Source of the DNA: Phycisphaerae bacterium
GTDB taxonomy: Bacteria > Planctomycetota > Phycisphaerae > Sedimentisphaerales > Anaerohalosphaeraceae
Assembly (NCBI GenBank): GCA_018052735.1
Contig: JAGPMT010000002.1
Coordinates: forward strand, 62,001-126,000
Length of the DNA: 64,000 bases
Direction of reading: 5' to 3'
In this document: piece by piece, positions 1 through 64,000 of the stretch
Numbering within the stretch: position 1 is the stretch's first letter
Layout of the letters: each line of letters opens with the position of its first letter
Notes under the pieces: generated by a model
What the model was told of the DNA's origin: nothing
Databases searched by the model: none
The model's input: only the letters and a program-made list of their open reading frames with translations
Position numbers and translations under genes: made by a program

Positions 1-1262
1 GGCGTGTCTATATCGATTTGATAGACAATATGGTCTATTCGGTCAATACCCAGTACGCAGGCAATACGGTCGGGCTGAAAAAACTGGCGCTGCGGCTGGC
101 TATTCAGAAGGCCTCCAAAGAGGGCTGGCTGGCCGAACATATGTTTATCATGGGCGCCAAAGGTCCCGGCGGCCGCACAACCTATTTTACAGGGGCATTT
201 CCATCCGCCTGCGGCAAAACCTCAACGGCGATGCTGCCCGGTCAAACCATTGTCGGCGATGATATTGCCTATTTTCGCAAACGCCGCGGCAAGGTATACG
301 CTGCCAATGTTGAACAGGGCATTTTTGGAATTATCGGCGATGTTAATCCCGATGATGATCCGGTTATTTTCAAGGCCTTGCAAACCCCCGGCGAAGTGAT
401 TTTCGGCAATGTCCTGATAGCGGACGGCAAACCCTACTGGGAGGGAATGGGCTGTGAGCTGCCTAAACGCGGCATCAATTTTCAGGGAGAATGGTACTTA
501 GGCAAAAAAGACAGCGAAGGAAAAGAGATACCCCCCTCGCATAAAAATGCCCGCTATACAATCCGGCTGGATGCTCTGGCGAATCTGGATCCGGAACTGG
601 AAAATCCGCAAGGTGTGCCTGTCGGCGGAATCATTTACGGCGGACGCGACAGCGATACCCTTGCCCCCATCGAGCAGGCATTCAACTGGACCGAAGGCAT
701 CATTGCCAAAGGTGCCGCTATCGAATCCGAGACCACAGCAGCGACATTGGGCCAGCACGGCGTGCGCAAGTTCAACATTATGGCCAATCAGGATTTTGTA
801 TCCATTCCGCTGGGCCGCTATATTCAAAACAATCTAGATTTCGCCCAAGGCGTCAAAAATCCGCCGGCGATTTTTTCGGTCAATTATTTCCTCCGGGATG
901 AAAACAACAAATTCCTCAACGGCAAGCTGGACAAGATGATTTGGCTGCTGTGGGCCGAACTGCGGGTCAATGGTGATGTTGATGCCCTCCAGACGCCTAC
1001 CGGCTGGATACCCCGCTATGAAGATTTGGTGCCGCTGTTTGCAGACAAGCTTGGCAAGAAGTACACGCAGGACGATTATGTCAAGCAGTTTACGGTCCGG
1101 GTTGCCAATCTGCTGGATAAGTTTGATCGCGTAGAAAAAATTTATCGCGACAAAGTCCCGGACACTCCGCAGATTGTCTATGATACCTTTGCGGCTATCC
1201 GCAAGCGGCTGCAGGAGGCCCGCAGCAGATATGGCGATTTCATCAGCCCGCTGGCCCTGTAA
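1..1262 (+). CDS. pckG: Phosphoenolpyruvate carboxykinase (GTP), 3' part
   Basis: The reading frame is already open at the left edge (first full codon at base 3), so the N-terminal third of a roughly 600-residue enzyme is missing; about 420 residues are visible. The enzyme interconverts oxaloacetate and PEP with GTP/GDP in the cytoplasm, at the link between the TCA cycle and gluconeogenesis. The visible part has the family motif NTQYAGNTVGLKKLALR, the PEPCK-specific P-loop FPSACGKTST (near base 200-230) and the metal-binding GDDIAYF segment just after it. The TTG at 18 is an internal codon, not a start. The C-terminus looks complete. Family assignment is secure; the N-terminus cannot be judged from this window. 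Confidence 0.95.
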   Translation, partial: RVYIDLIDNMVYSVNTQYAGNTVGLKKLALRLAIQKASKEGWLAEHMFIMGAKGPGGRTTYFTGAFPSACGKTSTAMLPGQTIVGDDIAYFRKRRGKVYAANVEQGIFGIIGDVNPDDDPVIFKALQTPGEVIFGNVLIADGKPYWEGMGCELPKRGINFQGEWYLGKKDSEGKEIPPSHKNARYTIRLDALANLDPELENPQGVPVGGIIYGGRDSDTLAPIEQAFNWTEGIIAKGAAIESETTAATLGQHGVRKFNIMANQDFVSIPLGRYIQNNLDFAQGVKNPPAIFSVNYFLRDENNKFLNGKLDKMIWLLWAELRVNGDVDALQTPTGWIPRYEDLVPLFADKLGKKYTQDDYVKQFTVRVANLLDKFDRVEKIYRDKVPDTPQIVYDTFAAIRKRLQEARSRYGDFISPLAL

Positions 1263-1571
1263 CCGTAAGTTCGGATGCCAAAAGGCCCTTGAGGCGTGCC
1301 GGGTTTTCTTTGTCGCTGCGAATAGCCGAATGATTACGGGATAGGTTTTATCCTGACAGCGGACATCAATTTGGCGGATGAATCCGTTCGGATGGCTCCA
1401 ATAGATCCCGATCGAGGCGGTATAAAACAACGGCTTAACAGCACGCTGTTTACAGGAGTTTTCGGCAGCGCCGGATGCACACCCAAAAGCCGTAAGACAG
1501 CTCAATGACCTTACTGCTTTGAATGCCTTTGAATGTTTGACAGCCGCATCATTAGCAGATATGATTTTCTT
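1263..1571. other. Intergenic stretch between pckG and waaA
   Basis: About 310 bases with no convincing gene. A long minus-strand frame runs across it from the coding region of waaA into pckG, but its product resembles no family and it is antisense to two real genes. No clear terminator or sigma-70 promoter was found. Confidence 0.5.
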
Positions 1572-2861
1572 ATGCAAATAGTGATGAACCTGATTTACTG
1601 CATTGCGCTGGTGCTGTACAGCCCCAAGATTATCTATCGCCGCTTGTTTGAGAATCGCTACCGCGAGGGCTGGCGGCAGCGGCGCGGATTTATTGACCGC
1701 CGATGCCCCGACAAACCGTGCATTTGGATTCATGCCGTCAGTGTCGGCGAGGTCAATGCCGCCCGCACGCTCATCGACGAATTGCGCCGTCAAATGCCCA
1801 ATTACGAAGTCGTACTTTCCTCGACGACCGATACCGGTCTGGCACGCGCCAAATCGCAGTATGAAAAGGACCTGTCGGTATTTTATTTTCCGTTGGATTT
1901 TTCATGGACAATGCGGCGGGCTTTTGACCGTCTTCGGCCGGCACTGATTTTGCTGATGGAGCTGGAGGTGTGGCCTAATATGGCTGCAATTGCAGCCAAG
2001 CGCGGGATTCCTGTAGTGGTTGTAAACGGCCGGCTCAGCGACAAGAGTTTCCCCCGCTATAAGAAAATCCGCTGGCTTGTGCAGCGGATGTTCGGGAAGG
2101 TCGCTTTTGTGCTGGCCCAGACGGAAGAGTATGCCCGCCGGTTCATCGAACTGGGCTGTCAGCCGCACAAAGTTATCGTAACCAGTTCGCTCAAATATGA
2201 CACTGCCCAGACCGAAGGTCCTGTCTGCGGGGCGGATCGTCTGGCCCAGCAGATTCGCCTTGACAAGGAGCCGCTGTGGGTTGCCGGAGGAACAGGGCCG
2301 GGCGAGGAAAAAATTGCTTTGAATGTCTTTGCCAAACTCCGGCAGGACAGCCGGCTTGCTGGCCTCCGGCTGGCAATCATCCCGCGAAAACCCGAACGGT
2401 TCGACGAAGTCGCCGCGTTGATTGAGCAGGCCGGCATGGATTATGTCCGCTACAGTGTCCTGAAAGGGCAGAACGCGGAAGCGGCAGGCAAGCCGGCTGT
2501 TATTTTAGGCGATACAATGGGGGACCTGAAAAAGTTTTATGCGCTGGCGACAGTAGTTTTTGTCGGTCGGTCTTTGGTGCCGATGGGCGGTTCGGATATG
2601 ATGGAGCCGGCTGGTCTTGGCAAATGCACTATATTTGGACCTTATACTTTTAATTTTAAGCAGACAGTGGAGGCACTGCTGGAAGGCGGCGGTGCTATTG
2701 AGGCGGCAGATGAAAAGGTCCTTTATGAAAAGACCCTGCAATGCCTGACCGATCCGGCCTATGCATCTGGGATTGCCGCCAAGGGACAGGCCGTTATTCG
2801 TCAGAACCAAGGCGCCACCAAAAAGACATTGGAAACAATTAATCGGTTATTAAAACAATAA
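1572..2861 (+). CDS. waaA: 3-deoxy-D-manno-octulosonic acid (Kdo) transferase
   Basis: This is the WaaA/KdtA glycosyltransferase that adds Kdo from CMP-Kdo to lipid A precursor at the inner face of the cytoplasmic membrane. It implies an LPS-type outer membrane. From ATG 1572 the protein has 429 residues, the usual family length. It starts with a hydrophobic anchor (MNLIYCIALVLYSPKIIYRR), followed by the N-terminal GT-B domain with HAVSVGEVNAA, which contains the conserved catalytic Glu. The C-terminal donor-binding domain has RKPERFDEVA, FVGRSLVPMGGSDMMEPAG and FGPYTFNF. The frame opens earlier, at 1533, but 1572 places the anchor at the N-terminus as in relatives; neither start has a strong ribosome site. 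The usual GGHNxLEP-type motif reads GGSDMMEP here. Confidence 0.93.
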   Translation: MQIVMNLIYCIALVLYSPKIIYRRLFENRYREGWRQRRGFIDRRCPDKPCIWIHAVSVGEVNAARTLIDELRRQMPNYEVVLSSTTDTGLARAKSQYEKDLSVFYFPLDFSWTMRRAFDRLRPALILLMELEVWPNMAAIAAKRGIPVVVVNGRLSDKSFPRYKKIRWLVQRMFGKVAFVLAQTEEYARRFIELGCQPHKVIVTSSLKYDTAQTEGPVCGADRLAQQIRLDKEPLWVAGGTGPGEEKIALNVFAKLRQDSRLAGLRLAIIPRKPERFDEVAALIEQAGMDYVRYSVLKGQNAEAAGKPAVILGDTMGDLKKFYALATVVFVGRSLVPMGGSDMMEPAGLGKCTIFGPYTFNFKQTVEALLEGGGAIEAADEKVLYEKTLQCLTDPAYASGIAAKGQAVIRQNQGATKKTLETINRLLKQ

Positions 2862-2958
2862 CAGATAAAATTTTTTGACATATATGCTTGGAAATTCGGA
2901 TTGCTATTCCGGATTATCAAGCTTGTTGGGCATTCGATGCGTTGTCGGGCGGGAGAAT

Positions 2959-3357
2959 ATGACTTCACAATGGGCGGCGGGCAATGACTTTGCGGAGTTG
3001 TTGGAGCGGCTGGAAAAATCGGCATTTCGCAGCCGCTTTAAGCTGGGTTCCAAAGAAAGGGCTTACCTGAAGGAGAAGGGATTTACTGTTATCCAGCAGC
3101 ATGCGCGAGATTTTATTGCAAGTCGGCTGGCGCCGGCGGAGATTGCTAACGACGGGAAACAGACTCCGATGCGGGGGCATCCGGTTTTTATTGCTCAACA
3201 CGCCACAGCAACCTGCTGCAGAAAGTGTCTTGAAAAATGGCATAGACTCCCGCAGGGAAGAGAACTAACATCCGAGGAGGTAGACCGCATTGTTTCAATT
3301 CTGCTGATATGGCTCAAAAGACAGGCACAGGCACCGGCCCGAACAGAATTATTTTGA
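2959..3357 (+). CDS. DUF4186 family protein
   Basis: A 132-residue protein of the DUF4186 family, of unknown function. The family core is clear: SKERAYLKEKGF, then DFIASRLAPAEIANDGKQTP, then RGHPVFIAQHATATCCRKCL, and GRELTSEEVDRIV near the C-terminus. The Cys-Cys-x-x-Cys and nearby His could bind a metal or nucleic acid, but that is only inference. The frame extends upstream to 2875; ATG 2959 is preferred because a GGGAG sits just before it and the conserved part begins soon after. It follows waaA by about 100 bases on the same strand, with no obvious functional link. Confidence 0.85.
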   Translation: MTSQWAAGNDFAELLERLEKSAFRSRFKLGSKERAYLKEKGFTVIQQHARDFIASRLAPAEIANDGKQTPMRGHPVFIAQHATATCCRKCLEKWHRLPQGRELTSEEVDRIVSILLIWLKRQAQAPARTELF

Positions 3358-3384
3358 ATAAACAGGTTTTGAAAAAGTGTTTTT

Positions 3385-4284
3385 TTATAGGCCGGCTGTT
3401 TCCCATTGGCTTTTCATATAAGCCAGCGCCTCGGGAAGCTGGCGGTCGAAATCATCTGCACGGCCTTCTATGGAGATGCAGCCGCGGTAGCGGATGTCTT
3501 TGAGCGCCTTAAAATAGCCGGTAAAGTCGAATCCGGAAGCCCCCGGCCATTTGCGGCCTTCTTTTTCGGCGATATGGCAGTGCGCCAGCAAGCGGCCGGC
3601 AGCGCGGATAGAGTCGGGGCCTTCGTCTTCCAGCGCCATATGATAGAAATCGGCCAGTACGCGAATATTCGGGTGGTTGACTTCTCTGGCGATAGCAGTC
3701 CCTTCGGCGACGGTATTGATAAAGTTGCATTCTTTCTTGTTGAGCGGTTCGATAGCGATGATGACGCCGTATTTTTCAGCAATCGGCCCCATTTTTTTCA
3801 GCAGATCCACGAACTGCCGCTGTGCTTGAGCCGGCTCGAAGCCGTCGGGCACCCTGCGCGAGCTTCCGCTGCCGAAAACAATGACTCTAATACCGGCCGC
3901 CTGCGCCCGCCGGAAAGCCGTTTCCGCATAGGTTAAAATTGCCGGATGGTCGGCAGCCGGTCCGACGCAGATCAAACTGGAAGGCAGGAAGCTGTTGCAG
4001 GCATACAGCGGGGCCTTGACGGATTGAGCCTCTAAAAGGTTCTTGGCAAAATCCTCATCGCTGCTTTGCGGCACAAGAAACCGCTGCACCCCCAGCTCGA
4101 TATAATCATAGCCGGCATTCTGAAGCTTGGCGGTGTTATCCAATCCTGTACAAACTCCCCACTGGGGAATGAAAGCCGCATCCGATGCCTTTTCCTGCTG
4201 GGGCTGACAGCCCTGAGATGCTGCAAAAAACACCAATATTGCCGTTAGTGCTGCGTGCCGGAAAATGCTTTTGACTGCCCTCAT
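3385..4284 (-). CDS. Sugar phosphate isomerase/epimerase-like lipoprotein
   Basis: A 299-residue protein of the xylose isomerase-like TIM-barrel superfamily. The N-terminus is a lipoprotein signal ending in FFAASQGC, so the mature protein should be lipid-anchored outside the cytoplasmic membrane. The barrel carries acidic and histidine residues expected for a divalent metal: IAIEPLNKKE, VLADFYHM, AHCHIAEKEG and SIEGR. Such proteins isomerise or epimerise sugars or sugar phosphates, or open inositol-like rings; the substrate cannot be told. It is transcribed in the same direction as the upstream Hcp cluster, 82 bases downstream of the ferredoxin gene, but a functional connection is doubtful. 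Exported relatives are common in planctomycetes and bacteroidetes. Confidence 0.85.
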   Translation of the reverse strand: MRAVKSIFRHAALTAILVFFAASQGCQPQQEKASDAAFIPQWGVCTGLDNTAKLQNAGYDYIELGVQRFLVPQSSDEDFAKNLLEAQSVKAPLYACNSFLPSSLICVGPAADHPAILTYAETAFRRAQAAGIRVIVFGSGSSRRVPDGFEPAQAQRQFVDLLKKMGPIAEKYGVIIAIEPLNKKECNFINTVAEGTAIAREVNHPNIRVLADFYHMALEDEGPDSIRAAGRLLAHCHIAEKEGRKWPGASGFDFTGYFKALKDIRYRGCISIEGRADDFDRQLPEALAYMKSQWETAGL

Positions 4285-4366
4285 AATCCGTTCCCTGAAT
4301 TAGCTGCTGTTTGCAATTCTAAAGCTGATAAAAGGATTATCCGGCCTTGGCTCTTTAATTTCAAGC

Positions 4367-5101
4367 TTAAATTGTTTTATCCGACAGAATCCGACCATGC
4401 AGACTGACAGTAATATCGCGGATGGGCAAAGCAATGCCGGCCAGCGCGATCGCCTTCTGCGCCAGCAGTCGCAGTCCCGAACAGCAGGGAACCTCCATAT
4501 GTACCACGGTTAAGCTTTTAGGTTTAGCGGCCGTGAAAATATCGGCCAGTTTCTGGATATAGCGGCCGGTATCATCCAATTTGGGGCAGGCAATCGCTAT
4601 GGCTTTTCCGCCGAGCAGACTGCTGTGAAAATCGCCCATGGCAAAGGGGACACAGTCGGCAGTGAGCATCAAGTCGGCATTGACAAAATACGGCGCGGTC
4701 GGAGACACCAGAGCAAGCTGGACCGGCCACTGCCGAAGCTGCGACGAGACATCGCCTGTCACGGCGGCTGCTTCCTGTGCAAACGACAAGACCCGCATCC
4801 CCGGACAGACAGAGCCTGCCGCTTGGGTCTGCTTCTGGAAGGCAGTTTTGTTGGCCGCCAACTGGGCCAGATGCTTTTTAACCGCTTCTTCGTCGAAGTC
4901 CTCGGCTTGCCGCTGCTCGATGGTAATGGCCCCTGTGGGGCAGCAATCCAGACAGGCCCCCAGCCCGTCGCAGTAAATCTCGCTGACTAATCGGGCTTTG
5001 CCGTCAATCATCTGGATTGCACCCTCAGCGCAGGCTCGGACGCATTGGCCGCAGCCGTTGCATTTGTTTTCATCTATGTTTACTATATTGCGTACAGCCA
5101 T
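4367..5101 (-). CDS. 4Fe-4S ferredoxin-type protein of the Hcp cluster
   Basis: A 244-residue protein with two N-terminal iron-sulfur motifs: CNGCGQCVRAC, followed by a CDGLGACLDCCP motif. The C-terminal domain carries AIACPKLDD and EVPCCSGL, where extra cysteines may hold another cofactor. This domain set is the family commonly encoded beside anaerobic hydroxylamine reductase (Hcp), and it probably passes electrons to Hcp. The start at 5101 is chosen because GAGG lies 6-8 bases before it and MAVRNIVNIDENKC matches relatives; a longer frame runs to 5161. It is the last gene of the Rrf2-cupin-HD-hcp operon, 141 bases downstream of hcp. Confidence 0.9.
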   Translation of the reverse strand: MAVRNIVNIDENKCNGCGQCVRACAEGAIQMIDGKARLVSEIYCDGLGACLDCCPTGAITIEQRQAEDFDEEAVKKHLAQLAANKTAFQKQTQAAGSVCPGMRVLSFAQEAAAVTGDVSSQLRQWPVQLALVSPTAPYFVNADLMLTADCVPFAMGDFHSSLLGGKAIAIACPKLDDTGRYIQKLADIFTAAKPKSLTVVHMEVPCCSGLRLLAQKAIALAGIALPIRDITVSLHGRILSDKTI

Positions 5102-5242
5102 TGTAATCCTCATTGTATTGAACCGCATAGTTTGTCCCAGCCACTTCCCCAACACCGGCACAGCTGTGGGGGAAGCGTTGTTAACCGCCCAATATGCATC
5201 GTCCTGCCGGCGGCTGTCCCCTCTGCGGTGGTCTTTAAGTTT

Positions 5243-6895
5243 TTATGCCAGTATTTGCGCCAAGTCTTCCTGCGGCGTTGCAGTTGGGGCGATGTTGAAT
5301 TTTTCCACCAGCACCTTGAGTACATTGGGTCCGATAAAGGCCGGCAGCGATGGTCCCAGCTTGATGTTCTTGATTCCGAGATGCAGCAGCGTCAGCAGGA
5401 TGCAGACAGCCTTCTGCTCGTACCAGCTCAATATCATCGACAGCGGCAGGTCATTGACTCCGCAGTCAAAAGCCCCTGCCAGCGCAACAGCAATCTGAAT
5501 TGCCGAATAGGCATCGTTGCATTGGCCTATGTCGAGCAGCCGCGGAATGCCGCCGATAGCGCCGAACGGTAGCTTGTTGAAGCGATACTTGCCGCAGGCC
5601 AGTGTGAGGATAACACAGTCATCGGGGACCAGCTGGGCAAACTCGGTGTAGTAATTGCGGCCCGGCTTGGCGCCGTCGCAGCCGCCGATGAGGAAGAAAT
5701 GCCGAATCTTGCCGGCCTTGACCGCTTCAATAACAGCTGGCGCCACATTCATAACCGCATTGCGGCCGAAACCGATCGTGATGGTTTTGGTTTCGGCATC
5801 TTCGGCAAATCCCGGGGCGGCAAGCGCTGCCTGAATCACCGGTGTAAAGTCCTTATCTTTGCCGATGTGACGAACTTCAGGCCAAGCGACGAGTCCTGTT
5901 GTAAAAATGCGATCCTTGTAGCTGTCGCGGGGCTTCTGGATGCAGTTGGTGGTCATCAGAATTGCACCCGGGAAGGCCTCAAATTCTTTCTGCTGATCCT
6001 GCCACGCTCCGCCGTAGTTGCCGACGAGGTGCTTGTATTTTTTCAGGCCCGGATAGGCCAGACACGGCAGCATTTCGCCGTGCGTATAGACATTGATGCC
6101 CTTGTTTTCGGTCTGCTGGAGCAGGAGTTCGAGATCTTTGAGGTCGTGACCCGATACCACAATTGCCTTGCCCTTGACCGGTGTGACCCGTACGGTTGTC
6201 GGCTCGGGATGACCATATGTGCCTGTGTTGCCTTGATCCAGCATTCCCATTACAGTCAGGTTGATTTGACCGACTTTCATAGCCATAGCGACCAGCGCAT
6301 CGACATTGGCGGCTGAAGGACCGGTCAGAAAGTCCAGCGCCTCATGGAAAAAGGCATACACTTTGTCATCTTCAACGCCCAAGATCATTGCGTGGTCAGC
6401 ATAGGCGGCCATCCCTTTGAGCCCATAGAGAATCAGCTCTTGCAGACCGGTTACATCCGGCCCTTGTGCATCGAGCCGTTTGGCGATGCTGACAGTTGCC
6501 GCCTGCTGAAGCATCTGGGTGCGGTTTGCCGGCACTTGCCATAAGGCAGGTCCCGACAGAGGTTGGGGCTGGATGTTCTTTTTGCGGCAGGCATCCAGAT
6601 ACAGCGCTTTGGCCGCCGCCAGCGTTTGTCCAGCTTTGGCAATCAGTGCCTCCAGCCGAACCGGATCAAAATTGACATTGGTTACGGTTGAAAACAGGGC
6701 TTCAACGACAAACCGGTCCACAGACCGATCTGCATAACCCAATTGTCCGGCCCGATACGCATACATGGCTATGCCTTTGACAGCCTCAATCAGCAGGTCC
6801 TGCAATTCCGCTGTTTCGGCAGTTTTGCCGCAAACGCCGATATTTTTTGCACACCCTTTACCCCCAATTGTCTGTTCACACTGATAACAAAACAT
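5243..6895 (-). CDS. hcp: Hydroxylamine reductase / hybrid cluster protein
   Basis: A 550-residue Hcp, the length of the class found in strict anaerobes. Hcp reduces hydroxylamine to ammonia in vitro; in E. coli it acts physiologically as a high-affinity NO reductase protecting against nitrosative stress. The N-terminus MFCYQCEQT provides the first two cysteines of a Cx2Cx8Cx6C cluster motif (C3, C6, C15, C22). Downstream regions that ligate the hybrid iron-sulfur-oxygen cluster are recognisable: VSGHDLKDLE, GEMLPCLAYP, IGGCDGAKPGR and LACGKYRFN. It lies 27 bases downstream of the HD gene. The protein appears complete, and the upstream Rrf2 gene is the likely regulator. Confidence 0.97.
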   Translation of the reverse strand: MFCYQCEQTIGGKGCAKNIGVCGKTAETAELQDLLIEAVKGIAMYAYRAGQLGYADRSVDRFVVEALFSTVTNVNFDPVRLEALIAKAGQTLAAAKALYLDACRKKNIQPQPLSGPALWQVPANRTQMLQQAATVSIAKRLDAQGPDVTGLQELILYGLKGMAAYADHAMILGVEDDKVYAFFHEALDFLTGPSAANVDALVAMAMKVGQINLTVMGMLDQGNTGTYGHPEPTTVRVTPVKGKAIVVSGHDLKDLELLLQQTENKGINVYTHGEMLPCLAYPGLKKYKHLVGNYGGAWQDQQKEFEAFPGAILMTTNCIQKPRDSYKDRIFTTGLVAWPEVRHIGKDKDFTPVIQAALAAPGFAEDAETKTITIGFGRNAVMNVAPAVIEAVKAGKIRHFFLIGGCDGAKPGRNYYTEFAQLVPDDCVILTLACGKYRFNKLPFGAIGGIPRLLDIGQCNDAYSAIQIAVALAGAFDCGVNDLPLSMILSWYEQKAVCILLTLLHLGIKNIKLGPSLPAFIGPNVLKVLVEKFNIAPTATPQEDLAQILA

Positions 6896-6922
6896 AAACG
6901 GTTCCTTTCCTGAAAGAGTTTC

Positions 6923-7423
6923 TTATTGTTTACCCATATTTTTCGATAGATACAGCCGGCAGGCAATGCGCCGTCCGGCATGAGTTCGCAGCTGGCTGTC
7001 AATAATTTTCTGCTTTTGGGCCTGTGTCCACGATGCATAATCATCGCCGAGATTCACAATCCAGTCGGCATCCCAGACGCAGCGGAATTCGGGCGTATCA
7101 ATTTTGCCGCCGCTGTGATGGCTGCCGACAATAGCACAGATATGGTTGATATCTGCCGGGGGAAAGGCCAGCGATTCGAGGATTGCTTTGGCAATAGGCG
7201 GGCCTTCCAGCTCCTGATAGATACCGGCGGCAGAGTGATATTTTTGCTCGGCGGAAAGAATGCCAATGTCATGCAGAACAGCGGCAGCGACAACGATATT
7301 CGGCTGGGCCTGTTCTTTGGCCATAATCGATTCGGCATAGTTCAAAACGGCCAAGGCATGGTCAATCCGTTTCTGGTCGCTGCCGAAGACCGCTTTCATT
7401 TTTTCAATCAGTATCTGCCGCAT
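6923..7423 (-). CDS. HD domain phosphohydrolase-like protein
   Basis: A protein of about 166 residues with an HD fold. The metal-binding His-Asp pair lies in AAVLHDIG, an upstream DHALAVLNYAE helix supplies another histidine, and later GSHHSGG and WDADWIVNLGDD complete a plausible metal site. HD proteins of this size usually hydrolyse phosphate esters, often of nucleotides; the substrate is unknown. It sits between the cupin and hcp in the stress operon, a place where such HD genes recur in other anaerobes. The frame continues upstream to ATG 7462; no start has a good ribosome site, and 7423 is chosen because an AGAG lies a few bases before it. Confidence 0.8.
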   Translation of the reverse strand: MRQILIEKMKAVFGSDQKRIDHALAVLNYAESIMAKEQAQPNIVVAAAVLHDIGILSAEQKYHSAAGIYQELEGPPIAKAILESLAFPPADINHICAIVGSHHSGGKIDTPEFRCVWDADWIVNLGDDYASWTQAQKQKIIDSQLRTHAGRRIACRLYLSKNMGKQ

Positions 7424-7496
7424 TGGATTCTCTGTTAACAGCATTGGATTGCTATTTCGCATAGTCAGCTTTTTTTGTCTCTTTTTCGGACAGGAA

Positions 7497-7859
7497 TTAT
7501 GCAGAATTTCTGCTCCGAATCATTGTCAGCAGCATTTTGAATCTTTCATCGGCATGGACAGCGTGGGGGATATCAGCCGGCATAATGATAATCTGTCCTG
7601 CCTGCACGGTGTGGTCTTTGCCGTTAATGGTTATAACTCCTTTTCCATCAATAACTTGAACAACGGCATCAAAAGGCGCCGTATGTTCGCTGAGCCGTTG
7701 GCCGGCGTCAAAGGCAAACAGTGTTATTGTGCCGGCCGGCTTGTCCAGCAGAGTTTTGCTGACTATGGAGTCGTTGGCATAGTCAATAAGGGCTTGCAGT
7801 CCTGCCGGTCTGCCGAAACAGGTCTCTAAACAGTTCAGATTGGGTTCTATTTTATTCAT
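7497..7859 (-). CDS. Small cupin domain protein
   Basis: A 120-residue single-domain cupin. The beta-barrel core has FDAGQRLSEHTAPFDAVVQV followed by GKGVITINGKDHTVQAG and IIMPADIPHAVHA, with histidines that could bind a metal in a typical cupin site. Function is unknown; such cupins are frequent next to hcp and Rrf2 regulators in anaerobes, so a role in nitrosative or redox stress is likely by context. ATG 7859 is preferred over 7880 because an AGGGAG lies before it. The start overlaps the last codons of the Rrf2 gene by 8 bases, which suggests translational coupling. Confidence 0.85.
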   Translation of the reverse strand: MNKIEPNLNCLETCFGRPAGLQALIDYANDSIVSKTLLDKPAGTITLFAFDAGQRLSEHTAPFDAVVQVIDGKGVITINGKDHTVQAGQIIIMPADIPHAVHADERFKMLLTMIRSRNSA

Positions 7860-8274
7860 TTCTGTTCTCCCTGTGAACAAATTCTTTTAATGTCAACTCA
7901 TTTAGAAAGACGTCAATCTGCGACTGCAGAACAGCTAACTTCGGATGTGCCGGGCAATGCTTGTTGAGCGGGCAACGAAAAGATCCGAGCAGACACCGAT
8001 TAACGCAAACACGGCCCTGAATCGCCTCTACAACCTGCCCAAACCGAATCTGCTGGGGCGGCCCGGCTAGGCGAAAACCGCCTTTGGCTCCCATGATGCT
8101 TTCTGCAACTTTAGCTTTTACAAGCTTTTGCAGAATTTTGCAGGCAATAGCATACGGCACGCTGCACTGGCTTGACAGCTGACGGGCTGACAGAGAAGTT
8201 TGATTTTCGAATGCCCCTGCCAGAGCAGCCGCTATCCGCAATGCATAATCAGTATTACGACGAATAATATCCAT
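7852..8274 (-). CDS. Rrf2 family iron-sulfur transcriptional regulator
   Basis: A 140-residue Rrf2 protein, the family of IscR, NsrR and RsrR. The winged helix covers about residues 1-75 (TDYALRIAAALAG, LSARQLSSQCSVPYAIACKI, GAKGGFRLA). The C-terminal part has four cysteines at positions 90, 94, 101 and 107 (CVNRCLLGSFRCPLNKHC), suited to hold an iron-sulfur cluster that would react with NO or oxygen. It is the first gene of the cupin-HD-hcp-ferredoxin operon and probably controls it and itself. Its promoter carries a perfect GACTA-TTT-TAGTC palindrome over the -10 box. NsrR-like NO sensing fits the neighbours; IscR-like control is the alternative. Confidence 0.9.
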   Translation of the reverse strand: MDIIRRNTDYALRIAAALAGAFENQTSLSARQLSSQCSVPYAIACKILQKLVKAKVAESIMGAKGGFRLAGPPQQIRFGQVVEAIQGRVCVNRCLLGSFRCPLNKHCPAHPKLAVLQSQIDVFLNELTLKEFVHRENRNE

Positions 8275-8321
8275 ATACTCAAAAAATAATTAAATTCTTT
8301 TTGTGTTTCAGTTTTATCTCG

Positions 8322-8354
8322 GACTATTTTAGTCTTACTTACGGTTATTGTCAA
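8322..8354 (-). promoter_or_regulatory. Promoter and Rrf2-type operator of the hcp operon
   Basis: Reading the minus strand, a perfect -35 box TTGACA (8354-8349) is followed after 17 bases by TAAAAT (8331-8326). A perfect 13-base palindrome, GACTA-TTT-TAGTC, occupies 8322-8334 and covers the -10 box. It matches the GACTRwwwYAGTC core of the known IscR-type box. Bound protein would block RNA polymerase. Transcription would begin near 8319, about 45 bases before the Rrf2 start codon. Confidence 0.7.
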
Positions 8355-8665
8355 TAATTTGTTTAAAAAATTTTTGAATTTTTTTTGTTACGGCATCGAA
8401 GAAATCAAATCAGACTGTTAGGATGGCAAAAATCTGTCGAAATTATAGGATTATAGTTTGGGTTCTGGATAAAATATAAATAGATTTTACAAAACTTTTA
8501 CGAACAAGAAAAAAGTGCTTTGCGTAATTTTCAAAATATAAAAAGTGTTTCGGATTGGAGATATTTTCCCATTGACGCGGCGTTTTATCAATGCGAAAAA
8601 GAAAGTCAGGCAAAAGTTTACAGGCATCTTGAGAATTTGATTAAATGATTCAAGAAAGGAGACTT

Positions 8666-10102
8666 ATGAAACGGCAAATGATATTACAGGCAGCAGTTGT
8701 ACTGGTCATATCGTTTATGGGCATGCCGGCATTGGCGGCCGAGGCGGAAACAAACGGCATAGAAACCCTTCGCAAAACCAGCAAGGCCTTTTCCGAGGTC
8801 GCCAAAAAGACAACGCCGGCAGTGGTGGCGGTGAAAGTACGGACCAAGATAGAAGTACCGTCGATGGGCTTTGGATTTGGGTCGCCGTTTGATGATGAGT
8901 TTTTTGAAAGATTTTTCGGCCGCAGGTTTCCGCAGACACCGCAGGAGCCGCAGGAGCGGTGGCGTGAGGGGCAGGCCTCCGGCTTTATTATCAGTCCCGA
9001 CGGCTATATTCTGACGAACAATCATGTAATTGATGAGGCCGACGAAATTTCGGTGGTTTTGCAGGATGGACGGACTTTCGAGAAGGTTAAACTGATTGGG
9101 GCAGATGATAAGACGGATGTAGCGGTACTGAAAATCGAAAATATCGACAATCTGCCGTGTGTGGAGCTTGGGGATTCAGATGACCTTGAAATCGGTGAAT
9201 GGGTTATTGCAATCGGCAATCCGTTCGGCCTGACCGAGACTTTGACGGTCGGGGTTGTCAGCGCGCTGGGCCGCAAGCTTGGCGGCGAGGGCTTTCAGGA
9301 TTTTATTCAGACCGATGCGGCGATTAATCCCGGCAATTCGGGCGGTCCGCTGCTGAACCTCGACGGCAAGGTTGTTGGCATCAATTCGGCGATTATTACC
9401 GGCGACCGCGGGTATATGGGTATCGGGCTGGCGGTTCCCATCAATATGGCCAAATCTATCAAGGACCAGCTTGTTAATACAGGCAAGGTTCAGCGCGGCT
9501 ATTTAGGCATATCGATGCAGGAAATCTCGCCGGATATGGCAGAGTTCTTTAAACTCAAAGACAGCAAGGGAGCCCTGATTACCGATGTTGTCAAGGATTC
9601 ACCGGCAGAGCGGGCTGGTCTGGAGAAGGACGATGTGATTATTCAAATCGGCAGCAAAAAGATTGAAGATGTGCAGGACGTTCGCAATGTTATCGGTTTT
9701 ACTCCTCCCGATACGATTGTTGAGATGACGATTATACGCAACGGCAAGGAGAAGAAGCTCAATGTCAAGGTTGGCTCGCAGGAAGAAAGCGAACTGGCCG
9801 ATACTTCCGAGACCGGCAAGCAGCTGGGACTGGAGGTAGCAGCCATTGATGAAGAAAAGGCCAGACAGTATAAGGCGGCTGCTGGCAAGGGAGTGGTAAT
9901 AACCGAAGTCAAGAGCGGCTCGGCAGCGGCGTTTGCCGGCCTGCGCGAAGGGATGATTATTTACGAGGTCAATCGGGTTTCCGTAAACACTGTAAGCGAA
10001 TTTAATCAGGCCCTTAAAGAATCTGAGGAAACCAAAAAAGTCCTGCTGCTGGTTAAAGTGGGACGCTATACGCAGTATGTTGTGCTGTCGCTGAAACCGT
10101 AG
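8666..10102 (+). CDS. degP: HtrA/DegP-type periplasmic serine protease with two PDZ domains
   Basis: A 478-residue trypsin-like protease and chaperone that degrades or refolds damaged proteins outside the cytoplasm. A signal peptide ends near PALAAEA. The catalytic triad is intact: H120 in TNNHVID, D151 in KTDVAVL, S225 in NPGNSGGPL. Two PDZ domains follow (about 265-360 and 380-475), the first with RGYLGISMQEIS and the second with GKGVVITEVKSGSAA. A short loop with FGRRFPQTPQEPQE replaces the LA loop region. ATG 8666 is chosen because AAGGAG lies seven bases upstream; a longer frame begins at 8645. The gene is monocistronic and ends at a strong bidirectional terminator. Confidence 0.95.
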   Translation: MKRQMILQAAVVLVISFMGMPALAAEAETNGIETLRKTSKAFSEVAKKTTPAVVAVKVRTKIEVPSMGFGFGSPFDDEFFERFFGRRFPQTPQEPQERWREGQASGFIISPDGYILTNNHVIDEADEISVVLQDGRTFEKVKLIGADDKTDVAVLKIENIDNLPCVELGDSDDLEIGEWVIAIGNPFGLTETLTVGVVSALGRKLGGEGFQDFIQTDAAINPGNSGGPLLNLDGKVVGINSAIITGDRGYMGIGLAVPINMAKSIKDQLVNTGKVQRGYLGISMQEISPDMAEFFKLKDSKGALITDVVKDSPAERAGLEKDDVIIQIGSKKIEDVQDVRNVIGFTPPDTIVEMTIIRNGKEKKLNVKVGSQEESELADTSETGKQLGLEVAAIDEEKARQYKAAAGKGVVITEVKSGSAAAFAGLREGMIIYEVNRVSVNTVSEFNQALKESEETKKVLLLVKVGRYTQYVVLSLKP

Positions 10103-10123
10103 CAGCGGCATGGAAAAAAAAGT

Positions 10124-10159
10124 AAGCCCGGATGCCTGTTGCATGTCCGGGCTTTTTTA
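10124..10159. terminator. Bidirectional rho-independent terminator between degP and pyrE
   Basis: A 9-bp stem, AAGCCCGGA (10124-10132) with TCCGGGCTT (10146-10154), is followed by a T run on the plus strand and preceded by an A run (10113-10121) that is a T run on the minus strand. It can end transcription of both convergent genes. Confidence 0.85.
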
Positions 10160-10170
10160 TTGCGCCTCAG

Positions 10171-10695
10171 TCAGTCTGTAATGCCCAAATCGTCTTTGGT
10201 GATAATGCTTTCAAAGACATAACCGGCCTGTTCGATGTTTTCGCGTGCTCCCTGCTTGCGGTCGATGACACAGACGATTTTCTTGACCTTTGCGCCGGCA
10301 TCGGTGATGATTTTGGCCGCTTCGAGTACCTGCCCGCCGGTGGTGGCAATATCTTCTACCAGCAGCACTACATCCCCGGGCTTAAGCAGGCCCTCAATCA
10401 TTTTGCCTGTGCCATAGCCCTTTTTGCTGTTGCGGACGATAATCCACGGTCTGACAGATTCCATAGCCGCCGCCGCGGCCAGCGCCACGCCGCCCAATTC
10501 GGCGCCGGCGATAAGGTTTACATCCGGCGTCAGATGGCGGCAGAATTCTTTGCCCAGCTGATATAAAATGTCCGGCTGGGTCTCAAACAGGTATTTATCC
10601 AGATAATACCGGCTTCGCTGGCCGCTGCGGAGTATAAAATCCCCCTCCAGATAGGCCGTTTCTTTAATGCGTTTGATCAGCAGTTCTTTGTCCAC
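10171..10695 (-). CDS. pyrE: Orotate phosphoribosyltransferase
   Basis: A 174-residue OPRT that condenses orotate with PRPP to give orotidine monophosphate in pyrimidine synthesis. The PRPP-binding motif VVLLVEDIATTGG is clear near residue 110-122, and the N-terminal GDFILRSGQRSRYYLDKY matches the family. The flexible loop NSKKGYGTGK follows the IVR strand. Length is slightly short but within the range of the single-domain bacterial enzyme. The neighbours do not belong to pyrimidine synthesis, and the downstream terminator is shared with degP. Confidence 0.93.
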   Translation of the reverse strand: MDKELLIKRIKETAYLEGDFILRSGQRSRYYLDKYLFETQPDILYQLGKEFCRHLTPDVNLIAGAELGGVALAAAAAMESVRPWIIVRNSKKGYGTGKMIEGLLKPGDVVLLVEDIATTGGQVLEAAKIITDAGAKVKKIVCVIDRKQGARENIEQAGYVFESIITKDDLGITD

Positions 10696-10711
10696 GTTTG
10701 TCTCCTGATTT

Positions 10712-11701
10712 TTATCGATTTGAAGTTAAAAAATTCGGTCTGTTCGGCTGCTTGGCACCGCAGACATTCATTTGCAGAGTATAGACAGCAGTTCCAGCGG
10801 TAATGAAAAGGATTTTGCCGTCTTTGCCTCCGAAGGTTACATTGGCTGTCCAGCGCTGGGGGATATCAATCTGGCGTATTTTTTCCCCGGCCGGATTGAA
10901 AACCGTTACACCGCGGCCGGTCAGATAGACATTGCCGCAGCAGTCCAGTGTCATTCCATCGGAGCCCATTTGGCAGAACAGCCGTTTGTCGGTCAGCATG
11001 CCGTCGGGCTGGATTTTATAGACATAAGTTCTGCCGGCACCGATATCGGCAATATAAAGAGTTTTGCCGTCCGGTGTTCCAATCAGACCGTTGGGTTTTT
11101 CGAGGTCATCGGCAACCCGCATCAGTGTTTGCCCGTCGGCGGCGAGCCGATAAACGGCCTGTACATCCTGCGGCGTATCGCTGTGGCTCCACCATGAGCG
11201 TTTGTAGAACGGATCTGTGAAATAAATGTCGCCGTTGGGAGCCGCCCAGACATCATTGGGTCCATTCAGACGTTTGCCATGGAAGGATTGCGCTAAAACA
11301 GAATGCTGTTTTGTTTTGATGTTTATTCGCCAAAGCTCGTTGTTCTCATCGGCACAGGCAATCAGAAATCCCTGTCGGTCAAAATAAAGACCGTTGGACC
11401 GCCCTGCCGGCTGCAGAAAGGTTTCCAGCCGGCCGTCGGCGGTATAGACCATAATCCGATTGCTGGGCTGGTCAGTAAAATAGATATTGCCGGCCGCATC
11501 TGCCGCCGGGCCTTCCGTGAATTGGAATGCCGCGGAAACTTCCTTCAAAACCGCCCCGTCGGCGACGATAGATTCTTTGGCTGATGGACAGCGGCAGGGA
11601 TCGGCGCAGCCGGAAAGGAGCGCAGACAAACAGCAGGAAGCGCCGGTAAAAAATGCATACAGCGATTTGAAAATTGGCTTTGGAATCCGGATTGGCATCA
11701 T
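10712..11701 (-). CDS. SMP-30/gluconolactonase-like lipoprotein
   Basis: A 329-residue six-bladed beta-propeller of the SMP-30/gluconolactonase/LRE family with a lipoprotein signal ([14 protein letters not shown]). The propeller shows [67 protein letters not shown] and [14 protein letters not shown], which contain the Glu, Asn and Asp residues of the calcium site. It likely hydrolyses a sugar lactone outside the cytoplasmic membrane. Its ATG at 11701 overlaps the TGA of purB by four bases (ATGA), so it is translated with purB even though the two functions seem unrelated. Confidence 0.88.
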
Positions 11702-13131
11702 ACTTTCAGCTCCGTTTTTTTGTTCAATGCGTTTCGGTATTTTCGGCGGATAGGAGCGACAACACCAGCGAGGAATTCATCAACCTGCTGGGGAGCCCTG
11801 CCGATGTAATCGTTGGGATTCATCACTTTTTTGAAATCCACCTTGGCAAAAGCCGGATCGTTCTGGAGCCGCTCTATCAGGTCATTGGGCAGGCCGTACT
11901 GCTTGACCTGTGCCGCCGCCGCATGCGAATGAATGCGGATGCGCTCGTGGAGTTCTTGGCGGTTGCCGCCGGCCTTTACGCCGGCCATCAGGATATTTTC
12001 CGTTGCCATAAACGGCAGTTCAGCGGCCACATGGGAGGCAATGACCTTCGGATAGACGACCAGCCCCGAGGCGACATTGAGCATAATCTCCAAAATGCCG
12101 TCGGCTGCCAGAAAAGCCTCGGCAATAGCCACGCGGCGGTTGGAGGAATCGTCTAAGGTGCGCTCCAGCCATTGCTCGGCGGCGGTCATCGCGGGACTGG
12201 CGGCCAGCGACAGGACCAGGCGTGCCAATCCCGTGGCTCGTTCACAGCGCATCGGATTGCGCTTGTAGGCCATTGCCGATGAGCCGATTTGCGATTTTTC
12301 AAACGGTTCTTCGATTTCTTTCAAGTTTGCCAGAAGACGGATGTCGTTGCACATCTTGTGCGCTGACTGTGCGATAGAGGCCAGTGCATCGACAATCTGT
12401 TTGTCGATCTTTCGCGGGTAGGTCTGGCCGGTTACGGCGCAGCAATTGGTGAAACCGAATGCCCGTGCGACCGTCTCATCCAGCTTTTTGACTTTGGCGT
12501 GACTGCCGCTGAACAGTGCCAGAAACGAGGCCTGCGTGCCGGTGGTGCCTTTGATGCCGCGGAACGGAAGCTGCTCGATGCGGTATTCCAGTTCAGCCAA
12601 ATCCATCGCAAAGTCGGCGCACCACAAGGTCGCCCGCTTGCCGACAGTCGTCAATTGGGCGGGCTGGTAGTGGGTAAAGCCCAGCGTCGGCAGTGTGCGA
12701 TACTGTTTGGCAAAGCGGCCCAGCCGGTCAATCAGGGCGGCCAATTTGCCCGCCAGTATCCGCAGGCCCTCGCGCATAATGATGAGGTCGGCGTTGTCGC
12801 CGATATCGCAGCTGGTAGCGCCGAGGTGAATAATCGGGGCGGCCTTCGGCGCTGCATCAGCAAAGGTGTGGACGTGAGCCATTACATCGTGGCGGAATTT
12901 CTTTTCGTAGTCGGCGGCTTTTTTGTAGTCAATATCATCCAGATGCTTTTGCATCTGTTTGATTTGTGCATCGGTGATATTAAGCCCCAGTTTCTTTTCG
13001 GCCTTGGCCAGTTCCAGCCATAACCTGCGCCATGTCGAAAATTTTTTATCCGCCCCGAACAGTTCAGCCATTTCCTTTGAAGCATTCCGCTCCACCAGCG
13101 GGCTGCTGTAAATCGCCGTATTCTTTGCCAT
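11698..13131 (-). CDS. purB: Adenylosuccinate lyase
   Basis: A 477-residue lyase that cleaves SAICAR and adenylosuccinate to fumarate plus AICAR or AMP in purine synthesis. The superfamily signature [15 protein letters not shown] is present near residue 285, and the catalytic His region is seen in [13 protein letters not shown] and [17 protein letters not shown]. The length and NKKTELKV ending match the longer eukaryote-like PurB group. ATG 13131 begins [18 protein letters not shown], as in relatives. It is the first of a two-gene unit with the overlapping gluconolactonase-like gene. Confidence 0.95.
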
Positions 13132-13213
13132 AGCTTAAATCCTTTTTGAAATTAGGCATCTCAAAGAAAACAAGAAAGATGCATATTTTTTCTGGAGCTG
13201 TTATTCCGCTTTC

Positions 13214-14161
13214 TCACATTTTTAATACATTCTCTATTTCATCAACGGTATCGTCATCCAGCACCCAATCGCCGGCGGCGAAAGTTTCTTTAATTTGTTC
13301 CGGTTTTCGGGCCCCGACAATAGCGGCGGTAACTTCTTCTTTTCGCAAGACCCACGCCACGGCAAGCTGGCCGACAGTTCTGCCCTCGCGGGCAGCAATG
13401 GATTGAAGGGCTTCAATAATCCGCAGATTATTCTCGAATCGCTGCCCGACAAAATTGGGGTCGTGCAGGCGGTGGTCATCGGGAGGGAGGGTTTTAAGGT
13501 ATTCTTTGGTGAATTTGCCGGTCAGCAGTCCCTTCTGCATCGGGCTGTAGGCGACAATGCCGATTTTGTTTTCGGCACAGTACGGCAGCAGATCCTTTTC
13601 GATATCCCGCCGGAGCATACTGTACGGCGGCTGCACGGCGGCGACGGGGTGAATAGCAGCAACCCGCCCCAGCTGGTCAACGGTAAAATTGGAAGCCCCC
13701 AACCAGCGCACCTTGCCCTGCTCTACCAGCCGGGCCATTGCTTCCCAGCCCTCTTCGAGCTGTGCATCCGGCTGGGGCCAGTGCATCTGGTAGAGGTCGA
13801 TCGCTTCCACGCCCAGCCGCTTTAAGCTGTCATCGCATTCTTTGAGAATGCTTTTTCGGTCAAGACAGCTGATTTTTTCGCGTTTTTCATTCCATAAAAG
13901 ACCGCATTTGGTGGCAATCAGGGGTTTCGGCCGGATTGCCTTCAGTGCCTGCCCTACCACTTCTTCGGCATGGCCGCAGCCGTAAATGGGAGCAGTATCG
14001 ATCCAGTTGATTCCGGCATCCACAGCGGCCTGTATTGTTTTCAGGGAATCGGCATCGTCCTGCGGTCCCCAGCCGTACTGCCACGGTCCGCCGATAGCCC
14101 ACGTGCCAAGACCGATGACTGTCAATTGCAAATCTGTTTGTCCGAGTCTTCGTTTCCGCAT
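13214..14161 (-). CDS. Aldo/keto reductase
   Basis: A 315-residue NAD(P)H-dependent oxidoreductase of the aldo/keto reductase family. The catalytic tetrad is visible: Asp and Tyr in NWIDTAPIYG, Lys in LIATKCG, and His in LYQMHWPQPD. The C-terminal nucleotide-binding segment VTAAIVGARKPEQIKE is also present. The start at 14161 is supported by AGGAG eight bases upstream and by MRKRRLGQTDLQ; the frame continues to 14224. Physiological substrates of this family are hard to predict; sugars or aldehydes are likely. Confidence 0.92.
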   Translation of the reverse strand: MRKRRLGQTDLQLTVIGLGTWAIGGPWQYGWGPQDDADSLKTIQAAVDAGINWIDTAPIYGCGHAEEVVGQALKAIRPKPLIATKCGLLWNEKREKISCLDRKSILKECDDSLKRLGVEAIDLYQMHWPQPDAQLEEGWEAMARLVEQGKVRWLGASNFTVDQLGRVAAIHPVAAVQPPYSMLRRDIEKDLLPYCAENKIGIVAYSPMQKGLLTGKFTKEYLKTLPPDDHRLHDPNFVGQRFENNLRIIEALQSIAAREGRTVGQLAVAWVLRKEEVTAAIVGARKPEQIKETFAAGDWVLDDDTVDEIENVLKM

Positions 14162-14236
14162 ACAGGCGACTCCTATTTTTCTCTTGCAGGTTTGCAGTGT
14201 ACCACCGAAGTACCCTTTCGGCAAGCGGTCAGGTCC

Positions 14237-14935
14237 CTAACGAATGCCGTGCCAGAAGTAGAGAGCGCGCAGCGCCCCTGTGTGAACGGGTCCATAGATA
14301 ATATCCATAATCATCCACGCGATGAAGATACCGAAAGCCCGCAATCCCGGGTGAGCCATCAGGGCACGATAGGCATAAAGCGGCCGGCCTTTTAGGATAA
14401 ACTCCATCAAAGCCGTGCCGTCCAAAGGTGTAATAGGAATCAGATTGAACACGCACAGCAGCACATTGAGCGTAAACAGGATACTGACCATCACAGCAGC
14501 CGCAGCCGGCAAACCGTCAGCGTTTGCTTGGACTACTTGGGTGAAGCGAACGGATTCGGGCGGATAAAACAATCCGGCCCAGATGCCCAGATGAATCAGC
14601 AGACCCGCCGCAACAGCCAGCAGGAGATTGGCCGCAGGGCCGGCCAGAGTTTTAAGAGCTGCCTGCTTGGGATAGGCCTGCGCCCAGTATGGGTCATATG
14701 GCGTGCTGGCCCAGCCGATCATCCAGCCGCTGCCGATAAAACTCAGCAGAGGGACCACCAGCATCCCTATCGGAGACCGCTGAATATGCGGAATCGGATT
14801 GAGCGTAACAAGACCCTGCCGCAGGGCTGTCTGATCGCCGAATCGATAGCCGATAAGCGCATGGGCAAATTCGTGAAGTACTATCGAAAAGACAAATACA
14901 ATGTACCAAGCAATGCAAAGCTGCAAAGGTTCCAT
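14237..14935 (-). CDS. Site-2 protease family (M50) membrane metalloprotease
   Basis: A 232-residue polytopic membrane protein with the zinc motif HEFAH in the first membrane segment (FSIVLHEFAHALIGYRFGD) and the third zinc ligand in LIPITPLDGTALM. About five membrane helices are visible. This short form lacks PDZ domains and belongs to the M50B group with YwhC/FtsH-independent bacterial members. Such proteases cut substrates inside the membrane, sometimes anti-sigma factors after a first cleavage. No partner lies beside it; the aldo/keto reductase gene follows 75 bases downstream. A link to the anti-sigma factor at 37.8-39.7 kb is conceivable but untested. Confidence 0.9.
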   Translation of the reverse strand: MEPLQLCIAWYIVFVFSIVLHEFAHALIGYRFGDQTALRQGLVTLNPIPHIQRSPIGMLVVPLLSFIGSGWMIGWASTPYDPYWAQAYPKQAALKTLAGPAANLLLAVAAGLLIHLGIWAGLFYPPESVRFTQVVQANADGLPAAAAVMVSILFTLNVLLCVFNLIPITPLDGTALMEFILKGRPLYAYRALMAHPGLRAFGIFIAWMIMDIIYGPVHTGALRALYFWHGIR

Positions 14936-15081
14936 ATTCGTTTCCAGAGTCGTTCGGTTTTTTATTCAGCTCATTTGCATAAACAGATACTTCACTATAA
15001 TGTCATACATATCTGCCGGCAAGATTCCGTACTGTCTTGTGGAAAAAGGGTCTGTGTTTTTCCGCAAGAGCGGCAGAACTG

Positions 15082-15864
15082 TCAAACATAAATCATTTTA
15101 ATGGTCATACCGCCGTCGATGACGATGTTTTGGCCTGTGATAAAGCTGGCTTTGTCAGAGCAGAGGTAAAGAACCATTTCAGCAATATCATCGGGACGGC
15201 CGACCCGCCCTACCGGATGCTGAGAGCTGTCTGCTTGAGTCAGTTTAGTCCGGCGTCCGCCATGCTGGTAGGCGTCGGTTACAATCCAGCCGGGACTGAT
15301 GCAGTTGACCCGGACGGCTGGCCCCAGCGTGTTGGCAAGCGCATGAGTCAGCGCCACAAGCCCCCCTTTGCTGGCCGAATAAGCTATCAGCGTATCAGGT
15401 TGGCTCATCAAGGCCCGTGTGGAAGCGATATTGACTATAGCACCGCGGTTTTTTTCGAGCTGCGGTCTGCAGTATTTGGAGCATAAAAAAGCCCCCGTCA
15501 GGTTGACATGCAAGACCGTCTGCCATTGCCGGCAAGTCAGAGTATCTAACGGAGCATCGCAGAAAGCCGCGGCGTTGTTGACCAGAAAATCAATCCGCCC
15601 GAAGCGCTGGAGGGCATTTTCTGTCATCGTGATGACAGCATTTTCGTCTGCAACATCTGTAACCGAAAACAGCAGATTCTCCGGGGCGTTGAGAAATACG
15701 TGGGCCTTGGATTTCAGATCGGCATTGCTGTCGGCAATAACCGCATTGGCACCGGATTGCAGAAACATCTGGGCGATGCACAAGCCGATACCCTGCCCGC
15801 CGCCAGTTACAATGGCCGTTTTTCCTGAAAAGTCCCAGATTGTGTTTTGTTTGTTAAGAGCCAC
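15082..15864 (-). CDS. Short-chain dehydrogenase/reductase
   Basis: A 260-residue classical SDR. The Rossmann nucleotide motif TGGGQGIG is at about residue 21, NNAAAF follows in the next conserved loop, and the catalytic Ser, Tyr and Lys lie in NIASTRALM and YSASKGG. The C-terminal CISPGWIVTDAY and TGQNIVIDGGMT are typical of FabG- or glucose dehydrogenase-like members. Substrate is not predictable. Its start overlaps the end of the upstream HD gene by 11 bases, so the two are probably translated together. Confidence 0.92.
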   Translation of the reverse strand: MALNKQNTIWDFSGKTAIVTGGGQGIGLCIAQMFLQSGANAVIADSNADLKSKAHVFLNAPENLLFSVTDVADENAVITMTENALQRFGRIDFLVNNAAAFCDAPLDTLTCRQWQTVLHVNLTGAFLCSKYCRPQLEKNRGAIVNIASTRALMSQPDTLIAYSASKGGLVALTHALANTLGPAVRVNCISPGWIVTDAYQHGGRRTKLTQADSSQHPVGRVGRPDDIAEMVLYLCSDKASFITGQNIVIDGGMTIKMIYV

Positions 15865-16648
15865 CGGCCAGCCGTGTTTCTACATACGTTTCAATATGTT
15901 TTATAACCGTATTTGTCGAATTCGTATTTGGAAGGAAACGGATCAGCGCCTTTAAGTAGCCGCGGTCGCGTATCTGCTGGAGCGTATAATCAAAGTACAC
16001 ATCAAACACCCATCCCAGCTGCAGCAGCTTGGCATCAGTGAGCGTTCGAATCTGACGGTAGTCAATCAGAGAATTGTTCAGCAGGGCCTCAACGATCTGG
16101 CTGTTACACTCGGGGCTGTCGGGGAATTCAAGCTCCCATTTAAATTGGTCCGGCGTTTCAGTTAAAATGCGGTAATTTTGGACCAGCAGATTGTAGATAT
16201 CCAGTTTGTCGGTGTCCCGTATCATTCGTGCAAAATGCAGCGTGCGGTCATCCAAAAGAGGCAGCTTCAGCGCTCCATGGAACTCCACGGCCTTCTTGAT
16301 GATTGCCCGTTCCTCGGCAGGCAGATTATTCAGCAGACAGTGGGCACTCAATACATTCAGCGACAGAAGACAATGGTTTTCGCTGACCGTATCCTTGTAG
16401 GTTCGATATCGCTTAAACTGGGGAAACCGCCCAAGGTCATGAAACAGGGCTATGGCTTCTGCCAGAAAAGAATCAGAGCAAGACATTTCCAAAGCAGCGG
16501 CCAGCTCCCGCATTTCTTTGCAGACCCGATGTGTGTGGCATTCCTTCAAGTTGATATTCTGATTGAGAAAGCCATCACCGTCGGCATAATAGCCGGCGAC
16601 AAATTCTGTAAACCATCGTTTGTATTCTTCAAGCTGCATTTTTTCCAT
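15854..16648 (-). CDS. HD domain protein
   Basis: A 264-residue HD-domain protein. The metal-binding elements are HTHRVCKEM, AIALFHDLGRFPQFKRY, where the HD pair sits at about residues 89-90, ENHCLLSLNVL and EFHGALKLP. Relatives are annotated as metal-dependent phosphohydrolases of unknown substrate. It is the first gene of a two-gene unit with the SDR. No signal peptide or membrane segment is present, so it should act in the cytoplasm. Confidence 0.85.
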   Translation of the reverse strand: MEKMQLEEYKRWFTEFVAGYYADGDGFLNQNINLKECHTHRVCKEMRELAAALEMSCSDSFLAEAIALFHDLGRFPQFKRYRTYKDTVSENHCLLSLNVLSAHCLLNNLPAEERAIIKKAVEFHGALKLPLLDDRTLHFARMIRDTDKLDIYNLLVQNYRILTETPDQFKWELEFPDSPECNSQIVEALLNNSLIDYRQIRTLTDAKLLQLGWVFDVYFDYTLQQIRDRGYLKALIRFLPNTNSTNTVIKHIETYVETRLAGGS

Positions 16649-16843
16649 AGCTGTATCCTTATTGTCTATTCAAACAAACTCCTCTCCCCCGTCTTCTTGC
16701 GACCGGAGTGCCGGAGCTTGACTATGCCATAAGCGTTTTATTGGTTTAGACCCATCAATGTGTTGTATCATACCAAACAGCCGGCAGGAATCCAGCAGGC
16801 ACTTGATATGATGGAAATTTTTGAGGAAAATTTCGGGCAAAGC

Positions 16844-16873
16844 TTGCCGGCAGGCAGTATAGTGGAATATAGA
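16844..16873 (+). promoter_or_regulatory. Probable promoter of the small cupin gene
   Basis: TTGCCG (16844-16849) and TATAGA (16868-16873) are separated by 18 bases. Transcription would start near 16880, about 24 bases before the chosen ATG at 16904, which supports that start over the longer frame. Confidence 0.4.
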
Positions 16874-16903
16874 AAATTTTTTTTTGACAGAAAGGATATG
16901 CTT

Positions 16904-17185
16904 ATGCCGACTGTTAGCGATATTGTTGTGCGAAAACCGTCAACACAGGAAATTCAAAGTTGCCAGAAATGGCCAATCTGGACCTGCGGCGTCAGCACAT
17001 TTGAATGGGAATATACCCAAACCGAAAAATGCCTCATTCTCGAAGGCCAAGTAACCGTCAGCAATCTGCCCGATAACGGTCAGACAATTTCGTTCGGGCC
17101 GGGGGATTATGTTCAATTTCCAAATGGATTGAAATGTATCTGGAATATCAAGAAAGCAGTCAAAAAGCACTACGATTTTGAATAA
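16904..17185 (+). CDS. Cupin domain protein (DUF861/EutQ-like)
   Basis: A 93-residue cupin of the group that includes small ureidoglycine-aminohydrolase-like proteins. The core reads KWPIWTCGVSTFEWEYTQTE, then CLILEGQVTVSN, then FGPGDYVQFPNGLKCIWNI, and KHYDFE at the end. Function is unknown. An AAAGGA lies seven bases before ATG 16904; a longer in-frame extension to 16760 is probably not translated, because family members begin at this point and a promoter lies inside the extension. Confidence 0.82.
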   Translation: MPTVSDIVVRKPSTQEIQSCQKWPIWTCGVSTFEWEYTQTEKCLILEGQVTVSNLPDNGQTISFGPGDYVQFPNGLKCIWNIKKAVKKHYDFE

Positions 17186-17243
17186 ACCAACCAGTTGGTT
17201 TTCATAAAAAATTAAATATATGGTGTTTTGGAAAGAATATAAG

Positions 17244-18743
17244 ATGTTTATCAGCAGTAAATTACATAATCGAACGTGGTTCCAGGGCAAGATATTAGGA
17301 CTGTTAATTATTTTAGCCAGTCTATGCTCTGCCCAAGGTTCAGATACCTATGAAAAGTCCATCGTGATGATCTTAACTGTCAGTCAGGACTATGATTATG
17401 TAACGCCTTGGAAAAAATCTCCGATGAGCCGCTCTGTCGGTTCTGGTTTTATCATAGAAGGCAATCGGATTTTAACCAATGCTCATAATGTCTCTAATCA
17501 GCGGTATATAGAAGTAAAAAAACAAAATCTCGCCCGACGTTACCCGGCACAAGTGCTGTTTGCCGGGCACGATTGTGATTTGGCAATCTTAACCGTCGAC
17601 GACAGCAATTTTTTTGAAGGTACTGTTCCCCTGCAATTCGGTGGGCTGCCAACAATAAACTCGACTGTTCAAACCTATGGTTTTCCCATAGGCGGCCAGC
17701 AGATATCCATCACCGAAGGAGTTGTATCTCGTTTAGAAACAAGCATATACAGCCATAGCCAGGCAGCGCAGCACCTTGTTGTTCAGACGGATGCGGCTAT
17801 CAATCCCGGCAATTCAGGAGGGCCTGTTTTGCAGAAAGGAAAAGTTGTGGGGGTGGCTTTTCAGGGGCTTCAGTCGGCCGACAATATCGGCTATATGATA
17901 CCCACGACTGTTATTGCTCATTTTCTCAAAGACATTGAAGATGGGACATATCATGGCTTTGGAATGCTGGGAATATCCTTGTTTCCCGGTCTTCATAATC
18001 CAGGTTATAAAAGATATTTAAGAATACCGGATGAGCAGGATGGAGTAGTAGTTACAAATGTGCTTGTCAACAGTACCTCGTGGGGGATACTTGAAACAGG
18101 GGATGTAATTATAAAAATCGACGATTTCAATGTTGATAATGACGGCCGAATTATGATTGACGGATTGTCGCTGGAGCTGACAGAGATTATGGATCGCAAG
18201 CAAATCGGCCAGACCCTGCTGGTTAACGGCTATCGCAAAGGCCAGCCGTTTGAGAGGGAACTTGTTATTGCGGCCAATAAATCTGTATTGCCTTGGAATC
18301 GGCTGTATGATACCAAGCCGGATTACCGGATTTTTGCAGGGCTGACATTTGTACAGCTCAACCGTAATTTTCTTGAGACCTGGGGACGCAACTGGGTAAC
18401 TGAAATGCCATTTGAGCTGCGCTATCTGTTTATGGAATCCAATACGCTTAATAAGAGCCCTGATCGAAAGGAGTATATTGTGCTTTCAGAAATCCTGCCC
18501 GATGAGGTCAATGCTTATTTGGCCGGATTTAAAAACCAGGTTGTGGAGAGTGTTAACGGCTTGAACATAAATGAGTTAGCAGATCTTGACAAGGCCTTTA
18601 ATCAGACCAGTGACGGGTTTTGGATTGTAAAATTTCTTAATAATAATTGCCCGATGGTAATTAATTCCCAACAGGCCAAACAGCGAGAAAAACTGATTTT
18701 TGAAAAGTATCAGATTCCCACGGATAAAGAGGCAGCGTTATGA
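17244..18743 (+). CDS. Exported HtrA-like serine protease with PDZ domain
   Basis: A protease of about 499 residues with an N-terminal signal peptide (LGLLIILASLCSAQG). Counting from ATG 17244, the catalytic triad is H81 in TNAHNV, D112 in GHDCDLAIL and S191 in NPGNSGGPV, so it should be active. A PDZ domain follows (FGMLGISLFPG to the GDVIIKIDDF segment), then a further C-terminal region with RIFAGLTFVQLNR and YIVLSEILPDEVNA. This layout resembles the plant Deg2/Deg9 group rather than E. coli DegP, with a divergent second PDZ domain. GGAAAG lies upstream of 17244; the frame opens at 17220. It overlaps the next gene by four bases (ATGA). Confidence 0.88.
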   Translation: MFISSKLHNRTWFQGKILGLLIILASLCSAQGSDTYEKSIVMILTVSQDYDYVTPWKKSPMSRSVGSGFIIEGNRILTNAHNVSNQRYIEVKKQNLARRYPAQVLFAGHDCDLAILTVDDSNFFEGTVPLQFGGLPTINSTVQTYGFPIGGQQISITEGVVSRLETSIYSHSQAAQHLVVQTDAAINPGNSGGPVLQKGKVVGVAFQGLQSADNIGYMIPTTVIAHFLKDIEDGTYHGFGMLGISLFPGLHNPGYKRYLRIPDEQDGVVVTNVLVNSTSWGILETGDVIIKIDDFNVDNDGRIMIDGLSLELTEIMDRKQIGQTLLVNGYRKGQPFERELVIAANKSVLPWNRLYDTKPDYRIFAGLTFVQLNRNFLETWGRNWVTEMPFELRYLFMESNTLNKSPDRKEYIVLSEILPDEVNAYLAGFKNQVVESVNGLNINELADLDKAFNQTSDGFWIVKFLNNNCPMVINSQQAKQREKLIFEKYQIPTDKEAAL

Positions 18744-20218
18744 AATATAACAGTTTTTTCAATATTGGCATCAGCATATTGTTGCTTTCCCCCCTGCTGC
18801 TGTATGCAGAAAATTCAGCGGATTTGACAGAGCCGATGAAGCAGTCGCTTGTTTTTCTGGAGATTTCCAGCAGCCGTTATGAGCAATACCAGCCATGGAA
18901 GCAAACGGCAATCAGCAAAGAGGAAGGTTTCGGCTGTGCTGTAGGACCGAATGAAGTGCTGACAACGGCGGAAAATGTACTAAACGCAAAATTTGTTCAG
19001 GCAAGATGTTACGGCCAAAACGAGTATATACCTGCCAAGGTGCAAGTTGTGGATTATGAGTACAATTTGTGTCTGCTGGAACTGGATGCCTCGGCGATGG
19101 AAAGGCCATTGGTTCCTTTGACCTTTGCCGAGCAATTTCCCAAAGGCAGTCAGCTGAATGTCTATTGGCTGTCCAGCGGAGGACATTTGACAAATGCCCG
19201 CTGTACGCTGGATAGAGCTGAGATGCAGAATTCGAGCATCTCCTTTGTATCTAATTTGATCTTTTTTGCTGCCAATGTGTCGCGTCCATTTGGAGATGGA
19301 GAAGTATGCTCCTATGGAAATAAAGTAATCGGCATGGCCTGCTGGGGAACCAGCTCCGATTCAGGAATTATCCCTGCAGAAACCATCAATCGCTTCTTAA
19401 CTCATTGTAAAAAAGAAGGTTACTCAGGCTTCGGCGTGCCGGGATTTGATATATATGAACTTCTGGATCCTGCAATGCGCAAGTTTCTGAAACTTCCGGA
19501 TGAGATTAAGCATGGTGTTTATGTGGGTGCTGTTTATACACTTGGATCCGGCAGCCGAGAGCTGAAAAGCGGCGATGTTATTTTGGCAATTGATGGACAA
19601 TCGCTGAATCCTTATGGCCGCTATGCACATCCCTTATACGACCGTATCTCTTTTTCAAATCTAATCTTACAGAAACCAGACGGCTCTATTATACCCTTTG
19701 AAATCTTTCGCGACGGGCAGAAAATAATCATTCATGTAACGGCAAGGAACATAAAATCAAAAGAAATGCTGATACCATACTATCTGTATTCAGAACAGCC
19801 AGAATATATTGTACTCGGAGGCTATGTCCTGCAGAAACTTTCGCGTGATTATCTTACAATGTGGGGAAGCGATTGGGCAGGCAAAGTGCCCCCCCACCTT
19901 TACCATTATTATAAGGATCTGTCCTTTAAGCCCTCTGATGAGCGAAAGGATATTGTTGTGTTGAGTTATGTTTTGCCGTCGGAAATTAATTTGGGCTATC
20001 AGCAGCTTAGCCGGCTTGTTGTGGATTCTGTAAACGGGAAAAAAATCAAAGAAATAAAAGATATTCTCGATATTATTCAAACAGACAATTCAGATTTTAT
20101 AGAAATCAGTTTTGAGCTGGACTCCCCGACTGTGATAATTCAAAAAGATAAATTAAATGCAGCTAATATGCAAATTGCCCAAATGTACGGTATTCCAAAA
20201 CTGATAAATGTTAATTAA
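18740..20218 (+). CDS. Catalytically dead HtrA-like paralogue (pseudoprotease)
   Basis: A 492-residue protein with a signal peptide (ISILLLSPLLLYAENS) that is collinear with the protease just upstream. Aligned by eye, the three catalytic positions are all replaced: TNAHNV becomes TTAENV (Glu78 for His), HDCDLAIL becomes YEYNLCLL (Asn109 for Asp), and NPGNSGGPV becomes SRPFGDGEV with no Ser. The PDZ region (GFGVPGFDIYELL, LKSGDVILAIDGQ) and the C-terminal part (EYIVLGGYVLQKLSRDY, DIVVLSYVLPSEINLGY) remain well conserved, and the frame is intact. It is therefore a maintained pseudoenzyme, probably a partner, scaffold or regulator of the active copy. The ATGA overlap couples their translation. 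Confidence 0.85.
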   Translation: MKYNSFFNIGISILLLSPLLLYAENSADLTEPMKQSLVFLEISSSRYEQYQPWKQTAISKEEGFGCAVGPNEVLTTAENVLNAKFVQARCYGQNEYIPAKVQVVDYEYNLCLLELDASAMERPLVPLTFAEQFPKGSQLNVYWLSSGGHLTNARCTLDRAEMQNSSISFVSNLIFFAANVSRPFGDGEVCSYGNKVIGMACWGTSSDSGIIPAETINRFLTHCKKEGYSGFGVPGFDIYELLDPAMRKFLKLPDEIKHGVYVGAVYTLGSGSRELKSGDVILAIDGQSLNPYGRYAHPLYDRISFSNLILQKPDGSIIPFEIFRDGQKIIIHVTARNIKSKEMLIPYYLYSEQPEYIVLGGYVLQKLSRDYLTMWGSDWAGKVPPHLYHYYKDLSFKPSDERKDIVVLSYVLPSEINLGYQQLSRLVVDSVNGKKIKEIKDILDIIQTDNSDFIEISFELDSPTVIIQKDKLNAANMQIAQMYGIPKLINVN

Positions 20219-20231
20219 ATATACAAATGCG

Positions 20232-20265
20232 AAAGAGATGTTTCACATGAAACATCTCTTTTTTT
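20232..20265 (+). terminator. Terminator hairpin that contains a parS-like sequence
   Basis: A perfect 14-bp stem (20232-20245 with 20248-20261, two-base loop) followed by T residues to 20265 ends the protease pair. Its centre, TGTTTCACATGAAACA (20239-20254), differs from the standard 16-base parS consensus TGTTTCACGTGAAACA at a single base. Confidence 0.75.
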
Positions 20266-20293
20266 AATGCTCTTCCTCCCCTTCATTATCATT

Positions 20294-20309
20294 AGTTTCA
20301 CGTGAAACA
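20294..20309. promoter_or_regulatory. parS centromere-like site
   Basis: AGTTTCACGTGAAACA matches the conserved bacterial parS sequence in 15 of 16 positions, with a perfect 14-base palindrome GTTTCACGTGAAAC. It lies 95 bases upstream of parB. ParB would load here as a CTP-dependent clamp for chromosome segregation. Confidence 0.85.
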
Positions 20310-20404
20310 TAGAAAAAATTTATTTTCTTGTGGCAAATTGTAAACGATTTTGATTTATTAGGCCGACGATTATTAGGCATCATATTTTTTTAACGGAGGC
20401 CATT

Positions 20405-21331
20405 ATGACAGAATCTAAGAAAATCAAAAAGCCGCATTTAGGACGAGGATTAGAAGCTCTTCTCGGGCCGGTAACAAAGATTCAGGAAAATGGGCCGGCT
20501 GGAAATCAGTTTGCGGCGGATATTGACTTGGAGTCGGCAAAAAGAACGCTTCCAGTGAATTGCATTCGCCCTAACCCTTACCAGCCGAGAACTTCATGGG
20601 ATGAAGAACAATTAAAGGGGCTTTGCGAGTCAATTCGTCGAAATGGAATTATCCAACCGATTATTGTTCGTAAAAATACAGAAGGCTATGAAATCATCGC
20701 CGGAGAGCGCCGCTTCAGAGCTGCCTGTATGGCAGGGCTTCAAGAAGTTCCTGTCCTTGAAAGGGCGGCTACTGATGATGAGATGCTCGAATTAGCACTT
20801 GTTGAGAATATTCATCGTTCTGATTTGAATCCGATAGAAAGAGCAAAGGCCTATCAAAGCTTTATAAATACATTCAACCTGACACAGACGGAAGCTGCCC
20901 AGCGCTTAGGCGAAGACCGTACAGTGATAGCTAACTATTTGAGATTGCTGGACTTGCCGACAGATATAAAGCAAATGCTAAGCGGTGGACAGCTTACAAT
21001 GGGGCATGCCCGTGCTATTCTTTCGCTGCCTTCCGATGATCTGAAGCGAAAATTGGCCAACCGAGCAATGGCAGGGCGTCTGAGTGTAAGAGAAGTGGAA
21101 CGGCTAGTCAGGATTTATATAGAAAAGAAAGATGAGAAGCTATTAAAGAAGGAAAAATCGCCCCATATAGCCGATTTAGAGCGAAGATTACAGGAAGTGC
21201 TCGGGACAAAAGTTAACATAAAACCCAATAAGCGAGGTCATAGAGGAAGAATCATAATTGATTATTATTCAATTGATGAGTTTGAGAGATTAACAGAGAA
21301 AATGGGGCTTACCTTTGAAGATGGCGATTAA
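20405..21331 (+). CDS. parB: Chromosome partitioning protein ParB
   Basis: A 308-residue ParB/Spo0J protein, a CTP-dependent DNA clamp that binds parS and spreads around the origin. The N-terminus has the family tag HLGRGLEALLGP. The CTP-binding domain has NPYQPRTSWDEEQLKGL, GERRFRAACM and ENIHRSDLNPIE; the parS-reading helix-turn-helix is in LTQTEAAQRLGEDRTVIANY. A C-terminal dimerisation region follows a charged linker. ACGGAGG precedes ATG 20405. Two parS-like sites lie just upstream. The usual partner parA is not adjacent and must be elsewhere. Confidence 0.96.
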   Translation: MTESKKIKKPHLGRGLEALLGPVTKIQENGPAGNQFAADIDLESAKRTLPVNCIRPNPYQPRTSWDEEQLKGLCESIRRNGIIQPIIVRKNTEGYEIIAGERRFRAACMAGLQEVPVLERAATDDEMLELALVENIHRSDLNPIERAKAYQSFINTFNLTQTEAAQRLGEDRTVIANYLRLLDLPTDIKQMLSGGQLTMGHARAILSLPSDDLKRKLANRAMAGRLSVREVERLVRIYIEKKDEKLLKKEKSPHIADLERRLQEVLGTKVNIKPNKRGHRGRIIIDYYSIDEFERLTEKMGLTFEDGD

Positions 21332-21416
21332 GACAGACAATAATATGTTAAATTATGCAGTATATATATACCGACCAGTATGTATAATATAAGATATAAA
21401 AAGAAATGAGGTATGT

Positions 21417-22124
21417 ATGGTAAAAAAAAGCCCTTTTGAGGCTGTTTACAGGCAATTAGGAGCCAGATTTGATATATTCTACGATTGGCTAATGCCGGCA
21501 GATTTTGGAGACATCGAAGCAGAAAATAACGCGATTAAAAATCATTGTGCAGCAGTCGATTTAAGCTGTTTCGGCAGAATCAGCGTAAAAGGCGGTTCGA
21601 ATAAGGAGGTTTTAAGCAGCATTTTTAAATACAGAAGCGGTTCATTAGCATTAGATAGGTGGATATGGGCTAAAACAACAAAAAATGGCAAGGACCTGCT
21701 GTGCCGAATTGTCAGAACAAACGGAGACTGCATTGTGATAACATCCCCCGGCCAAAATGAAATGGTTATGGAGTTGCTGACCGTCGAAGGGGGGGAAGCG
21801 ATTTCTGTATCGGATTTAACGGAAAAGACAGGAATGCTCGGCTTATATGGTCCCGCAGCAGCAAAGTCAGTAAGAGGCCTTTTGCCTTTTGAATTTGATA
21901 GTTTAGAAATAGGAGATGCAGCGCAGTTAACTTTTTTTATGATGTCATTCACACTGCTTCGCGGCAGCTGGCTGGGGCAGGATGGTTTAGAGCTTGTTTG
22001 CCCGGCCTCGGCGGGAGCAATGGCGGCCGGAGCAATCGTTAAGTATCGGAACAAACACAACATAACACCTGCCGGAATGGAAAGCTTGAGCCGGATTTTT
22101 GCCGATGTTAAGCCGCCTGTTTAG
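21417..22124 (+). CDS. GcvT/YgfZ-like protein, short form
   Basis: A 235-residue protein related to the folate-binding domain of aminomethyltransferase GcvT and iron-sulfur assembly factor YgfZ. Visible elements are CAAVDLSCFGRISVKGG near residue 42, DCIVITSPGQNEMV, and GMLGLYGPAAAKSVRGLL. GcvT itself is around 360 residues, and the C-terminal barrel is absent here, so glycine cleavage activity is unlikely. A YgfZ-like role in folate-dependent iron-sulfur maintenance is possible but unproven. GAGG lies five bases before ATG 21417. It follows parB by 85 AT-rich bases and may be cotranscribed. Confidence 0.65.
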   Translation: MVKKSPFEAVYRQLGARFDIFYDWLMPADFGDIEAENNAIKNHCAAVDLSCFGRISVKGGSNKEVLSSIFKYRSGSLALDRWIWAKTTKNGKDLLCRIVRTNGDCIVITSPGQNEMVMELLTVEGGEAISVSDLTEKTGMLGLYGPAAAKSVRGLLPFEFDSLEIGDAAQLTFFMMSFTLLRGSWLGQDGLELVCPASAGAMAAGAIVKYRNKHNITPAGMESLSRIFADVKPPV

Positions 22125-22258
22125 AAAAAGGATTATCGGCATCATGTTTCATTTAGGATTGGGGGCTGTTTTTCGTGGATAACCGGTTTTTTTTGTGTTA
22201 TAAAATGCGGGTCTGGAGGTATCTCCGGGAAGTGAGTTAACAACTACAGGCGGGTTTT

Positions 22259-23035
22259 ATGTTTGCGATTATAAGTGATATACATTCGAATCTGGAAGCG
22301 CTGACGACGGTTTTGGAGGATATTGAGAAGCGAGGCATCAAGACGATTTACTGTCTGGGCGATGTGGTCGGCTATGCGGCTAATCCTTTGGAATGCTTGG
22401 ATTTGGTTATCGCCAAGACAGAAAATTGTGTGATGGGTAATCATGATTATGCGGCGATGTTTGAACCGACGAATTTTAATTCGGGCGCAGAAGCTGCTTC
22501 ATACTGGACCCGAAAAGTTCTCGAAGATGAAACAGACCGGCAGAAAAGCGACAGACGCTGGCGGTATCTGGGCAATCAAAAAATGCGGTGGACACTGGAA
22601 ACACGTCTGGGCGATGTTGATGCGACGCTGGATTTTGTTCATGCTTCGCCCCGCAGACCGATTAATGAATATGTGTTTCCCGATGATGTCTATACAACCA
22701 CCGGAAAAATGAGCGCCTTATTTGAGCGGGTCAAGCATATCTGCTTTGTGGGTCATACCCATTTGCCGGGTGTGTTTCTGGAGGATCCGGATTTTTATTC
22801 GCCGGATGAACTGGGCGGTACATATCCTATCATACCGGATGAAAAGGCCATTATTAATGTCGGTTCGGTCGGTCAGCCGCGCGACCGCGACAATCGGGCC
22901 AGTTATGTCTATGTGCAGGATAATATTGTGAATTTTGTTCGGTTGGAATACGACTATAAGACGGCTGCCGAAAAGATTTATGCTATACCGGAGCTGGATA
23001 ACTTCGAAGGCGACCGTCTGGCCGATGGACGATAA
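22259..23035 (+). CDS. Metallophosphoesterase (YfcE/DevT-like)
   Basis: A 258-residue calcineurin-like phosphoesterase with all metal motifs: DIHSN at the N-terminus, GDVVGYAANP, GNHDYAA, and VGHTHLPG near the C-terminus, followed by INVGSVGQPRDRD. Relatives are annotated as phosphodiesterase or diadenosine tetraphosphatase-like proteins; the substrate is uncertain. No signal peptide is present. It lies upstream of yidC on the same strand, separated by 76 bases. Confidence 0.9.
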   Translation: MFAIISDIHSNLEALTTVLEDIEKRGIKTIYCLGDVVGYAANPLECLDLVIAKTENCVMGNHDYAAMFEPTNFNSGAEAASYWTRKVLEDETDRQKSDRRWRYLGNQKMRWTLETRLGDVDATLDFVHASPRRPINEYVFPDDVYTTTGKMSALFERVKHICFVGHTHLPGVFLEDPDFYSPDELGGTYPIIPDEKAIINVGSVGQPRDRDNRASYVYVQDNIVNFVRLEYDYKTAAEKIYAIPELDNFEGDRLADGR

Positions 23036-23111
23036 GAGAATCACCAGTAAACAGCTTCAAGAATAATTCTGCCGGCGGTAAAAGCGTTTTGTCATTAAAG
23101 GATTGATTTGA

Positions 23112-25193
23112 ATGAAGGCAAAGATAGCCATTATTTCTTGTGCATTCTTCTTTGGATTGTGTGTATGGCTGGTTGTCGATGCGGTGAAGCATCACCCGCA
23201 GCAGGCGAAAGTTTTGTTGAGCCGCGTTGTGATGCTGACCGGCATGGTTGAACAGGCCAGCGAGTCGGCCAGTTCTGATGATGTGTCTCTTGCGCAGAAC
23301 AAGAATGAGCCGACGGTTTATCCGCAGGTATCGGCTGTTAGCGGCAGGGAACAGACGGCGGTGCTGGGGGCGCTTTATGAGGATATAAAGCGCACGGAGG
23401 ACCCGGACAAGTACAAATTCCAGATAACTCTGACAACGCGGGGGGCGGCGGTAAAGAATGCTGTTTTAAGTGAATTCAAAGCCCGCAAAAAAGCCGAATC
23501 TGCTGAATTGTTAACTGACCAAGCCGACAGCATTAAACCGGCCGATAATCCTTTGATTCTTTTGTCAGAGATGGCCCATGAACGGCGGGTATACTCACTG
23601 GCAAATACAGAACTGAAACTTGCGCCGGCAGAGGCGGAGAACTTCGGAACGAAGGCATTTCCGCTGGATAAGCTGAATTGGCGGCTGGCGAAGGAACCGT
23701 CTGCTGACCAAGCCTGCTTTGAAGCGGTTTTAAATGATGCCCAGACGGGGGAGCCGCTGCTGCGTATAACCAAAACCTACCGGGTTCAGCCGGGCAGCTA
23801 CGATCTCGACTGCCGGATTTCGATTGAAAATCTTTCATCCAAGCCGCTCAAAGCTTTGATGCAGATGCAGGGGCCGGCAGGAATCGGCAAAGAAGAGGAG
23901 CGGCAGGATATGCGCCGGGTGATAGCGGCTTATCACGGGTCCCGTACGAGCATTGAAACCCGCGCATTGGATCTGCCGACAATTCAGAAAAAGGTGCGGA
24001 AAAATGACACAGGCGATTTTACGCTGTCCGGCAGCAGTTCATCCGCTTTTGTCTGGGCGGCTCTGACGAACAAATATTTTGCAGCGATTGTTCATCCGGT
24101 GCCGCCGGAAGGGCAGGAAGAAAGCTGGCTGCGGTTTGACCGGGTGCAGTATTATCCGGCCTCCGGGGCGGATAAGGATGCGCACAACTGCTCATTCGGT
24201 TTAACCAGTGAATCTGTTTTGCTGGCGGCAGCTGGGCAGGACGGCGCTTGCCGCTGGTATTCAATGCAGGTTTATCTGGGGCCTAAGGATAGAAAGATTT
24301 TTGGGAAAAATCCGACGTACCGCGCGCTGGATTATTTCCAGACGATTCATTTCGGAAGCTGCTGCTGTCCGGCGTGGATGATTGCACCGCTGGCTTTTGG
24401 TATCATCTGGCTGATGAATGTGCTTTACACGCTGATGGGGCCGTTGGGCAACTACGGCGTGATCATTATGTTTCTGGTCTTTATTGTTCGGCTGGCCCTG
24501 CATCCGATTACCAAGAGCAGTCAAGTCTCGATGATGAAAATGCAGAAACTGGCTCCAAAGATGCAGGAAATCCAGAAAAAGTATGCCAATAATAAAGCCG
24601 AAATGAATCGGCAGGTAATGACATTGTACCGCGAGATGGGTATTTCGCCGGTCTCGGGAATGCTTCCGATGTTTCTGCAGATGCCGATCTGGATAGCGCT
24701 GTGGTCAGCTGTCAATACCAGTGTGGACCTGCGGGGTGCCGGATTCCTGCCGTTCTGGATAACCGATTTGTCGCTGCCGGATCATCTGTTTGCTATTCCC
24801 TTTGCGGACAGACTGCAGCAGATTCCGCTTCTGGGAGCGGTTGTGCCGGATTATTTCAATCTGCTGCCGATTCTGATGGGCGTGGTAATGTATCTTCAGC
24901 AGAAGATGATGCCGGCGCCGCAGTCGGCCCAGACCAATCCGCAGATGGCACAGCAACAGAAGATGATGATGATAATGATGCCGCTGCTGTTTCCAATTAT
25001 GCTTTACAGCGGTCCGTCGGGGGTCAATCTGTATATTATGGCCAGTATCGGTGCGGGAGTTGTGGAGCAGAAGGTTATCCGCAAACACCTGCAAGAGCAG
25101 CAGGAAGCCGAAGAGCGGGGCAAGGTTCCTGTAACTGCCAAAACCGGCGGCAAACTCAAAAAAAGAAAGCCCAAACCTTTCTTTAAATGGTAA
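23112..25193 (+). CDS. yidC: Membrane protein insertase YidC
   Basis: A 693-residue YidC, longer than the 548 residues of E. coli YidC. It inserts membrane proteins, alone or with SecYEG. The N-terminal membrane helix (IAIISCAFFFGLCVWLVV) is followed by a large periplasmic domain (about 30-420) and the five-helix Oxa1-type core from WMIAPLAFGIIWLMNVLY on. The core keeps the conserved hydrophilic-groove Arg in FIVRLALHP and the coiled-coil hairpin KLAPKMQEIQKKYANNK. The C-terminus ends in a basic tail (KLKKRKPKPFFKW) suited to ribosome contact. The gene precedes mnmE, the usual order near bacterial origins. Confidence 0.96.
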   Translation: MKAKIAIISCAFFFGLCVWLVVDAVKHHPQQAKVLLSRVVMLTGMVEQASESASSDDVSLAQNKNEPTVYPQVSAVSGREQTAVLGALYEDIKRTEDPDKYKFQITLTTRGAAVKNAVLSEFKARKKAESAELLTDQADSIKPADNPLILLSEMAHERRVYSLANTELKLAPAEAENFGTKAFPLDKLNWRLAKEPSADQACFEAVLNDAQTGEPLLRITKTYRVQPGSYDLDCRISIENLSSKPLKALMQMQGPAGIGKEEERQDMRRVIAAYHGSRTSIETRALDLPTIQKKVRKNDTGDFTLSGSSSSAFVWAALTNKYFAAIVHPVPPEGQEESWLRFDRVQYYPASGADKDAHNCSFGLTSESVLLAAAGQDGACRWYSMQVYLGPKDRKIFGKNPTYRALDYFQTIHFGSCCCPAWMIAPLAFGIIWLMNVLYTLMGPLGNYGVIIMFLVFIVRLALHPITKSSQVSMMKMQKLAPKMQEIQKKYANNKAEMNRQVMTLYREMGISPVSGMLPMFLQMPIWIALWSAVNTSVDLRGAGFLPFWITDLSLPDHLFAIPFADRLQQIPLLGAVVPDYFNLLPILMGVVMYLQQKMMPAPQSAQTNPQMAQQQKMMMIMMPLLFPIMLYSGPSGVNLYIMASIGAGVVEQKVIRKHLQEQQEAEERGKVPVTAKTGGKLKKRKPKPFFKW

Positions 25194-25314
25194 GGCACTG
25201 CGTTGGGCTGTTATCGGACAGCCGCCGAGAGCAGGGCTTTATGTATTGATAGGCAAAAAATCATAATGCTGTATGCAGGAACAGCCGCCGTAAAGTAGTT
25301 TTAATTTGTCGGCT

Positions 25315-26709
25315 ATGTTGAGTATGGATGATACCATTGCAGCTGTCAGCAGTGCATCACTGCCGGCCGGGACGGCAGGGCGGATTATCATCCGCATCAG
25401 CGGACCTCAAACCTGGCCAATTGTGGAGCAGATCCTTACACCGGACAAACCATTTCAAAAGAACCGAATTGCGGATTGCCGTGTCCATATAGGGGAAGGA
25501 TTGGATATCCGCGGTCTGCTTTATGCATTTTTTCAGCCGCATTCCTATACCGGTCAGGATTTGGCGGAGCTGCATCTGGATGTTTGCAGTGCGGCTGCCG
25601 ATGCGATCTTAAAAAAAATCTATTGTTCAGCGCGTCCTGCAATGCCCGGGGAGTTTACGCAGCGGGCTTACCTGAATGGTCGCCTCGATCTGACGCAGGC
25701 CGAAGCCGTGGCCGAAATTGTAGCGGCAGCCAACACAGCTCAGCTGGAAGCAGCCGAGCGTCTGCTGAGCGGCCGCTTTTCGGAGACCCTATCGGATTTG
25801 CGAAATGAGATGCTTGAGCTGCTGGGTCTGCTGGAAGCCGAACTGGATTTCGCAGAGGAAGAGATAGAGTTTATCTCAAAGGACAGAGCCTGTGAGCAAA
25901 TCAGCCGGTTTCAGCAGCGCATATCTAATCTTCTGGAAGGCAGCATACGGTGTGAGCGGATCATTGATATGGATGCTGTGGGGCTGGCCGGCCTGCCGAA
26001 TGCGGGCAAGAGCCGCCTGCTCAATGCACTGCTGGAAACGGAGCGAAGCATTGTTTCGGATGCAGCGGCGACCACGCGTGATGTACTGACGGGCATTCTG
26101 CGGCTGGACGGATTGGATTGCATTCTTTTTGATTGTGCCGGTCTGATGCCTATCTCCGAGCAGACAGCTTTGGTTGATCGGATGGCGCATCAGGCCTCTT
26201 TAACAGCGTTAAATAAGGCCGCGTTGGTGCTGTTTTGTGTGGATGGCAGCAAGGAGGATATTGAAACCGATGTACAGATGCGCAAGCAGATTCAGATGCC
26301 GGCTGTCATCTATGTAATGACCAAGAGCGATATCCTCAGGCCCCAAGATGCCGCGCAGCGGTGTAAGCAGCTGCAGCAGGTATTCGGAGGCGAATTTCTT
26401 CCGACCAGTGCGGCAGCAGAAAGCGGATTGGACGCATTGAAGCAGCGCATACGAATGGAGCTGCTGCGGCTGCGGGCCGGCGATCGGGAACATCAGGACC
26501 GTTTGACGATCAACCAGCGCCACGAGCAAAAACTTCAGGAGACGCTCAAGCTGCTTGCGGCGGCGGACGATGAAATACGCAGGGATTCTATTGAGACTGG
26601 ATCCATGCTGTTGCGTCAGAGCTGTCAGCTTCTGAGCGGACTGGAGCATGAGGATATAAGCGAGCAGATTCTCGACCGTATTTTTTCGCGGTTTTGTATT
26701 GGAAAATAA
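25315..26709 (+). CDS. mnmE: tRNA modification GTPase MnmE
   Basis: A protein of about 464 residues that, with MnmG, installs the aminomethyl-type modification at U34 of certain tRNAs using GTP and folate. The N-terminal domain begins MDDTIAAVSSASLPAG and has AMPGEFTQRAYLNGRLDLTQ. The inserted G domain has GLPNAGKS, TTRDV, DCAG and TKSD. The C-terminus ends FCIGK, the required CxGK tail. Starts at 25306 (TTG), 25315 and 25324 are all possible and none has a clear ribosome site. mnmG does not follow, unlike the common arrangement. Confidence 0.95.
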   Translation: MLSMDDTIAAVSSASLPAGTAGRIIIRISGPQTWPIVEQILTPDKPFQKNRIADCRVHIGEGLDIRGLLYAFFQPHSYTGQDLAELHLDVCSAAADAILKKIYCSARPAMPGEFTQRAYLNGRLDLTQAEAVAEIVAAANTAQLEAAERLLSGRFSETLSDLRNEMLELLGLLEAELDFAEEEIEFISKDRACEQISRFQQRISNLLEGSIRCERIIDMDAVGLAGLPNAGKSRLLNALLETERSIVSDAAATTRDVLTGILRLDGLDCILFDCAGLMPISEQTALVDRMAHQASLTALNKAALVLFCVDGSKEDIETDVQMRKQIQMPAVIYVMTKSDILRPQDAAQRCKQLQQVFGGEFLPTSAAAESGLDALKQRIRMELLRLRAGDREHQDRLTINQRHEQKLQETLKLLAAADDEIRRDSIETGSMLLRQSCQLLSGLEHEDISEQILDRIFSRFCIGK

Positions 26710-26718
26710 AGAAGCGGT

Positions 26719-27828
26719 ATGGCTGAATTAAAAATACTGACAGGTCCACTGAGAGGCCATGTGTTTGGACTTGAAAAGGGCGGCTGGGCCAAGACCCTCG
26801 GCCGGGGCGCCGAAAATGTCGATTTCCGCATACCTGATGCCGCTATCTCACGCCGGCATGCCGAATTTTCCTATCGCGACGGGCAGTGGGCTGTCCGCGA
26901 TTTGGGCTCCTCCAACGGCACATTTATCAATGAAATCCGAATTCGTGAGACAGCGCTGCTGCAGCATGAAGACCAGATTCGCTGCGGTTCAACCGTCCTT
27001 CTGTATAGCAATCCTGAGCCGGACGGCCTGCGCGCCGGCCGATCGGACGAGACCAATGCAAAACGGATTGAGCTGGAATATGATCCGGGTGAAACAATGG
27101 TGGCTGTGGCGTTTGATTCGCTCCAATCCAAGCAGACAGCGCGGCAGCGGCGGCGGATGATGGAAGCAGGACAGGCGGCGCTGAACCTTTCGCACGGCAT
27201 CAAAAATATTCTGCAGACACTGCGGTCGGGTCAGGATGTGATGGATGATGCATTGGGGTATCGGGATATTGAGCAGGCCAAAAAGGCCTGGAATATTCTT
27301 AAACGCAATCTCGAAAAAGTTCAGAAGCTGGTGCTGGATATGCTTAAATTCAGCCGTGATGAAACACCGCATCTGCAGCCCTGCCAGTTCAATCGTTTGA
27401 TCGAGTCTGTGATTGAAATCCTTCGGCCGCAAGCCCATGAACGGCAGGTCAGCATTCTGACACAATACGATGAACATCTGGAACTGGTTTGGGCAGATCC
27501 CGAACAGATGCAGGATGTGGTGATGAATCTGGTGCTGAATGCGGTAGAAGCTGTGCCGCCACAAAGAGGACAGGTTACGATACGCACGGAACTGGACGCG
27601 GCAGGCCAAGCCATTCTGCAGATTATCGATAATGGGCCGGGGATAGAGGATACGCGAGTCATTTTTGAGCCGTTTTATTCTACCAAACCGAATGTCGGAG
27701 CTGGTCTGGGATTGACTATTGCCCGCAAAATCATACGGCATCACGGCGGCTGCATCGAAGTCCAATCCCTGCCCGGCCAAGGTTCTATTTTTACCGTGCG
27801 TATTCCGGCCGGTTCAGATAAAAAGTAA
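26719..27828 (+). CDS. Soluble histidine kinase with N-terminal FHA domain
   Basis: A 369-residue cytoplasmic sensor kinase. The FHA domain (about 20-95) has TLGRGAENVDFRIPD, ISRRHAEFSY and DLGSSNGTFIN, which bind phosphothreonine. A dimerisation/phosphoacceptor helix follows, with the His in ALNLSHGIKNIL (about residue 155), then a HATPase domain with NLVLNAVEA, DNGPGIED, FSTK-type FYSTKPNVGAGLGL and GSIFTVRIP. No membrane segment is present. The FHA input suggests it reads Ser/Thr kinase signalling, a common input in planctomycetes. It starts ten bases after mnmE, and no response regulator is adjacent. Confidence 0.9.
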   Translation: MAELKILTGPLRGHVFGLEKGGWAKTLGRGAENVDFRIPDAAISRRHAEFSYRDGQWAVRDLGSSNGTFINEIRIRETALLQHEDQIRCGSTVLLYSNPEPDGLRAGRSDETNAKRIELEYDPGETMVAVAFDSLQSKQTARQRRRMMEAGQAALNLSHGIKNILQTLRSGQDVMDDALGYRDIEQAKKAWNILKRNLEKVQKLVLDMLKFSRDETPHLQPCQFNRLIESVIEILRPQAHERQVSILTQYDEHLELVWADPEQMQDVVMNLVLNAVEAVPPQRGQVTIRTELDAAGQAILQIIDNGPGIEDTRVIFEPFYSTKPNVGAGLGLTIARKIIRHHGGCIEVQSLPGQGSIFTVRIPAGSDKK

Positions 27829-28032
27829 AATCCGCATTTTATCAGACGATGGAGGAATCTTCAGGAATTTCAAAGCGGGGGGATTCCAACCTTGGTCGAT
27901 CCGATAAGTAAGGAAGATAGGTTAGAGCAGGCGGCAAATCCTGATAAAGTCTCTCTTTGATTTGGCCGATGAAGGGAGCGATAGATACAGTGCCTATGTA
28001 TGAGAAAAAAGTATCTGTCCCGGGAGCAAACA

Positions 28033-29178
28033 ATGAATACAAAAAATACCCAGATTAAAATGCCGGATACCTTTTTCGCTCCAGCCGGCCGTGAGCAGCC
28101 CCATCAAGTCCGCAACCTGAATGCACGGATAGAATCAAACCCATACGTAAAGTCGATGCTTGACGCGTTGCCGATGATGGTGCTGGTGCTCAACTCCCAT
28201 CGGCAGATTGTGGCTTTCAATGAGACGGTTTTGAAAATAACAAAGTCCTCGGCAGAAGCAGTGTTAGGAAAACGGCCGGGCGAAGTGATTAAATGTGTCC
28301 ATGCCGGTGAAGGGCCGGACGGCTGCGGAACGAGTGCAGCCTGCCGGTTCTGCGGTGCTGTCCAAGCTGTCCTGCAGACGCAGGCCGACAGCTGCCGCCA
28401 TAAGGAAGAATGCCGTATTCTTATGGAACAGGGATTGGCGCTGGATTGGAAAGTTACAGTCTGCCCCTTAATGATGGATGGGTATTCTCTGGTGTGTGTG
28501 GTCATAGAAGATATCGGCGATTTGAAGCGCCGGCAGGTGATGGAGCGGATTTTCCTTCATGATATGATCAATCATCTGGGGGCTATTGTCGGCTTTACAC
28601 GGCTGCTGGCTGAAGAACAGGGCGAGAACGAAGAATTAAAAGAGGTGATTCAGCTTGCCGACGGATTGCTGGAAGAGGTACAAGCCCAGCGCGATTTGAT
28701 GCTGGCCGAAAACTGTGAATTAGAAGCCAAAAGAGAACCGGTCGCCCTCAAATCCTTTCTTGACCGGCTGGTCCAGCTGTACAGGAGCCATCCGGTTTCA
28801 GCAGGCCGCCTGATTGTTGCGGAGAATGTTGCGGATATAAGCATAGAAACAGATCCCAGTCTGCTGAGACGAGTGGTCGGGAATATGATTAAAAATGCGC
28901 TGGAGGCATCGGAAGCCGGACAGACAATAACCGTGTCCTGCCGGCAGGCCGAGGCCGGTGCTGCCGTCAGTGTGCATAATCCCGCAGTCATGCCGCCGGA
29001 TGTTCAGATGCAGATTTTCAACCGCTCGTTCAGCACCAAGACAGGAACCGGCCGCGGCATAGGCACCTACAGTATGAAGCTGCTGGGCGAAACCTATCTG
29101 CATGGGCAGGTCACCTTTGAAAGCAGCCCGGAGGCCGGAACTACATTTACTCTGACCCTGCCGCTCAAAAGCGTTTAA
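28033..29178 (+). CDS. PAS domain sensor histidine kinase
   Basis: A 381-residue soluble kinase. A PAS domain covers about 35-165 (LDALPMMVLVLNSHRQIVAFN) and contains the cysteine-rich segment RPGEVIKCVHA, GCGTSAACRFCGAVQAVL that recurs in a family of anaerobe PAS kinases and could hold a metal or redox cofactor. The phosphoacceptor His is in FLHDMINHLGAIVGFT; the ATPase domain has NMIKNALEASE, FNRSFSTKTGTGRGIGTY and GTTFTLTLP. ATG 28033 has GGGAG upstream; a longer frame starts at 28000. It follows the FHA kinase by about 200 bases, so the two kinases may share targets. Confidence 0.9.
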   Translation: MNTKNTQIKMPDTFFAPAGREQPHQVRNLNARIESNPYVKSMLDALPMMVLVLNSHRQIVAFNETVLKITKSSAEAVLGKRPGEVIKCVHAGEGPDGCGTSAACRFCGAVQAVLQTQADSCRHKEECRILMEQGLALDWKVTVCPLMMDGYSLVCVVIEDIGDLKRRQVMERIFLHDMINHLGAIVGFTRLLAEEQGENEELKEVIQLADGLLEEVQAQRDLMLAENCELEAKREPVALKSFLDRLVQLYRSHPVSAGRLIVAENVADISIETDPSLLRRVVGNMIKNALEASEAGQTITVSCRQAEAGAAVSVHNPAVMPPDVQMQIFNRSFSTKTGTGRGIGTYSMKLLGETYLHGQVTFESSPEAGTTFTLTLPLKSV

Positions 29179-29195
29179 GAGGCGATTTTTTCGGC

Positions 29196-29828
29196 TTAAT
29201 CAAAGGCAGCGGGAATCGCAGGATTGCGAAACTGGGCAAAAAAGAGTTTAAGTTCGTGATGCAGGGTCCGTCCGCGGGATAAATTGGCCGGCAAATCTTC
29301 TTCTGCAAACCAGCCAATCTCACTTGTTTCATGACTGACAGTCGGTTGCCCGCCGGTCAGTTCGCACAGGAAAAAGAGTTTATAAATATTAAATGGATAA
29401 GGCGGGGTATGTCCCTGCCGGTCGCGGTCAAAAACAGCAAGCAGGCGGACAGGCTTCACTTCATAGCCGGATTCTTCCCAGACCTCGCGAGCCACATTCT
29501 GGGCGGCTGTCATTCCGCAGTCGCACCAGCCGCCGGGCAGAGTCCATCCTCCGTCGGCAGCCTCGCGTACCATCAAGATTTTATCATCCTTGAATACAAC
29601 GCCTCTGCAATCCACTTTGGGAGTTGGATAGCCGGCATCCTGCTGCAGAATGCCCCGCGCCTGTTCGGCATTCAGTTCAGTGTAGTGAGCAAAAATCTCG
29701 GCACAAATCTGCTCGAGTTCCTGATGGCGATTGAGTTCATACTCGTTTTGGGCAAAGTGTTTTCCGGCCTGTGAAATGGCTTTCAGCCGTTTGGCTATCT
29801 CAAACCAGTCAAATGCATTCGAATTCAT
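29196..29828 (-). CDS. NUDIX hydrolase with N-terminal dimerisation domain
   Basis: A 210-residue NUDIX protein. The N-terminal 65 residues (WFEIAKRLKAISQAGKHFA) match the helical domain of ADP-ribose or nucleoside-diphosphate-X hydrolases of the Bacillus/Deinococcus type. The Nudix box reads GGWCDCGMTAAQNVAREVWE then ESG; the first Glu positions are Asp and Met, while the catalytic REVWEESG is intact. It likely cleaves ADP-ribose, GDP-linked sugars or similar. The gene is convergent with the PAS kinase gene, with 17 bases between the stops. Confidence 0.9.
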   Translation of the reverse strand: MNSNAFDWFEIAKRLKAISQAGKHFAQNEYELNRHQELEQICAEIFAHYTELNAEQARGILQQDAGYPTPKVDCRGVVFKDDKILMVREAADGGWTLPGGWCDCGMTAAQNVAREVWEESGYEVKPVRLLAVFDRDRQGHTPPYPFNIYKLFFLCELTGGQPTVSHETSEIGWFAEEDLPANLSRGRTLHHELKLFFAQFRNPAIPAAFD

Positions 29829-30056
29829 CTGTGTTCCCCTGTTTGCTCAAAAAGTTCCATCACGGCCGCCTATTATAATCCTGCTGCCAAGCAAACCAAA
29901 GCGTCATTTTCTTTATCAGGCGGGAAATTGTCCCTTCTTTTTCAATGCTTTTTTCTCTGGGATGCGATATAGTTTTGCTGAATCGCGTTTTATAAGAAAA
30001 TGACTGCGGATAGTGTTCGGGGCGGCTGGAAAAAAAAGAAATTTTGGAGGCACAAA

Positions 30057-32468
30057 ATGCTAAAAAGGCAGGTGCATTTAGAGGTTATCCTTTTAGCTGG
30101 AGTATTTATATCAATGGCCTCGGCTGAACGGATTGTACGCCGGCTGGATTTTGGGTGGAAGTTCATCAAAGGTGATCCGGCAGGGGCACAGGGACCGGCA
30201 TACGATGACAGCGGCTGGCGGGATGTGCAGATTCCTCATGATTGGAGCATAGAAGGGCCGTATGATGCCAATTGGGCCAGCGCTACCGCCTACCTGCCGG
30301 CAGGAACAGGGTGGTACCGCAAGACATTCGAATTGGATAAAACCCTGCACGGCAAGTTCATATCTATTGAATTTGACGGTGTTTATAACAATGCAGAAGT
30401 GTGGATTAACGGGCATTTCTTGGGCCAGCGTCCCTTCGGCTATATCGGATTTCAATATGACCTGACGCCCTATGTCCTTTTTGGTCAGGAGCAGAAGAAT
30501 GTGTTGGCCGTGCGCGTTGATCACAGTCAATTTGCAGATTCCCGCTGGTACACGGGTTCGGGGATTTACCGGTATGTTCGACTATGCATCACCGATCCAG
30601 TGCGTATTGCGCACTGGGGAACATTTGTTTCGGTGCCAAAGGCAGATCCCCAAAAGGCCGAGATTCAAATTGAAACAACTGTCGAGAATAGAGGCGGGCA
30701 AAGGCAGACTATTACCCTGCTTTCTGAAATTATTGCACCCGATGGCAAACTGGCAGCAAGTGTTGTCAGCAGCAGGACGATTGAGGCCGGCAAAACATCT
30801 ATTTTTGAACAAACAGCAGCGGTGAGCAATCCTGCCCTGTGGGATGTGGACAATCCGAACCTTTATACCTTAAAAGCTGCACTCTCCATAGACGGCAAGC
30901 CGGCTGATACCTTAGAAACGCCTTTTGGTGTTCGCTGGTTTCGGTTTGATCCCAATGAGGGTTTTTTTCTCAATGGCAGAAATCTGAAACTCAAAGGCGT
31001 TTGTCTGCATCATGATGCAGGGCCGGTAGGAGCTGCTGTTCCTGAAAAGATGTGGGTTCGCCGACTGAAGGCGCTCAAAGAAATCGGCTGCAACGCTATC
31101 CGCTGCAGCCATAATCCGCCGGCACCGGAGTTTCTGGACTTGTGCGACCGCATGGGCTTTCTGGTGATGGATGAAGCGTTTGATGAGTTTACCCCGACCA
31201 AAAACAAGTGGGTCAAAGGCCGCAATGTAGGTGTTCCTTCCCGGGACGGTTACGGTCAGGTTTTTGAAAAATGGTCTATTCGCGATATTCAGGATATGGT
31301 TCGCCGCGACCGCAATCATCCGAGCATAATTATGTGGAGTATCGGCAATGAAATAGACTATCCGAATGATCCATTTTCACATCCTGTGTTGGGTGATAAT
31401 TACCGGCCGAATAATCCGCCGGCACGGGATTTGGTGCGATGGGGCAAGCCGCTGGTTGATGCGGTCAAGCAATTGGATACTGCCCGGCCTGTCACGGCGG
31501 CTATTGCAAGTGCACCGATGTCCAATGCGGCTGGTTTTGCGGATATTCTTGATGTTGTCGGCTACAATTATCAAGAACAGTACTATCAATCCCATCATGC
31601 TGAATATCCCCAGCGGATTCTTTACGGCAGTGAAAACAGCACCTCGCTGACTGCCTGGCAGGCTGTAGAGGACAATGATTTTATTGCCGGGCAGTTCTTA
31701 TGGATTGGAATTGATTATCTGGGTGAATCACCCGGTTGGCCTGTAAGAAGCTGGACCGGGGGGTTATTTGATCTGTGCGGCTTCAAAAAACCGCTGGGGT
31801 GGTTTCGTCAGAGCTTATGGTCCGCCGAGCCGATGGTATATCTGGTCTGCAGCCCAGCCAGACGCCAGACGGGACAATTTGACCGACGGGGCGGGCGGAT
31901 GTTTCAGTCACACTGGAATTGGCCGGAAGGGCAGACTGTGCGGGTGGCCTGTTATACCAACTGTGACCAAGTCGAACTTTACCTCAACGATACCTCTCTG
32001 GGCGTCAAAAACTTTGCTGATGCGGTGCGAAGGACGCTTGAATGGGAAGTGCCGTATGAAAAAGGGCAGCTGAAGGCTGTTGCCAGAAGGGATGGAAAAG
32101 CAGTTTGCCAATATGTGCTCCAAACTGCCGATAAGCCCCAGAAAATCCAATTGATTGCGGATGCAGCCGAACTGAAAGCCGATGGACGGGATATTTGTCA
32201 TCTGGAATTTCTTGTGACAGACAAAAACGGCGTCCGTATCCACGATGCGGCCAATCAAATCACATTCAAAATAACCGGCCCCGGCAAAATCATCGGTCTG
32301 GGTAATGGCAATCCGGCCGCACACGAATCGCATCAGGGAAAAGCGTATCCGGTATTCGAGGGCAGGGGGCTGGCAATCATTCAGGCAGGTCAATCACCCG
32401 GTACAATAACAATCGAAGCATCTGCCGAGTCCCTCGAACCGACAAAGATTACTCTTGATGTTCGTTGA
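30057..32468 (+). CDS. Exported glycoside hydrolase family 2 (beta-galactosidase-like)
   Basis: A secreted enzyme of 803 residues with a signal peptide (LEVILLAGVFISMASA). The GH2 sugar-binding domain has DFGWKFIKGDPAGAQ and IPHDWSIEGPYD, followed by the immunoglobulin-like domain and the TIM barrel. The acid/base Glu432 is in MWSIGNEID and the nucleophile Glu526 is in LYGSENSTS. C-terminal domains resemble DUF4982 and a bacterial Ig-like domain. Beta-galactosidase is the nearest activity, but related enzymes act on other beta-linked sugars. GGAGG precedes ATG 30057; the frame is open from 30000. It stands alone and is convergent with the MarC gene. Confidence 0.93.
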   Translation: MLKRQVHLEVILLAGVFISMASAERIVRRLDFGWKFIKGDPAGAQGPAYDDSGWRDVQIPHDWSIEGPYDANWASATAYLPAGTGWYRKTFELDKTLHGKFISIEFDGVYNNAEVWINGHFLGQRPFGYIGFQYDLTPYVLFGQEQKNVLAVRVDHSQFADSRWYTGSGIYRYVRLCITDPVRIAHWGTFVSVPKADPQKAEIQIETTVENRGGQRQTITLLSEIIAPDGKLAASVVSSRTIEAGKTSIFEQTAAVSNPALWDVDNPNLYTLKAALSIDGKPADTLETPFGVRWFRFDPNEGFFLNGRNLKLKGVCLHHDAGPVGAAVPEKMWVRRLKALKEIGCNAIRCSHNPPAPEFLDLCDRMGFLVMDEAFDEFTPTKNKWVKGRNVGVPSRDGYGQVFEKWSIRDIQDMVRRDRNHPSIIMWSIGNEIDYPNDPFSHPVLGDNYRPNNPPARDLVRWGKPLVDAVKQLDTARPVTAAIASAPMSNAAGFADILDVVGYNYQEQYYQSHHAEYPQRILYGSENSTSLTAWQAVEDNDFIAGQFLWIGIDYLGESPGWPVRSWTGGLFDLCGFKKPLGWFRQSLWSAEPMVYLVCSPARRQTGQFDRRGGRMFQSHWNWPEGQTVRVACYTNCDQVELYLNDTSLGVKNFADAVRRTLEWEVPYEKGQLKAVARRDGKAVCQYVLQTADKPQKIQLIADAAELKADGRDICHLEFLVTDKNGVRIHDAANQITFKITGPGKIIGLGNGNPAAHESHQGKAYPVFEGRGLAIIQAGQSPGTITIEASAESLEPTKITLDVR

Positions 32469-32471
32469 ACA

Positions 32472-33059
32472 TTAAAAGTTTTTGATGCCGGTAAAGACGA
32501 TTTGAGCGGCCAGCGCCGTCAGGACAAGAGCAGTCAGCTTGGTCATCACGGCAATCACTTTTTGTCCGAAGATATTGCGGAGCTGGTCAGCCATAAGCAG
32601 AAAAAGGGACATAGTCACAGCAGCGGCTAAGATGCCGGCAAACATAACAAGCCGCTCATGGGGATTTGTAATTTGGGTTCCCCAGACCATCAGTGTGCCG
32701 ATAGTACCGGGACCTACGATAATCGGCAGCCCCAGCGGAACAACCGCAAAATCTTCGCCTTCCGTATGCTGCGGGGGCTTGCTGATGCCCAGTACCAGCA
32801 TTACCGAAGTCAAAAACAGAGTTGTTCCTGTGCCTATCTGAAAGGCCGCCAGCGTAATTCCCAGTAGGCCGAACAGGGGTTTTCCGAAAAAGAAAAAGAC
32901 CGTTACTGCAATCAGAACAGTTGCAGAGGCCCGCATTGCAGCCCGCCGGCGGCTTGATGCATCCATTTCCTCGGCCATTTTTAAAAATAGTGACATCGTA
33001 AAAAACGGCGCCAGCAGAAAAAACATCTTAATATAGGTATTTACAAACAGCGAAAGCAT
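32472..33059 (-). CDS. MarC family membrane protein (end of serpin operon)
   Basis: A 195-residue membrane protein of the MarC family with about six helices. Family motifs are AFFT-like APFFTMSLFLKMAEEM at the N-terminus, GTTLFLTSVMLVLGIS, VPLGLPIIVGPGTIGTLMV and GQKVIAVMTKLTALVLTALA. MarC function is unknown; the old link to multiple antibiotic resistance was not upheld. It begins 13 bases after the ADP-ribosylglycohydrolase gene and is the last gene of the sigma/anti-sigma/serpin operon. A second MarC lies just upstream of that operon. Confidence 0.9.
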   Translation of the reverse strand: MLSLFVNTYIKMFFLLAPFFTMSLFLKMAEEMDASSRRRAAMRASATVLIAVTVFFFFGKPLFGLLGITLAAFQIGTGTTLFLTSVMLVLGISKPPQHTEGEDFAVVPLGLPIIVGPGTIGTLMVWGTQITNPHERLVMFAGILAAAVTMSLFLLMADQLRNIFGQKVIAVMTKLTALVLTALAAQIVFTGIKNF

Positions 33060-33072
33060 ACAGGGCCTTTTG

Positions 33073-33849
33073 TTATCGAATTTTCCCGTATTTATCCTCG
33101 AAAGCGCCGATTATGTCAACAAATTCCTGCGGAAGCCGCAGCAGGGCTTGGTCGATTATCCATTGGGGAATTTTCTGATAAAACGCCTGTGCAATGCCGC
33201 CGGCAATACAGGCCAGCGTGTCGCTGTCGCCGCCGAGAGAAACAGCCAGGTGGATAGTATGTTCAAAATCCGTCGAATCAAAAAATGCCGTAAGGGCTTC
33301 CGGCACGGTTTTTTGACAGGACACATTAAATTGGTATGTCGGCCGAATTTGTTCGATTGTGCGATTCAGGTCATATCCAAAGCGGCGGCGGATTTCCTGT
33401 CGGATAGAGTCCTTATCACAGCCGCAGCGAGCCAGATAAATCGCCAAAGCCGTTGCCTGAGCTCCCTTGATGCCTTCGGGATGATTATGGGTTGGCTCGG
33501 CGCTGCGCCGGGCTTCTTTTAAGACGGCCTCAACCGTGTCAAACGCAAAGCCGACCGGACTGACCCGCATTGCGGAGCCGTTGCCCCAGCTGTTATACGG
33601 TCCTGCATTGTCCGACATCAGCCAGAGCCGGAAATTGCTGCCGTAGCCGCGCTGCGGGTAGCGCCTGCCGAAATCCCGATAGACAGCGGCGTAATCCAAG
33701 CCGTACAAAATCGCCTTCGCAGCCGCTGCAGTCATTACTGTATCATCTGTGAAGGTGCAGGCCTCTTGGAACAAAGGAAAATCGGCAGTCTTAATCTGTT
33801 TCCATTCGTACACAGAACCGACGATATCACCGATTATTGCTCCGAGCAT
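33073..33849 (-). CDS. ADP-ribosylglycohydrolase family protein
   Basis: A 258-residue protein of the ARH/DraG family, which removes ADP-ribose from proteins or small molecules using magnesium. The N-terminal MLGAIIGDIVGSVYEW, the metal motif TFTDDTVMT, and the second metal site GGDSDTLACIAGGIAQA are all present. The start at 33849 matches relatives; the frame runs to 33906. It lies 63 bases after the DUF4139 gene in the serpin operon, where an ADP-ribose-removing enzyme is unexpected. No ADP-ribosyltransferase is seen in the window. Confidence 0.92.
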   Translation of the reverse strand: MLGAIIGDIVGSVYEWKQIKTADFPLFQEACTFTDDTVMTAAAAKAILYGLDYAAVYRDFGRRYPQRGYGSNFRLWLMSDNAGPYNSWGNGSAMRVSPVGFAFDTVEAVLKEARRSAEPTHNHPEGIKGAQATALAIYLARCGCDKDSIRQEIRRRFGYDLNRTIEQIRPTYQFNVSCQKTVPEALTAFFDSTDFEHTIHLAVSLGGDSDTLACIAGGIAQAFYQKIPQWIIDQALLRLPQEFVDIIGAFEDKYGKIR

Positions 33850-33912
33850 CGCTGCGACCCCAATAAAGACGAACCTTGTTGGCTGCCTTGCCTTAGCAGC
33901 GGTCAATTTCCT

Positions 33913-35271
33913 TTACTGCCGCTGCATGCGTGTCCAATCTTCGCTTCGGACGCCTTGATAATAGGTAACCACATACTCAATCGTTTTTTCCGTTTGCTGG
34001 TCTAAGGTGAGAGTGTATTTTATTGTATCCAGATCGACTTTTTCATAATAGGTGTCAGCATCGCCGAGATTTTTAATGGTCCAGTAAGATGTAGGGAAAT
34101 TGCGCTTCAGCTCAAGTTTAACCGGCAGAGGGCGTGTATTTTTCAGTTCGAGCTTGAATGTGCGGATTTCGTCCCAGCCGTTCACGTTGCCGTCTTTGTC
34201 AAATCGATAATTATCCGTTTTTTCGTCCATCAGTATCGGATTGACAATAACATTTGAAACAGGACCCAGATTCAGTTCAACATCTTCACCGACAGGAATA
34301 TATTTGAAGCTGGATTGGCCTTCATAGGACAAATGTTGCTGGTCGTCCACACTGCGGAAGACTTTCAGACTGCCGCCGGGGATAGGGGTTTGACCCAACT
34401 TGTGCTCTTGGTCGTTTTTGAAGCTTAAATAGCGGACAACCTGCGGTCCCCAGCGGTCTTCCTCGAATTTGTACAGGTTGACAACAGGAATTTGGTCGGC
34501 CTGAAAACTGGGCAGGCGCTTGGACCACTGGTCAGGAATGGTTTCTGTGCCTTCGATAGTATACAGGAAATATTCGCTGAGACCCTCCTTGCGGATTTCT
34601 TTGGTCTGCAGTGCGGCAGCATCTAATGCGAGCAATTCTCTGCGTGCCCTCCCCGCCAAAGCCCGCGGTTCTTCTATTGCCGAAGCAGGCTTTGCAGGGA
34701 AGACTTCTCCCGGACGGCCGTAAGGATATTGCCGGCGTGCCAATTCCGCTATCTGGTCGAGGATATGAACCTGCCCCACAATGAGACGAGTTTGGGCGTT
34801 TTCATAATCTTCGCCCGAATTATTGGAAACCACCACATAGCCCTCCAAATGCATGGTTTTTTCATTGTTGGACAATGTTCCCAGATAGAACGCTCGCCAC
34901 GACAAGCCGCTGGTCAGATAAGTGATTTCGACTGGTACCCGGCCGTCGATTTCGCTTTTGATGTTCCATAATCCGAGATTCTGCACCCGCGGGGGATATG
35001 TCAGGTCTGCAATGTCGATTTTATCGGCGTAAGCCTGAGGCTGCATCAGCAGGCTGGTCGGATCAATCAATGTATTGGCCCACGAGAACTGAAGTTTATT
35101 ATCACCTTCTTTGAGCGTCAGCGAGCGGGCATCCCGCACCAGTGTCAGATCGGCAGAATTGTAAATTGTCAGCTGCGTCATTTCTTTTGCCGGCAGGGTT
35201 ACGAGGTCAACCTTGGCAGAGACATTGCCCGCCAGCAGTGCAGCGATCAGTATCAGGTTTGTCATTTTCAT
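33913..35271 (-). CDS. Exported DUF4139 domain protein
   Basis: A 452-residue protein with signal peptide (MTNLILIAALLAGNVSA) and a DUF4139-type beta-rich body. Residues from VDLVTLPAKEMTQLTIYNSA through LTSGLSWRAFYLGTL and NAQTRLIVGQ align along their whole length with the extracytoplasmic half of the anti-sigma factor at 37782-39653. The second half has VNLYKFEEDRWGPQVVRYLS, NLGPVSNVIVNPI and LELKRNFPTSYW. No catalytic motif is recognised. AAGGAG precedes ATG 35271, while the frame continues to 35466. Function is unknown; adhesion or envelope assembly is a guess. Confidence 0.85.
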   Translation of the reverse strand: MKMTNLILIAALLAGNVSAKVDLVTLPAKEMTQLTIYNSADLTLVRDARSLTLKEGDNKLQFSWANTLIDPTSLLMQPQAYADKIDIADLTYPPRVQNLGLWNIKSEIDGRVPVEITYLTSGLSWRAFYLGTLSNNEKTMHLEGYVVVSNNSGEDYENAQTRLIVGQVHILDQIAELARRQYPYGRPGEVFPAKPASAIEEPRALAGRARRELLALDAAALQTKEIRKEGLSEYFLYTIEGTETIPDQWSKRLPSFQADQIPVVNLYKFEEDRWGPQVVRYLSFKNDQEHKLGQTPIPGGSLKVFRSVDDQQHLSYEGQSSFKYIPVGEDVELNLGPVSNVIVNPILMDEKTDNYRFDKDGNVNGWDEIRTFKLELKNTRPLPVKLELKRNFPTSYWTIKNLGDADTYYEKVDLDTIKYTLTLDQQTEKTIEYVVTYYQGVRSEDWTRMQRQ

Positions 35272-35359
35272 AATCAATCTCCTTGTCGATATCAGAGCAA
35301 ATATGCTTCTCTCTATTTGCCCAATGTTTTTTGCAGCTCGGAAGTGCATCATATTATTT

Positions 35360-36502
35360 TTACGGACGGACATTGATTCGGCTGTAGCGCATCTCCAATT
35401 CCTTGACTGCCGGACCGTCTTGGGTACGGGCAGGCAGCTGGATTTCAAACTCCAGCGTCGAGGCATCTTTGCGGGTGTATTCCATATTGCAGTTCTTCAT
35501 TTCCCACTGCCCCGGAATGTGCTGTATCATCGTCAGCACGGCCGGCTTGTCTTTGAAATTCTCAATTTTGGCGGTGATAACTTCGTCGGTGTCATAAAGC
35601 ACAATGGCTCCGGCATTGTTTTTGCGGAGGTTGATGCGGTCGTTTTTCATCTGCCGCTGGGTGACTACGATATCGCGGCTGTCGCCGATATAGACTTCTG
35701 TTTTCTGGCCGACCGGCACGATAGAAGTGTAGTCCTCGCCCAGAAAGATGGTGCTTTCGTGTCCATCATCCTGAAACAGCCGCATCTTACCGCCCCAGAG
35801 CGAAAAGTCGCCCAGCCCGCTTTTTTTGTCATTGACGATGCGATAACTGACAGGGATGCCGATGTTGCGGTTTTCAACCTGTTCCGGATCCCAGGGCAGC
35901 TTGGCTGCGTCCCAGACCCAAATCTTGGTGATGGGTACTTCGGGGGCTTTGAGAAACAAAAGCTGCTTGGTTTCCTCATGGGCAATGGACTGCTCGAAAC
36001 TGTCGCCGTAGTCCAGCAATACGGCGGCCTTGTCAAAATCCTCGCCGGAAAAGTTCCGCAGAATCAGATAGCTCTTGAGATCAAGCTTGGTTTCATCTTT
36101 GTCGGCGACGGCTTTGTAGGTTACCAAGCGATCGATATTGGCCAGCAGATAGCTGATGCGGACCGTTTCAGCATAATCGCCCTCGGCGGCAATCTCCCAA
36201 ACCAGAGCCGCCTCGTTGGGCGGATAGCTGACATTGAGCAGCTTAACCTGTTCCGGATGGTCCAGAATGATCAGCCGAATCGAATCCGGATCGATGCTGA
36301 CAGCATTCCACGAGAAGTCCACTTTGTTTAGTCCCTTCTGAAGCGTCAGAACGCGCTCTTCCTCAATCAGTGTGGCAGCCGGATTATCCAGCCGAATAAC
36401 GGTTGCATCCCGCTGCGGCAGGGCGACCAGTTTGGTCCGCCCGTGTGCGGCAGCTGCAACAGCCAGAACGGCGATGCTGGTTAAAATGGTTTTTGCTTTC
36501 AT
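35360..36502 (-). CDS. Exported DUF4139-related protein, divergent copy
   Basis: A 380-residue secreted protein with signal peptide (TILTSIAVLAVAAAAHG). It has the same order of features as the neighbouring DUF4139 proteins in shorter form: TKLVALPQRDATVIRLDNPA, VLTLQKGLNKVDFSWNAVSI, VRISYLLANIDRLVTYKAVA, SYLILRNFSGEDFDKAAVLL and, near the end, MIQHIPGQWEMKN. The family relation is judged by eye and is weaker than between the other two copies. It starts 26 bases after the serpin gene. Function unknown. Confidence 0.75.
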   Translation of the reverse strand: MKAKTILTSIAVLAVAAAAHGRTKLVALPQRDATVIRLDNPAATLIEEERVLTLQKGLNKVDFSWNAVSIDPDSIRLIILDHPEQVKLLNVSYPPNEAALVWEIAAEGDYAETVRISYLLANIDRLVTYKAVADKDETKLDLKSYLILRNFSGEDFDKAAVLLDYGDSFEQSIAHEETKQLLFLKAPEVPITKIWVWDAAKLPWDPEQVENRNIGIPVSYRIVNDKKSGLGDFSLWGGKMRLFQDDGHESTIFLGEDYTSIVPVGQKTEVYIGDSRDIVVTQRQMKNDRINLRKNNAGAIVLYDTDEVITAKIENFKDKPAVLTMIQHIPGQWEMKNCNMEYTRKDASTLEFEIQLPARTQDGPAVKELEMRYSRINVRP

Positions 36503-36528
36503 AGTACTGCTCCTTTCACAAAATAGCG

Positions 36529-37785
36529 TTATTGTTCTTGGACAGGATTCATAATCCGGCCGATGAATAAAATACTGCCGGTTTTATTATCTTTTATGAC
36601 AAATACAAACGGCCGATCGGCTCGGAATACCAGCGGAGGTTCAGGTACAGCGGCTGTGGGGGCAATCACGGCTGTGGCGGCGGCTGCCTCGGTGCCTTCT
36701 TCATTTACTTCTACGAATGCTTTATGAAGGACATCGGATATAAAAAGGTCTTTTGTGCCGGTTATCCCTGAAAAGTCTGCTGTGCTGCCAAAGGCGTCCG
36801 GCATGCCCATTGCTGCCAGCGTTTGAGACAGCGAAAACTGCGACTCTATCTTAAATCGCGGCAGGTAAACGTCAACCGCCTTCATTTGCATGCTGTTCAT
36901 CCATTGGGTCAGCAGTTTTGCTGTAAGATCCTCTTCAAAGCGTCCTGCATATCCTTTTTCCGGCAGCAGCACGACCATGCTCAAGTCGCCGCCTTTGTAC
37001 GGCAGTTCGAGCGTCTCTACCTTAATGCCGCGGGCAGTTCGGAAGCTGACGTGTTCTCCATATCTGTATTTGCCGCGGCGGTGCATCAACGGCGCCGGAA
37101 CCGTCCTGTCATGCGAAATATAAAAAGGCTCATTTTGGGTCAGTTTTGGATCAAACTCTTCAGCCCAGCTCCCTTTAAAATAAATGGCGTTGGTCAGCAC
37201 CAGCCGCGTTGCCGCACTCAGGGCGCCGGCGGGAATCAGGTTTTTGATTTTGTCCTGAGTTTTGTCCTGAATCCATTGATTGATTTTCAGCCGCACGGCT
37301 TCTGTTTCGCTGATAAAATTCACAGTTTCCAGTCCGGCATGGTAAAAATTCTTATTGAGCATGATGAAAGAATCCAAAAATGGATAATCCTTCTGCCCCC
37401 ACAGTGCGTTGGCGATGGAAAGCAGATAGTCGCCTTTCTGTCCCTGCCGGTTCATCTGGGTTATCAGCCGGCCGAATGCCGGATGAAAGGGCTCGGACAG
37501 CTCCAGAGCATTGGGTTCTGTATCGAAGGGAAAATGCAGCGTCTGGGCCATTTGCCGAGCAGTTTGCTCTTTTGCGCCTGCATAGACAAGTGCCAGCGCT
37601 GTCGAAATGCTGAAAGGAGAGAAAAACAGATTGCCATCCTGATTTTTCAACTGTGCGTAAAGTTCCAAAGCAAAGGCGGTATTGCCCTCAACAATGGCTT
37701 TGCTGTATGGTTGGAATTCAGCCCAACAAATGCCTGCGGCCATCAGCAGCACTGCGGCCGGCATGAACAGTGCTTTCGGTTTCAT
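36529..37785 (-). CDS. Exported serpin (serine protease inhibitor)
   Basis: A 418-residue serpin with a signal peptide (AAVLLMAAGICWA). Core motifs are NLFFSPFSISTALALVYAGA, VLTNAIYFKGSWAEEFDP, VVLLPEKGYAG and DRPFVFVIKDNKTGSILFIG then RIMNP. The reactive-loop hinge EEGTEAAAAT has the small residues needed for loop insertion, so it should be an inhibitor by suicide trapping. Counting from the hinge, P1-P1' falls in the TAAVPE segment, probably Ala-Ala or Thr-Ala, which suits elastase- or subtilisin-like proteases rather than trypsin-like ones. Its ATG overlaps the anti-sigma stop by four bases, with AAGGAG upstream. Confidence 0.95.
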   Translation of the reverse strand: MKPKALFMPAAVLLMAAGICWAEFQPYSKAIVEGNTAFALELYAQLKNQDGNLFFSPFSISTALALVYAGAKEQTARQMAQTLHFPFDTEPNALELSEPFHPAFGRLITQMNRQGQKGDYLLSIANALWGQKDYPFLDSFIMLNKNFYHAGLETVNFISETEAVRLKINQWIQDKTQDKIKNLIPAGALSAATRLVLTNAIYFKGSWAEEFDPKLTQNEPFYISHDRTVPAPLMHRRGKYRYGEHVSFRTARGIKVETLELPYKGGDLSMVVLLPEKGYAGRFEEDLTAKLLTQWMNSMQMKAVDVYLPRFKIESQFSLSQTLAAMGMPDAFGSTADFSGITGTKDLFISDVLHKAFVEVNEEGTEAAAATAVIAPTAAVPEPPLVFRADRPFVFVIKDNKTGSILFIGRIMNPVQEQ

Positions 37786-39653
37786 TTTTCCTGCTCCTTG
37801 CTTTGTGCAGTCATTTTTTCAACATAATATTCGCTTCGCCGCTGCTGATATTTGGTGACGGTATAGCCAAATGTTTTTTCCGAGCGCGGGGCAAGCACCA
37901 GTGTAAATCGGGCATGGCTTTTGTCGTGCTTTGTATAAGCAGCATGCGGTGTGGAATTACCATTGGCGTTTATGCCCGATTCCCAGTAATCGTTTATTTT
38001 CAATTCCCAATAGTCGGTTCCGAAGTTTCGAGTTATCTCAATCTCTGCAGGAATCTGGCGGGTATTGGTCAGTTTCAATTGCCACGATTCGATTTCATCC
38101 CAGCCGTCGATATCTCCATTGTTGTTGAATGTATAGTTGTCTGTCCGGCTGTCTGTCTGTATCGGCTCTACCTTGACCAGCAACGCCGCACCGAGGTTCA
38201 GTTCCGCATCTTCATTGACAGGGATATACTTTACCTCAGCAGACCCGATATATGATAAATTCTTTTTTTCATTAAGTCGGCGGTATAGTCGAACATTGCC
38301 TTCCGGCAGGGGAGTATTGCCCAGTTTGTGGGCTGCATCATTTTTGAACGAGATAAATCGGATGGTATCTGTCCCGTACCGGTCTTCGTCATATTTGTAC
38401 AGGCTTTTGACCGGTATGCCGCTGGCATCCAGTGATTCCAATCGCTTGGCCCATGCATTCGGCAAGTCTTCAGTGCCTTCAATAGTATAGAGATAATATT
38501 CGCTAAGAGCCTCCTTTTGGATATCCTTGATTTCGTATTTGAATGCTCCGCCGCCGAATCTTCCGCTCGTATCAGAAAAAAGCATGCCTGTCTGAGCGAA
38601 ATCAGCCAGCAAAGGGACTTTTTTGAGAGCATCTTTTTCATCCTGCTGAGGAACATCTGGTCCATACGGGTAATACCGACCGGCCAGATAATTGATGGTT
38701 TCAGTCAGTCGTGTCTGGCCGACGACCAGCCGCGTCTGGGCATTCTGGAAATCTTGGCCGGAGCTGTTAGCGACATTTACAAATCCTTTCAAGTCCAATG
38801 TTGTCTCATCTTCGTTTAGCGTTCCTTCATAGAATGCCCGCCAAGACAACCCGCTGACAAAATAGGTAATCTCAAACGACACCGCACCCTCAACTTCCGA
38901 ACGAATGAGCCAGCGTCCAATGTCTTTCAAACGGGCCGGGTAAACAAGCTGCTGAGTATCGATTTTGTCGGCATACTCCAGCGGCTGAAGCGATAAACTT
39001 GTCGGATCAATCAAGGTTTCAGCCCACATAAACTGAAGCCAGTTCCAGCCGGGCTTCAATGTCAGACGCCGGATATCCCGAACCAGCGTCAAATCGGCGG
39101 TGTTATATATTGTAACCTGCATTGTGTCAGGGGCAGGTAAAACAACCAGTTCTATGGCGCTGGCGGGGGCAAATGGCGGACTGTCTGGTATAGAATCAGA
39201 TGATACAATTTTAACACTGTTTTGCACTGGCTGTGCACCATCTTGGATGAATTTTGTGTCAGAGAGGTAATCTCTGCTGTCTTTGAATTGTTCCCTTTTT
39301 TTGGGACCGAAACGGTCGGCTGCACCGATTTTGTTTTGGCTGTCAGGCAGAAATATCCATAATGCTGTAACCACTAAAGCAGCTGCGGCCGCCCAGCCAA
39401 TCCATACCTTACGGTAAAAGGCACCTGTTTTTTCTCCAGCCATTTTAGACATAAGTGTTTTAGAAACAAGATCATCGGGCAGTTCAACATCACCTTCAAG
39501 AACAGACATTACAGAGAATTTTCTTTTTAATTCTGACAAATGCTGTCGGCATTCGGGGCATTTGTCTAAATGCTGACGAACTGCTAAGCCGGCGTTTGCT
39601 TCAAGAAGCCCAAAGGCATATTGAATAAGAATGTCTTGATTGAAGTGATTCAT
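37782..39653 (-). CDS. Anti-sigma factor fused to an extracytoplasmic DUF4139-type domain
   Basis: A 623-residue membrane protein. Residues 1-60 form a zinc-binding anti-sigma domain (QHLDKCPECRQHL, His28, Cys32, Cys35). One membrane helix follows (WIGWAAAAALVVTALWIFLP, about 84-103), then a linker, and from about residue 168 a domain homologous to the exported DUF4139 protein at 33913-35271 (IYNTADLTLVRDIRRLTLKP, FVSGLSWRAFYEGTL, NAQTRLVVGQTRL). It should hold the sigma factor at the membrane and release it after an external signal is read by the outer domain. It overlaps sigma upstream and serpin downstream, both by ATGA. Confidence 0.88.
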   Translation of the reverse strand: MNHFNQDILIQYAFGLLEANAGLAVRQHLDKCPECRQHLSELKRKFSVMSVLEGDVELPDDLVSKTLMSKMAGEKTGAFYRKVWIGWAAAAALVVTALWIFLPDSQNKIGAADRFGPKKREQFKDSRDYLSDTKFIQDGAQPVQNSVKIVSSDSIPDSPPFAPASAIELVVLPAPDTMQVTIYNTADLTLVRDIRRLTLKPGWNWLQFMWAETLIDPTSLSLQPLEYADKIDTQQLVYPARLKDIGRWLIRSEVEGAVSFEITYFVSGLSWRAFYEGTLNEDETTLDLKGFVNVANSSGQDFQNAQTRLVVGQTRLTETINYLAGRYYPYGPDVPQQDEKDALKKVPLLADFAQTGMLFSDTSGRFGGGAFKYEIKDIQKEALSEYYLYTIEGTEDLPNAWAKRLESLDASGIPVKSLYKYDEDRYGTDTIRFISFKNDAAHKLGNTPLPEGNVRLYRRLNEKKNLSYIGSAEVKYIPVNEDAELNLGAALLVKVEPIQTDSRTDNYTFNNNGDIDGWDEIESWQLKLTNTRQIPAEIEITRNFGTDYWELKINDYWESGINANGNSTPHAAYTKHDKSHARFTLVLAPRSEKTFGYTVTKYQQRRSEYYVEKMTAQSKEQEK

Positions 39654-40237
39654 TGATTCTCTCCGGCTGGGTCAGGCAGCAGGGCAGCCATTTTTTTGAG
39701 GGCACGAAACAAATGTGTCTTAACTGTTCCGACCGAACAGTTCAAGACCTCGGCGATCTGCTGATGAGTGAACTGGTGGTAATAATTCAGGATAAGGGCT
39801 GTCCGCTGCTGTTCTGGTAGCTTGCCGAGAGCATCGCGTACCTGTCGGCGCTGCTCATCGAGTATAAGCTGGTCAGCGGGTTGTGGAGCTCCGGCCGGCA
39901 AGGTTGTTTCAAGCGTACCGCAATGAATACCGTCTGCACATATCGGCTGGCTGAGAGAAACGGCGGTATGCTTCTTTTCCTGCTGTCTGCGGGTGATGGC
40001 TGTACGGGCAGCAATGGTTACCAGCCACGGCCGCAAATTATCCCCGTGAAATGCAGCCGCATATTTGTGCGCTTTTTGGAAGGTCTCCTGAAAAAGGTCC
40101 TCAGCTTGCTCGTGATTGTGTGTCATTTTTGTCAAATACCCCAGCACCGCCGGTCCATGCCGGCGAACGATTGTTTCAAACGCCCCCGTCTGGCCGCTCC
40201 GAAAGGCGTCTAACAGATTTCTGTCGCTGTCGTCCAT
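39650..40237 (-). CDS. ECF-type RNA polymerase sigma factor
   Basis: A 195-residue group 4 sigma factor. Region 2 has LLDAFRSGQTGAFETIVRRH, AEDLFQETFQKAHKY and LRPWLVTIAARTAITRRQ. Region 4 has ALGKLPEQQRTALILNYYHQ then FTHQQIAEVLNCSVGTVKTH. It is the first gene of the operon and overlaps the anti-sigma gene by four bases, the normal arrangement for a sigma/anti-sigma pair. The linker between regions 2 and 4 contains two cysteines (ICADGIHCG), of unknown relevance. An ECF-like promoter 20-50 bases upstream suggests autoregulation. Confidence 0.95.
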   Translation of the reverse strand: MDDSDRNLLDAFRSGQTGAFETIVRRHGPAVLGYLTKMTHNHEQAEDLFQETFQKAHKYAAAFHGDNLRPWLVTIAARTAITRRQQEKKHTAVSLSQPICADGIHCGTLETTLPAGAPQPADQLILDEQRRQVRDALGKLPEQQRTALILNYYHQFTHQQIAEVLNCSVGTVKTHLFRALKKMAALLPDPAGENQ

Positions 40238-40260
40238 ATAGGAATCCTGCTGAGGATATA

Positions 40261-40288
40261 GACAATCATACTACCCCAAAGGTTGACA
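40261..40288 (-). promoter_or_regulatory. Candidate ECF-dependent promoter of the sigma/serpin operon
   Basis: On the minus strand TGTCAACC (40288-40281) is followed after 16 bases by TGTC (40264-40261). The AAC core at -35 and GTC-like -10 at this spacing is the general layout of ECF promoters. Transcription would start about 15-20 bases before the sigma start codon. Other sigma factors cannot be excluded. Confidence 0.45.
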
Positions 40289-40446
40289 GGAAAAGGTAAA
40301 ATTACTGTAAAAACTAAAACCCCTGCATCGATGCGACGGAAAAAAAAGAGGCAAAAAAGGAAGAAGACACTAATATCAAAGAATAACTACCTTAGATTAA
40401 CAATACTTTGGTCAGGACAAGTGGGAGTGACTTATCGCATTGGGAA

Positions 40447-41022
40447 TCACAAAAACTGCTGAAATCCCTTTCGAATGAGCATCACAGCGATAGCGGCCAG
40501 CAGCAGACTGAAGACTTTGGAAACGGCCTTGGTGCCTGCTTCGCCGAGGGCCTTCAGCAAGATATCTGAAGCAGCAAAAACAATTCCGGCCAGCAGGATA
40601 TTGGCAATCACAGAAATCAGCGTAGCGGCAATGCCGTATTCGGAGATAATCAGCAAAGAGGTCGTCAGAACAGCCGGACCGGCAATCAAAGGGGTGCCCA
40701 GCGGCACGGCCCCCAGTGGTTCACCGGGATTGCGGCGTGCCTTTACAGGATTCAGAATATCCGTAATCGCCAGACAGAACAAAATTGCCCCGCCGGCTGC
40801 CATAAAATCGCCGATAGTGATGCCCAGCAGATGAAAAACGCCTTTTCCGACACAGATGAATCCTACAGCAACCGCCGCGGCGGTCAGCATCGACTGGATG
40901 ATAATTCGCCGTTTTTCCAGCCGGCTCAGACCTTCAGTCAGCGAGACGAATATCGGCAGCACTCCGATGGGATCCACCGCTACAAACATTGGAATCAATG
41001 CCAGCAGAATATCTTTGAGCAT
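40447..41022 (-). CDS. MarC family membrane protein (second copy)
   Basis: A 191-residue membrane protein with about six helices. MarC motifs are FVAVDPIGVLPIFVSLTEGL at the N-terminus, AAGGAILFCLAITDIL, AVPLGTPLIAGPAVLTTSL and AVMLIRKGFQ at the end. Function is unknown. It belongs to a different subgroup from the copy at 32472-33059, which lacks the DPIG motif. It is 209 bases upstream of the sigma gene on the same strand and probably has its own transcript, because an ECF-like promoter lies in the gap. A divergent CreD-like gene starts 184 bases away. Confidence 0.92.
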   Translation of the reverse strand: MLKDILLALIPMFVAVDPIGVLPIFVSLTEGLSRLEKRRIIIQSMLTAAAVAVGFICVGKGVFHLLGITIGDFMAAGGAILFCLAITDILNPVKARRNPGEPLGAVPLGTPLIAGPAVLTTSLLIISEYGIAATLISVIANILLAGIVFAASDILLKALGEAGTKAVSKVFSLLLAAIAVMLIRKGFQQFL

Positions 41023-41206
41023 TTTTTTCTCCTAAAACTCCTTTTAAGCAGCTCAATTCTAACTCGCCCAATTCCCGATTGCAATTGGATTGTTTTTGCA
41101 CTTGTTAGATGAAAAAAGTATCGTACTGCATTTCAGTATGTAATTTTTAGACAAAAGCATATTCTGTCGATAAAATAGTATTGAACCGTTCTGCAGGAGG
41201 CATTCT

Positions 41207-42475
41207 ATGGCCAGACGAATAGCAGCTATAGCTTTTATTTATGCTTGTACGGCGGCAGCGTGGATGATACTGTCAGTTACAATGCTGGTTCGTACGGAAA
41301 GTCTGGATACTCGCCTGCACGAAGCTGTCGGCCAGTTGTGGGGAACGGCTCATACTCAAACGCAGCCGCAGGTATATTATAAAATCCCATCCTCTTCAAG
41401 CCTGAGCGAATCCAATGAGCAGAACGAGACTGTAGAACATCTTGCTTTGGACAGCAGTCAAATAGCGGTTGATTTGAAACTGGACTACAGACGCAAAGGA
41501 CTGCTGTGGTATTCAGTGTATCAGGTGCAATTCGCCGGCCAATACCGAATTGCCAATCCCGGCAGTCAGCAGCGTGAGATTTATGTGGATTTTGCTTTTC
41601 CGTCTGAACAGGCGATTTATGACAATTTCCGTTTTGCTGCGGATGGACAGGATATTACCAATTCAGCATTCAAGACGGGCCGCTTTGTCCATGCTTTTCA
41701 GATGGACCCCGGCCAAACGAAGGAAATAGAAATTGCCTATACATCGCAGGGTATGGATGAGTGGATTTATGATTTCGGGGGCGGTGTCAAGCAGGTGCGG
41801 AATTTTGTGTTTGTGATGACGACAGATTTTGACCGGATTGATTTTCCGCAGAGGAGTGTTTCGCCGACAGTCAAGGCCAAGACTGCAAAAGGGTGGAAAC
41901 TGGTATGGGCCTACAACAATATGCTGACAGGCGCCTGCATAGGGATGACAATGCCCAAAAAACTCAATCCGGGACCGTGGGTCAGCCGGCTGACGGCTGC
42001 CGCCCCTGTTTCGCTGTTTCTGTTTTTCTTTCTGCTGTTTATCTGCACAACCCTGCGAGAAATTAAAATCCATCCTATGAATTACTTTTTCCTCGGCGCA
42101 GCTTTTTTCAGTTTTCATCTGCTGCTGGCCTATCTGGTCGATTTCATTTCTATTCACATTGCTTTCTGGATCTGTTCGGCTGTTTCGATTGTGCTGGTAG
42201 TTTCCTATATGCGGCTGGTGGCCGGACCGCGATTTGCCTTTCTGGAAGTTGCCCTTTTCCAGCTTGTGTATCTGGTTGTCTTTTCTTACACATTTTTCTT
42301 TGAGGGCTATACCGGACTGGCAATCACGGTACTGTGTATCTGTACGCTGTTTGCAGTGATGCAGATGACCGGCCGGCTTGACTGGGAAAAGGTCTTTGCT
42401 AACGGCCTCCCAAAGCCGGCTAAGTCCCGCAAACCGCAGGACGGGGGGCAAAACCGCCCCAATGTACCGGACTAA
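41207..42475 (+). CDS. CreD-like inner membrane protein
   Basis: A 422-residue membrane protein. One N-terminal helix (IAAIAFIYACTAAAWMILSV) is followed by a large outer domain (about 30-260) and a C-terminal bundle of about six helices starting at LTAAAPVSLFLFFFLLFICT. The ending FAVMQMTGRLDWEKVF resembles the C-terminus of E. coli CreD, an inner membrane protein linked to colicin E2 tolerance and envelope stress through CreBC. No creBC genes are near. GCAGGAGG precedes ATG 41207. Assignment to the CreD family is moderate, since sequence identity in the outer domain cannot be judged by eye. Confidence 0.65.
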   Translation: MARRIAAIAFIYACTAAAWMILSVTMLVRTESLDTRLHEAVGQLWGTAHTQTQPQVYYKIPSSSSLSESNEQNETVEHLALDSSQIAVDLKLDYRRKGLLWYSVYQVQFAGQYRIANPGSQQREIYVDFAFPSEQAIYDNFRFAADGQDITNSAFKTGRFVHAFQMDPGQTKEIEIAYTSQGMDEWIYDFGGGVKQVRNFVFVMTTDFDRIDFPQRSVSPTVKAKTAKGWKLVWAYNNMLTGACIGMTMPKKLNPGPWVSRLTAAAPVSLFLFFFLLFICTTLREIKIHPMNYFFLGAAFFSFHLLLAYLVDFISIHIAFWICSAVSIVLVVSYMRLVAGPRFAFLEVALFQLVYLVVFSYTFFFEGYTGLAITVLCICTLFAVMQMTGRLDWEKVFANGLPKPAKSRKPQDGGQNRPNVPD

Positions 42476-42669
42476 AACCGGCAGGGTATTATTGGACACC
42501 AAGCCTTGTTTTGCTTAGCAGATGAAATGCAATGCACAACGGCAATGATTTCAGTATAAATTATTTTTCTCGAGTAAAAATCTGCTTGCAGATACTTGTT
42601 TTTAAAATATAAAGTATCATAATACTGCCATGCATTTGGTTATAGTATAATGAACAAAAGGTATTTTTG

Positions 42670-43104
42670 ATGAATAAATCCATTAAAATACTTGTTGTAG
42701 ACGATGATGCTGTAGCCCGAGGCGTTTTGATACATTATCTTTCCAGCTACGGAAGCTGCACAGAGGCGGAAAATGGCGCAAAAGCCGTCGAACAGATTCG
42801 TCAGGCGATTATAGATAAGGCACCCTTTGAAGTTGTCTGTCTGGACATTATGATGCCAAAAATGGACGGATTAGATACCCTGCAGGCCATTCGCCAAATT
42901 GAAAAGGAAAACCAGATCGAACCTGCCAATCAGGCTAAAGTGATTATGACCACCACGGCCAGTCAGGTGTCCAAAACAATGAAGGCCTTTCATTACGGCT
43001 GCAACGCTTATCTAGTCAAGCCTGTTTCCAAAGATGACCTTTACCGCGAAATGATGAAGCTACCTGTCAGCGAACGGTATAAGGCCTACTGGCGAACCCT
43101 GTAA
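42670..43104 (+). CDS. Single-domain response regulator (CheY-like)
   Basis: A 144-residue receiver domain with no output domain. The acidic pocket is VVDDDA near the N-terminus, the phosphoacceptor Asp is in VCLDIMMPKMDGLD, the conserved Thr/Ser is in VIMTTTAS, and the Lys in YLVKPVSKDD. It should act by protein contact rather than DNA binding. Its kinase is not adjacent; the two soluble histidine kinases at 26.7-29.2 kb are candidates only by being orphan. ATG 42670 is preferred over TTG 42667. Confidence 0.93.
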   Translation: MNKSIKILVVDDDAVARGVLIHYLSSYGSCTEAENGAKAVEQIRQAIIDKAPFEVVCLDIMMPKMDGLDTLQAIRQIEKENQIEPANQAKVIMTTTASQVSKTMKAFHYGCNAYLVKPVSKDDLYREMMKLPVSERYKAYWRTL

Positions 43105-43120
43105 TCGGCTCCTGTAGGCA

Positions 43121-45466
43121 TTATTTGACCTTCATTATCCTTACGCCGTAAAGACCGCCTGCCGTATTATTCGGTTGGGCTTGAAAGCGAATGCGGACGC
43201 TTGTTTTATCTCTGGTCAGTTCAGAAGGTACCGGATAGGTTACGTCAAAGAATTCATTTGGTTTCTGATTATTCAGCGATTGGGAGGCAATTTTTGTCCC
43301 GTCCACAAGGATATCAAACGTTCTTGCGCCGGCATCCGAACCCCAGTAAGTACAGACCAGTTCCATCGGCACATCAGGCAGTACTTTCATTGTAAATTCG
43401 AACCAGCCGTTATAGGCATGCCGCCATTTGCGTCCTGCGAATTCGCCGGCCTGAGTGTTTTCACCTGTCAGGTTATGGTCGCGTTCGGGCTGCATTTCTC
43501 CGATGCGCAGCACATCAACCGACCGCGCTTCCAGTTCCTGCAATCGCTGCTGTTCGGCAGCGTATTCAGTTTTTTTCTGCTGCCATTGTTCGGGTGTAAA
43601 CTGATCCATATAAACCGTATAGGGCTGGTCAGCCACAGCATACAGCGGCAGCAGCCGCAGTTCGCGCATCGCCCCTTCATCTTCAATATCCCGTGCAATA
43701 CCGGCAGCAGTAAACTCCAGCGGCCGGCCCTCAACAGGTTTGAAGGCAGCCAGCAATTCCGCCGGCGTTCCGACAAGCAGCGGCAGGGGAGCATCGCCGC
43801 TCAAATCCGCCGCCAGCACAATCGGACCATACAGAAATGCGATACGGTTGGGCTTGTCGGGCATCGCCTCAGTCCGCAGCGTCATCGGCAATTTTAATTC
43901 GACAACATCCCCGCGGTTAAACCCTCGATTGACGGCAATATAGCCGGTGCTGTCCGGCTCGGTCGAGACGGGCTTGCCGTTAACCGAAACAGTCATCCCG
44001 GTAGTCCAAGCGGGCTTGCGCAGCTTCAAAATAAATGTGGTGGTTTTAGGACAATCGATTGTCAGCTTCACCGTATCACGGGCGGGGAAAGCCGTTTCCT
44101 GCGTCAGCGTAATGCCCTTGTCCTTCCATGTCAGCACCGACGGGATAAACAGATTGACATACAATGCGTTTCCGTTGTGGAAATAAATCGTCTCGCCGTA
44201 TTTGGCGTGGTTTTCAAAACCTGTGCCGACACAGCACCAGAACGAGTCGAACGGATCGCAGAAATGCTTGCGGGCGGGCATGTCCAGAAAGCCCTTATAC
44301 ATAATCATCCCTGTACGCGGATGCTGATGTGCCAGAATGTGGTTGTATAGGGCACGCTCGTAGTAGTCCATTTCGGCAGCGCGGGGCTGTGCGGCAAACA
44401 AATGCCGCGTCAGCTTGAGCATATTGTAGGTATTGCACGTCTCGGTGGTGTCATGCATCGGTTCGGACAGCTTGTCCGGCTGCCCGAAGTGCTCATTGGC
44501 GCTGTTGCCGCCGTTGACGAAGGTATAGTGGCTGACCACAGTGTCCCAGAAAAAGCGGGCGATGGTCTTGAAATTCTCCATACCCGTCATCTCATAGATG
44601 CGGGCGGCGCCGATAATTTTCGGGACCTGTGTATTGGCATGGCGGCCCGCCAGAGAATCCTTTTGATTGGCCAGCGGATCCAATACCTCTTTATGATAGA
44701 ACTTCAGAGCAAGGATTTTATACTTTTCTTCGCCGGTCATAGCATACAGGTCGATAAGCACTTCATTCATCCCGCCGTGTTCACAGGCCAGCATTTTCTG
44801 CCATTGCTCATCGGAGAGGTTTTTGGTTACCTCGAATGTCCAATCGCCCATTTTTTTCAGCACTTCCAGCGCCTTGGCATTGCCGCAGTAAACAAACGCA
44901 TCGCGCAGGCCGGCCATTACTTTGTGGTTGGTGTACCACGGTACCCAGCCGCCGTTGAGGTCGAAGCCGGCCGAGCGGATATCGCCCCGGGCGATTTCTT
45001 CAAAAATGCGCTTGCCGTTAGGATACGCCGCCAGATAGCCGTTGCCGTTGGCTTCCTGACAGAGGGCCAGTTCGTCGATAATATAGTCGGCACGGGCTTT
45101 GTACTGAGCATCGCCGCTGGCAGCATACATCATTGCACAGGCCGACAAATAATGACCCAGACAATGCCCCGCAACTCCTTGACTTTCCCAGCCGCCGTAG
45201 ACTTTGCCCTTCGGCTCCAAACCGGCTTCTTTACGGAACCACGCCAGAAAGCGATCCGGCTCCAGTTTCAGAAGCCATTGAGCGTTACGGTTCATTGCAT
45301 CCTTAAAAATACCTTCGGTCAGATGGACGTCCGAAAGTCCAAACGCATAAACCGAAGGGGGCGAAACCGGCTGGACGGCATACGGATATGGCAGAGCCAG
45401 CGAATCCCCGGAAGCAATTGAGGTCAAAAAGCAGCATACTGCTGCAGCAGTTACCAGAGTTTTCAT
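43121..45466 (-). CDS. Exported GH127 beta-L-arabinofuranosidase-like enzyme
   Basis: A 781-residue secreted enzyme of the DUF1680/GH127 family, with signal peptide (LVTAAAVCCFLTSIASG). It folds as an alpha/alpha barrel and removes beta-L-arabinofuranose or related sugars from plant glycans. The zinc-cysteine catalytic centre is seen in HDTTETCNTYNMLKL (Glu) and SFWCCVGTGFENHAKYGETI (Cys411-Cys412). C-terminal beta-sandwich domains include WFEFTMKVLP and FDILVDGTKIASQ, as in DUF6805 proteins. ATG 45466 starts the signal peptide; the frame runs to 45544. It is transcribed alone from a clear promoter. Confidence 0.93.
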   Translation of the reverse strand: MKTLVTAAAVCCFLTSIASGDSLALPYPYAVQPVSPPSVYAFGLSDVHLTEGIFKDAMNRNAQWLLKLEPDRFLAWFRKEAGLEPKGKVYGGWESQGVAGHCLGHYLSACAMMYAASGDAQYKARADYIIDELALCQEANGNGYLAAYPNGKRIFEEIARGDIRSAGFDLNGGWVPWYTNHKVMAGLRDAFVYCGNAKALEVLKKMGDWTFEVTKNLSDEQWQKMLACEHGGMNEVLIDLYAMTGEEKYKILALKFYHKEVLDPLANQKDSLAGRHANTQVPKIIGAARIYEMTGMENFKTIARFFWDTVVSHYTFVNGGNSANEHFGQPDKLSEPMHDTTETCNTYNMLKLTRHLFAAQPRAAEMDYYERALYNHILAHQHPRTGMIMYKGFLDMPARKHFCDPFDSFWCCVGTGFENHAKYGETIYFHNGNALYVNLFIPSVLTWKDKGITLTQETAFPARDTVKLTIDCPKTTTFILKLRKPAWTTGMTVSVNGKPVSTEPDSTGYIAVNRGFNRGDVVELKLPMTLRTEAMPDKPNRIAFLYGPIVLAADLSGDAPLPLLVGTPAELLAAFKPVEGRPLEFTAAGIARDIEDEGAMRELRLLPLYAVADQPYTVYMDQFTPEQWQQKKTEYAAEQQRLQELEARSVDVLRIGEMQPERDHNLTGENTQAGEFAGRKWRHAYNGWFEFTMKVLPDVPMELVCTYWGSDAGARTFDILVDGTKIASQSLNNQKPNEFFDVTYPVPSELTRDKTSVRIRFQAQPNNTAGGLYGVRIMKVK

Positions 45467-45549
45467 ACTGTGAAATTTCCCTTGTGTTAAAATTGAAGTA
45501 CAGTTTCGTTCATGTCTTCCGCAACATGATAAAATAATAAGCACTTTGT

Positions 45550-45578
45550 AGTATCCCTATTTTTGAGCCAAATGTCAA
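45550..45578 (-). promoter_or_regulatory. Sigma-70 promoter of the GH127 gene
   Basis: On the minus strand a perfect TTGACA (45578-45573) is followed after 17 bases by GATACT (45555-45550), which puts the transcript start near 45543, about 77 bases before the start codon. Confidence 0.5.
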
Positions 45579-46106
45579 GGGTTCGACTCTAAGTGTAATC
45601 CGCCGGCAATATAGTGCGGTAGGAAATATTTGAGGAATTTAGGCAATGCAGAAGATCCTAAAACTTATATCAAGGAAAATCAGGTCTGTTATAACATCTT
45701 TTGCTTATAAGGTTTATGTGTCGGATGTAAGTATCTGTTTTGATAAGAACATAAGAGCTTAGCCGGCAATGGTGCAAGGGATATTTAATCTTCCGCAAGA
45801 GTATGTTTTTTCTTAATTTTCATATTTTTTTGTTTTTTGTTATGAAAGTGAGATAAAATAATAAGTTACTTAGAGAGACTGCTTGCAGACAAAAAGCATC
45901 CTTTATACTGCAGCGGCAGTTCGATGAAAAAAGGAGAAAGAGTTTGTTTCATTCGGAAAATCAATTTTCCGGAAATTACCGTCAATTGCTGTCTTTACCC
46001 ATTGCGCATCGTCAGTACTTTCCCATCCAGATTTGCGGATAAAAACATGCCGGCAGAATGGCTGCAGGCATGTGACAAGATTGATTTGATTTACGGAGGG
46101 TTAAAC
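45579..46106. other. Long leader region upstream of the DUF6345 gene
   Basis: About 530 bases without a convincing gene. A perfect inverted repeat, CGGAAAAT-CA-ATTTTCCG, sits at 45954-45971. The reading frame of the next gene stays open back to ATG 45924, but that extension would bury the signal peptide. No known riboswitch class was recognised. Confidence 0.5.
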
Positions 46107-48110
46107 ATGAAAACACATCTATTTTCTTATCTTATCTTAGTTATGCTTCTTGTGTTGTGTTGTGCTTCTGTAACTGCCTACGAAGTTTCGGCCGCCGGTG
46201 CCTGCAGCAGTCCGAATTCGCATCCCGATGCCAAGGGCTTTTATGACAAAGTACGGAGCTTTTCCGGCTGGACCGGCAATTTTTATGTAGAGGACAACAA
46301 CAGCAAAGAAATACATTACAAGCGGGTGGATATGGGCGGCCAAAACAACAGCTGGGTAGACAGCAGCGATATCCATTACCATGTCAGTCACGGCGGAACG
46401 CGCTGGGATTCCTACTACGGCAAAGATCTAAAGGCTGTGCTGTTTGAAGACGGCACCAGTCTGGTTCCCAGCGAAGCCCGCACCTGCTGGGGCGATTCGG
46501 ACCTCGAATGGATAGCATTTCGCAACTGCCAGCTGCTCAACGATGTTTCCCGCCCCTACTGGGCCAATGCGATGAACGGGCTGCATCTAATTCTCGGCTT
46601 TGTCACCAACAGCTCCAAGCACGACAATTTCGGCAAACTATGGGCAGAGAAAATGAAAAAGACTACGATTTTGTGGTGGACCATCCCCGGTCAGACGATT
46701 ACACAGGCTTGGTTTAACACGGCAGATGCCACCCAGCCCAGCGGCCGCATTGCTCGCGTGCTGGCCGAAGTGCAGGACAACTACAACGACCACCTGTGGG
46801 GCAACGGCTATGTTTCACCTGATCCTTCGGTGGATAATTATTACTGGTATTGGGACCATACCGCCGGTAGTCCGCCCTATCTGAATGTCAATATGCTGGA
46901 GATGATGTACATCTACAAGGTTATGCCGCGTACTGTGAATGAAGAGTATGTGCAGCAGATTGGAAATGCCTTTGGCCTGCAGGGTCCGATTGGTCAGAAC
47001 TGCGAGAGCTATTTTATGGCAGACCTTTCAAATCCGGCCGGTCCCCGTATTCTTGAAATATCCAAGACCACCGGCCATTTCCATTTCCACGATGACGGCA
47101 AGCTTTTCGTTCTCGATCCGCAGGGCGGCAAATTCCCGCCGGAACAGGCTCTTGAAGTGGCTCAGGCATTTTTGTCCCGCAACAAACTGTTGCCGCAGGA
47201 TGCTCGGGCTTATGCGGTAGAATATGATACGCTGACAGAGGAAAATTATGAAAAAGGCACCATCCGACAGAGGCTGACGATGAATACCAATGTTGTCTGG
47301 GCACGCCAGATTCCTGCGGATCCGAAGCAGACGTTGGTATCTGTGGCCGGCGCCGGAGCACGGCTGAAAATCTATCTGGACAAAACCGGCGGCATTATGG
47401 GCGGTCTGGGCAACTGGCGGCAGATTCAGCCAATAGAATTGCTCGAGGTTAATGACAGCAGAAAAACATGGTCATTTTTCGATGTTTTTGGTTCGAAAAT
47501 TGTTCTCGAACCCCCGCTGGTCGAATATGATCAGGCCGTTCCCAATTTTGAGACCGCTGTTCAGCTTTATTATGAATTCTCGTATGACATACAGCAGGCC
47601 GAGCTGATTCCCTGCTGGCTTTTTAATGTTGATTACTACCTCAAAGGAAAGCTGATGCTGACAGCCGAGACATTCATTCCTGCTTCGACGATGTATATGG
47701 CGCCGGTAGTGGAGATTGTCAAACCCGAGGATTCTTCCAAGTTCCCCGCCGGCAGTATGATAGGATTTGACTGCGAGGTTGCTTCCGGCCTTGGTACACC
47801 GCCTTACAGCTTCCAGTGGACTTCCAGTGTGGACGGTGTGCTGTCGGACCAGCAGACTTTTCAAACGGATACTTTGACTGTCCGCTGTCCGGATATCTCA
47901 ATGGACTGCCAGCCGCTGCCGCATACCATCACCGTTACTGTAACGGATGCCAAAGGATTGCAGTCCTCGGATTCGATACAGATTACGATTATTGGCCCAT
48001 GCGACGAATGCAAAGATCCGGCTGACTTTAATCAGGATAAGATAGTGGATTTGGAAGATTTTGCTTACTGGGCCAGCCGCTTCCTGATGCAGTCAGGAAA
48101 GCAGGAATGA
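46107..48110 (+). CDS. Exported DUF6345-type protein with dockerin-like tail
   Basis: A 667-residue secreted protein. After the signal peptide (FSYLILVMLLVLCCASVTA) comes a DUF6345-type domain (about 40-270) with HYHVSHGGTRWDS and LEWIAFRNCQLL. The His95-Gly and Cys141 after a hydrophobic strand are arranged as in clan CD (caspase-like) peptidases, so it may be a cysteine peptidase; this is inference. A middle domain, an Ig/PKD-like domain (about 535-625, VEIVKPEDSSKFPAGSMI) and a single dockerin-like motif (DFNQDKIVDLEDFAYWASRF) follow. GGAGG precedes ATG 46107. Confidence 0.75.
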   Translation: MKTHLFSYLILVMLLVLCCASVTAYEVSAAGACSSPNSHPDAKGFYDKVRSFSGWTGNFYVEDNNSKEIHYKRVDMGGQNNSWVDSSDIHYHVSHGGTRWDSYYGKDLKAVLFEDGTSLVPSEARTCWGDSDLEWIAFRNCQLLNDVSRPYWANAMNGLHLILGFVTNSSKHDNFGKLWAEKMKKTTILWWTIPGQTITQAWFNTADATQPSGRIARVLAEVQDNYNDHLWGNGYVSPDPSVDNYYWYWDHTAGSPPYLNVNMLEMMYIYKVMPRTVNEEYVQQIGNAFGLQGPIGQNCESYFMADLSNPAGPRILEISKTTGHFHFHDDGKLFVLDPQGGKFPPEQALEVAQAFLSRNKLLPQDARAYAVEYDTLTEENYEKGTIRQRLTMNTNVVWARQIPADPKQTLVSVAGAGARLKIYLDKTGGIMGGLGNWRQIQPIELLEVNDSRKTWSFFDVFGSKIVLEPPLVEYDQAVPNFETAVQLYYEFSYDIQQAELIPCWLFNVDYYLKGKLMLTAETFIPASTMYMAPVVEIVKPEDSSKFPAGSMIGFDCEVASGLGTPPYSFQWTSSVDGVLSDQQTFQTDTLTVRCPDISMDCQPLPHTITVTVTDAKGLQSSDSIQITIIGPCDECKDPADFNQDKIVDLEDFAYWASRFLMQSGKQE

Positions 48111-48120
48111 CGGTAAAGAA

Positions 48121-48154
48121 AAGGACAGGCATCAGTTGCTTGATGCCTGTCCTT
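48121..48154. terminator. Terminator hairpin between convergent dockerin-tagged genes
   Basis: A perfect 14-bp stem, 48121-48134 with 48141-48154, and a six-base loop lie ten bases after the DUF6345 stop. The T-rich stretch on the minus side (complement of 48115-48120) favours termination of the minus-strand GLUG gene; the plus-strand side has few Ts. Confidence 0.7.
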
Positions 48155-48205
48155 GTGGGTGCTGATAAGAGACAACAATCTGACTCCAGTAATAATATAA
48201 AGGCC

Positions 48206-49285
48206 TTAGACATTCAGTTCTGAAGGCGCCTGAATGTCTTCTGTCAGCCATTGTTCGGCCAGAATAGAAAAGTCCTCCAGCGCAACAACGCCGTCGCGAT
48301 TCAAATCGGCCGAAGGACGGCTGCGGATATACGGGTAGGTTTGGTGCTCCCCAAGTTCCCAAATATTCACAAAGTCCCATCCAGCGCTGATGTAGGTTGT
48401 GCTTTGCTTCATCTGGGCTGTCGTCTTGCCGATCCCTCCGGCGCTGGTGCTTTCTCCGCTGACCTGCATATCCCAGAAAGAGTCGGCTACAATGGAGCCG
48501 TCATTGAGGCCTACCAGACCCCCGACATTCGGAATGCTGATACTGGGACGCTGTACAATTCCGGCTGCATAGCACTTGGCGGCCAGAGAATTACTGCTGA
48601 ACATCCAGCCGATCAGGCCGCCTAAGACTTCATTGGGGCCGCCCGTCGTGTCGATGACACCGATTACAGAGGCCTGCGAATAACAGTAATAAAGCGTTCC
48701 GCCCCAGAGATATCCAACCAGTCCGCCTACATAGCGGCTGCCGGTAACTGTTCCCATCGACCAGCATCCCAGAAACGCCGATTGGAGGGTACAGCATCCC
48801 GCAATTCCCCCGACTAAAGAAACTCCCTTAACGGTTCCATTCCAGCTGCAGGCCATAATAGTTGCCGAGTCCAACCGTCCGACCAGACCGCCTACCCCAA
48901 AACGGCCTTCCACGGATGCATTTTCTACATGCAAATCGCAGATTTCTGCTTCCCCCCATATATATCCGAACAATCCCACATTGTCGGATCCCGGCTGACT
49001 GATAACCGCATTGCTGATAGTCCAGCCGTCCCCTCGAAACACACCGGTAAACTTTGTTGTACTGTTGCCGATGGGTGTCAATGTGACTCCCGCCAAATCC
49101 AGGGGTCCGGTTAGTTTGAAATGCTTGTCCCAATCCTGCGGTGTGGACATTAAAATCTGCCAGTCTGCGGGAGTAGATATCTGATAAGGATTATCTGCCG
49201 TCCCGCTGCCCCCGCCGCTGTAGATTCCTGCCGAAGCAAAACTCGCCAGAAACAAAATACCCATCATCATTGTTTTCGTCATCAT
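48206..49285 (-). CDS. Exported GLUG-repeat protein with dockerin-like tail
   Basis: A 359-residue secreted protein. After the signal peptide (MMMGILFLASFASAG) comes the planctomycete-type opening YSGGGSGTADNPYQISTPAD, then several GLUG-type repeats with VGLFGYIWG, VGGLVGRLD, VGGIAGCC, VGGLVGYLWGG, LGGLIGWM and VGGLVGLN, which should stack as a beta-helix. The tail has ADLNRDGVVALEDFSILAEQ then WL, a dockerin-like half motif. The role is unknown; surface binding to polysaccharide or cells is plausible. ATG 49285 has AGAGG upstream and is preferred over 49300. Confidence 0.88.
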   Translation of the reverse strand: MMTKTMMMGILFLASFASAGIYSGGGSGTADNPYQISTPADWQILMSTPQDWDKHFKLTGPLDLAGVTLTPIGNSTTKFTGVFRGDGWTISNAVISQPGSDNVGLFGYIWGEAEICDLHVENASVEGRFGVGGLVGRLDSATIMACSWNGTVKGVSLVGGIAGCCTLQSAFLGCWSMGTVTGSRYVGGLVGYLWGGTLYYCYSQASVIGVIDTTGGPNEVLGGLIGWMFSSNSLAAKCYAAGIVQRPSISIPNVGGLVGLNDGSIVADSFWDMQVSGESTSAGGIGKTTAQMKQSTTYISAGWDFVNIWELGEHQTYPYIRSRPSADLNRDGVVALEDFSILAEQWLTEDIQAPSELNV

Positions 49286-49474
49286 CGCCTCTTTCTCCAT
49301 AGAAAATTGCCGAAAAATCAGAGCGCCAACCAGTTGCTGCTCTTGAAAGTTTCTGTACTAAATCCGGGTACTCCTCTTGATACAACCCCAGCCAATAAAA
49401 CTATCATTATACTGTTTAAATTAGGAAAAATCAAGCATAAAAAGGATTTGCAAAGGGCTTAAACAGTGAAAAAA

Positions 49475-49506
49475 AGGGACAGCCGCCTGAGAGCAGGGCT
49501 GTCCCT
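49475..49506 (-). terminator. Rho-independent terminator of the LamG gene
   Basis: A 10-bp stem, AGGGACAGCC (49475-49484) with GGCTGTCCCT (49497-49506), lies 28 bases after the minus-strand stop and is followed on that strand by seven T residues (complement of 49468-49474). Confidence 0.85.
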
Positions 49507-49533
49507 ATATGGAGTGCCGTCCAAACATTATCT

Positions 49534-51702
49534 TTATTGTGCCGGCTGTACACTGGTATCCAGCAGCCATTCGGAAGCCAGCTTGACAAAGTCGCCTAAA
49601 TCCACGATGCAGTCGCCGTCTAAATCATACGCAACAGGAGCCGGACATACTGCCTTGCCGGTGATGTCGGCATACGTTTGGGCAATCGTCGCCGCATCCA
49701 AGGGATAATTATAAATCTCAACTTCGTCTAAAACACAGGGAGTAACGCTGGAGCCCTCAAAAATCAGGTTGCCTGAGCTGCCCCGAACACGTCCGGCCAG
49801 TGATACCGGCGACAGAGTGGAATTTATGACACCGGCAGCTTCGTCATATTCCTGAATAATGCGGCCGTCATCCCGGCTGTACACACGGCTCAGAACACCG
49901 TCAATATAGACTTTTTTAACAGAGCCGTCAAAGGTGCCGACGGCATAATGCCAGCTGTTGTCGTAAACGGTACGGTTGCTGGCAGTCCCATCATCGTTGG
50001 CAGTTCCCCGCGTTGTAAAGCAGATTTTATTAAGCGTGTCGCCCCGATGCCGAAGCTGCCAGCCCTGTCCGCTCTCCCCGTTGCGGGCAACCATTGGTCC
50101 CCAATTGGCCGCAAACGGCGCCTTTATCCAGCAGGCCACAGTTATGCTGTAATTGCAGATATCAAAGTAGGATGACTGGTCAGGGTCTGTATACAACATA
50201 TCTTCAGCGCCGGTGTTGTTATCAAACTCCATGCCGCTGCCCACTATGCCGGCTGTAAACACCGGGTCTCCATACAGCAGCGAAACAGGACTGCCGGGCA
50301 CAGTACTGTTGGGATTGTTTTCTTCAAATGGCCAGTAGGCAATGCGGCGTTTGATAGCCAGCGGGGCTTTGCCGGACACAGCCGGTATGCCGGACTCATT
50401 GTTTACGATACAATAATAAAGACCTTCATCTGACATTTTAGCATTCGCAATCGCTAGCGCAGCTTCTGTTACTCCTGAAATATCGCCGCCATCGGAAAGC
50501 TGGATGTCGTTTTGGCCGTCAACATACTTAAACCATTGATATGTCGGGGTTGAAATCGAGACAACAGTAACCGTAAATGTCGCTGTTCCGCCGGTTTCAA
50601 TAATTTGAAAAGCAGGATGGCCGGTAATGATAGGCACTGATTTTTCCGTCTCAAAAATCCAGATATCGCCGGTCCGAACACTGGCTGTGTTGTAAATAGT
50701 ATCCACACGCCAGTAATAGGTCGTATCACGGCTCAGCGTCGAAGGGGTATAAGAAGCCTGCAGTGTTTCTGCATCCCAGACAAGAATATCCGCCGCAAAA
50801 GCGAAATTTGGTTCGGCTGCTGTTTTCATATACAATTTCATACTTACCAAATTCGGGTCTGCCTGACCATTGGGATCCTGCGGCACAGTCCAAACAAACG
50901 ATGCTGTAATGGGCACATCAGTTTCACCTGAGGCCGGCTGGGGATTATGCGGTCGGTCGGAAAGCGAGCCCGGCACGAAGGTTTCTGGGAATGTTGTGGC
51001 AATGATAACATCGTCCCATGTCGTCGCGGCTCCGCTGGCAATCCGTACACCGTTGACCCAGTTCCACATATTCAGGTTATTAAAAACAGCATCAGCGCTG
51101 GTGTGATTCCACGCGATATCATAATCGCCGGTATCCGGATCAACCCACATTCTGGCGGCATTGTGATTGTAATCCAGCACACCGACAATCCGATACGGCC
51201 GCCCGATAACGGCCTGAACGTTCGTCAAAACATATTGGCCGTTGTTCTCATTGTTGACTCCCAGATATCCCAGACCTCCGGTTTGCCAAGGCATCCCGAA
51301 TTTGACGCGTTCGCCCCATTCCCCGTCCTGAGCGCTGATGCCCAGCCAGCCCTGAGGAGCATTAATCGTTAAAGTCGCCGCAAAGTATACAATGCCGACG
51401 TTTTGAAATGCGCCGGTTCCCCATGTATCCGAACCAAATTCCCGCCGGGCGGAAATCCAGCCGGCTCCGCTGTCTTGCAGCGACAGAGTCCCGTTAACCA
51501 CATTTGTAATGCCGGCCTGATTAAGCCACGAAGTCGGGGAAGGGCCTTGCGGTTTGCCGACTCCTTTCCAGTCCCATCCGTACCCGCCGTTTCTTCCGGC
51601 AACCGGACCATCGGGATAATTAAAGAAATCCGACCCGACAATATCCCCATAAACGGGAATCATCAGAAGCAGCATCATTAAAAAAAGTTTTGTCTGTCTC
51701 AT
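49534..51702 (-). CDS. Large exported LamG/Ig-domain protein with dockerin-like tail
   Basis: A 722-residue secreted protein with signal peptide (KLFLMMLLLMIPVYG). Domains in order: an N-terminal beta-sandwich (about 20-235, GTLSLQDSGAGWISARREFG), a fibronectin-like domain (about 245-350, HNPQPASGETDVPITASF, TTYYWRVDTIY), an Ig-like domain (355-450, PTYQWFKYVDG, DEGLYYCIVNN), a concanavalin/LamG domain (455-670, YSITVACWIKAPF, HYAVGTFDGSVKKVYIDG) and the tail DLDGDCIVDLGDFVKLASEW then LL. It probably binds glycans or cell surfaces; no catalytic site is recognised. Confidence 0.88.
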   Translation of the reverse strand: MRQTKLFLMMLLLMIPVYGDIVGSDFFNYPDGPVAGRNGGYGWDWKGVGKPQGPSPTSWLNQAGITNVVNGTLSLQDSGAGWISARREFGSDTWGTGAFQNVGIVYFAATLTINAPQGWLGISAQDGEWGERVKFGMPWQTGGLGYLGVNNENNGQYVLTNVQAVIGRPYRIVGVLDYNHNAARMWVDPDTGDYDIAWNHTSADAVFNNLNMWNWVNGVRIASGAATTWDDVIIATTFPETFVPGSLSDRPHNPQPASGETDVPITASFVWTVPQDPNGQADPNLVSMKLYMKTAAEPNFAFAADILVWDAETLQASYTPSTLSRDTTYYWRVDTIYNTASVRTGDIWIFETEKSVPIITGHPAFQIIETGGTATFTVTVVSISTPTYQWFKYVDGQNDIQLSDGGDISGVTEAALAIANAKMSDEGLYYCIVNNESGIPAVSGKAPLAIKRRIAYWPFEENNPNSTVPGSPVSLLYGDPVFTAGIVGSGMEFDNNTGAEDMLYTDPDQSSYFDICNYSITVACWIKAPFAANWGPMVARNGESGQGWQLRHRGDTLNKICFTTRGTANDDGTASNRTVYDNSWHYAVGTFDGSVKKVYIDGVLSRVYSRDDGRIIQEYDEAAGVINSTLSPVSLAGRVRGSSGNLIFEGSSVTPCVLDEVEIYNYPLDAATIAQTYADITGKAVCPAPVAYDLDGDCIVDLGDFVKLASEWLLDTSVQPAQ

Positions 51703-52161
51703 ACGCTCACCCTTTCCTCAAAAATTACATTTGTTATTTGCTGCAGCTCGGTGCTAACCGAACCACCCTATTTCTGTTTTTCAGTACCCAAATCCCCTCG
51801 GCGGCTTCCGAAATCTCCCTGCCCAATCTATGGCAGTGACCATCTGGTAAAAGTACTGGAACCGATAATGCTGCTGATAAAAATTTTTTAAGAAGAAAGG
51901 ATATGGATATGACTACATTGTGCCTGCTGATTACCGATGTGATCCGTGAAAGTTGCCCGGCCATCATTCTTCTCATCATCTGTCCTCTTTATCCTGAATT
52001 TATGATTCTAAAATCATAATCCTCAAATAGACAGATAGCAGCACTGCCGCTGCTTCAACAATATTATATATAGCAACCGATTGTTATGTCAATTTCCACT
52101 TTTTTATTTTGAGAAGGCAAATCCTGATAAGTTGTTTAATCTGCTGTATCAAAAAAAGTTT
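51703..52161. other. Region upstream of the LamG gene
   Basis: About 460 bases without a supported gene. An 81-codon minus-strand frame (51979-51734) with a GGACAG-like upstream element exists, but its product matches nothing known and it is not called. An imperfect inverted repeat around GGTGCTAACCGAACC (near 51750-51765) lies close to the LamG start. Confidence 0.4.
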
Positions 52162-52195
52162 ATAAAAAAATGCCCCCGGGCAATTGAGGGCATTT
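52162..52195 (-). terminator. Terminator downstream of ilvN
   Basis: On the minus strand AAATGCCC (52195-52188) pairs with GGGCATTT (52175-52168), followed by T residues. It would end the ilvBN transcript about 75 bases after the ilvN stop. Confidence 0.75.
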
Positions 52196-52271
52196 GGTGG
52201 TTAAGAGGCTGACAAATCCGGTTTGAAAGAACTCTGCTGCTATAATCTGTTTTTATTACTGTCTTTTGCCG

Positions 52272-52766
52272 CTAATCTTCCTGTTTGGTACGGCTTTGAC
52301 GGGCCAGCGCAACGGTTCCGGTGCGGACGATATTTTTGATGCCGTAAGGCCGGCACATTTCAATAAAGGCCTCAATTTTGCTTTCGGGTCCGGCTACCTC
52401 TACCATCACATATTTAGGGCCGATATCGACGACTTTGCCGGTAAACATTTCAATCAAAGCCAAGATTTCCGGCCGTTTCTCCGGCGTGCAGGCCACACTC
52501 AGCAGCATCAGATCGCGGGCAACAACATCCTGACCGACAAAGTCCTGAACTTTAACGACCTCAACAATTTTCAAAAGCTGCTTGCGGACTTGTTCGACAA
52601 CTTTGTCGTCGCCGATAATCACAATAGTCATCCGACTCAGCGTTGGGTCGTCTGTGCGGCCTACCGCCAAGGAATCGATATTGAACGCACGCGCCGCAAA
52701 CATCCCTGCCACATGAGCCAAGACGCCCGGCTTATTCAAAACTAAGGCACTCAATATATGCTTCAT
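52272..52766 (-). CDS. ilvN: Acetolactate synthase small (regulatory) subunit
   Basis: A 164-residue ACT-domain protein that binds the large subunit of acetolactate synthase and gives valine feedback control of branched-chain amino acid synthesis. The N-terminal ACT domain has MKHILSALVLNKPGVLAHVA and ARAFNIDSLAVGRTDDPTLS; the C-terminal part has RDLMLLSVACTPEKRPEI and VEVAGPESKIEAFIEM. GGAG precedes ATG 52766. It follows ilvB by 103 bases on the same strand. Confidence 0.95.
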   Translation of the reverse strand: MKHILSALVLNKPGVLAHVAGMFAARAFNIDSLAVGRTDDPTLSRMTIVIIGDDKVVEQVRKQLLKIVEVVKVQDFVGQDVVARDLMLLSVACTPEKRPEILALIEMFTGKVVDIGPKYVMVEVAGPESKIEAFIEMCRPYGIKNIVRTGTVALARQSRTKQED

Positions 52767-52869
52767 TGTATTCTCCAGCAAAGGTTTATTGTCGCAATTC
52801 TAAACATATATAAACAGTTCCGAAAGCGAACCAACTGCGGCTGTTGTCTGCTGTTGGGAAAGCTTCTGC

Positions 52870-54588
52870 TTACGCCATTTCAAAGATGTCCAGACCGTCC
52901 ATTTCGTGCAGCGACTTTCCGGCCGGCACCATCGGCCAGACGTTCTCCTGCCGGTCTACATGGAAATCGACGACGCAGGGACGGGTTTCAGCCAGCATTT
53001 GTTCAACAGCACCGGGAACCTGTTCTTTCTTTTCCACAGTAATACCCACACATCCGAAGGCACGCGCCAGATTGGCGAAGTCCGGATTGACCAGAGAGCT
53101 TTGCGAATACCGTCCGCCATAGAAAAGCTCCTGCCACTGACGAACCATTCCCATATAGCCGTTGTTAATCAGCGCGACCTTAATAGGCAGATTGTACATT
53201 ACAGCCGTTGACAGCTCTGTCAGCGTCATATTGAAGCTGCTGTCGCCGTCAATATCGATAACCAGTTTATCGGGACAGGCAATCTTGACGCCGATGGCGG
53301 CCGGAAGTCCATAACCCATCGTGCCAAGACCGCCGGAGGTAATCAGCTGGCGGGGCCGGCTGAATTTGTAAAACTGGGCAGTCCACATCTGGTGCTGCCC
53401 GACGCCGGTGCAAATTATCGCATCGCCTTTGGTTTGACGATAGATTTCTTCGATGACATACTGCGGTTTGATGACATCGGTTTTACGGTCATAGGTAAAC
53501 GGGTGCTTGGCTTTCCAGGCGGCAATCTGGGCGAACCATTCCTTTCGCTGTTTATATTCCAGTTCGCCGATCATTTCTTCCAGCACCTGTTTGGCGTCCC
53601 CGACGACAGGAATATCCACGTGCAGGTTTTTGCCGATATTAGCCGGATCAACATCAATATGAATGATCTTGGCATGCGGAGCAAAAGTTGCCAGATTGCC
53701 GGTCACGCGATCATCAAACCGCGCCCCAACCGAGATAATCAGGTCCGCATTCTGAACCGCATAGTTGGCATAGGCCGAGCCATGCATTCCGAGCATATCC
53801 AGCGATTCGGGACGGGTCTGGTCATAGGCACCCAACGCCATCAGTGTCATGGTGACGGGAATATTGGCCTTCTGTGCGACTGCCCGGAGAATTTCCGAAG
53901 CGCCCGACAGAATCGCTCCGCCGCCAACGTAAAGTACCGGCTTTTGGGACTGGTTAATAGCTGCCGCGGCCGCACTGATTTGGCGGCTGTGGCCCTTCTG
54001 GCGGTTCTTAAAGCCGGGCAGCTCAATTTCCCCCTTCGGCGGGATAGGACACTGAGCAAGCTGCATATCCACCGGTATATCAATCAACACCGGCCCCGGA
54101 CGCCCTGTTGTGGCGATATAAAAGGCCTCACGAATTGTCTGGGCCAGTGTGTTGGGGTCCTTGACGATCACATTGTGCTTGGTTATCGGTCGGGTAATGC
54201 CGGTGGTATCAGCCTCTTGAAAGGCATCGTTGCCAATCAATGAAGTACGAACCTGACCCGTCAGCGCCACAATAGGAACCGAATCCATCATTGCGGTTGC
54301 CAAGCCGGTAGTTAAATTGGTCGCTCCGGGACCGCTGGTAGCCACAACAACCCCGGGCTTGCCTGTTGCTCGGGCATAAGCATCTGCCATATGGCAGCCG
54401 CCTTGTTCATGACGAGGGATAATAAATCGGATCGGGGCTTCGTAAAGCTTGTCAAACAGCGGCAGAACAACGCCCCCCAAATATCCAAACATTGTATCGA
54501 TGCCCTGCTCCAGCAGCATATCGACAATAACTTGTGAACCAACCTTAATAACTTTACCATCGTCAGATGGAGTGCCGTTTTTACGCAT
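52870..54588 (-). CDS. ilvB: Acetolactate synthase large (catalytic) subunit
   Basis: A 572-residue thiamine diphosphate enzyme that makes acetolactate or acetohydroxybutyrate, the first common step to valine, leucine and isoleucine. The catalytic Glu is in IPRHEQGGCHMADAYAR. The FAD/central domain has NVPVDI-like VLIDIPVDMQLAQC, and the ThDP-binding motif GDSSFNMTLTELSTAVMYN is near residue 445. MRKNGTPSDDGKVIKVG forms a short N-terminal extension; GAGG lies just upstream of ATG 54588. The operon is ilvB-ilvN, ending at a terminator. The strong promoter about 470 bases upstream may feed it through a folded leader. Confidence 0.96.
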   Translation of the reverse strand: MRKNGTPSDDGKVIKVGSQVIVDMLLEQGIDTMFGYLGGVVLPLFDKLYEAPIRFIIPRHEQGGCHMADAYARATGKPGVVVATSGPGATNLTTGLATAMMDSVPIVALTGQVRTSLIGNDAFQEADTTGITRPITKHNVIVKDPNTLAQTIREAFYIATTGRPGPVLIDIPVDMQLAQCPIPPKGEIELPGFKNRQKGHSRQISAAAAAINQSQKPVLYVGGGAILSGASEILRAVAQKANIPVTMTLMALGAYDQTRPESLDMLGMHGSAYANYAVQNADLIISVGARFDDRVTGNLATFAPHAKIIHIDVDPANIGKNLHVDIPVVGDAKQVLEEMIGELEYKQRKEWFAQIAAWKAKHPFTYDRKTDVIKPQYVIEEIYRQTKGDAIICTGVGQHQMWTAQFYKFSRPRQLITSGGLGTMGYGLPAAIGVKIACPDKLVIDIDGDSSFNMTLTELSTAVMYNLPIKVALINNGYMGMVRQWQELFYGGRYSQSSLVNPDFANLARAFGCVGITVEKKEQVPGAVEQMLAETRPCVVDFHVDRQENVWPMVPAGKSLHEMDGLDIFEMA

Positions 54589-54849
54589 TTCGATCTCCTC
54601 AAATATATCTGTTGTACCTATTTTGTCGTCTTTTTTATGAGGTTGAGTGGAAAAAATATGTCAACATATAACTTCAGTCAGAAAGACTATAGCATTCGCC
54701 CGGGAATATCTGAAAATCACATTGAAACCCTGTTTAAGCGGTGTATCGCCAATAACATCGGGTCTGGTTTTGTAATACGCGGGGGTGGGCGCAGAGACAA
54801 CCTGCGGCCAAAGGCAAGTTAGCATAAATGAACTCCAATCCTGTTTAAC
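54589..54849. other. Leader region between ilvB and the 6S-like RNA
   Basis: About 260 bases with no supported gene. A 61-codon plus-strand frame at 54637-54822 has no recognisable product. An 8-bp inverted repeat, CCTGCGGC (54801-54808) with GCCGCAGG (54867-54874), links this region to the adjoining folded segment. Confidence 0.45.
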
Positions 54850-55050
54850 ATTTCGTTATTCCAGTAGCCGCAGGGTCTTAGGGCGATTTCCGACAGGGCC
54901 GACCTGACTGCTCCAAGCAAATCAGACCTTCTTTATCGGGATACGCTGCCCTACTTTCTGCTGCACTCAAACCACAATCTTTACTTGTGCCAGGGACGCA
55001 ATAAGTACTCACTGCGCCAGAGCAAATCACTGACCAAAGCAGCCAGCTTG
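54850..55050 (-). ncRNA. Putative 6S-like structured RNA (ends approximate)
   Basis: A segment of about 200 bases, starting at the predicted transcript start near 55050, has nested pairing typical of a long interrupted hairpin: 54948-54953 with 54879-54884 (TAGGGC/GCCCTA), 54936-54939 with 54890-54893 (CCGA/TCGG), and a terminal hairpin at 54904-54925. From memory, parts resemble E. coli 6S RNA in order: GGGC, CCCGATAAA, GGAGCA, GTCGG, then CCCTAAGACCCTGCGG against CCTTAAAACTGCG. 6S RNA binds the housekeeping polymerase in stationary phase. The 3' end is not defined, and a leader of ilvB is the main alternative. Confidence 0.4.
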
Positions 55051-55056
55051 TTAACT

Positions 55057-55085
55057 ACTATATTCCAGTTTCCCTATTTAGTCAA
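55057..55085 (-). promoter_or_regulatory. Strong sigma-70 promoter upstream of the 6S-like RNA and ilvBN
   Basis: On the minus strand TTGACT (55085-55080) and TATAGT (55062-55057) are separated by exactly 17 bases. Transcription should start near 55050. Confidence 0.7.
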
Positions 55086-55584
55086 GTGTCGATGAAAAAT
55101 TTAATGGATGAATTTTCCAGTTGTTAACGCTTTTCAAAGGGATTGACAGTATTGCCCGACATACAAATAACGTAAAACTGTGTCGATATTGGCGAAATCC
55201 AGCATCTTCTTGGACATTTTTTCTATAGAGCGGCACTCATTTCTTTATTTCCTCTGTGCTGTATGAAGAGATTGCCTAACCAGTTAACAGCAAATTTGCT
55301 CCGACAAAGATGATAAAAAATTTATGAATTTCTTAAAATCAGGTCTGAAAATAGATGAGTTCTCTTATTGAATTATCCAAATTGCAGCACGGTCTCACAT
55401 AAGTTCAAATGGCAAGAAGAAAATGTTTTCGAACTGAAAAAATTTTTTTGTAAAGTTTGTCCCGGAAATAGTCGATACAATTCTTTCCGGTTTGGTTATT
55501 TATGGCATTAAAAAAAGCCAAAAGCAGTTATTATCGGACATAAACTTCGTCCTTACGCATAAAAATATAGCACGGAGGTGCTGA
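55086..55584. other. Intergenic region upstream of the FliA-like sigma gene
   Basis: About 500 AT-rich bases with several A/T runs and no supported gene or recognised RNA. The only firm element is the AGGAGGTG-like ribosome site (CGGAGGTG, 55573-55580) for the next gene. Confidence 0.5.
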
Positions 55585-56361
55585 TTGAAAAGCCCAGACC
55601 AGAAGAGGATTCAGCAGGTATGGGACCATTTTCTACAATATCATGACGATGTATCCCGCAATATCCTTTTAGAACATTACCTTGATTTGGTCAAATACAC
55701 CGCCCAGAGGCTTAGTACCCGATTTCCCAAAAGCATAGATTTGGCAGACCTTTATAGTGCGGGAATACTTGGCTTAATTGACGCAATTTCCAAATTCAAT
55801 CCATCCAGAAATATCAAATTTGAGACTTACTGTGTACGGCGGATTAAAGGGGCAATTCTGGATGATATTCGCAGGAATGACCAATTATCGCGTCTGGTGC
55901 GCGCTCGAGCCCAGCAGCTCCAAAAAGTAAACCAGCAGCTCCAAACTCTTTACGGCCGTATGCCGACTGATGAAGAATTAGCCGCTGCGCTCGGATTAAA
56001 TAAAAAAGCGTTTTATGAGCTTCTTCGGGATGCCAACGCAGGCTGTCTGATTTCTCTGAATGCTGGTTTTTCCTCTGCGGAAGGGGATGAGACATTCGGG
56101 GAATTGAGTATTTATGCCAACCAGAAAAGTCAGGATCCATTTCTGGAAATACAAAAGCGGGATTTAAGGGAATTTCTATTCAAAGGTTTTTCCTCTGAGG
56201 AACGGATAATTTTGAAGCTGTATTATTTAGAGGAAATGACAATGAAAGAAATTGGAAAAACACTGGGTATTTCTGAATCCCGCGTCTGCCAGATTCATTC
56301 ATCGGTTATCGCCCGTCTGAGGGCACGTTTCAACCAATATATGCAGGTTTTTACGGTCTAA
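55585..56361 (+). CDS. FliA/WhiG-type sigma factor
   Basis: A 258-residue group 3 sigma-70 factor. Region 2 has NILLEHYLDLVKYTAQRLST, DLADLYSAGILGLIDAISKF and KFETYCVRRIKGAILDDIRR. Region 3 has MPTDEELAAALGLN and region 4 has EERIILKLYYLEEMTMKEIG then KTLGISESRVCQIHSS. FliA homologues control flagellar genes and WhiG controls spore development; no such genes are in this window, so the regulon is unknown. Translation starts at TTG 55585, five bases after a near-perfect ribosome site; no ATG is available near it. No anti-sigma gene is adjacent. Confidence 0.93.
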   Translation: MKSPDQKRIQQVWDHFLQYHDDVSRNILLEHYLDLVKYTAQRLSTRFPKSIDLADLYSAGILGLIDAISKFNPSRNIKFETYCVRRIKGAILDDIRRNDQLSRLVRARAQQLQKVNQQLQTLYGRMPTDEELAAALGLNKKAFYELLRDANAGCLISLNAGFSSAEGDETFGELSIYANQKSQDPFLEIQKRDLREFLFKGFSSEERIILKLYYLEEMTMKEIGKTLGISESRVCQIHSSVIARLRARFNQYMQVFTV

Positions 56362-56510
56362 AATCCAGCGTAAACGCCGGTTAAGGCCAAGTCCGTTTTT
56401 TAATGCCTATCGGGTCTTATTTACCGCCGCGTTTATTGACAGAATGGATTTTTAGGCGTACCATACACACATAAAGAAACAGAAACCGGGATTCTATTAT
56501 GGGAGTTTCT

Positions 56511-57890
56511 ATGGATTCAAGTATATTTAAGGCCTATGATATTCGGGGGCTTTACGGCGAACAGCTTGATGAGCAGGCCGCTTGGAAAATCGGTCATGCA
56601 ACGGCCCAGTTCCTGCGCTCGATGGTGCACGGCTACAATCGCGGCTTGGCCAACGCCCAGAGCATCTGTGTCGGCCGGGATATGCGAACCCACAGCCCCT
56701 CGCTGGCCAAGTCTCTTATTGAAGGGATGAACGCCGCCGGAGCCAATGTGATTGATATTGGAATGATTGATACCCCCCAGATGTATTTTGCCATCAATCA
56801 CCTCGGCGTCTGCGGCGGGGTGCAGGTAACGGCCAGCCATAATCCTGCTGCCTATAACGGATTTAAGATTTCCGGCCAGATGGCCCGTCCTATCGGTGCT
56901 GATACCGGTCTTAACGACATCAAACATATTGCCACAGCTCTGCTGCATACTTTAGGCCGCCCTAACGGCTCGGTCGAACACTGCGACCTGACCGAAGAAT
57001 ACAAGCGGCATGTCCTGAAGTTTCTGGATTCCAAGCATCGGCCGCTTAAAATGATTATCGATGCCAGCAACGGCATGGCCGGCAAAATGGTCCCGCTGAT
57101 TTTCGGCCAGCTGCCGAATCTGGATGTAACGGTATTAAACAAAGAATGCACGGGCACGTTCAAGCACGATCCCAATCCGCTCATAGAAGCCAATCTGCGG
57201 GAACTCAAAGAAACGGTTCAAAAGCAGAATGCAGATTTCGGCGTTTGCTTTGACGGTGATGCCGACCGGCTGGTGATGGTGGATGAAAAAGGACAGCCCG
57301 TTCCATGCGACATTATGACGGCCTTGATGGTACCGTATTTTCTGAAAAAAAATCCCGGCTCAACTATTGTCTATGATCTTCGCAGCAGCCATGTTGTGCA
57401 GGAAGAGATACTCAAGTACGGCGGTATCCCCCGGCGGGAACGGGTCGGCCATGCGTTTATGAAAAAAACCCTGCGCGACAGCCATGCCTGCTTCGGCGGC
57501 GAATTGAGCGGTCATTTCTACTACCGCGATAATTTCTACGCCGATTCGGGAATGATTACGCTGGTGCATCTGATCAATATCCTCGGCGCTACCTCGCAGC
57601 CAGCCAGCGAGATGATTGCCCCGCTCAAACGTTTCTATTCCAGCGGCGAAGTCAATTTTGAGGTGGAGGACAAAGCCGGCATGATGAAGGAGCTGGCACG
57701 CAAATTCGGTCAGGGTCAGGTTGATGACTTGGATGGGATTACTGTGCAGTTTAAGGATTGGTGGTTTAATGTGCGGCCGTCCAATACGGAACCGCTTCTG
57801 CGGCTTAATGTAGAGGCCAAAACTCCCGAACTGCTGGAAGAAAAATTCGCACAGCTCAAGTCTATACTCGGCCAGCCGGTCGCCCATTGA
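56511..57890 (+). CDS. Phosphomannomutase/phosphoglucomutase
   Basis: A 459-residue alpha-D-phosphohexomutase of the ManB/AlgC group that moves phosphate between C1 and C6 of mannose or glucose. The catalytic phosphoserine is in VQVTASHNPAAYNGFKISG, the metal loop in DGDADRLVM, the sugar-binding loop in GGELSGHFYY and the phosphate loop in RPSNTEPLLRLNVEA. The product feeds GDP-mannose and surface polysaccharide synthesis. MDSSIFKAYDIRG at 56511 matches relatives; an in-frame ATG at 56499 is possible. It is followed by the GH99-like gene on the same strand. Confidence 0.94.
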   Translation: MDSSIFKAYDIRGLYGEQLDEQAAWKIGHATAQFLRSMVHGYNRGLANAQSICVGRDMRTHSPSLAKSLIEGMNAAGANVIDIGMIDTPQMYFAINHLGVCGGVQVTASHNPAAYNGFKISGQMARPIGADTGLNDIKHIATALLHTLGRPNGSVEHCDLTEEYKRHVLKFLDSKHRPLKMIIDASNGMAGKMVPLIFGQLPNLDVTVLNKECTGTFKHDPNPLIEANLRELKETVQKQNADFGVCFDGDADRLVMVDEKGQPVPCDIMTALMVPYFLKKNPGSTIVYDLRSSHVVQEEILKYGGIPRRERVGHAFMKKTLRDSHACFGGELSGHFYYRDNFYADSGMITLVHLINILGATSQPASEMIAPLKRFYSSGEVNFEVEDKAGMMKELARKFGQGQVDDLDGITVQFKDWWFNVRPSNTEPLLRLNVEAKTPELLEEKFAQLKSILGQPVAH

Positions 57891-58060
57891 CTTTGGAGTT
57901 CCTAATTGCATCGGCCCAACTGCTCCAATGCTGCATAAGGATTTTTTGCTCCAATAGCAAAAAGTCGTCTGTTTCTATCTGCACAAGTGTTGCGGCCGAA
58001 AAAGATAAGATCTCTGTGCAAAGGGGGGCAGAGAAAGTACCGCCCCCGCAGGAGAAGACA

Positions 58061-59245
58061 ATGAAATCGATGCAGTGGTATGTTGTCGAGAAAAGGCAGA
58101 TGGTAGCGGTTTTTCTGTTTCTGATTGTTGCAGCAGTTTATGGAGTTGGGCAGCCGGCAAATGGTGAACAGATGCAGCACTTTTCAAACAAAGTACAGGT
58201 AGGGGCCTATTATTACCCTTGGTATCATGCCGCTTCCGATGAGCGCAAAGGCCAGTGGAGCCATGTAATGCGGCTGCATCTGAATCCGCCCCAGCGCCCG
58301 CGATGCGGCCTGTATGACTCTGCCGACCCGAATGTGATACGGGACCATATCGCCCAGAGTATGCAGGCCGGTCTGGACTTCTGGGCTGTAAGTTGGTGGG
58401 GGCCGCAGAGTCTCACGGATAATGTTTTCAAAGATGCTGTTCTGAAGCATCCCGAGGCTGGAAAACTGAAATATGCCGTTCTTTACGAGAGCACCGGCCG
58501 ATTGGGCAGTTTTTCCAAGCCATCTTACCGCAATTGGATAAGTGATCTGAAATATATCAAAGAGACTTATTTTAACAATCCCTGCTATCTGACCATCGAC
58601 GGCCGTCCTGTGGTATTCTTTTATCTAAGCCGGGAATATTTCAGAAATAAAGGACAGGAAGCACTGGCCCAGATGCGAAAGGAAATTCCCGAACTGTATC
58701 TGATAGGGGACGATGTTTTTTTTGCCGGCGGGGCGTCGGAGGAGTACAAACCCGAATGGGCCGCCAATTTCGATGCTGTAACAGTCTATGATGTATACGG
58801 TCAATCGATTGGCCGATACGGCAATACACAGAAGGCCGTAGAAATCTTAGCTGCCAATTACCGGCAGGCCAAGCAGGCTGCTAACAGTGTTGGCGTCGGA
58901 TTTGTGCCGACGATTGCGCCGGGATATAACGATACCGCTGTTCGCAAAGGGCATCCCGGCAGGGCACGCTATTTTGCTGATGCGGATGACTGCAAAGAAG
59001 GAGAAGTTTTCCGACAGATGATTCGCAAAGCAGCGCTACCGAATGCTGATGTTCGATGCGGCCGCATCATAATGATTACCAGTTTTAACGAATGGTTTGA
59101 AGACAGTCAGATTGAAGCTACTGCAGGCATACAGCCCGAGACTGCCGCGGATGATTCACCGGATGGCAAAACCTATACAGGCGGAAGTGTATATCGCGAT
59201 TACGGTACGCTGTATCTGGATATTTTAAGAGAAGAAATAAAGTAA
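58061..59245 (+). CDS. Exported glycoside hydrolase family 99-like protein
   Basis: A 394-residue secreted protein with a hydrophobic N-terminus (MVAVFLFLIVAAVYGVG) and a GH99/GH71-like TIM barrel. Family features are VGAYYYPWYHAASD, SMQAGLDFWAVSWWGPQS, LTIDGRPVVFFYLSREY, NFDAVTVYDVYGQS and ITSFNEWFEDSQIEATAG, where acidic residues near the C-terminal strand ends should be catalytic. GH99 enzymes cleave alpha-mannan internally; the exact substrate here is open. AGGAG precedes ATG 58061, and the frame is open from 57887. The phosphomannomutase gene upstream may be coincidentally mannose-related. Confidence 0.85.
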   Translation: MKSMQWYVVEKRQMVAVFLFLIVAAVYGVGQPANGEQMQHFSNKVQVGAYYYPWYHAASDERKGQWSHVMRLHLNPPQRPRCGLYDSADPNVIRDHIAQSMQAGLDFWAVSWWGPQSLTDNVFKDAVLKHPEAGKLKYAVLYESTGRLGSFSKPSYRNWISDLKYIKETYFNNPCYLTIDGRPVVFFYLSREYFRNKGQEALAQMRKEIPELYLIGDDVFFAGGASEEYKPEWAANFDAVTVYDVYGQSIGRYGNTQKAVEILAANYRQAKQAANSVGVGFVPTIAPGYNDTAVRKGHPGRARYFADADDCKEGEVFRQMIRKAALPNADVRCGRIIMITSFNEWFEDSQIEATAGIQPETAADDSPDGKTYTGGSVYRDYGTLYLDILREEIK

Positions 59246-59665
59246 TACTTTCTGCTGCCAATACTGTCAGCATGCCGATGGAACGTTACTGTCCATAAAA
59301 TAGAACCTGCTTTTCGAGAACGGCCCGGATCTTGTTTTTGCTCGATTTCAGCAATTAATAGAATTTAGCTCGTGGTTGCGTAAAAAGCATTCGCAGATGA
59401 TATACCTGCATCGTGTTTTAACTGTTGTTTCTTGCTGACAGCAAAGCGATTTTTCGGATCATTTGAATGATAGCAATACGCTTGATTTTGATGATTTCTA
59501 ATTATTTCCTGCCGGATAGCTGGATTTATGAGCCGATAACTGACTATAGGAATTGAATCCCTGTCTTCGGGAATAACAATGGCAACATTGGGTCAGAAAA
59601 CACAAGAAAACTACTTCCCTCCCCTGAGACGGTCTTTTACGATTAAGCAGTCCGTGCCTGGCCGA
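59246..59665. other. Intergenic region between GH99-like and DUF4174 genes
   Basis: About 420 bases with no gene, RNA or clear terminator recognised. The plus-strand frame at 59579-59914 is antisense to the DUF4174 gene and is not called. Confidence 0.5.
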
Positions 59666-60043
59666 TTAAAATGCCGATTCCATTTTTATCGGTTCGTTCT
59701 CGACCCTCATGATGACTTCTTCGCAGGACACGCACGATTCGGCACGGAGCTTAATGTTGGAATCTTTTCCGACCAGTACAACCTTGAACTGCCCGGGCAG
59801 TATATTGTAATCCCTCCGCAATTCATGGCTGTTTTCCGGATGCAGTTCGTCAGAACCCACATGGCCGGGTTCGTGTTCAAACACCTCAGCAATTACAACA
59901 TTGTGACCTTCTAGGGTCCGCTGACGCTCAGCCAACGTTTCCATCTGGATTTGATAAAGATGATCTTGCCGGGATGGGGAGAACACAAAAAGAAATGTCG
60001 GTCCGTCTTGTACCCGATTTGATTGGAACGTTTGTGCTGCCAT
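59666..60043 (-). CDS. DUF4174 domain protein
   Basis: A 125-residue protein of the DUF4174 family, related to thioredoxin-like folds. Features are TFLFVFSPSRQDHLYQIQME, NVVIAEVFEHEPG, LRRDYNILPGQFKVVLVGKD and the C-terminal EVIMRVENEPIKM. Function is unknown; the family is thought to act in the periplasm in proteobacteria, but no signal peptide is visible here. Two cysteines (ESCVSCEE) occur near the end, unlike a classical thioredoxin site. AAGGAG lies just before ATG 60043. Confidence 0.82.
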   Translation of the reverse strand: MAAQTFQSNRVQDGPTFLFVFSPSRQDHLYQIQMETLAERQRTLEGHNVVIAEVFEHEPGHVGSDELHPENSHELRRDYNILPGQFKVVLVGKDSNIKLRAESCVSCEEVIMRVENEPIKMESAF

Positions 60044-60390
60044 GCTCCGCTCCTTAATTTGTACCTTTTTAATATTAAGTACCTATACGAAGCAAGTCAA
60101 TAAAAAGATTGATATTTTCGGACTAAATTTTAAAAGTTATAAGATTTATTATGTCGTATATCTGTTATAGGGAAATGATTATATATTGAATTCAGAAACA
60201 GGCCTAACCATATCTTGATACATAAGTGCCTGTTTCAGTTTTATATGTGAAATATCAGATATCATAATGCCTGTAAATGTTAAAAAATTTTTTATTTAAA
60301 TAATAGTATACCTATAATATACTATATAAAAAAGACGATCGCTTATAGAAGAAAAACTATACATATAATAACCTGTATATAGAGATAAAT
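60044..60390. other. AT-rich non-coding region
   Basis: About 350 bases, very rich in A and T compared with the flanking genes, with no supported gene. A 9-bp inverted repeat, GAAACAGGC (60195-60203) with GCCTGTTTC (60228-60236), could form a hairpin with a 24-base loop. The region may hold regulatory sites or a small RNA. Confidence 0.4.
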
Positions 60391-60414
60391 ACGGCTATAT
60401 AAACGGCTATATAA
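60391..60414. repeat. Tandem 12-base direct repeat
   Basis: ACGGCTATATAA occurs twice in direct succession, 17 bases downstream of the sigma-54 activator stop codon. Each copy holds a TATA element. Its role is unknown. Confidence 0.7.
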
Positions 60415-60431
60415 TTAGGGAGTGGGAAAAT

Positions 60432-61421
60432 CTATTTCCAAGTGGGCTCAAGCCCAAATTCTTTGACCAACCGCGAAAGCTTGCGATGGTCGATCTTAAG
60501 CAATCTTGCGGCGGCCATCTTTCGGCCACCTGCTTTCTGCAAGGCTTTGATGACCATCCTTTTGCGGATTTGGTCGAAAGCGGTAAATTCCGGATCTTGA
60601 GAGTCCGCAGTCAGAAAATCTCCAGTCAAGATGTCGATAGGCAAATATTCCGGCTCAATAACTGGGCTCCGGCATGCAATATGAGCATATTCTATGGCAT
60701 TGGCTAGTTCTCGAATATTTCCCGGCCAATGATAATCCATCAGGATTTTCAATGCCTGCTCAGAGAGCCGCTTGACCGGCTCGTCATAAAGTTCGGCCTG
60801 TTTCTGAAGAAAATGATTAGCCAGAAGCGGAATATCTTCTTTCCGCTGGCATAAAGGTGAAAGCTCGATTTTGAATACGTTAAGGCGAAAATACAAGTCG
60901 ACCCTAAAGGTTCCCTGACGAACCATTTCTTTAAGGTCACGGTTAGTGGCACAGATAATGCGAACATCTACAGGGTAGCTCTGCGTTGATCCAACCGGCG
61001 TTACCCTTGATTCCTGCAAAACCCGCAACAGTTTGGCTTGCAAATCTGGTTCCAATTCGCTGATTTCGTCGAGAAAAAGGGTTCCGCGGTCAGCCGCTCT
61101 GAAGAAACCGAGGGTATCGCTGACTGCACCGGTAAAGGCCCCTTTAACATGACCAAACAACTGGCTTTCAAAAATGGATCCGCTCAAAGCCGTGCAGTCA
61201 ACAGGAACAAATACATTATTTGCCCTCCGGCTGTGAAGATGAATCTGACGCGCAGTCATTTCTTTGCCTGTGCCGGTTGGGCCATGTATAATTACGCAGC
61301 AATTCCGCGGTGCCACAATACGAACGGTTTCCATAACCGATTGAAACGCAACAGATCGTCCAACTGCAGAATACCGCCTCGGTGTATTCGCGTAGCCTGT
61401 ATCTTTTGAAATCAATTTCAT
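60432..61421 (-). CDS. Sigma-54-dependent transcription activator without a sensor domain
   Basis: A 329-residue protein made of an AAA+ domain and a Fis-type DNA-binding domain. Walker A is GPTGTGKEM, the sigma-54 contact loop is GAFTGA, and Walker B is GTLFLDEIS; the arginine finger region is FRVDLYFRLNVF and sensor II is WPGNIRELANA. The C-terminus has GGRKMAAARLLKIDHRKLSR. No receiver, PAS or GAF domain precedes it, so control must come from a partner protein or expression level. ATG 61421 is preferred; the frame runs to 61469. It is 221 bases downstream of the PAS-LuxR gene on the same strand, but has its own promoter. Confidence 0.93.
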   Translation of the reverse strand: MKLISKDTGYANTPRRYSAVGRSVAFQSVMETVRIVAPRNCCVIIHGPTGTGKEMTARQIHLHSRRANNVFVPVDCTALSGSIFESQLFGHVKGAFTGAVSDTLGFFRAADRGTLFLDEISELEPDLQAKLLRVLQESRVTPVGSTQSYPVDVRIICATNRDLKEMVRQGTFRVDLYFRLNVFKIELSPLCQRKEDIPLLANHFLQKQAELYDEPVKRLSEQALKILMDYHWPGNIRELANAIEYAHIACRSPVIEPEYLPIDILTGDFLTADSQDPEFTAFDQIRKRMVIKALQKAGGRKMAAARLLKIDHRKLSRLVKEFGLEPTWK

Positions 61422-61540
61422 CTCCCTTCTGCCAAATACCCAAAACACTCTCCGTCCGGCAGTAATCACTGGCTGAAGTGTGATTAGATGAAGTGGATTC
61501 CTTCCTCACTCTCTCTCCATCTCCCACTGCCTATCCCACA

Positions 61541-61569
61541 ATTGTAGATAAGACATCTAATTTTGTCAA
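61541..61569 (-). promoter_or_regulatory. Sigma-70 promoter of the sigma-54 activator gene
   Basis: On the minus strand TTGACA (61569-61564) and TACAAT (61546-61541) are exactly 17 bases apart. The transcript would start near 61534, leaving a leader of about 110 bases. Confidence 0.65.
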
Positions 61570-61642
61570 TCGTGGTTTCTACGGTATTTCTTAAAAAGCC
61601 GTTTATTAGCCAAAAAATAGGGATTTAATGTAAAATTTATTA

Positions 61643-62704
61643 TTAAGAATTTATTTTTTTTAAGCTTAAAGACAAAAATTGGCACTTCTGTACCAATTCT
61701 ACTAATGTACGAACATTCATTTTTTGCATAATATGCGACCTGTGGTCCTCGATTGTCCGTATTGAACGACCGATAATTTTGGCAATTTCCTTGTTGCTTT
61801 TGCCTTCTAATATATATAATAGTATTTGAAGCTCTGTTTTGGTTAGTATTTTTGAGACCGTAATATCGTAAATAGCTCCTTCTATATAATCCTTTTCGGC
61901 ATATAATTGAGCCGTGATTTCAACCCATGCACGGCTGCCGTCGCAGCGGATTATTTCGGTTTCGAATCGTTTGATTGGGCCTTCTTTCAATAGCTCGAGA
62001 AGCTTTATTCTCACTTTGGGGTCGGCATAATGCGCTGTGGCATTACACTTGTCCAGACAATCTTGTTTGCTTGGATACCCCAGAAGGACAGCCAATGCAG
62101 AATTGCATTCAATGAGTTTTCCATCTTTTATGTTTGTGCGATAAAGGGGTATTTGTGCTTGTTCATAGAGTTGGCGGTATTTTTTTTCGTTTTCAAGCAG
62201 CTCTTTTTCAAGTGTTTTTTGCTCTGTTATATCGCGATAGATGACTCCAACGGCAATCATCTGTCCGTTTGAGTTCCGAATTGGTGAAATAACAGATTGG
62301 CTGTAAACAAGCCGGTCTCCGACCGGCATAGCGTCTTCAACCTGCAATGGCTGACCTGTGGCAAAAACTTGGTCGATTCTGCTCATCCAAAGGCGCATAA
62401 AGTCTGGAATATGCCCTAATCCGTCTCGAATATTTTTACCGATAACCTTATCCCGGGTGGTTTTTACATGGTCAATGGCTGCCTGATTTGCATAGAGGTA
62501 GTTATAATCTTTATCCCAAATCAGAATGCAGTCGGAGGAGGATTCAAACAAGGCCAATATCTGATCTGTGGCAGGATTGCCGATGCTTTGCGTAAAAAAA
62601 ATATTTTCGGGAGAACCAGATATGTAGTTAAAAAAATGCGGATTATCCCTCAGAAACGAATCTCGTTTATCCAAATTCAGACAATTAGAACACGGATCTT
62701 CCAT
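61643..62704 (-). CDS. PAS-PAS-LuxR transcriptional regulator
   Basis: A 353-residue regulator. The N-terminus has a Cys pair (MEDPCSNCLNLDKRD). PAS 1 covers about 45-165 (LALFESSSDCILIWDKDYNY, VGVIYRDITEQK), PAS 2 about 175-285 (EQAQIPLYRTNIKDGKLIEC, RCDGSRAWVEITAQLY), and the C-terminal LuxR-type helix-turn-helix has LTKTELQILLYILEGKSNKE then IAKIIGRSIRTIEDHRSHIM. It therefore joins sensing and DNA binding in one cytoplasmic protein. It is divergent from the ECF sigma gene, with 327 bases between them, and an 18-base inverted repeat lies just upstream. Confidence 0.92.
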   Translation of the reverse strand: MEDPCSNCLNLDKRDSFLRDNPHFFNYISGSPENIFFTQSIGNPATDQILALFESSSDCILIWDKDYNYLYANQAAIDHVKTTRDKVIGKNIRDGLGHIPDFMRLWMSRIDQVFATGQPLQVEDAMPVGDRLVYSQSVISPIRNSNGQMIAVGVIYRDITEQKTLEKELLENEKKYRQLYEQAQIPLYRTNIKDGKLIECNSALAVLLGYPSKQDCLDKCNATAHYADPKVRIKLLELLKEGPIKRFETEIIRCDGSRAWVEITAQLYAEKDYIEGAIYDITVSKILTKTELQILLYILEGKSNKEIAKIIGRSIRTIEDHRSHIMQKMNVRTLVELVQKCQFLSLSLKKINS

Positions 62705-62736
62705 TACAGTTGCCCTATTCCCCTCATTTTTATGCC

Positions 62737-62754
62737 CTTATTAAAATAAGGGGC
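62737..62754. promoter_or_regulatory. Inverted repeat upstream of the PAS-LuxR gene
   Basis: CCCTTATT-AA-AATAAGGG is a perfect 8-bp inverted repeat with a two-base centre, 33 bases before the PAS-LuxR start codon. Its size and place suit a dimeric regulator site, perhaps for autoregulation; a hairpin in the leader is the alternative. Confidence 0.45.
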
Positions 62755-62926
62755 TAATATATAAGTACGGCTAACCATTTTATCGAGAAAATATGATTTG
62801 TGCAATATTTCCCCGCCGATGTTGGAAAACATCGTTGTTAAGCTCCATGTCTGCCGCCAATAATATTGACGAATTCATAAAGAGATACGCAGGAATTGCC
62901 TGAAAACTGCAAATTTTTATAAAAAA

Positions 62927-62954
62927 TTGACATTTTTTTGCAGCGATTTATTGT
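62927..62954 (+). promoter_or_regulatory. Possible promoter of the ECF sigma gene
   Basis: TTGACA (62927-62932) and TATTGT (62949-62954) are 16 bases apart, placing the transcript start near 62960, about 70 bases before the sigma start codon. Confidence 0.4.
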
Positions 62955-63031
62955 TCACAATCAGCCAATCAAATTTCTTGTTTTTCACAATATTGTTTCA
63001 TATAATTATTTTACCTATGGAATAGCCAGTT

Positions 63032-63805
63032 ATGCTCGACGATGAAATCCCAACAAATAAGTCCGAAGGAGTTTTTTGTACGACACGATGGTCGATGATT
63101 TCAGAGGTCAGAAATCCAAATTCGACCAGTGCACGCTCTATCCTTAATTCTCTTATTACAGACTATTGGAAGCCGGTTTACTGCCACATACGAAGAAAAG
63201 GTATACCGGCGGACAAAGCCAAGGACCTGACTCAGGATTTTTTCTATAGTATCTTGTATGAGAAAAACCTGTTCGCAAAAGCCCAAAAGTCTCAAGGACG
63301 CTTTCGCTCTTTTTTACTTACGGCCCTAAATCATTATTTAGTAAGTGAATATCGTTATGCTCAGGCGAAAAAGCGTATAGAAAACAAAGAAATATTCAAT
63401 TCTGAAATGCTGGATGATATAGAGATTTCTGGAGTTTTTGACTCGATGAGGGAGGATCAATCGTTCAGTTATGCTTGGATTGCTGCTTTGCTTGAGAATA
63501 CTACTGCCGCTGTCAAACAGCATTTTTCTTTACTGGGCAAAGAGCTGCATTGGCTTGTTTTCAGCAGACGGGTATTGGAGCCGATTGTACACAGAACGGA
63601 TCCGCCCTCATTGGCACAATTGTGTAAAGAGTATGCATTGGAAAATGAGACTGTCGCTTCCAATATGATTACAACTGTCAAGCGGGCCTTCAGAAAGGCA
63701 CTCCGTACACGCATTCGGGAGTATGTGTATACGGATTCCGATGTAGATGACGAATTGACTGATTTGATGGTTTTTTTAAGAAAAAAATCGCAGGACGGCG
63801 GCTGA
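63032..63805 (+). CDS. Planctomycete-type ECF sigma factor
   Basis: A 257-residue sigma factor of the large planctomycete ECF group. The N-terminal signature FCTTRWSMISEVRNP is characteristic, followed by region 2 (YWKPVYCHIRRKGIPADKAK, DLTQDFFYSILYEKN, RFRSFLLTALNHYLVSEYR). Region 4 is divergent (LAQLCKEYALENETVASNMI then TTVKRAFRKALRTRI). Genes of this group usually precede a Ser/Thr protein kinase gene and are thought to be controlled by phosphorylation rather than by a classical anti-sigma factor. The next gene starts 95 bases downstream and is cut by the window end. Confidence 0.9.
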   Translation: MLDDEIPTNKSEGVFCTTRWSMISEVRNPNSTSARSILNSLITDYWKPVYCHIRRKGIPADKAKDLTQDFFYSILYEKNLFAKAQKSQGRFRSFLLTALNHYLVSEYRYAQAKKRIENKEIFNSEMLDDIEISGVFDSMREDQSFSYAWIAALLENTTAAVKQHFSLLGKELHWLVFSRRVLEPIVHRTDPPSLAQLCKEYALENETVASNMITTVKRAFRKALRTRIREYVYTDSDVDDELTDLMVFLRKKSQDGG

Positions 63806-63900
63806 TGCTGCGTAGTTGTTTTTGAGGAATCTTCTTGCTGCAAACTATATGATAGGACTTATAAGACATACCGGCCGGTTTGTATATTACAGGCGCGTCT

Positions 63901-64000
63901 ATGAATAAAGAAATGCTGCATCTGCTGAAACCTGACCAATTGATAGAGATGCTGTCAATCGGGATGGATGGTGATCCGCCCAACTCGGCAGAACTGGTCA
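63901..64000 (+). CDS. Start of an unidentified gene, cut by the window end
   Basis: ATG 63901 opens a frame that runs to the last base (33 codons: MNKEMLHLLKPDQLIEMLSI and on). No domain can be recognised in so short a piece. By position directly after a planctomycete ECF sigma gene it may encode a Ser/Thr protein kinase, but this rests on gene order alone. No strong ribosome site is visible. Confidence 0.5.
   Translation, partial: MNKEMLHLLKPDQLIEMLSIGMDGDPPNSAELV

Follow-up and report, generated by a model that had tools for sequence, protein, structure and literature searches.

A predicted anti-sigma factor of a Phycisphaerae operon carries as its outer domain a paralogue of the exported proteins encoded beside it

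The DNA analysed here (the window) is a stretch of 64,000 nucleotides from a bacterium of the class Phycisphaerae. It contains an operon with the gene order sigma, AS, serpin, B and C, which is listed below together with its predicted promoter.

40260..40288, minus strand: predicted ECF promoter, TGTCAACC-N17-GTCT, preceding the sigma gene, with its first base 51 nt before the start codon
39650..40237, minus strand: ECF sigma factor, 195 aa (Pfam Sigma70_r2, E 1.4e-13; Sigma70_r4_2, E 1.2e-21)
37782..39653, minus strand: AS, 623 aa, predicted membrane anti-sigma factor whose outer domain is a DUF4139 paralogue
36529..37785, minus strand: serpin, exported, 418 aa (PF00079 over its full length, E 2e-126)
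35360..36502, minus strand: B, exported DUF4139-like divergent paralogue and constant partner of C, 380 aa
33913..35271, minus strand: C, exported DUF4139 protein with a signal peptide and without an anti-sigma domain, 452 aa

The sigma and AS genes overlap by 4 nt, as do the AS and serpin genes; clear ribosome-binding sites precede serpin, B and C, and a terminator scan listed none in the gaps between the operon genes. The sigma factor consists of regions 2 and 4 only, without region 3 or 1.1, and in NCBIfam it scores above the cut-off of sigma70-ECF (TIGR02937, 110.3 bits against 42.9), as an ECF sigma factor does. ECF sigma genes are accompanied by an adjacent cognate anti-sigma gene and an autoregulatory promoter of the AAC / CGT type (PMC8103513), and the locus displays both, the promoter as a matter of sequence conservation only. 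Genes for MarC-family membrane proteins flank the operon on both sides on the same strand (32472-33059 and 40447-41022), and an ADP-ribosylglycohydrolase gene (33073-33906) begins a few bases past C and is apparently co-transcribed in the window. Neither is counted as a core member of the operon, as the loci of relatives showed no counterpart of MarC or of the ADP-ribosylglycohydrolase behind C. A CreD-like inner membrane protein (41207-42475) contains a DUF4139-like stretch, with a very weak match (E 0.13).

The AS protein is divided as follows.

39429..39653, minus strand: residues 1-75, cytoplasmic anti-sigma domain of the zinc type (H3, H28-x3-C32-x2-C35), modelled by AF2 as four helices
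39354..39419, minus strand: residues 79-100, transmembrane helix in the AF2 model, with hydrophobic windows at the same place in orthologues
39159..39176, minus strand: residues 160-165, PFAPAS, a segment specific to the tether, on the border of the outer domain
37830..39164, minus strand: residues 164-608, outer domain, paralogue of C

A single transmembrane helix is thus followed by a variable linker and then by the outer domain. The N-terminal domain of the window protein alone falls just under the Pfam cut-off of zf-HC2 (19.7 against 22.2 bits). Its residues H3, H28, C32 and C35 are invariant or nearly so among 47 AS orthologues, and its profile matches the solved structures of ChrR (E 0.0019) and RsiW (E 0.0034). 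With its helical fold and H-x24-H-x3-C-x2-C pattern, AS is a predicted member of the zinc, class I anti-sigma factors of the ChrR, RsiW and RseA type, and differs from them in its outer domain. Fused domains are reported to be strikingly conserved within class I groups (PMC7406223), and in AS conservation is among the highest in the outer domain and at its PFAPAS junction. The AF2 model of AS has a mean pLDDT of 80.8, with most of the outer domain above 90 outside two loops. Structure searches with this model returned only multidomain beta-sandwich matches, ribophorin I/Ost1 among them (E 1e-7, TM about 0.13), too weak to name a fold relative. The AF2 models of AS and B each independently give ribophorin I/Ost1 as their best PDB matches, with low TM-scores, and a distant relationship in fold between DUF4139-type proteins and ribophorin I/Ost1 is possible. 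Some orthologues extend beyond the outer domain: one fused anti-sigma factor carries about 400 additional C-terminal residues of repeat-like sequence (L061, 7376-10495), another a C-terminal LamG-like domain recognized by eye (L068, 105-2906), and 2 of the 47 orthologues match Pfam Secretin.

The paralogy of the outer domain and C extends over nearly their whole length. BLASTP aligns AS residues 164-608 with C residues 18-444 at 220/447 identical positions (49%, 417 bits, E 2e-145), bearing out the lengthwise alignment proposed in an earlier sequence-only reading of this locus, whose three quoted peptide pairs are all real. B is a third paralogue that has diverged further (32% over 147 aa, E 2e-18), and the AS domain and B are the only close relatives of C in the whole genome. 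Against a Pfam cut-off of 31.8 bits for DUF4139 (PF13598), AS scores 35.5 and C 47.9, while B remains below at 11.9; the domain is matched by all 47 AS orthologues at E <= 0.01. The resemblance to the MuiA family is limited to this shared DUF4139 match and a weak similarity to TIGR02231, whose cut-off of 112.6 lies far above the scores of AS (29.4), C (38.1) and B (14), and Pfam and NCBIfam scans found no DUF4140 in AS or C. AS and C both keep 95 identical near-invariant positions, which may simply represent the core of the fold. The positions that discriminate AS from C (F161, S165, E168, M209, L222, L242, R247 and L249) are concentrated in the domain's N-terminal part; with fixed differences at several positions, the two proteins may no longer have a common binding target.

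We searched the relatives of the window genome and 347 genomes of its class for these proteins. Within this search, the fused AS is confined to the order of the window (families f1, f5 and f7), where the genes are arranged as sigma-AS-(serpin)-B-C, often with several copies of C. The other orders of the class have only the free proteins, at about 36-46% identity and with B followed by one to three C genes, and B-C cassettes without sigma or AS occur class-wide. Judged by these sequences, B-C is the ancestral cassette of the class. A scan of named genomes, in which PFAPAS served as the search pattern, yielded 72 loci, mostly from Phycisphaerae/Sedimentisphaerales and some from Kiritimatiellota, including Pontiellaceae bacterium B1224.

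Phylogenies of the DUF4139 domains, three rooted on class-level proteins and one unrooted, were read by their branch supports. AS and C form separate clades in all four trees, and the fused domains make up one clade, to which the two careful rooted trees give supports of 99/97 and 100/100. The base of the C side is less well resolved; one rooted tree shows C as paraphyletic with respect to the fused clade, in keeping with a derivation of AS from C, and the outgroup is set off by long branches, so that the exact root is uncertain. The fused domains of Kiritimatiellota nest within the planctomycete fused clade, which suggests transfer of the operon. The class-wide occurrence of free B-C cassettes and the restricted distribution of fused forms indicate that the exported protein came first and that one old duplication and fusion produced the sensor. 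The sequence comparisons thus give good support to a single ancient event by which the outer domain of AS arose as a duplicate of C, and the earlier proposal that an exported protein was duplicated and joined to a zinc anti-sigma domain agrees with this distribution. That the fusion arose locally, as had also been supposed, is contradicted by the trees. A duplication of C within the genus of the window, followed by fusion, might be read from the shared operon and the 49% identity, yet the fused domains are closest to those of other genera and families across the order and to those of Kiritimatiellota, which leaves such a recent origin with almost no probability.

Free exported proteins are also found nested within the fused clade: in G005 (L040), in genus g49 (L098, L092 and L291) and in the pair L152/L289, with L092 placed by its sequence and L291 in one rooted tree. 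The released copies of L040, L098 and L152 share a gene cluster with the fused gene. By this placement, the sensor domain has been released as a free exported protein at least three independent times. The tether segment is lost or altered in the released copies: in L040 the signal peptide directly precedes VDLVVLP, and L092 and L098 have PAPPAGAIEL. L040 is also altered at all eight positions that discriminate AS from C. Since PFAPAS was the pattern of the named-genome scan, we quote its conservation only from the set found without it, in which FAPAS is present in 31 of 32 fused proteins, behind a linker of about 44-198 residues. The segment is absent from C. Taken together, the sequences are a strong sign that the function of PFAPAS is tied to the tethered state. 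Its distance past the membrane helix, the full length of the linker, makes it unlikely that PFAPAS is an ordinary near-membrane signal-peptidase site.

The TGTCAACC-N17-GTCT motif precedes nearly every sigma gene, as a rule at 54-58 nt from the start codon and mostly within about 60. A relaxed form occurs in 58 of 67 sigma upstream regions, whereas 50 rounds of dinucleotide shuffling gave 1 at most, and several of the nine regions without it are one or two letters off. The Kiritimatiellota loci display a variant, TGTNAACY...CGTA, and the motif is found upstream of B or C in none of 20 class-level B-C cassettes. Searched with a slightly shorter pattern, the window genome contains two exact copies; the operon promoter is the only intergenic one, the other lying inside a rhamnosidase-like ORF. 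With two exact copies, and with one-mismatch sites fewer than control matches, a wide regulon in this genome is rejected. We extended the scan to 148 genomes of the order and inspected 47 exact sites away from sigma genes, a choice that favoured genomes with sigma and AS and was not fully exhaustive; relevant genes lie behind 7 of the 47, against a rough expectation of about 0.01. The motif precedes unlinked C genes (L231, L233 and, with another exported ORF in between, L234), serpin genes from two genomes of a single genus (L236 and L247) and distant DUF4139 proteins (L240 and L265). L231, L233 and L234 share flanking sequence, as recent duplicates that took the promoter along. Elsewhere, the first of the promoter copies in L235 (G413) lies upstream of an ORF with GLUG and LamG-like domains that adjoins the sigma operon (771-2762), and in L273 (G409) a long exported protein without a family assignment has a promoter-like site 77 nt ahead of it.

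The presence of the promoter before unlinked C, serpin and DUF4139 genes and its absence from the 20 class-level cassettes mean that the sigma factor very probably controls the paralogues of its own sensor, as the sequence-only reading had surmised for the exported proteins. It is well supported by these promoter comparisons that the sigma factor would drive its own operon, comprising sigma, AS, the optional serpin, B and C, and that its targets in relatives would extend to C, serpin and other DUF4139 genes at unlinked sites. As C, B and AS are co-transcribed, the promoter alone does not require feedback.

Sigma and AS are jointly absent while serpin-B-C is kept in four genomes that are 99% complete, three of which have a motif-like sequence upstream. 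In genus g2, five genomes keep serpin-B-C without a close sigma homologue, and in four of these a motif-like sequence lies about 100-125 nt upstream of the serpin. In a single case, on a short contig of G024 (L070, 5311-6416), the promoter and the sigma gene are retained with an AS gene that stops short of the outer domain. This truncated protein, together with the variable length of the linker and the additional C-terminal modules, would fit an outer domain that is merely structural, the signal entering through the linker, the membrane or a separate accessory protein. We regard such a role as very improbable: the outer domain and PFAPAS junction are too well conserved within AS, and G024, in which neither B nor C turned up, may no longer respond to the original signal.

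The serpin is present as a single copy in the window genome. It has the small-residue hinge EEGTEAAAAT, predicted to be of the inhibitory type, in addition to its serpin family match. Serpins are found in 44 of 75 genomes with AS or C and in 24 of 73 without them (p 0.002, with kinship ignored). As 31 of the 75, near-complete genomes included, have no serpin, it is not an essential part of the system; the serpin is an optional member of the operon. The literature searched contained no paper joining anti-sigma factors and serpins in Planctomycetes. An inhibitory hinge, a serpin gene placed in the operon or elsewhere under the promoter, and the greater frequency of serpins in genomes with AS or C could all point to an outer domain acting as bait, which hostile or misplaced proteases would cut, freeing sigma, so that the regulon supplies serpin together with fresh B and C. 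The many serpin-free genomes, and an outer domain that is strongly conserved where a bait might be variable, make this explanation improbable.

We propose instead a self-contained ECF circuit whose sensor would be a tethered paralogue of its main target, with feedback through a shared partner, and assign to this reading a probability of roughly 45%. The outer domain of AS and free C would have an envelope partner in common, perhaps B or a ligand that C binds. If the partner were damaged or not occupied by free C, AS would be cut by site-1 and then site-2 proteolysis, and the sigma factor thus released would raise the production of B, C and, where present, the serpin. The free proteins would then satisfy the partner again and the sensor would be spared, with PFAPAS acting as the coupling element between domain and tether. 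The tethered-paralogue circuit is supported by the one old fusion, the class-wide B-C cassette, the distribution of the promoter, the repeated release of the domain, the joint absence of sigma and AS, and the 95 positions shared between AS and C. The window genome contains the site-2-type protease family PF02163. Such proteases occur in nearly all bacteria, and their presence is therefore only permissive for proteolytic release.

The outer domains of RsgI proteins are common to parts of the cellulosome, the secreted system regulated by SigI. In C. thermocellum, RsgI is a single-pass anti-sigma factor with an outer sensor domain that binds the substrate (PMC12203970). AS resembles it as a single-pass anti-sigma factor with an outer sensor drawn from the domain kinds of the regulated secreted system. 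RsgI proteins have varied carbohydrate-binding or glycosidase modules, a self-cleaving periplasmic domain and SigI-type pairing, whereas AS has one fixed domain family represented by a full-length paralogue, a zinc anti-sigma domain and an ECF partner, all encoded in one operon with the paralogues. The ECF type of the sigma factor sets AS apart from the RsgI family, no match to which appeared in Pfam or NCBIfam scans. Following the same logic, the outer domain of AS could bind the external ligand of C and free sigma upon binding, with no feedback or competition from C or B; the additional C-terminal modules on some AS proteins, LamG-like or secretin-like, would accord with this. DUF4139 has no known ligand or binding pocket, however, and that the sensor domain was set free repeatedly makes more sense if such copies have an effect on the sensor, so we consider simple ligand binding unlikely.

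A second parallel is RsiV, a lysozyme receptor controlling SigV, with proteolysis releasing the sigma factor (PMC5014341, PMC4183432). The two systems share an ECF pair, an anti-sigma outer domain in the role of receptor and proteolytic release of sigma, which for AS is proposed; they differ in that RsiV binds lysozyme, whereas the outer domain of AS is a paralogue of the regulated exported proteins. Tentatively, and with odds clearly below even, the sensor might report on the protein family to which it belongs: the tethered domain would compete or pair with free C and B, its repeated release beside the sensor gene would be an evolutionary tuning of this competition, and PFAPAS would couple occupancy to cleavage. 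If this is true, the cell would directly measure whether its exported assembly suffices.

The operon described here represents an unusually direct case from the little-studied Planctomycetota, that of putative sensing by a copy of the system's own product. With a full paralogue of the regulated product as its putative sensor, long fixed and encoded next to that product, the system makes homotypic or shared-partner sensing directly testable. No paper treating DUF4139 together with sigma factors was found in the literature searched, and the operon offers a first view of how DUF4139 proteins of these Planctomycetota may be regulated. The predicted promoter makes the regulon definable among uncultured Planctomycetota as well as in at least one named genome of Pontiellaceae (B1224).
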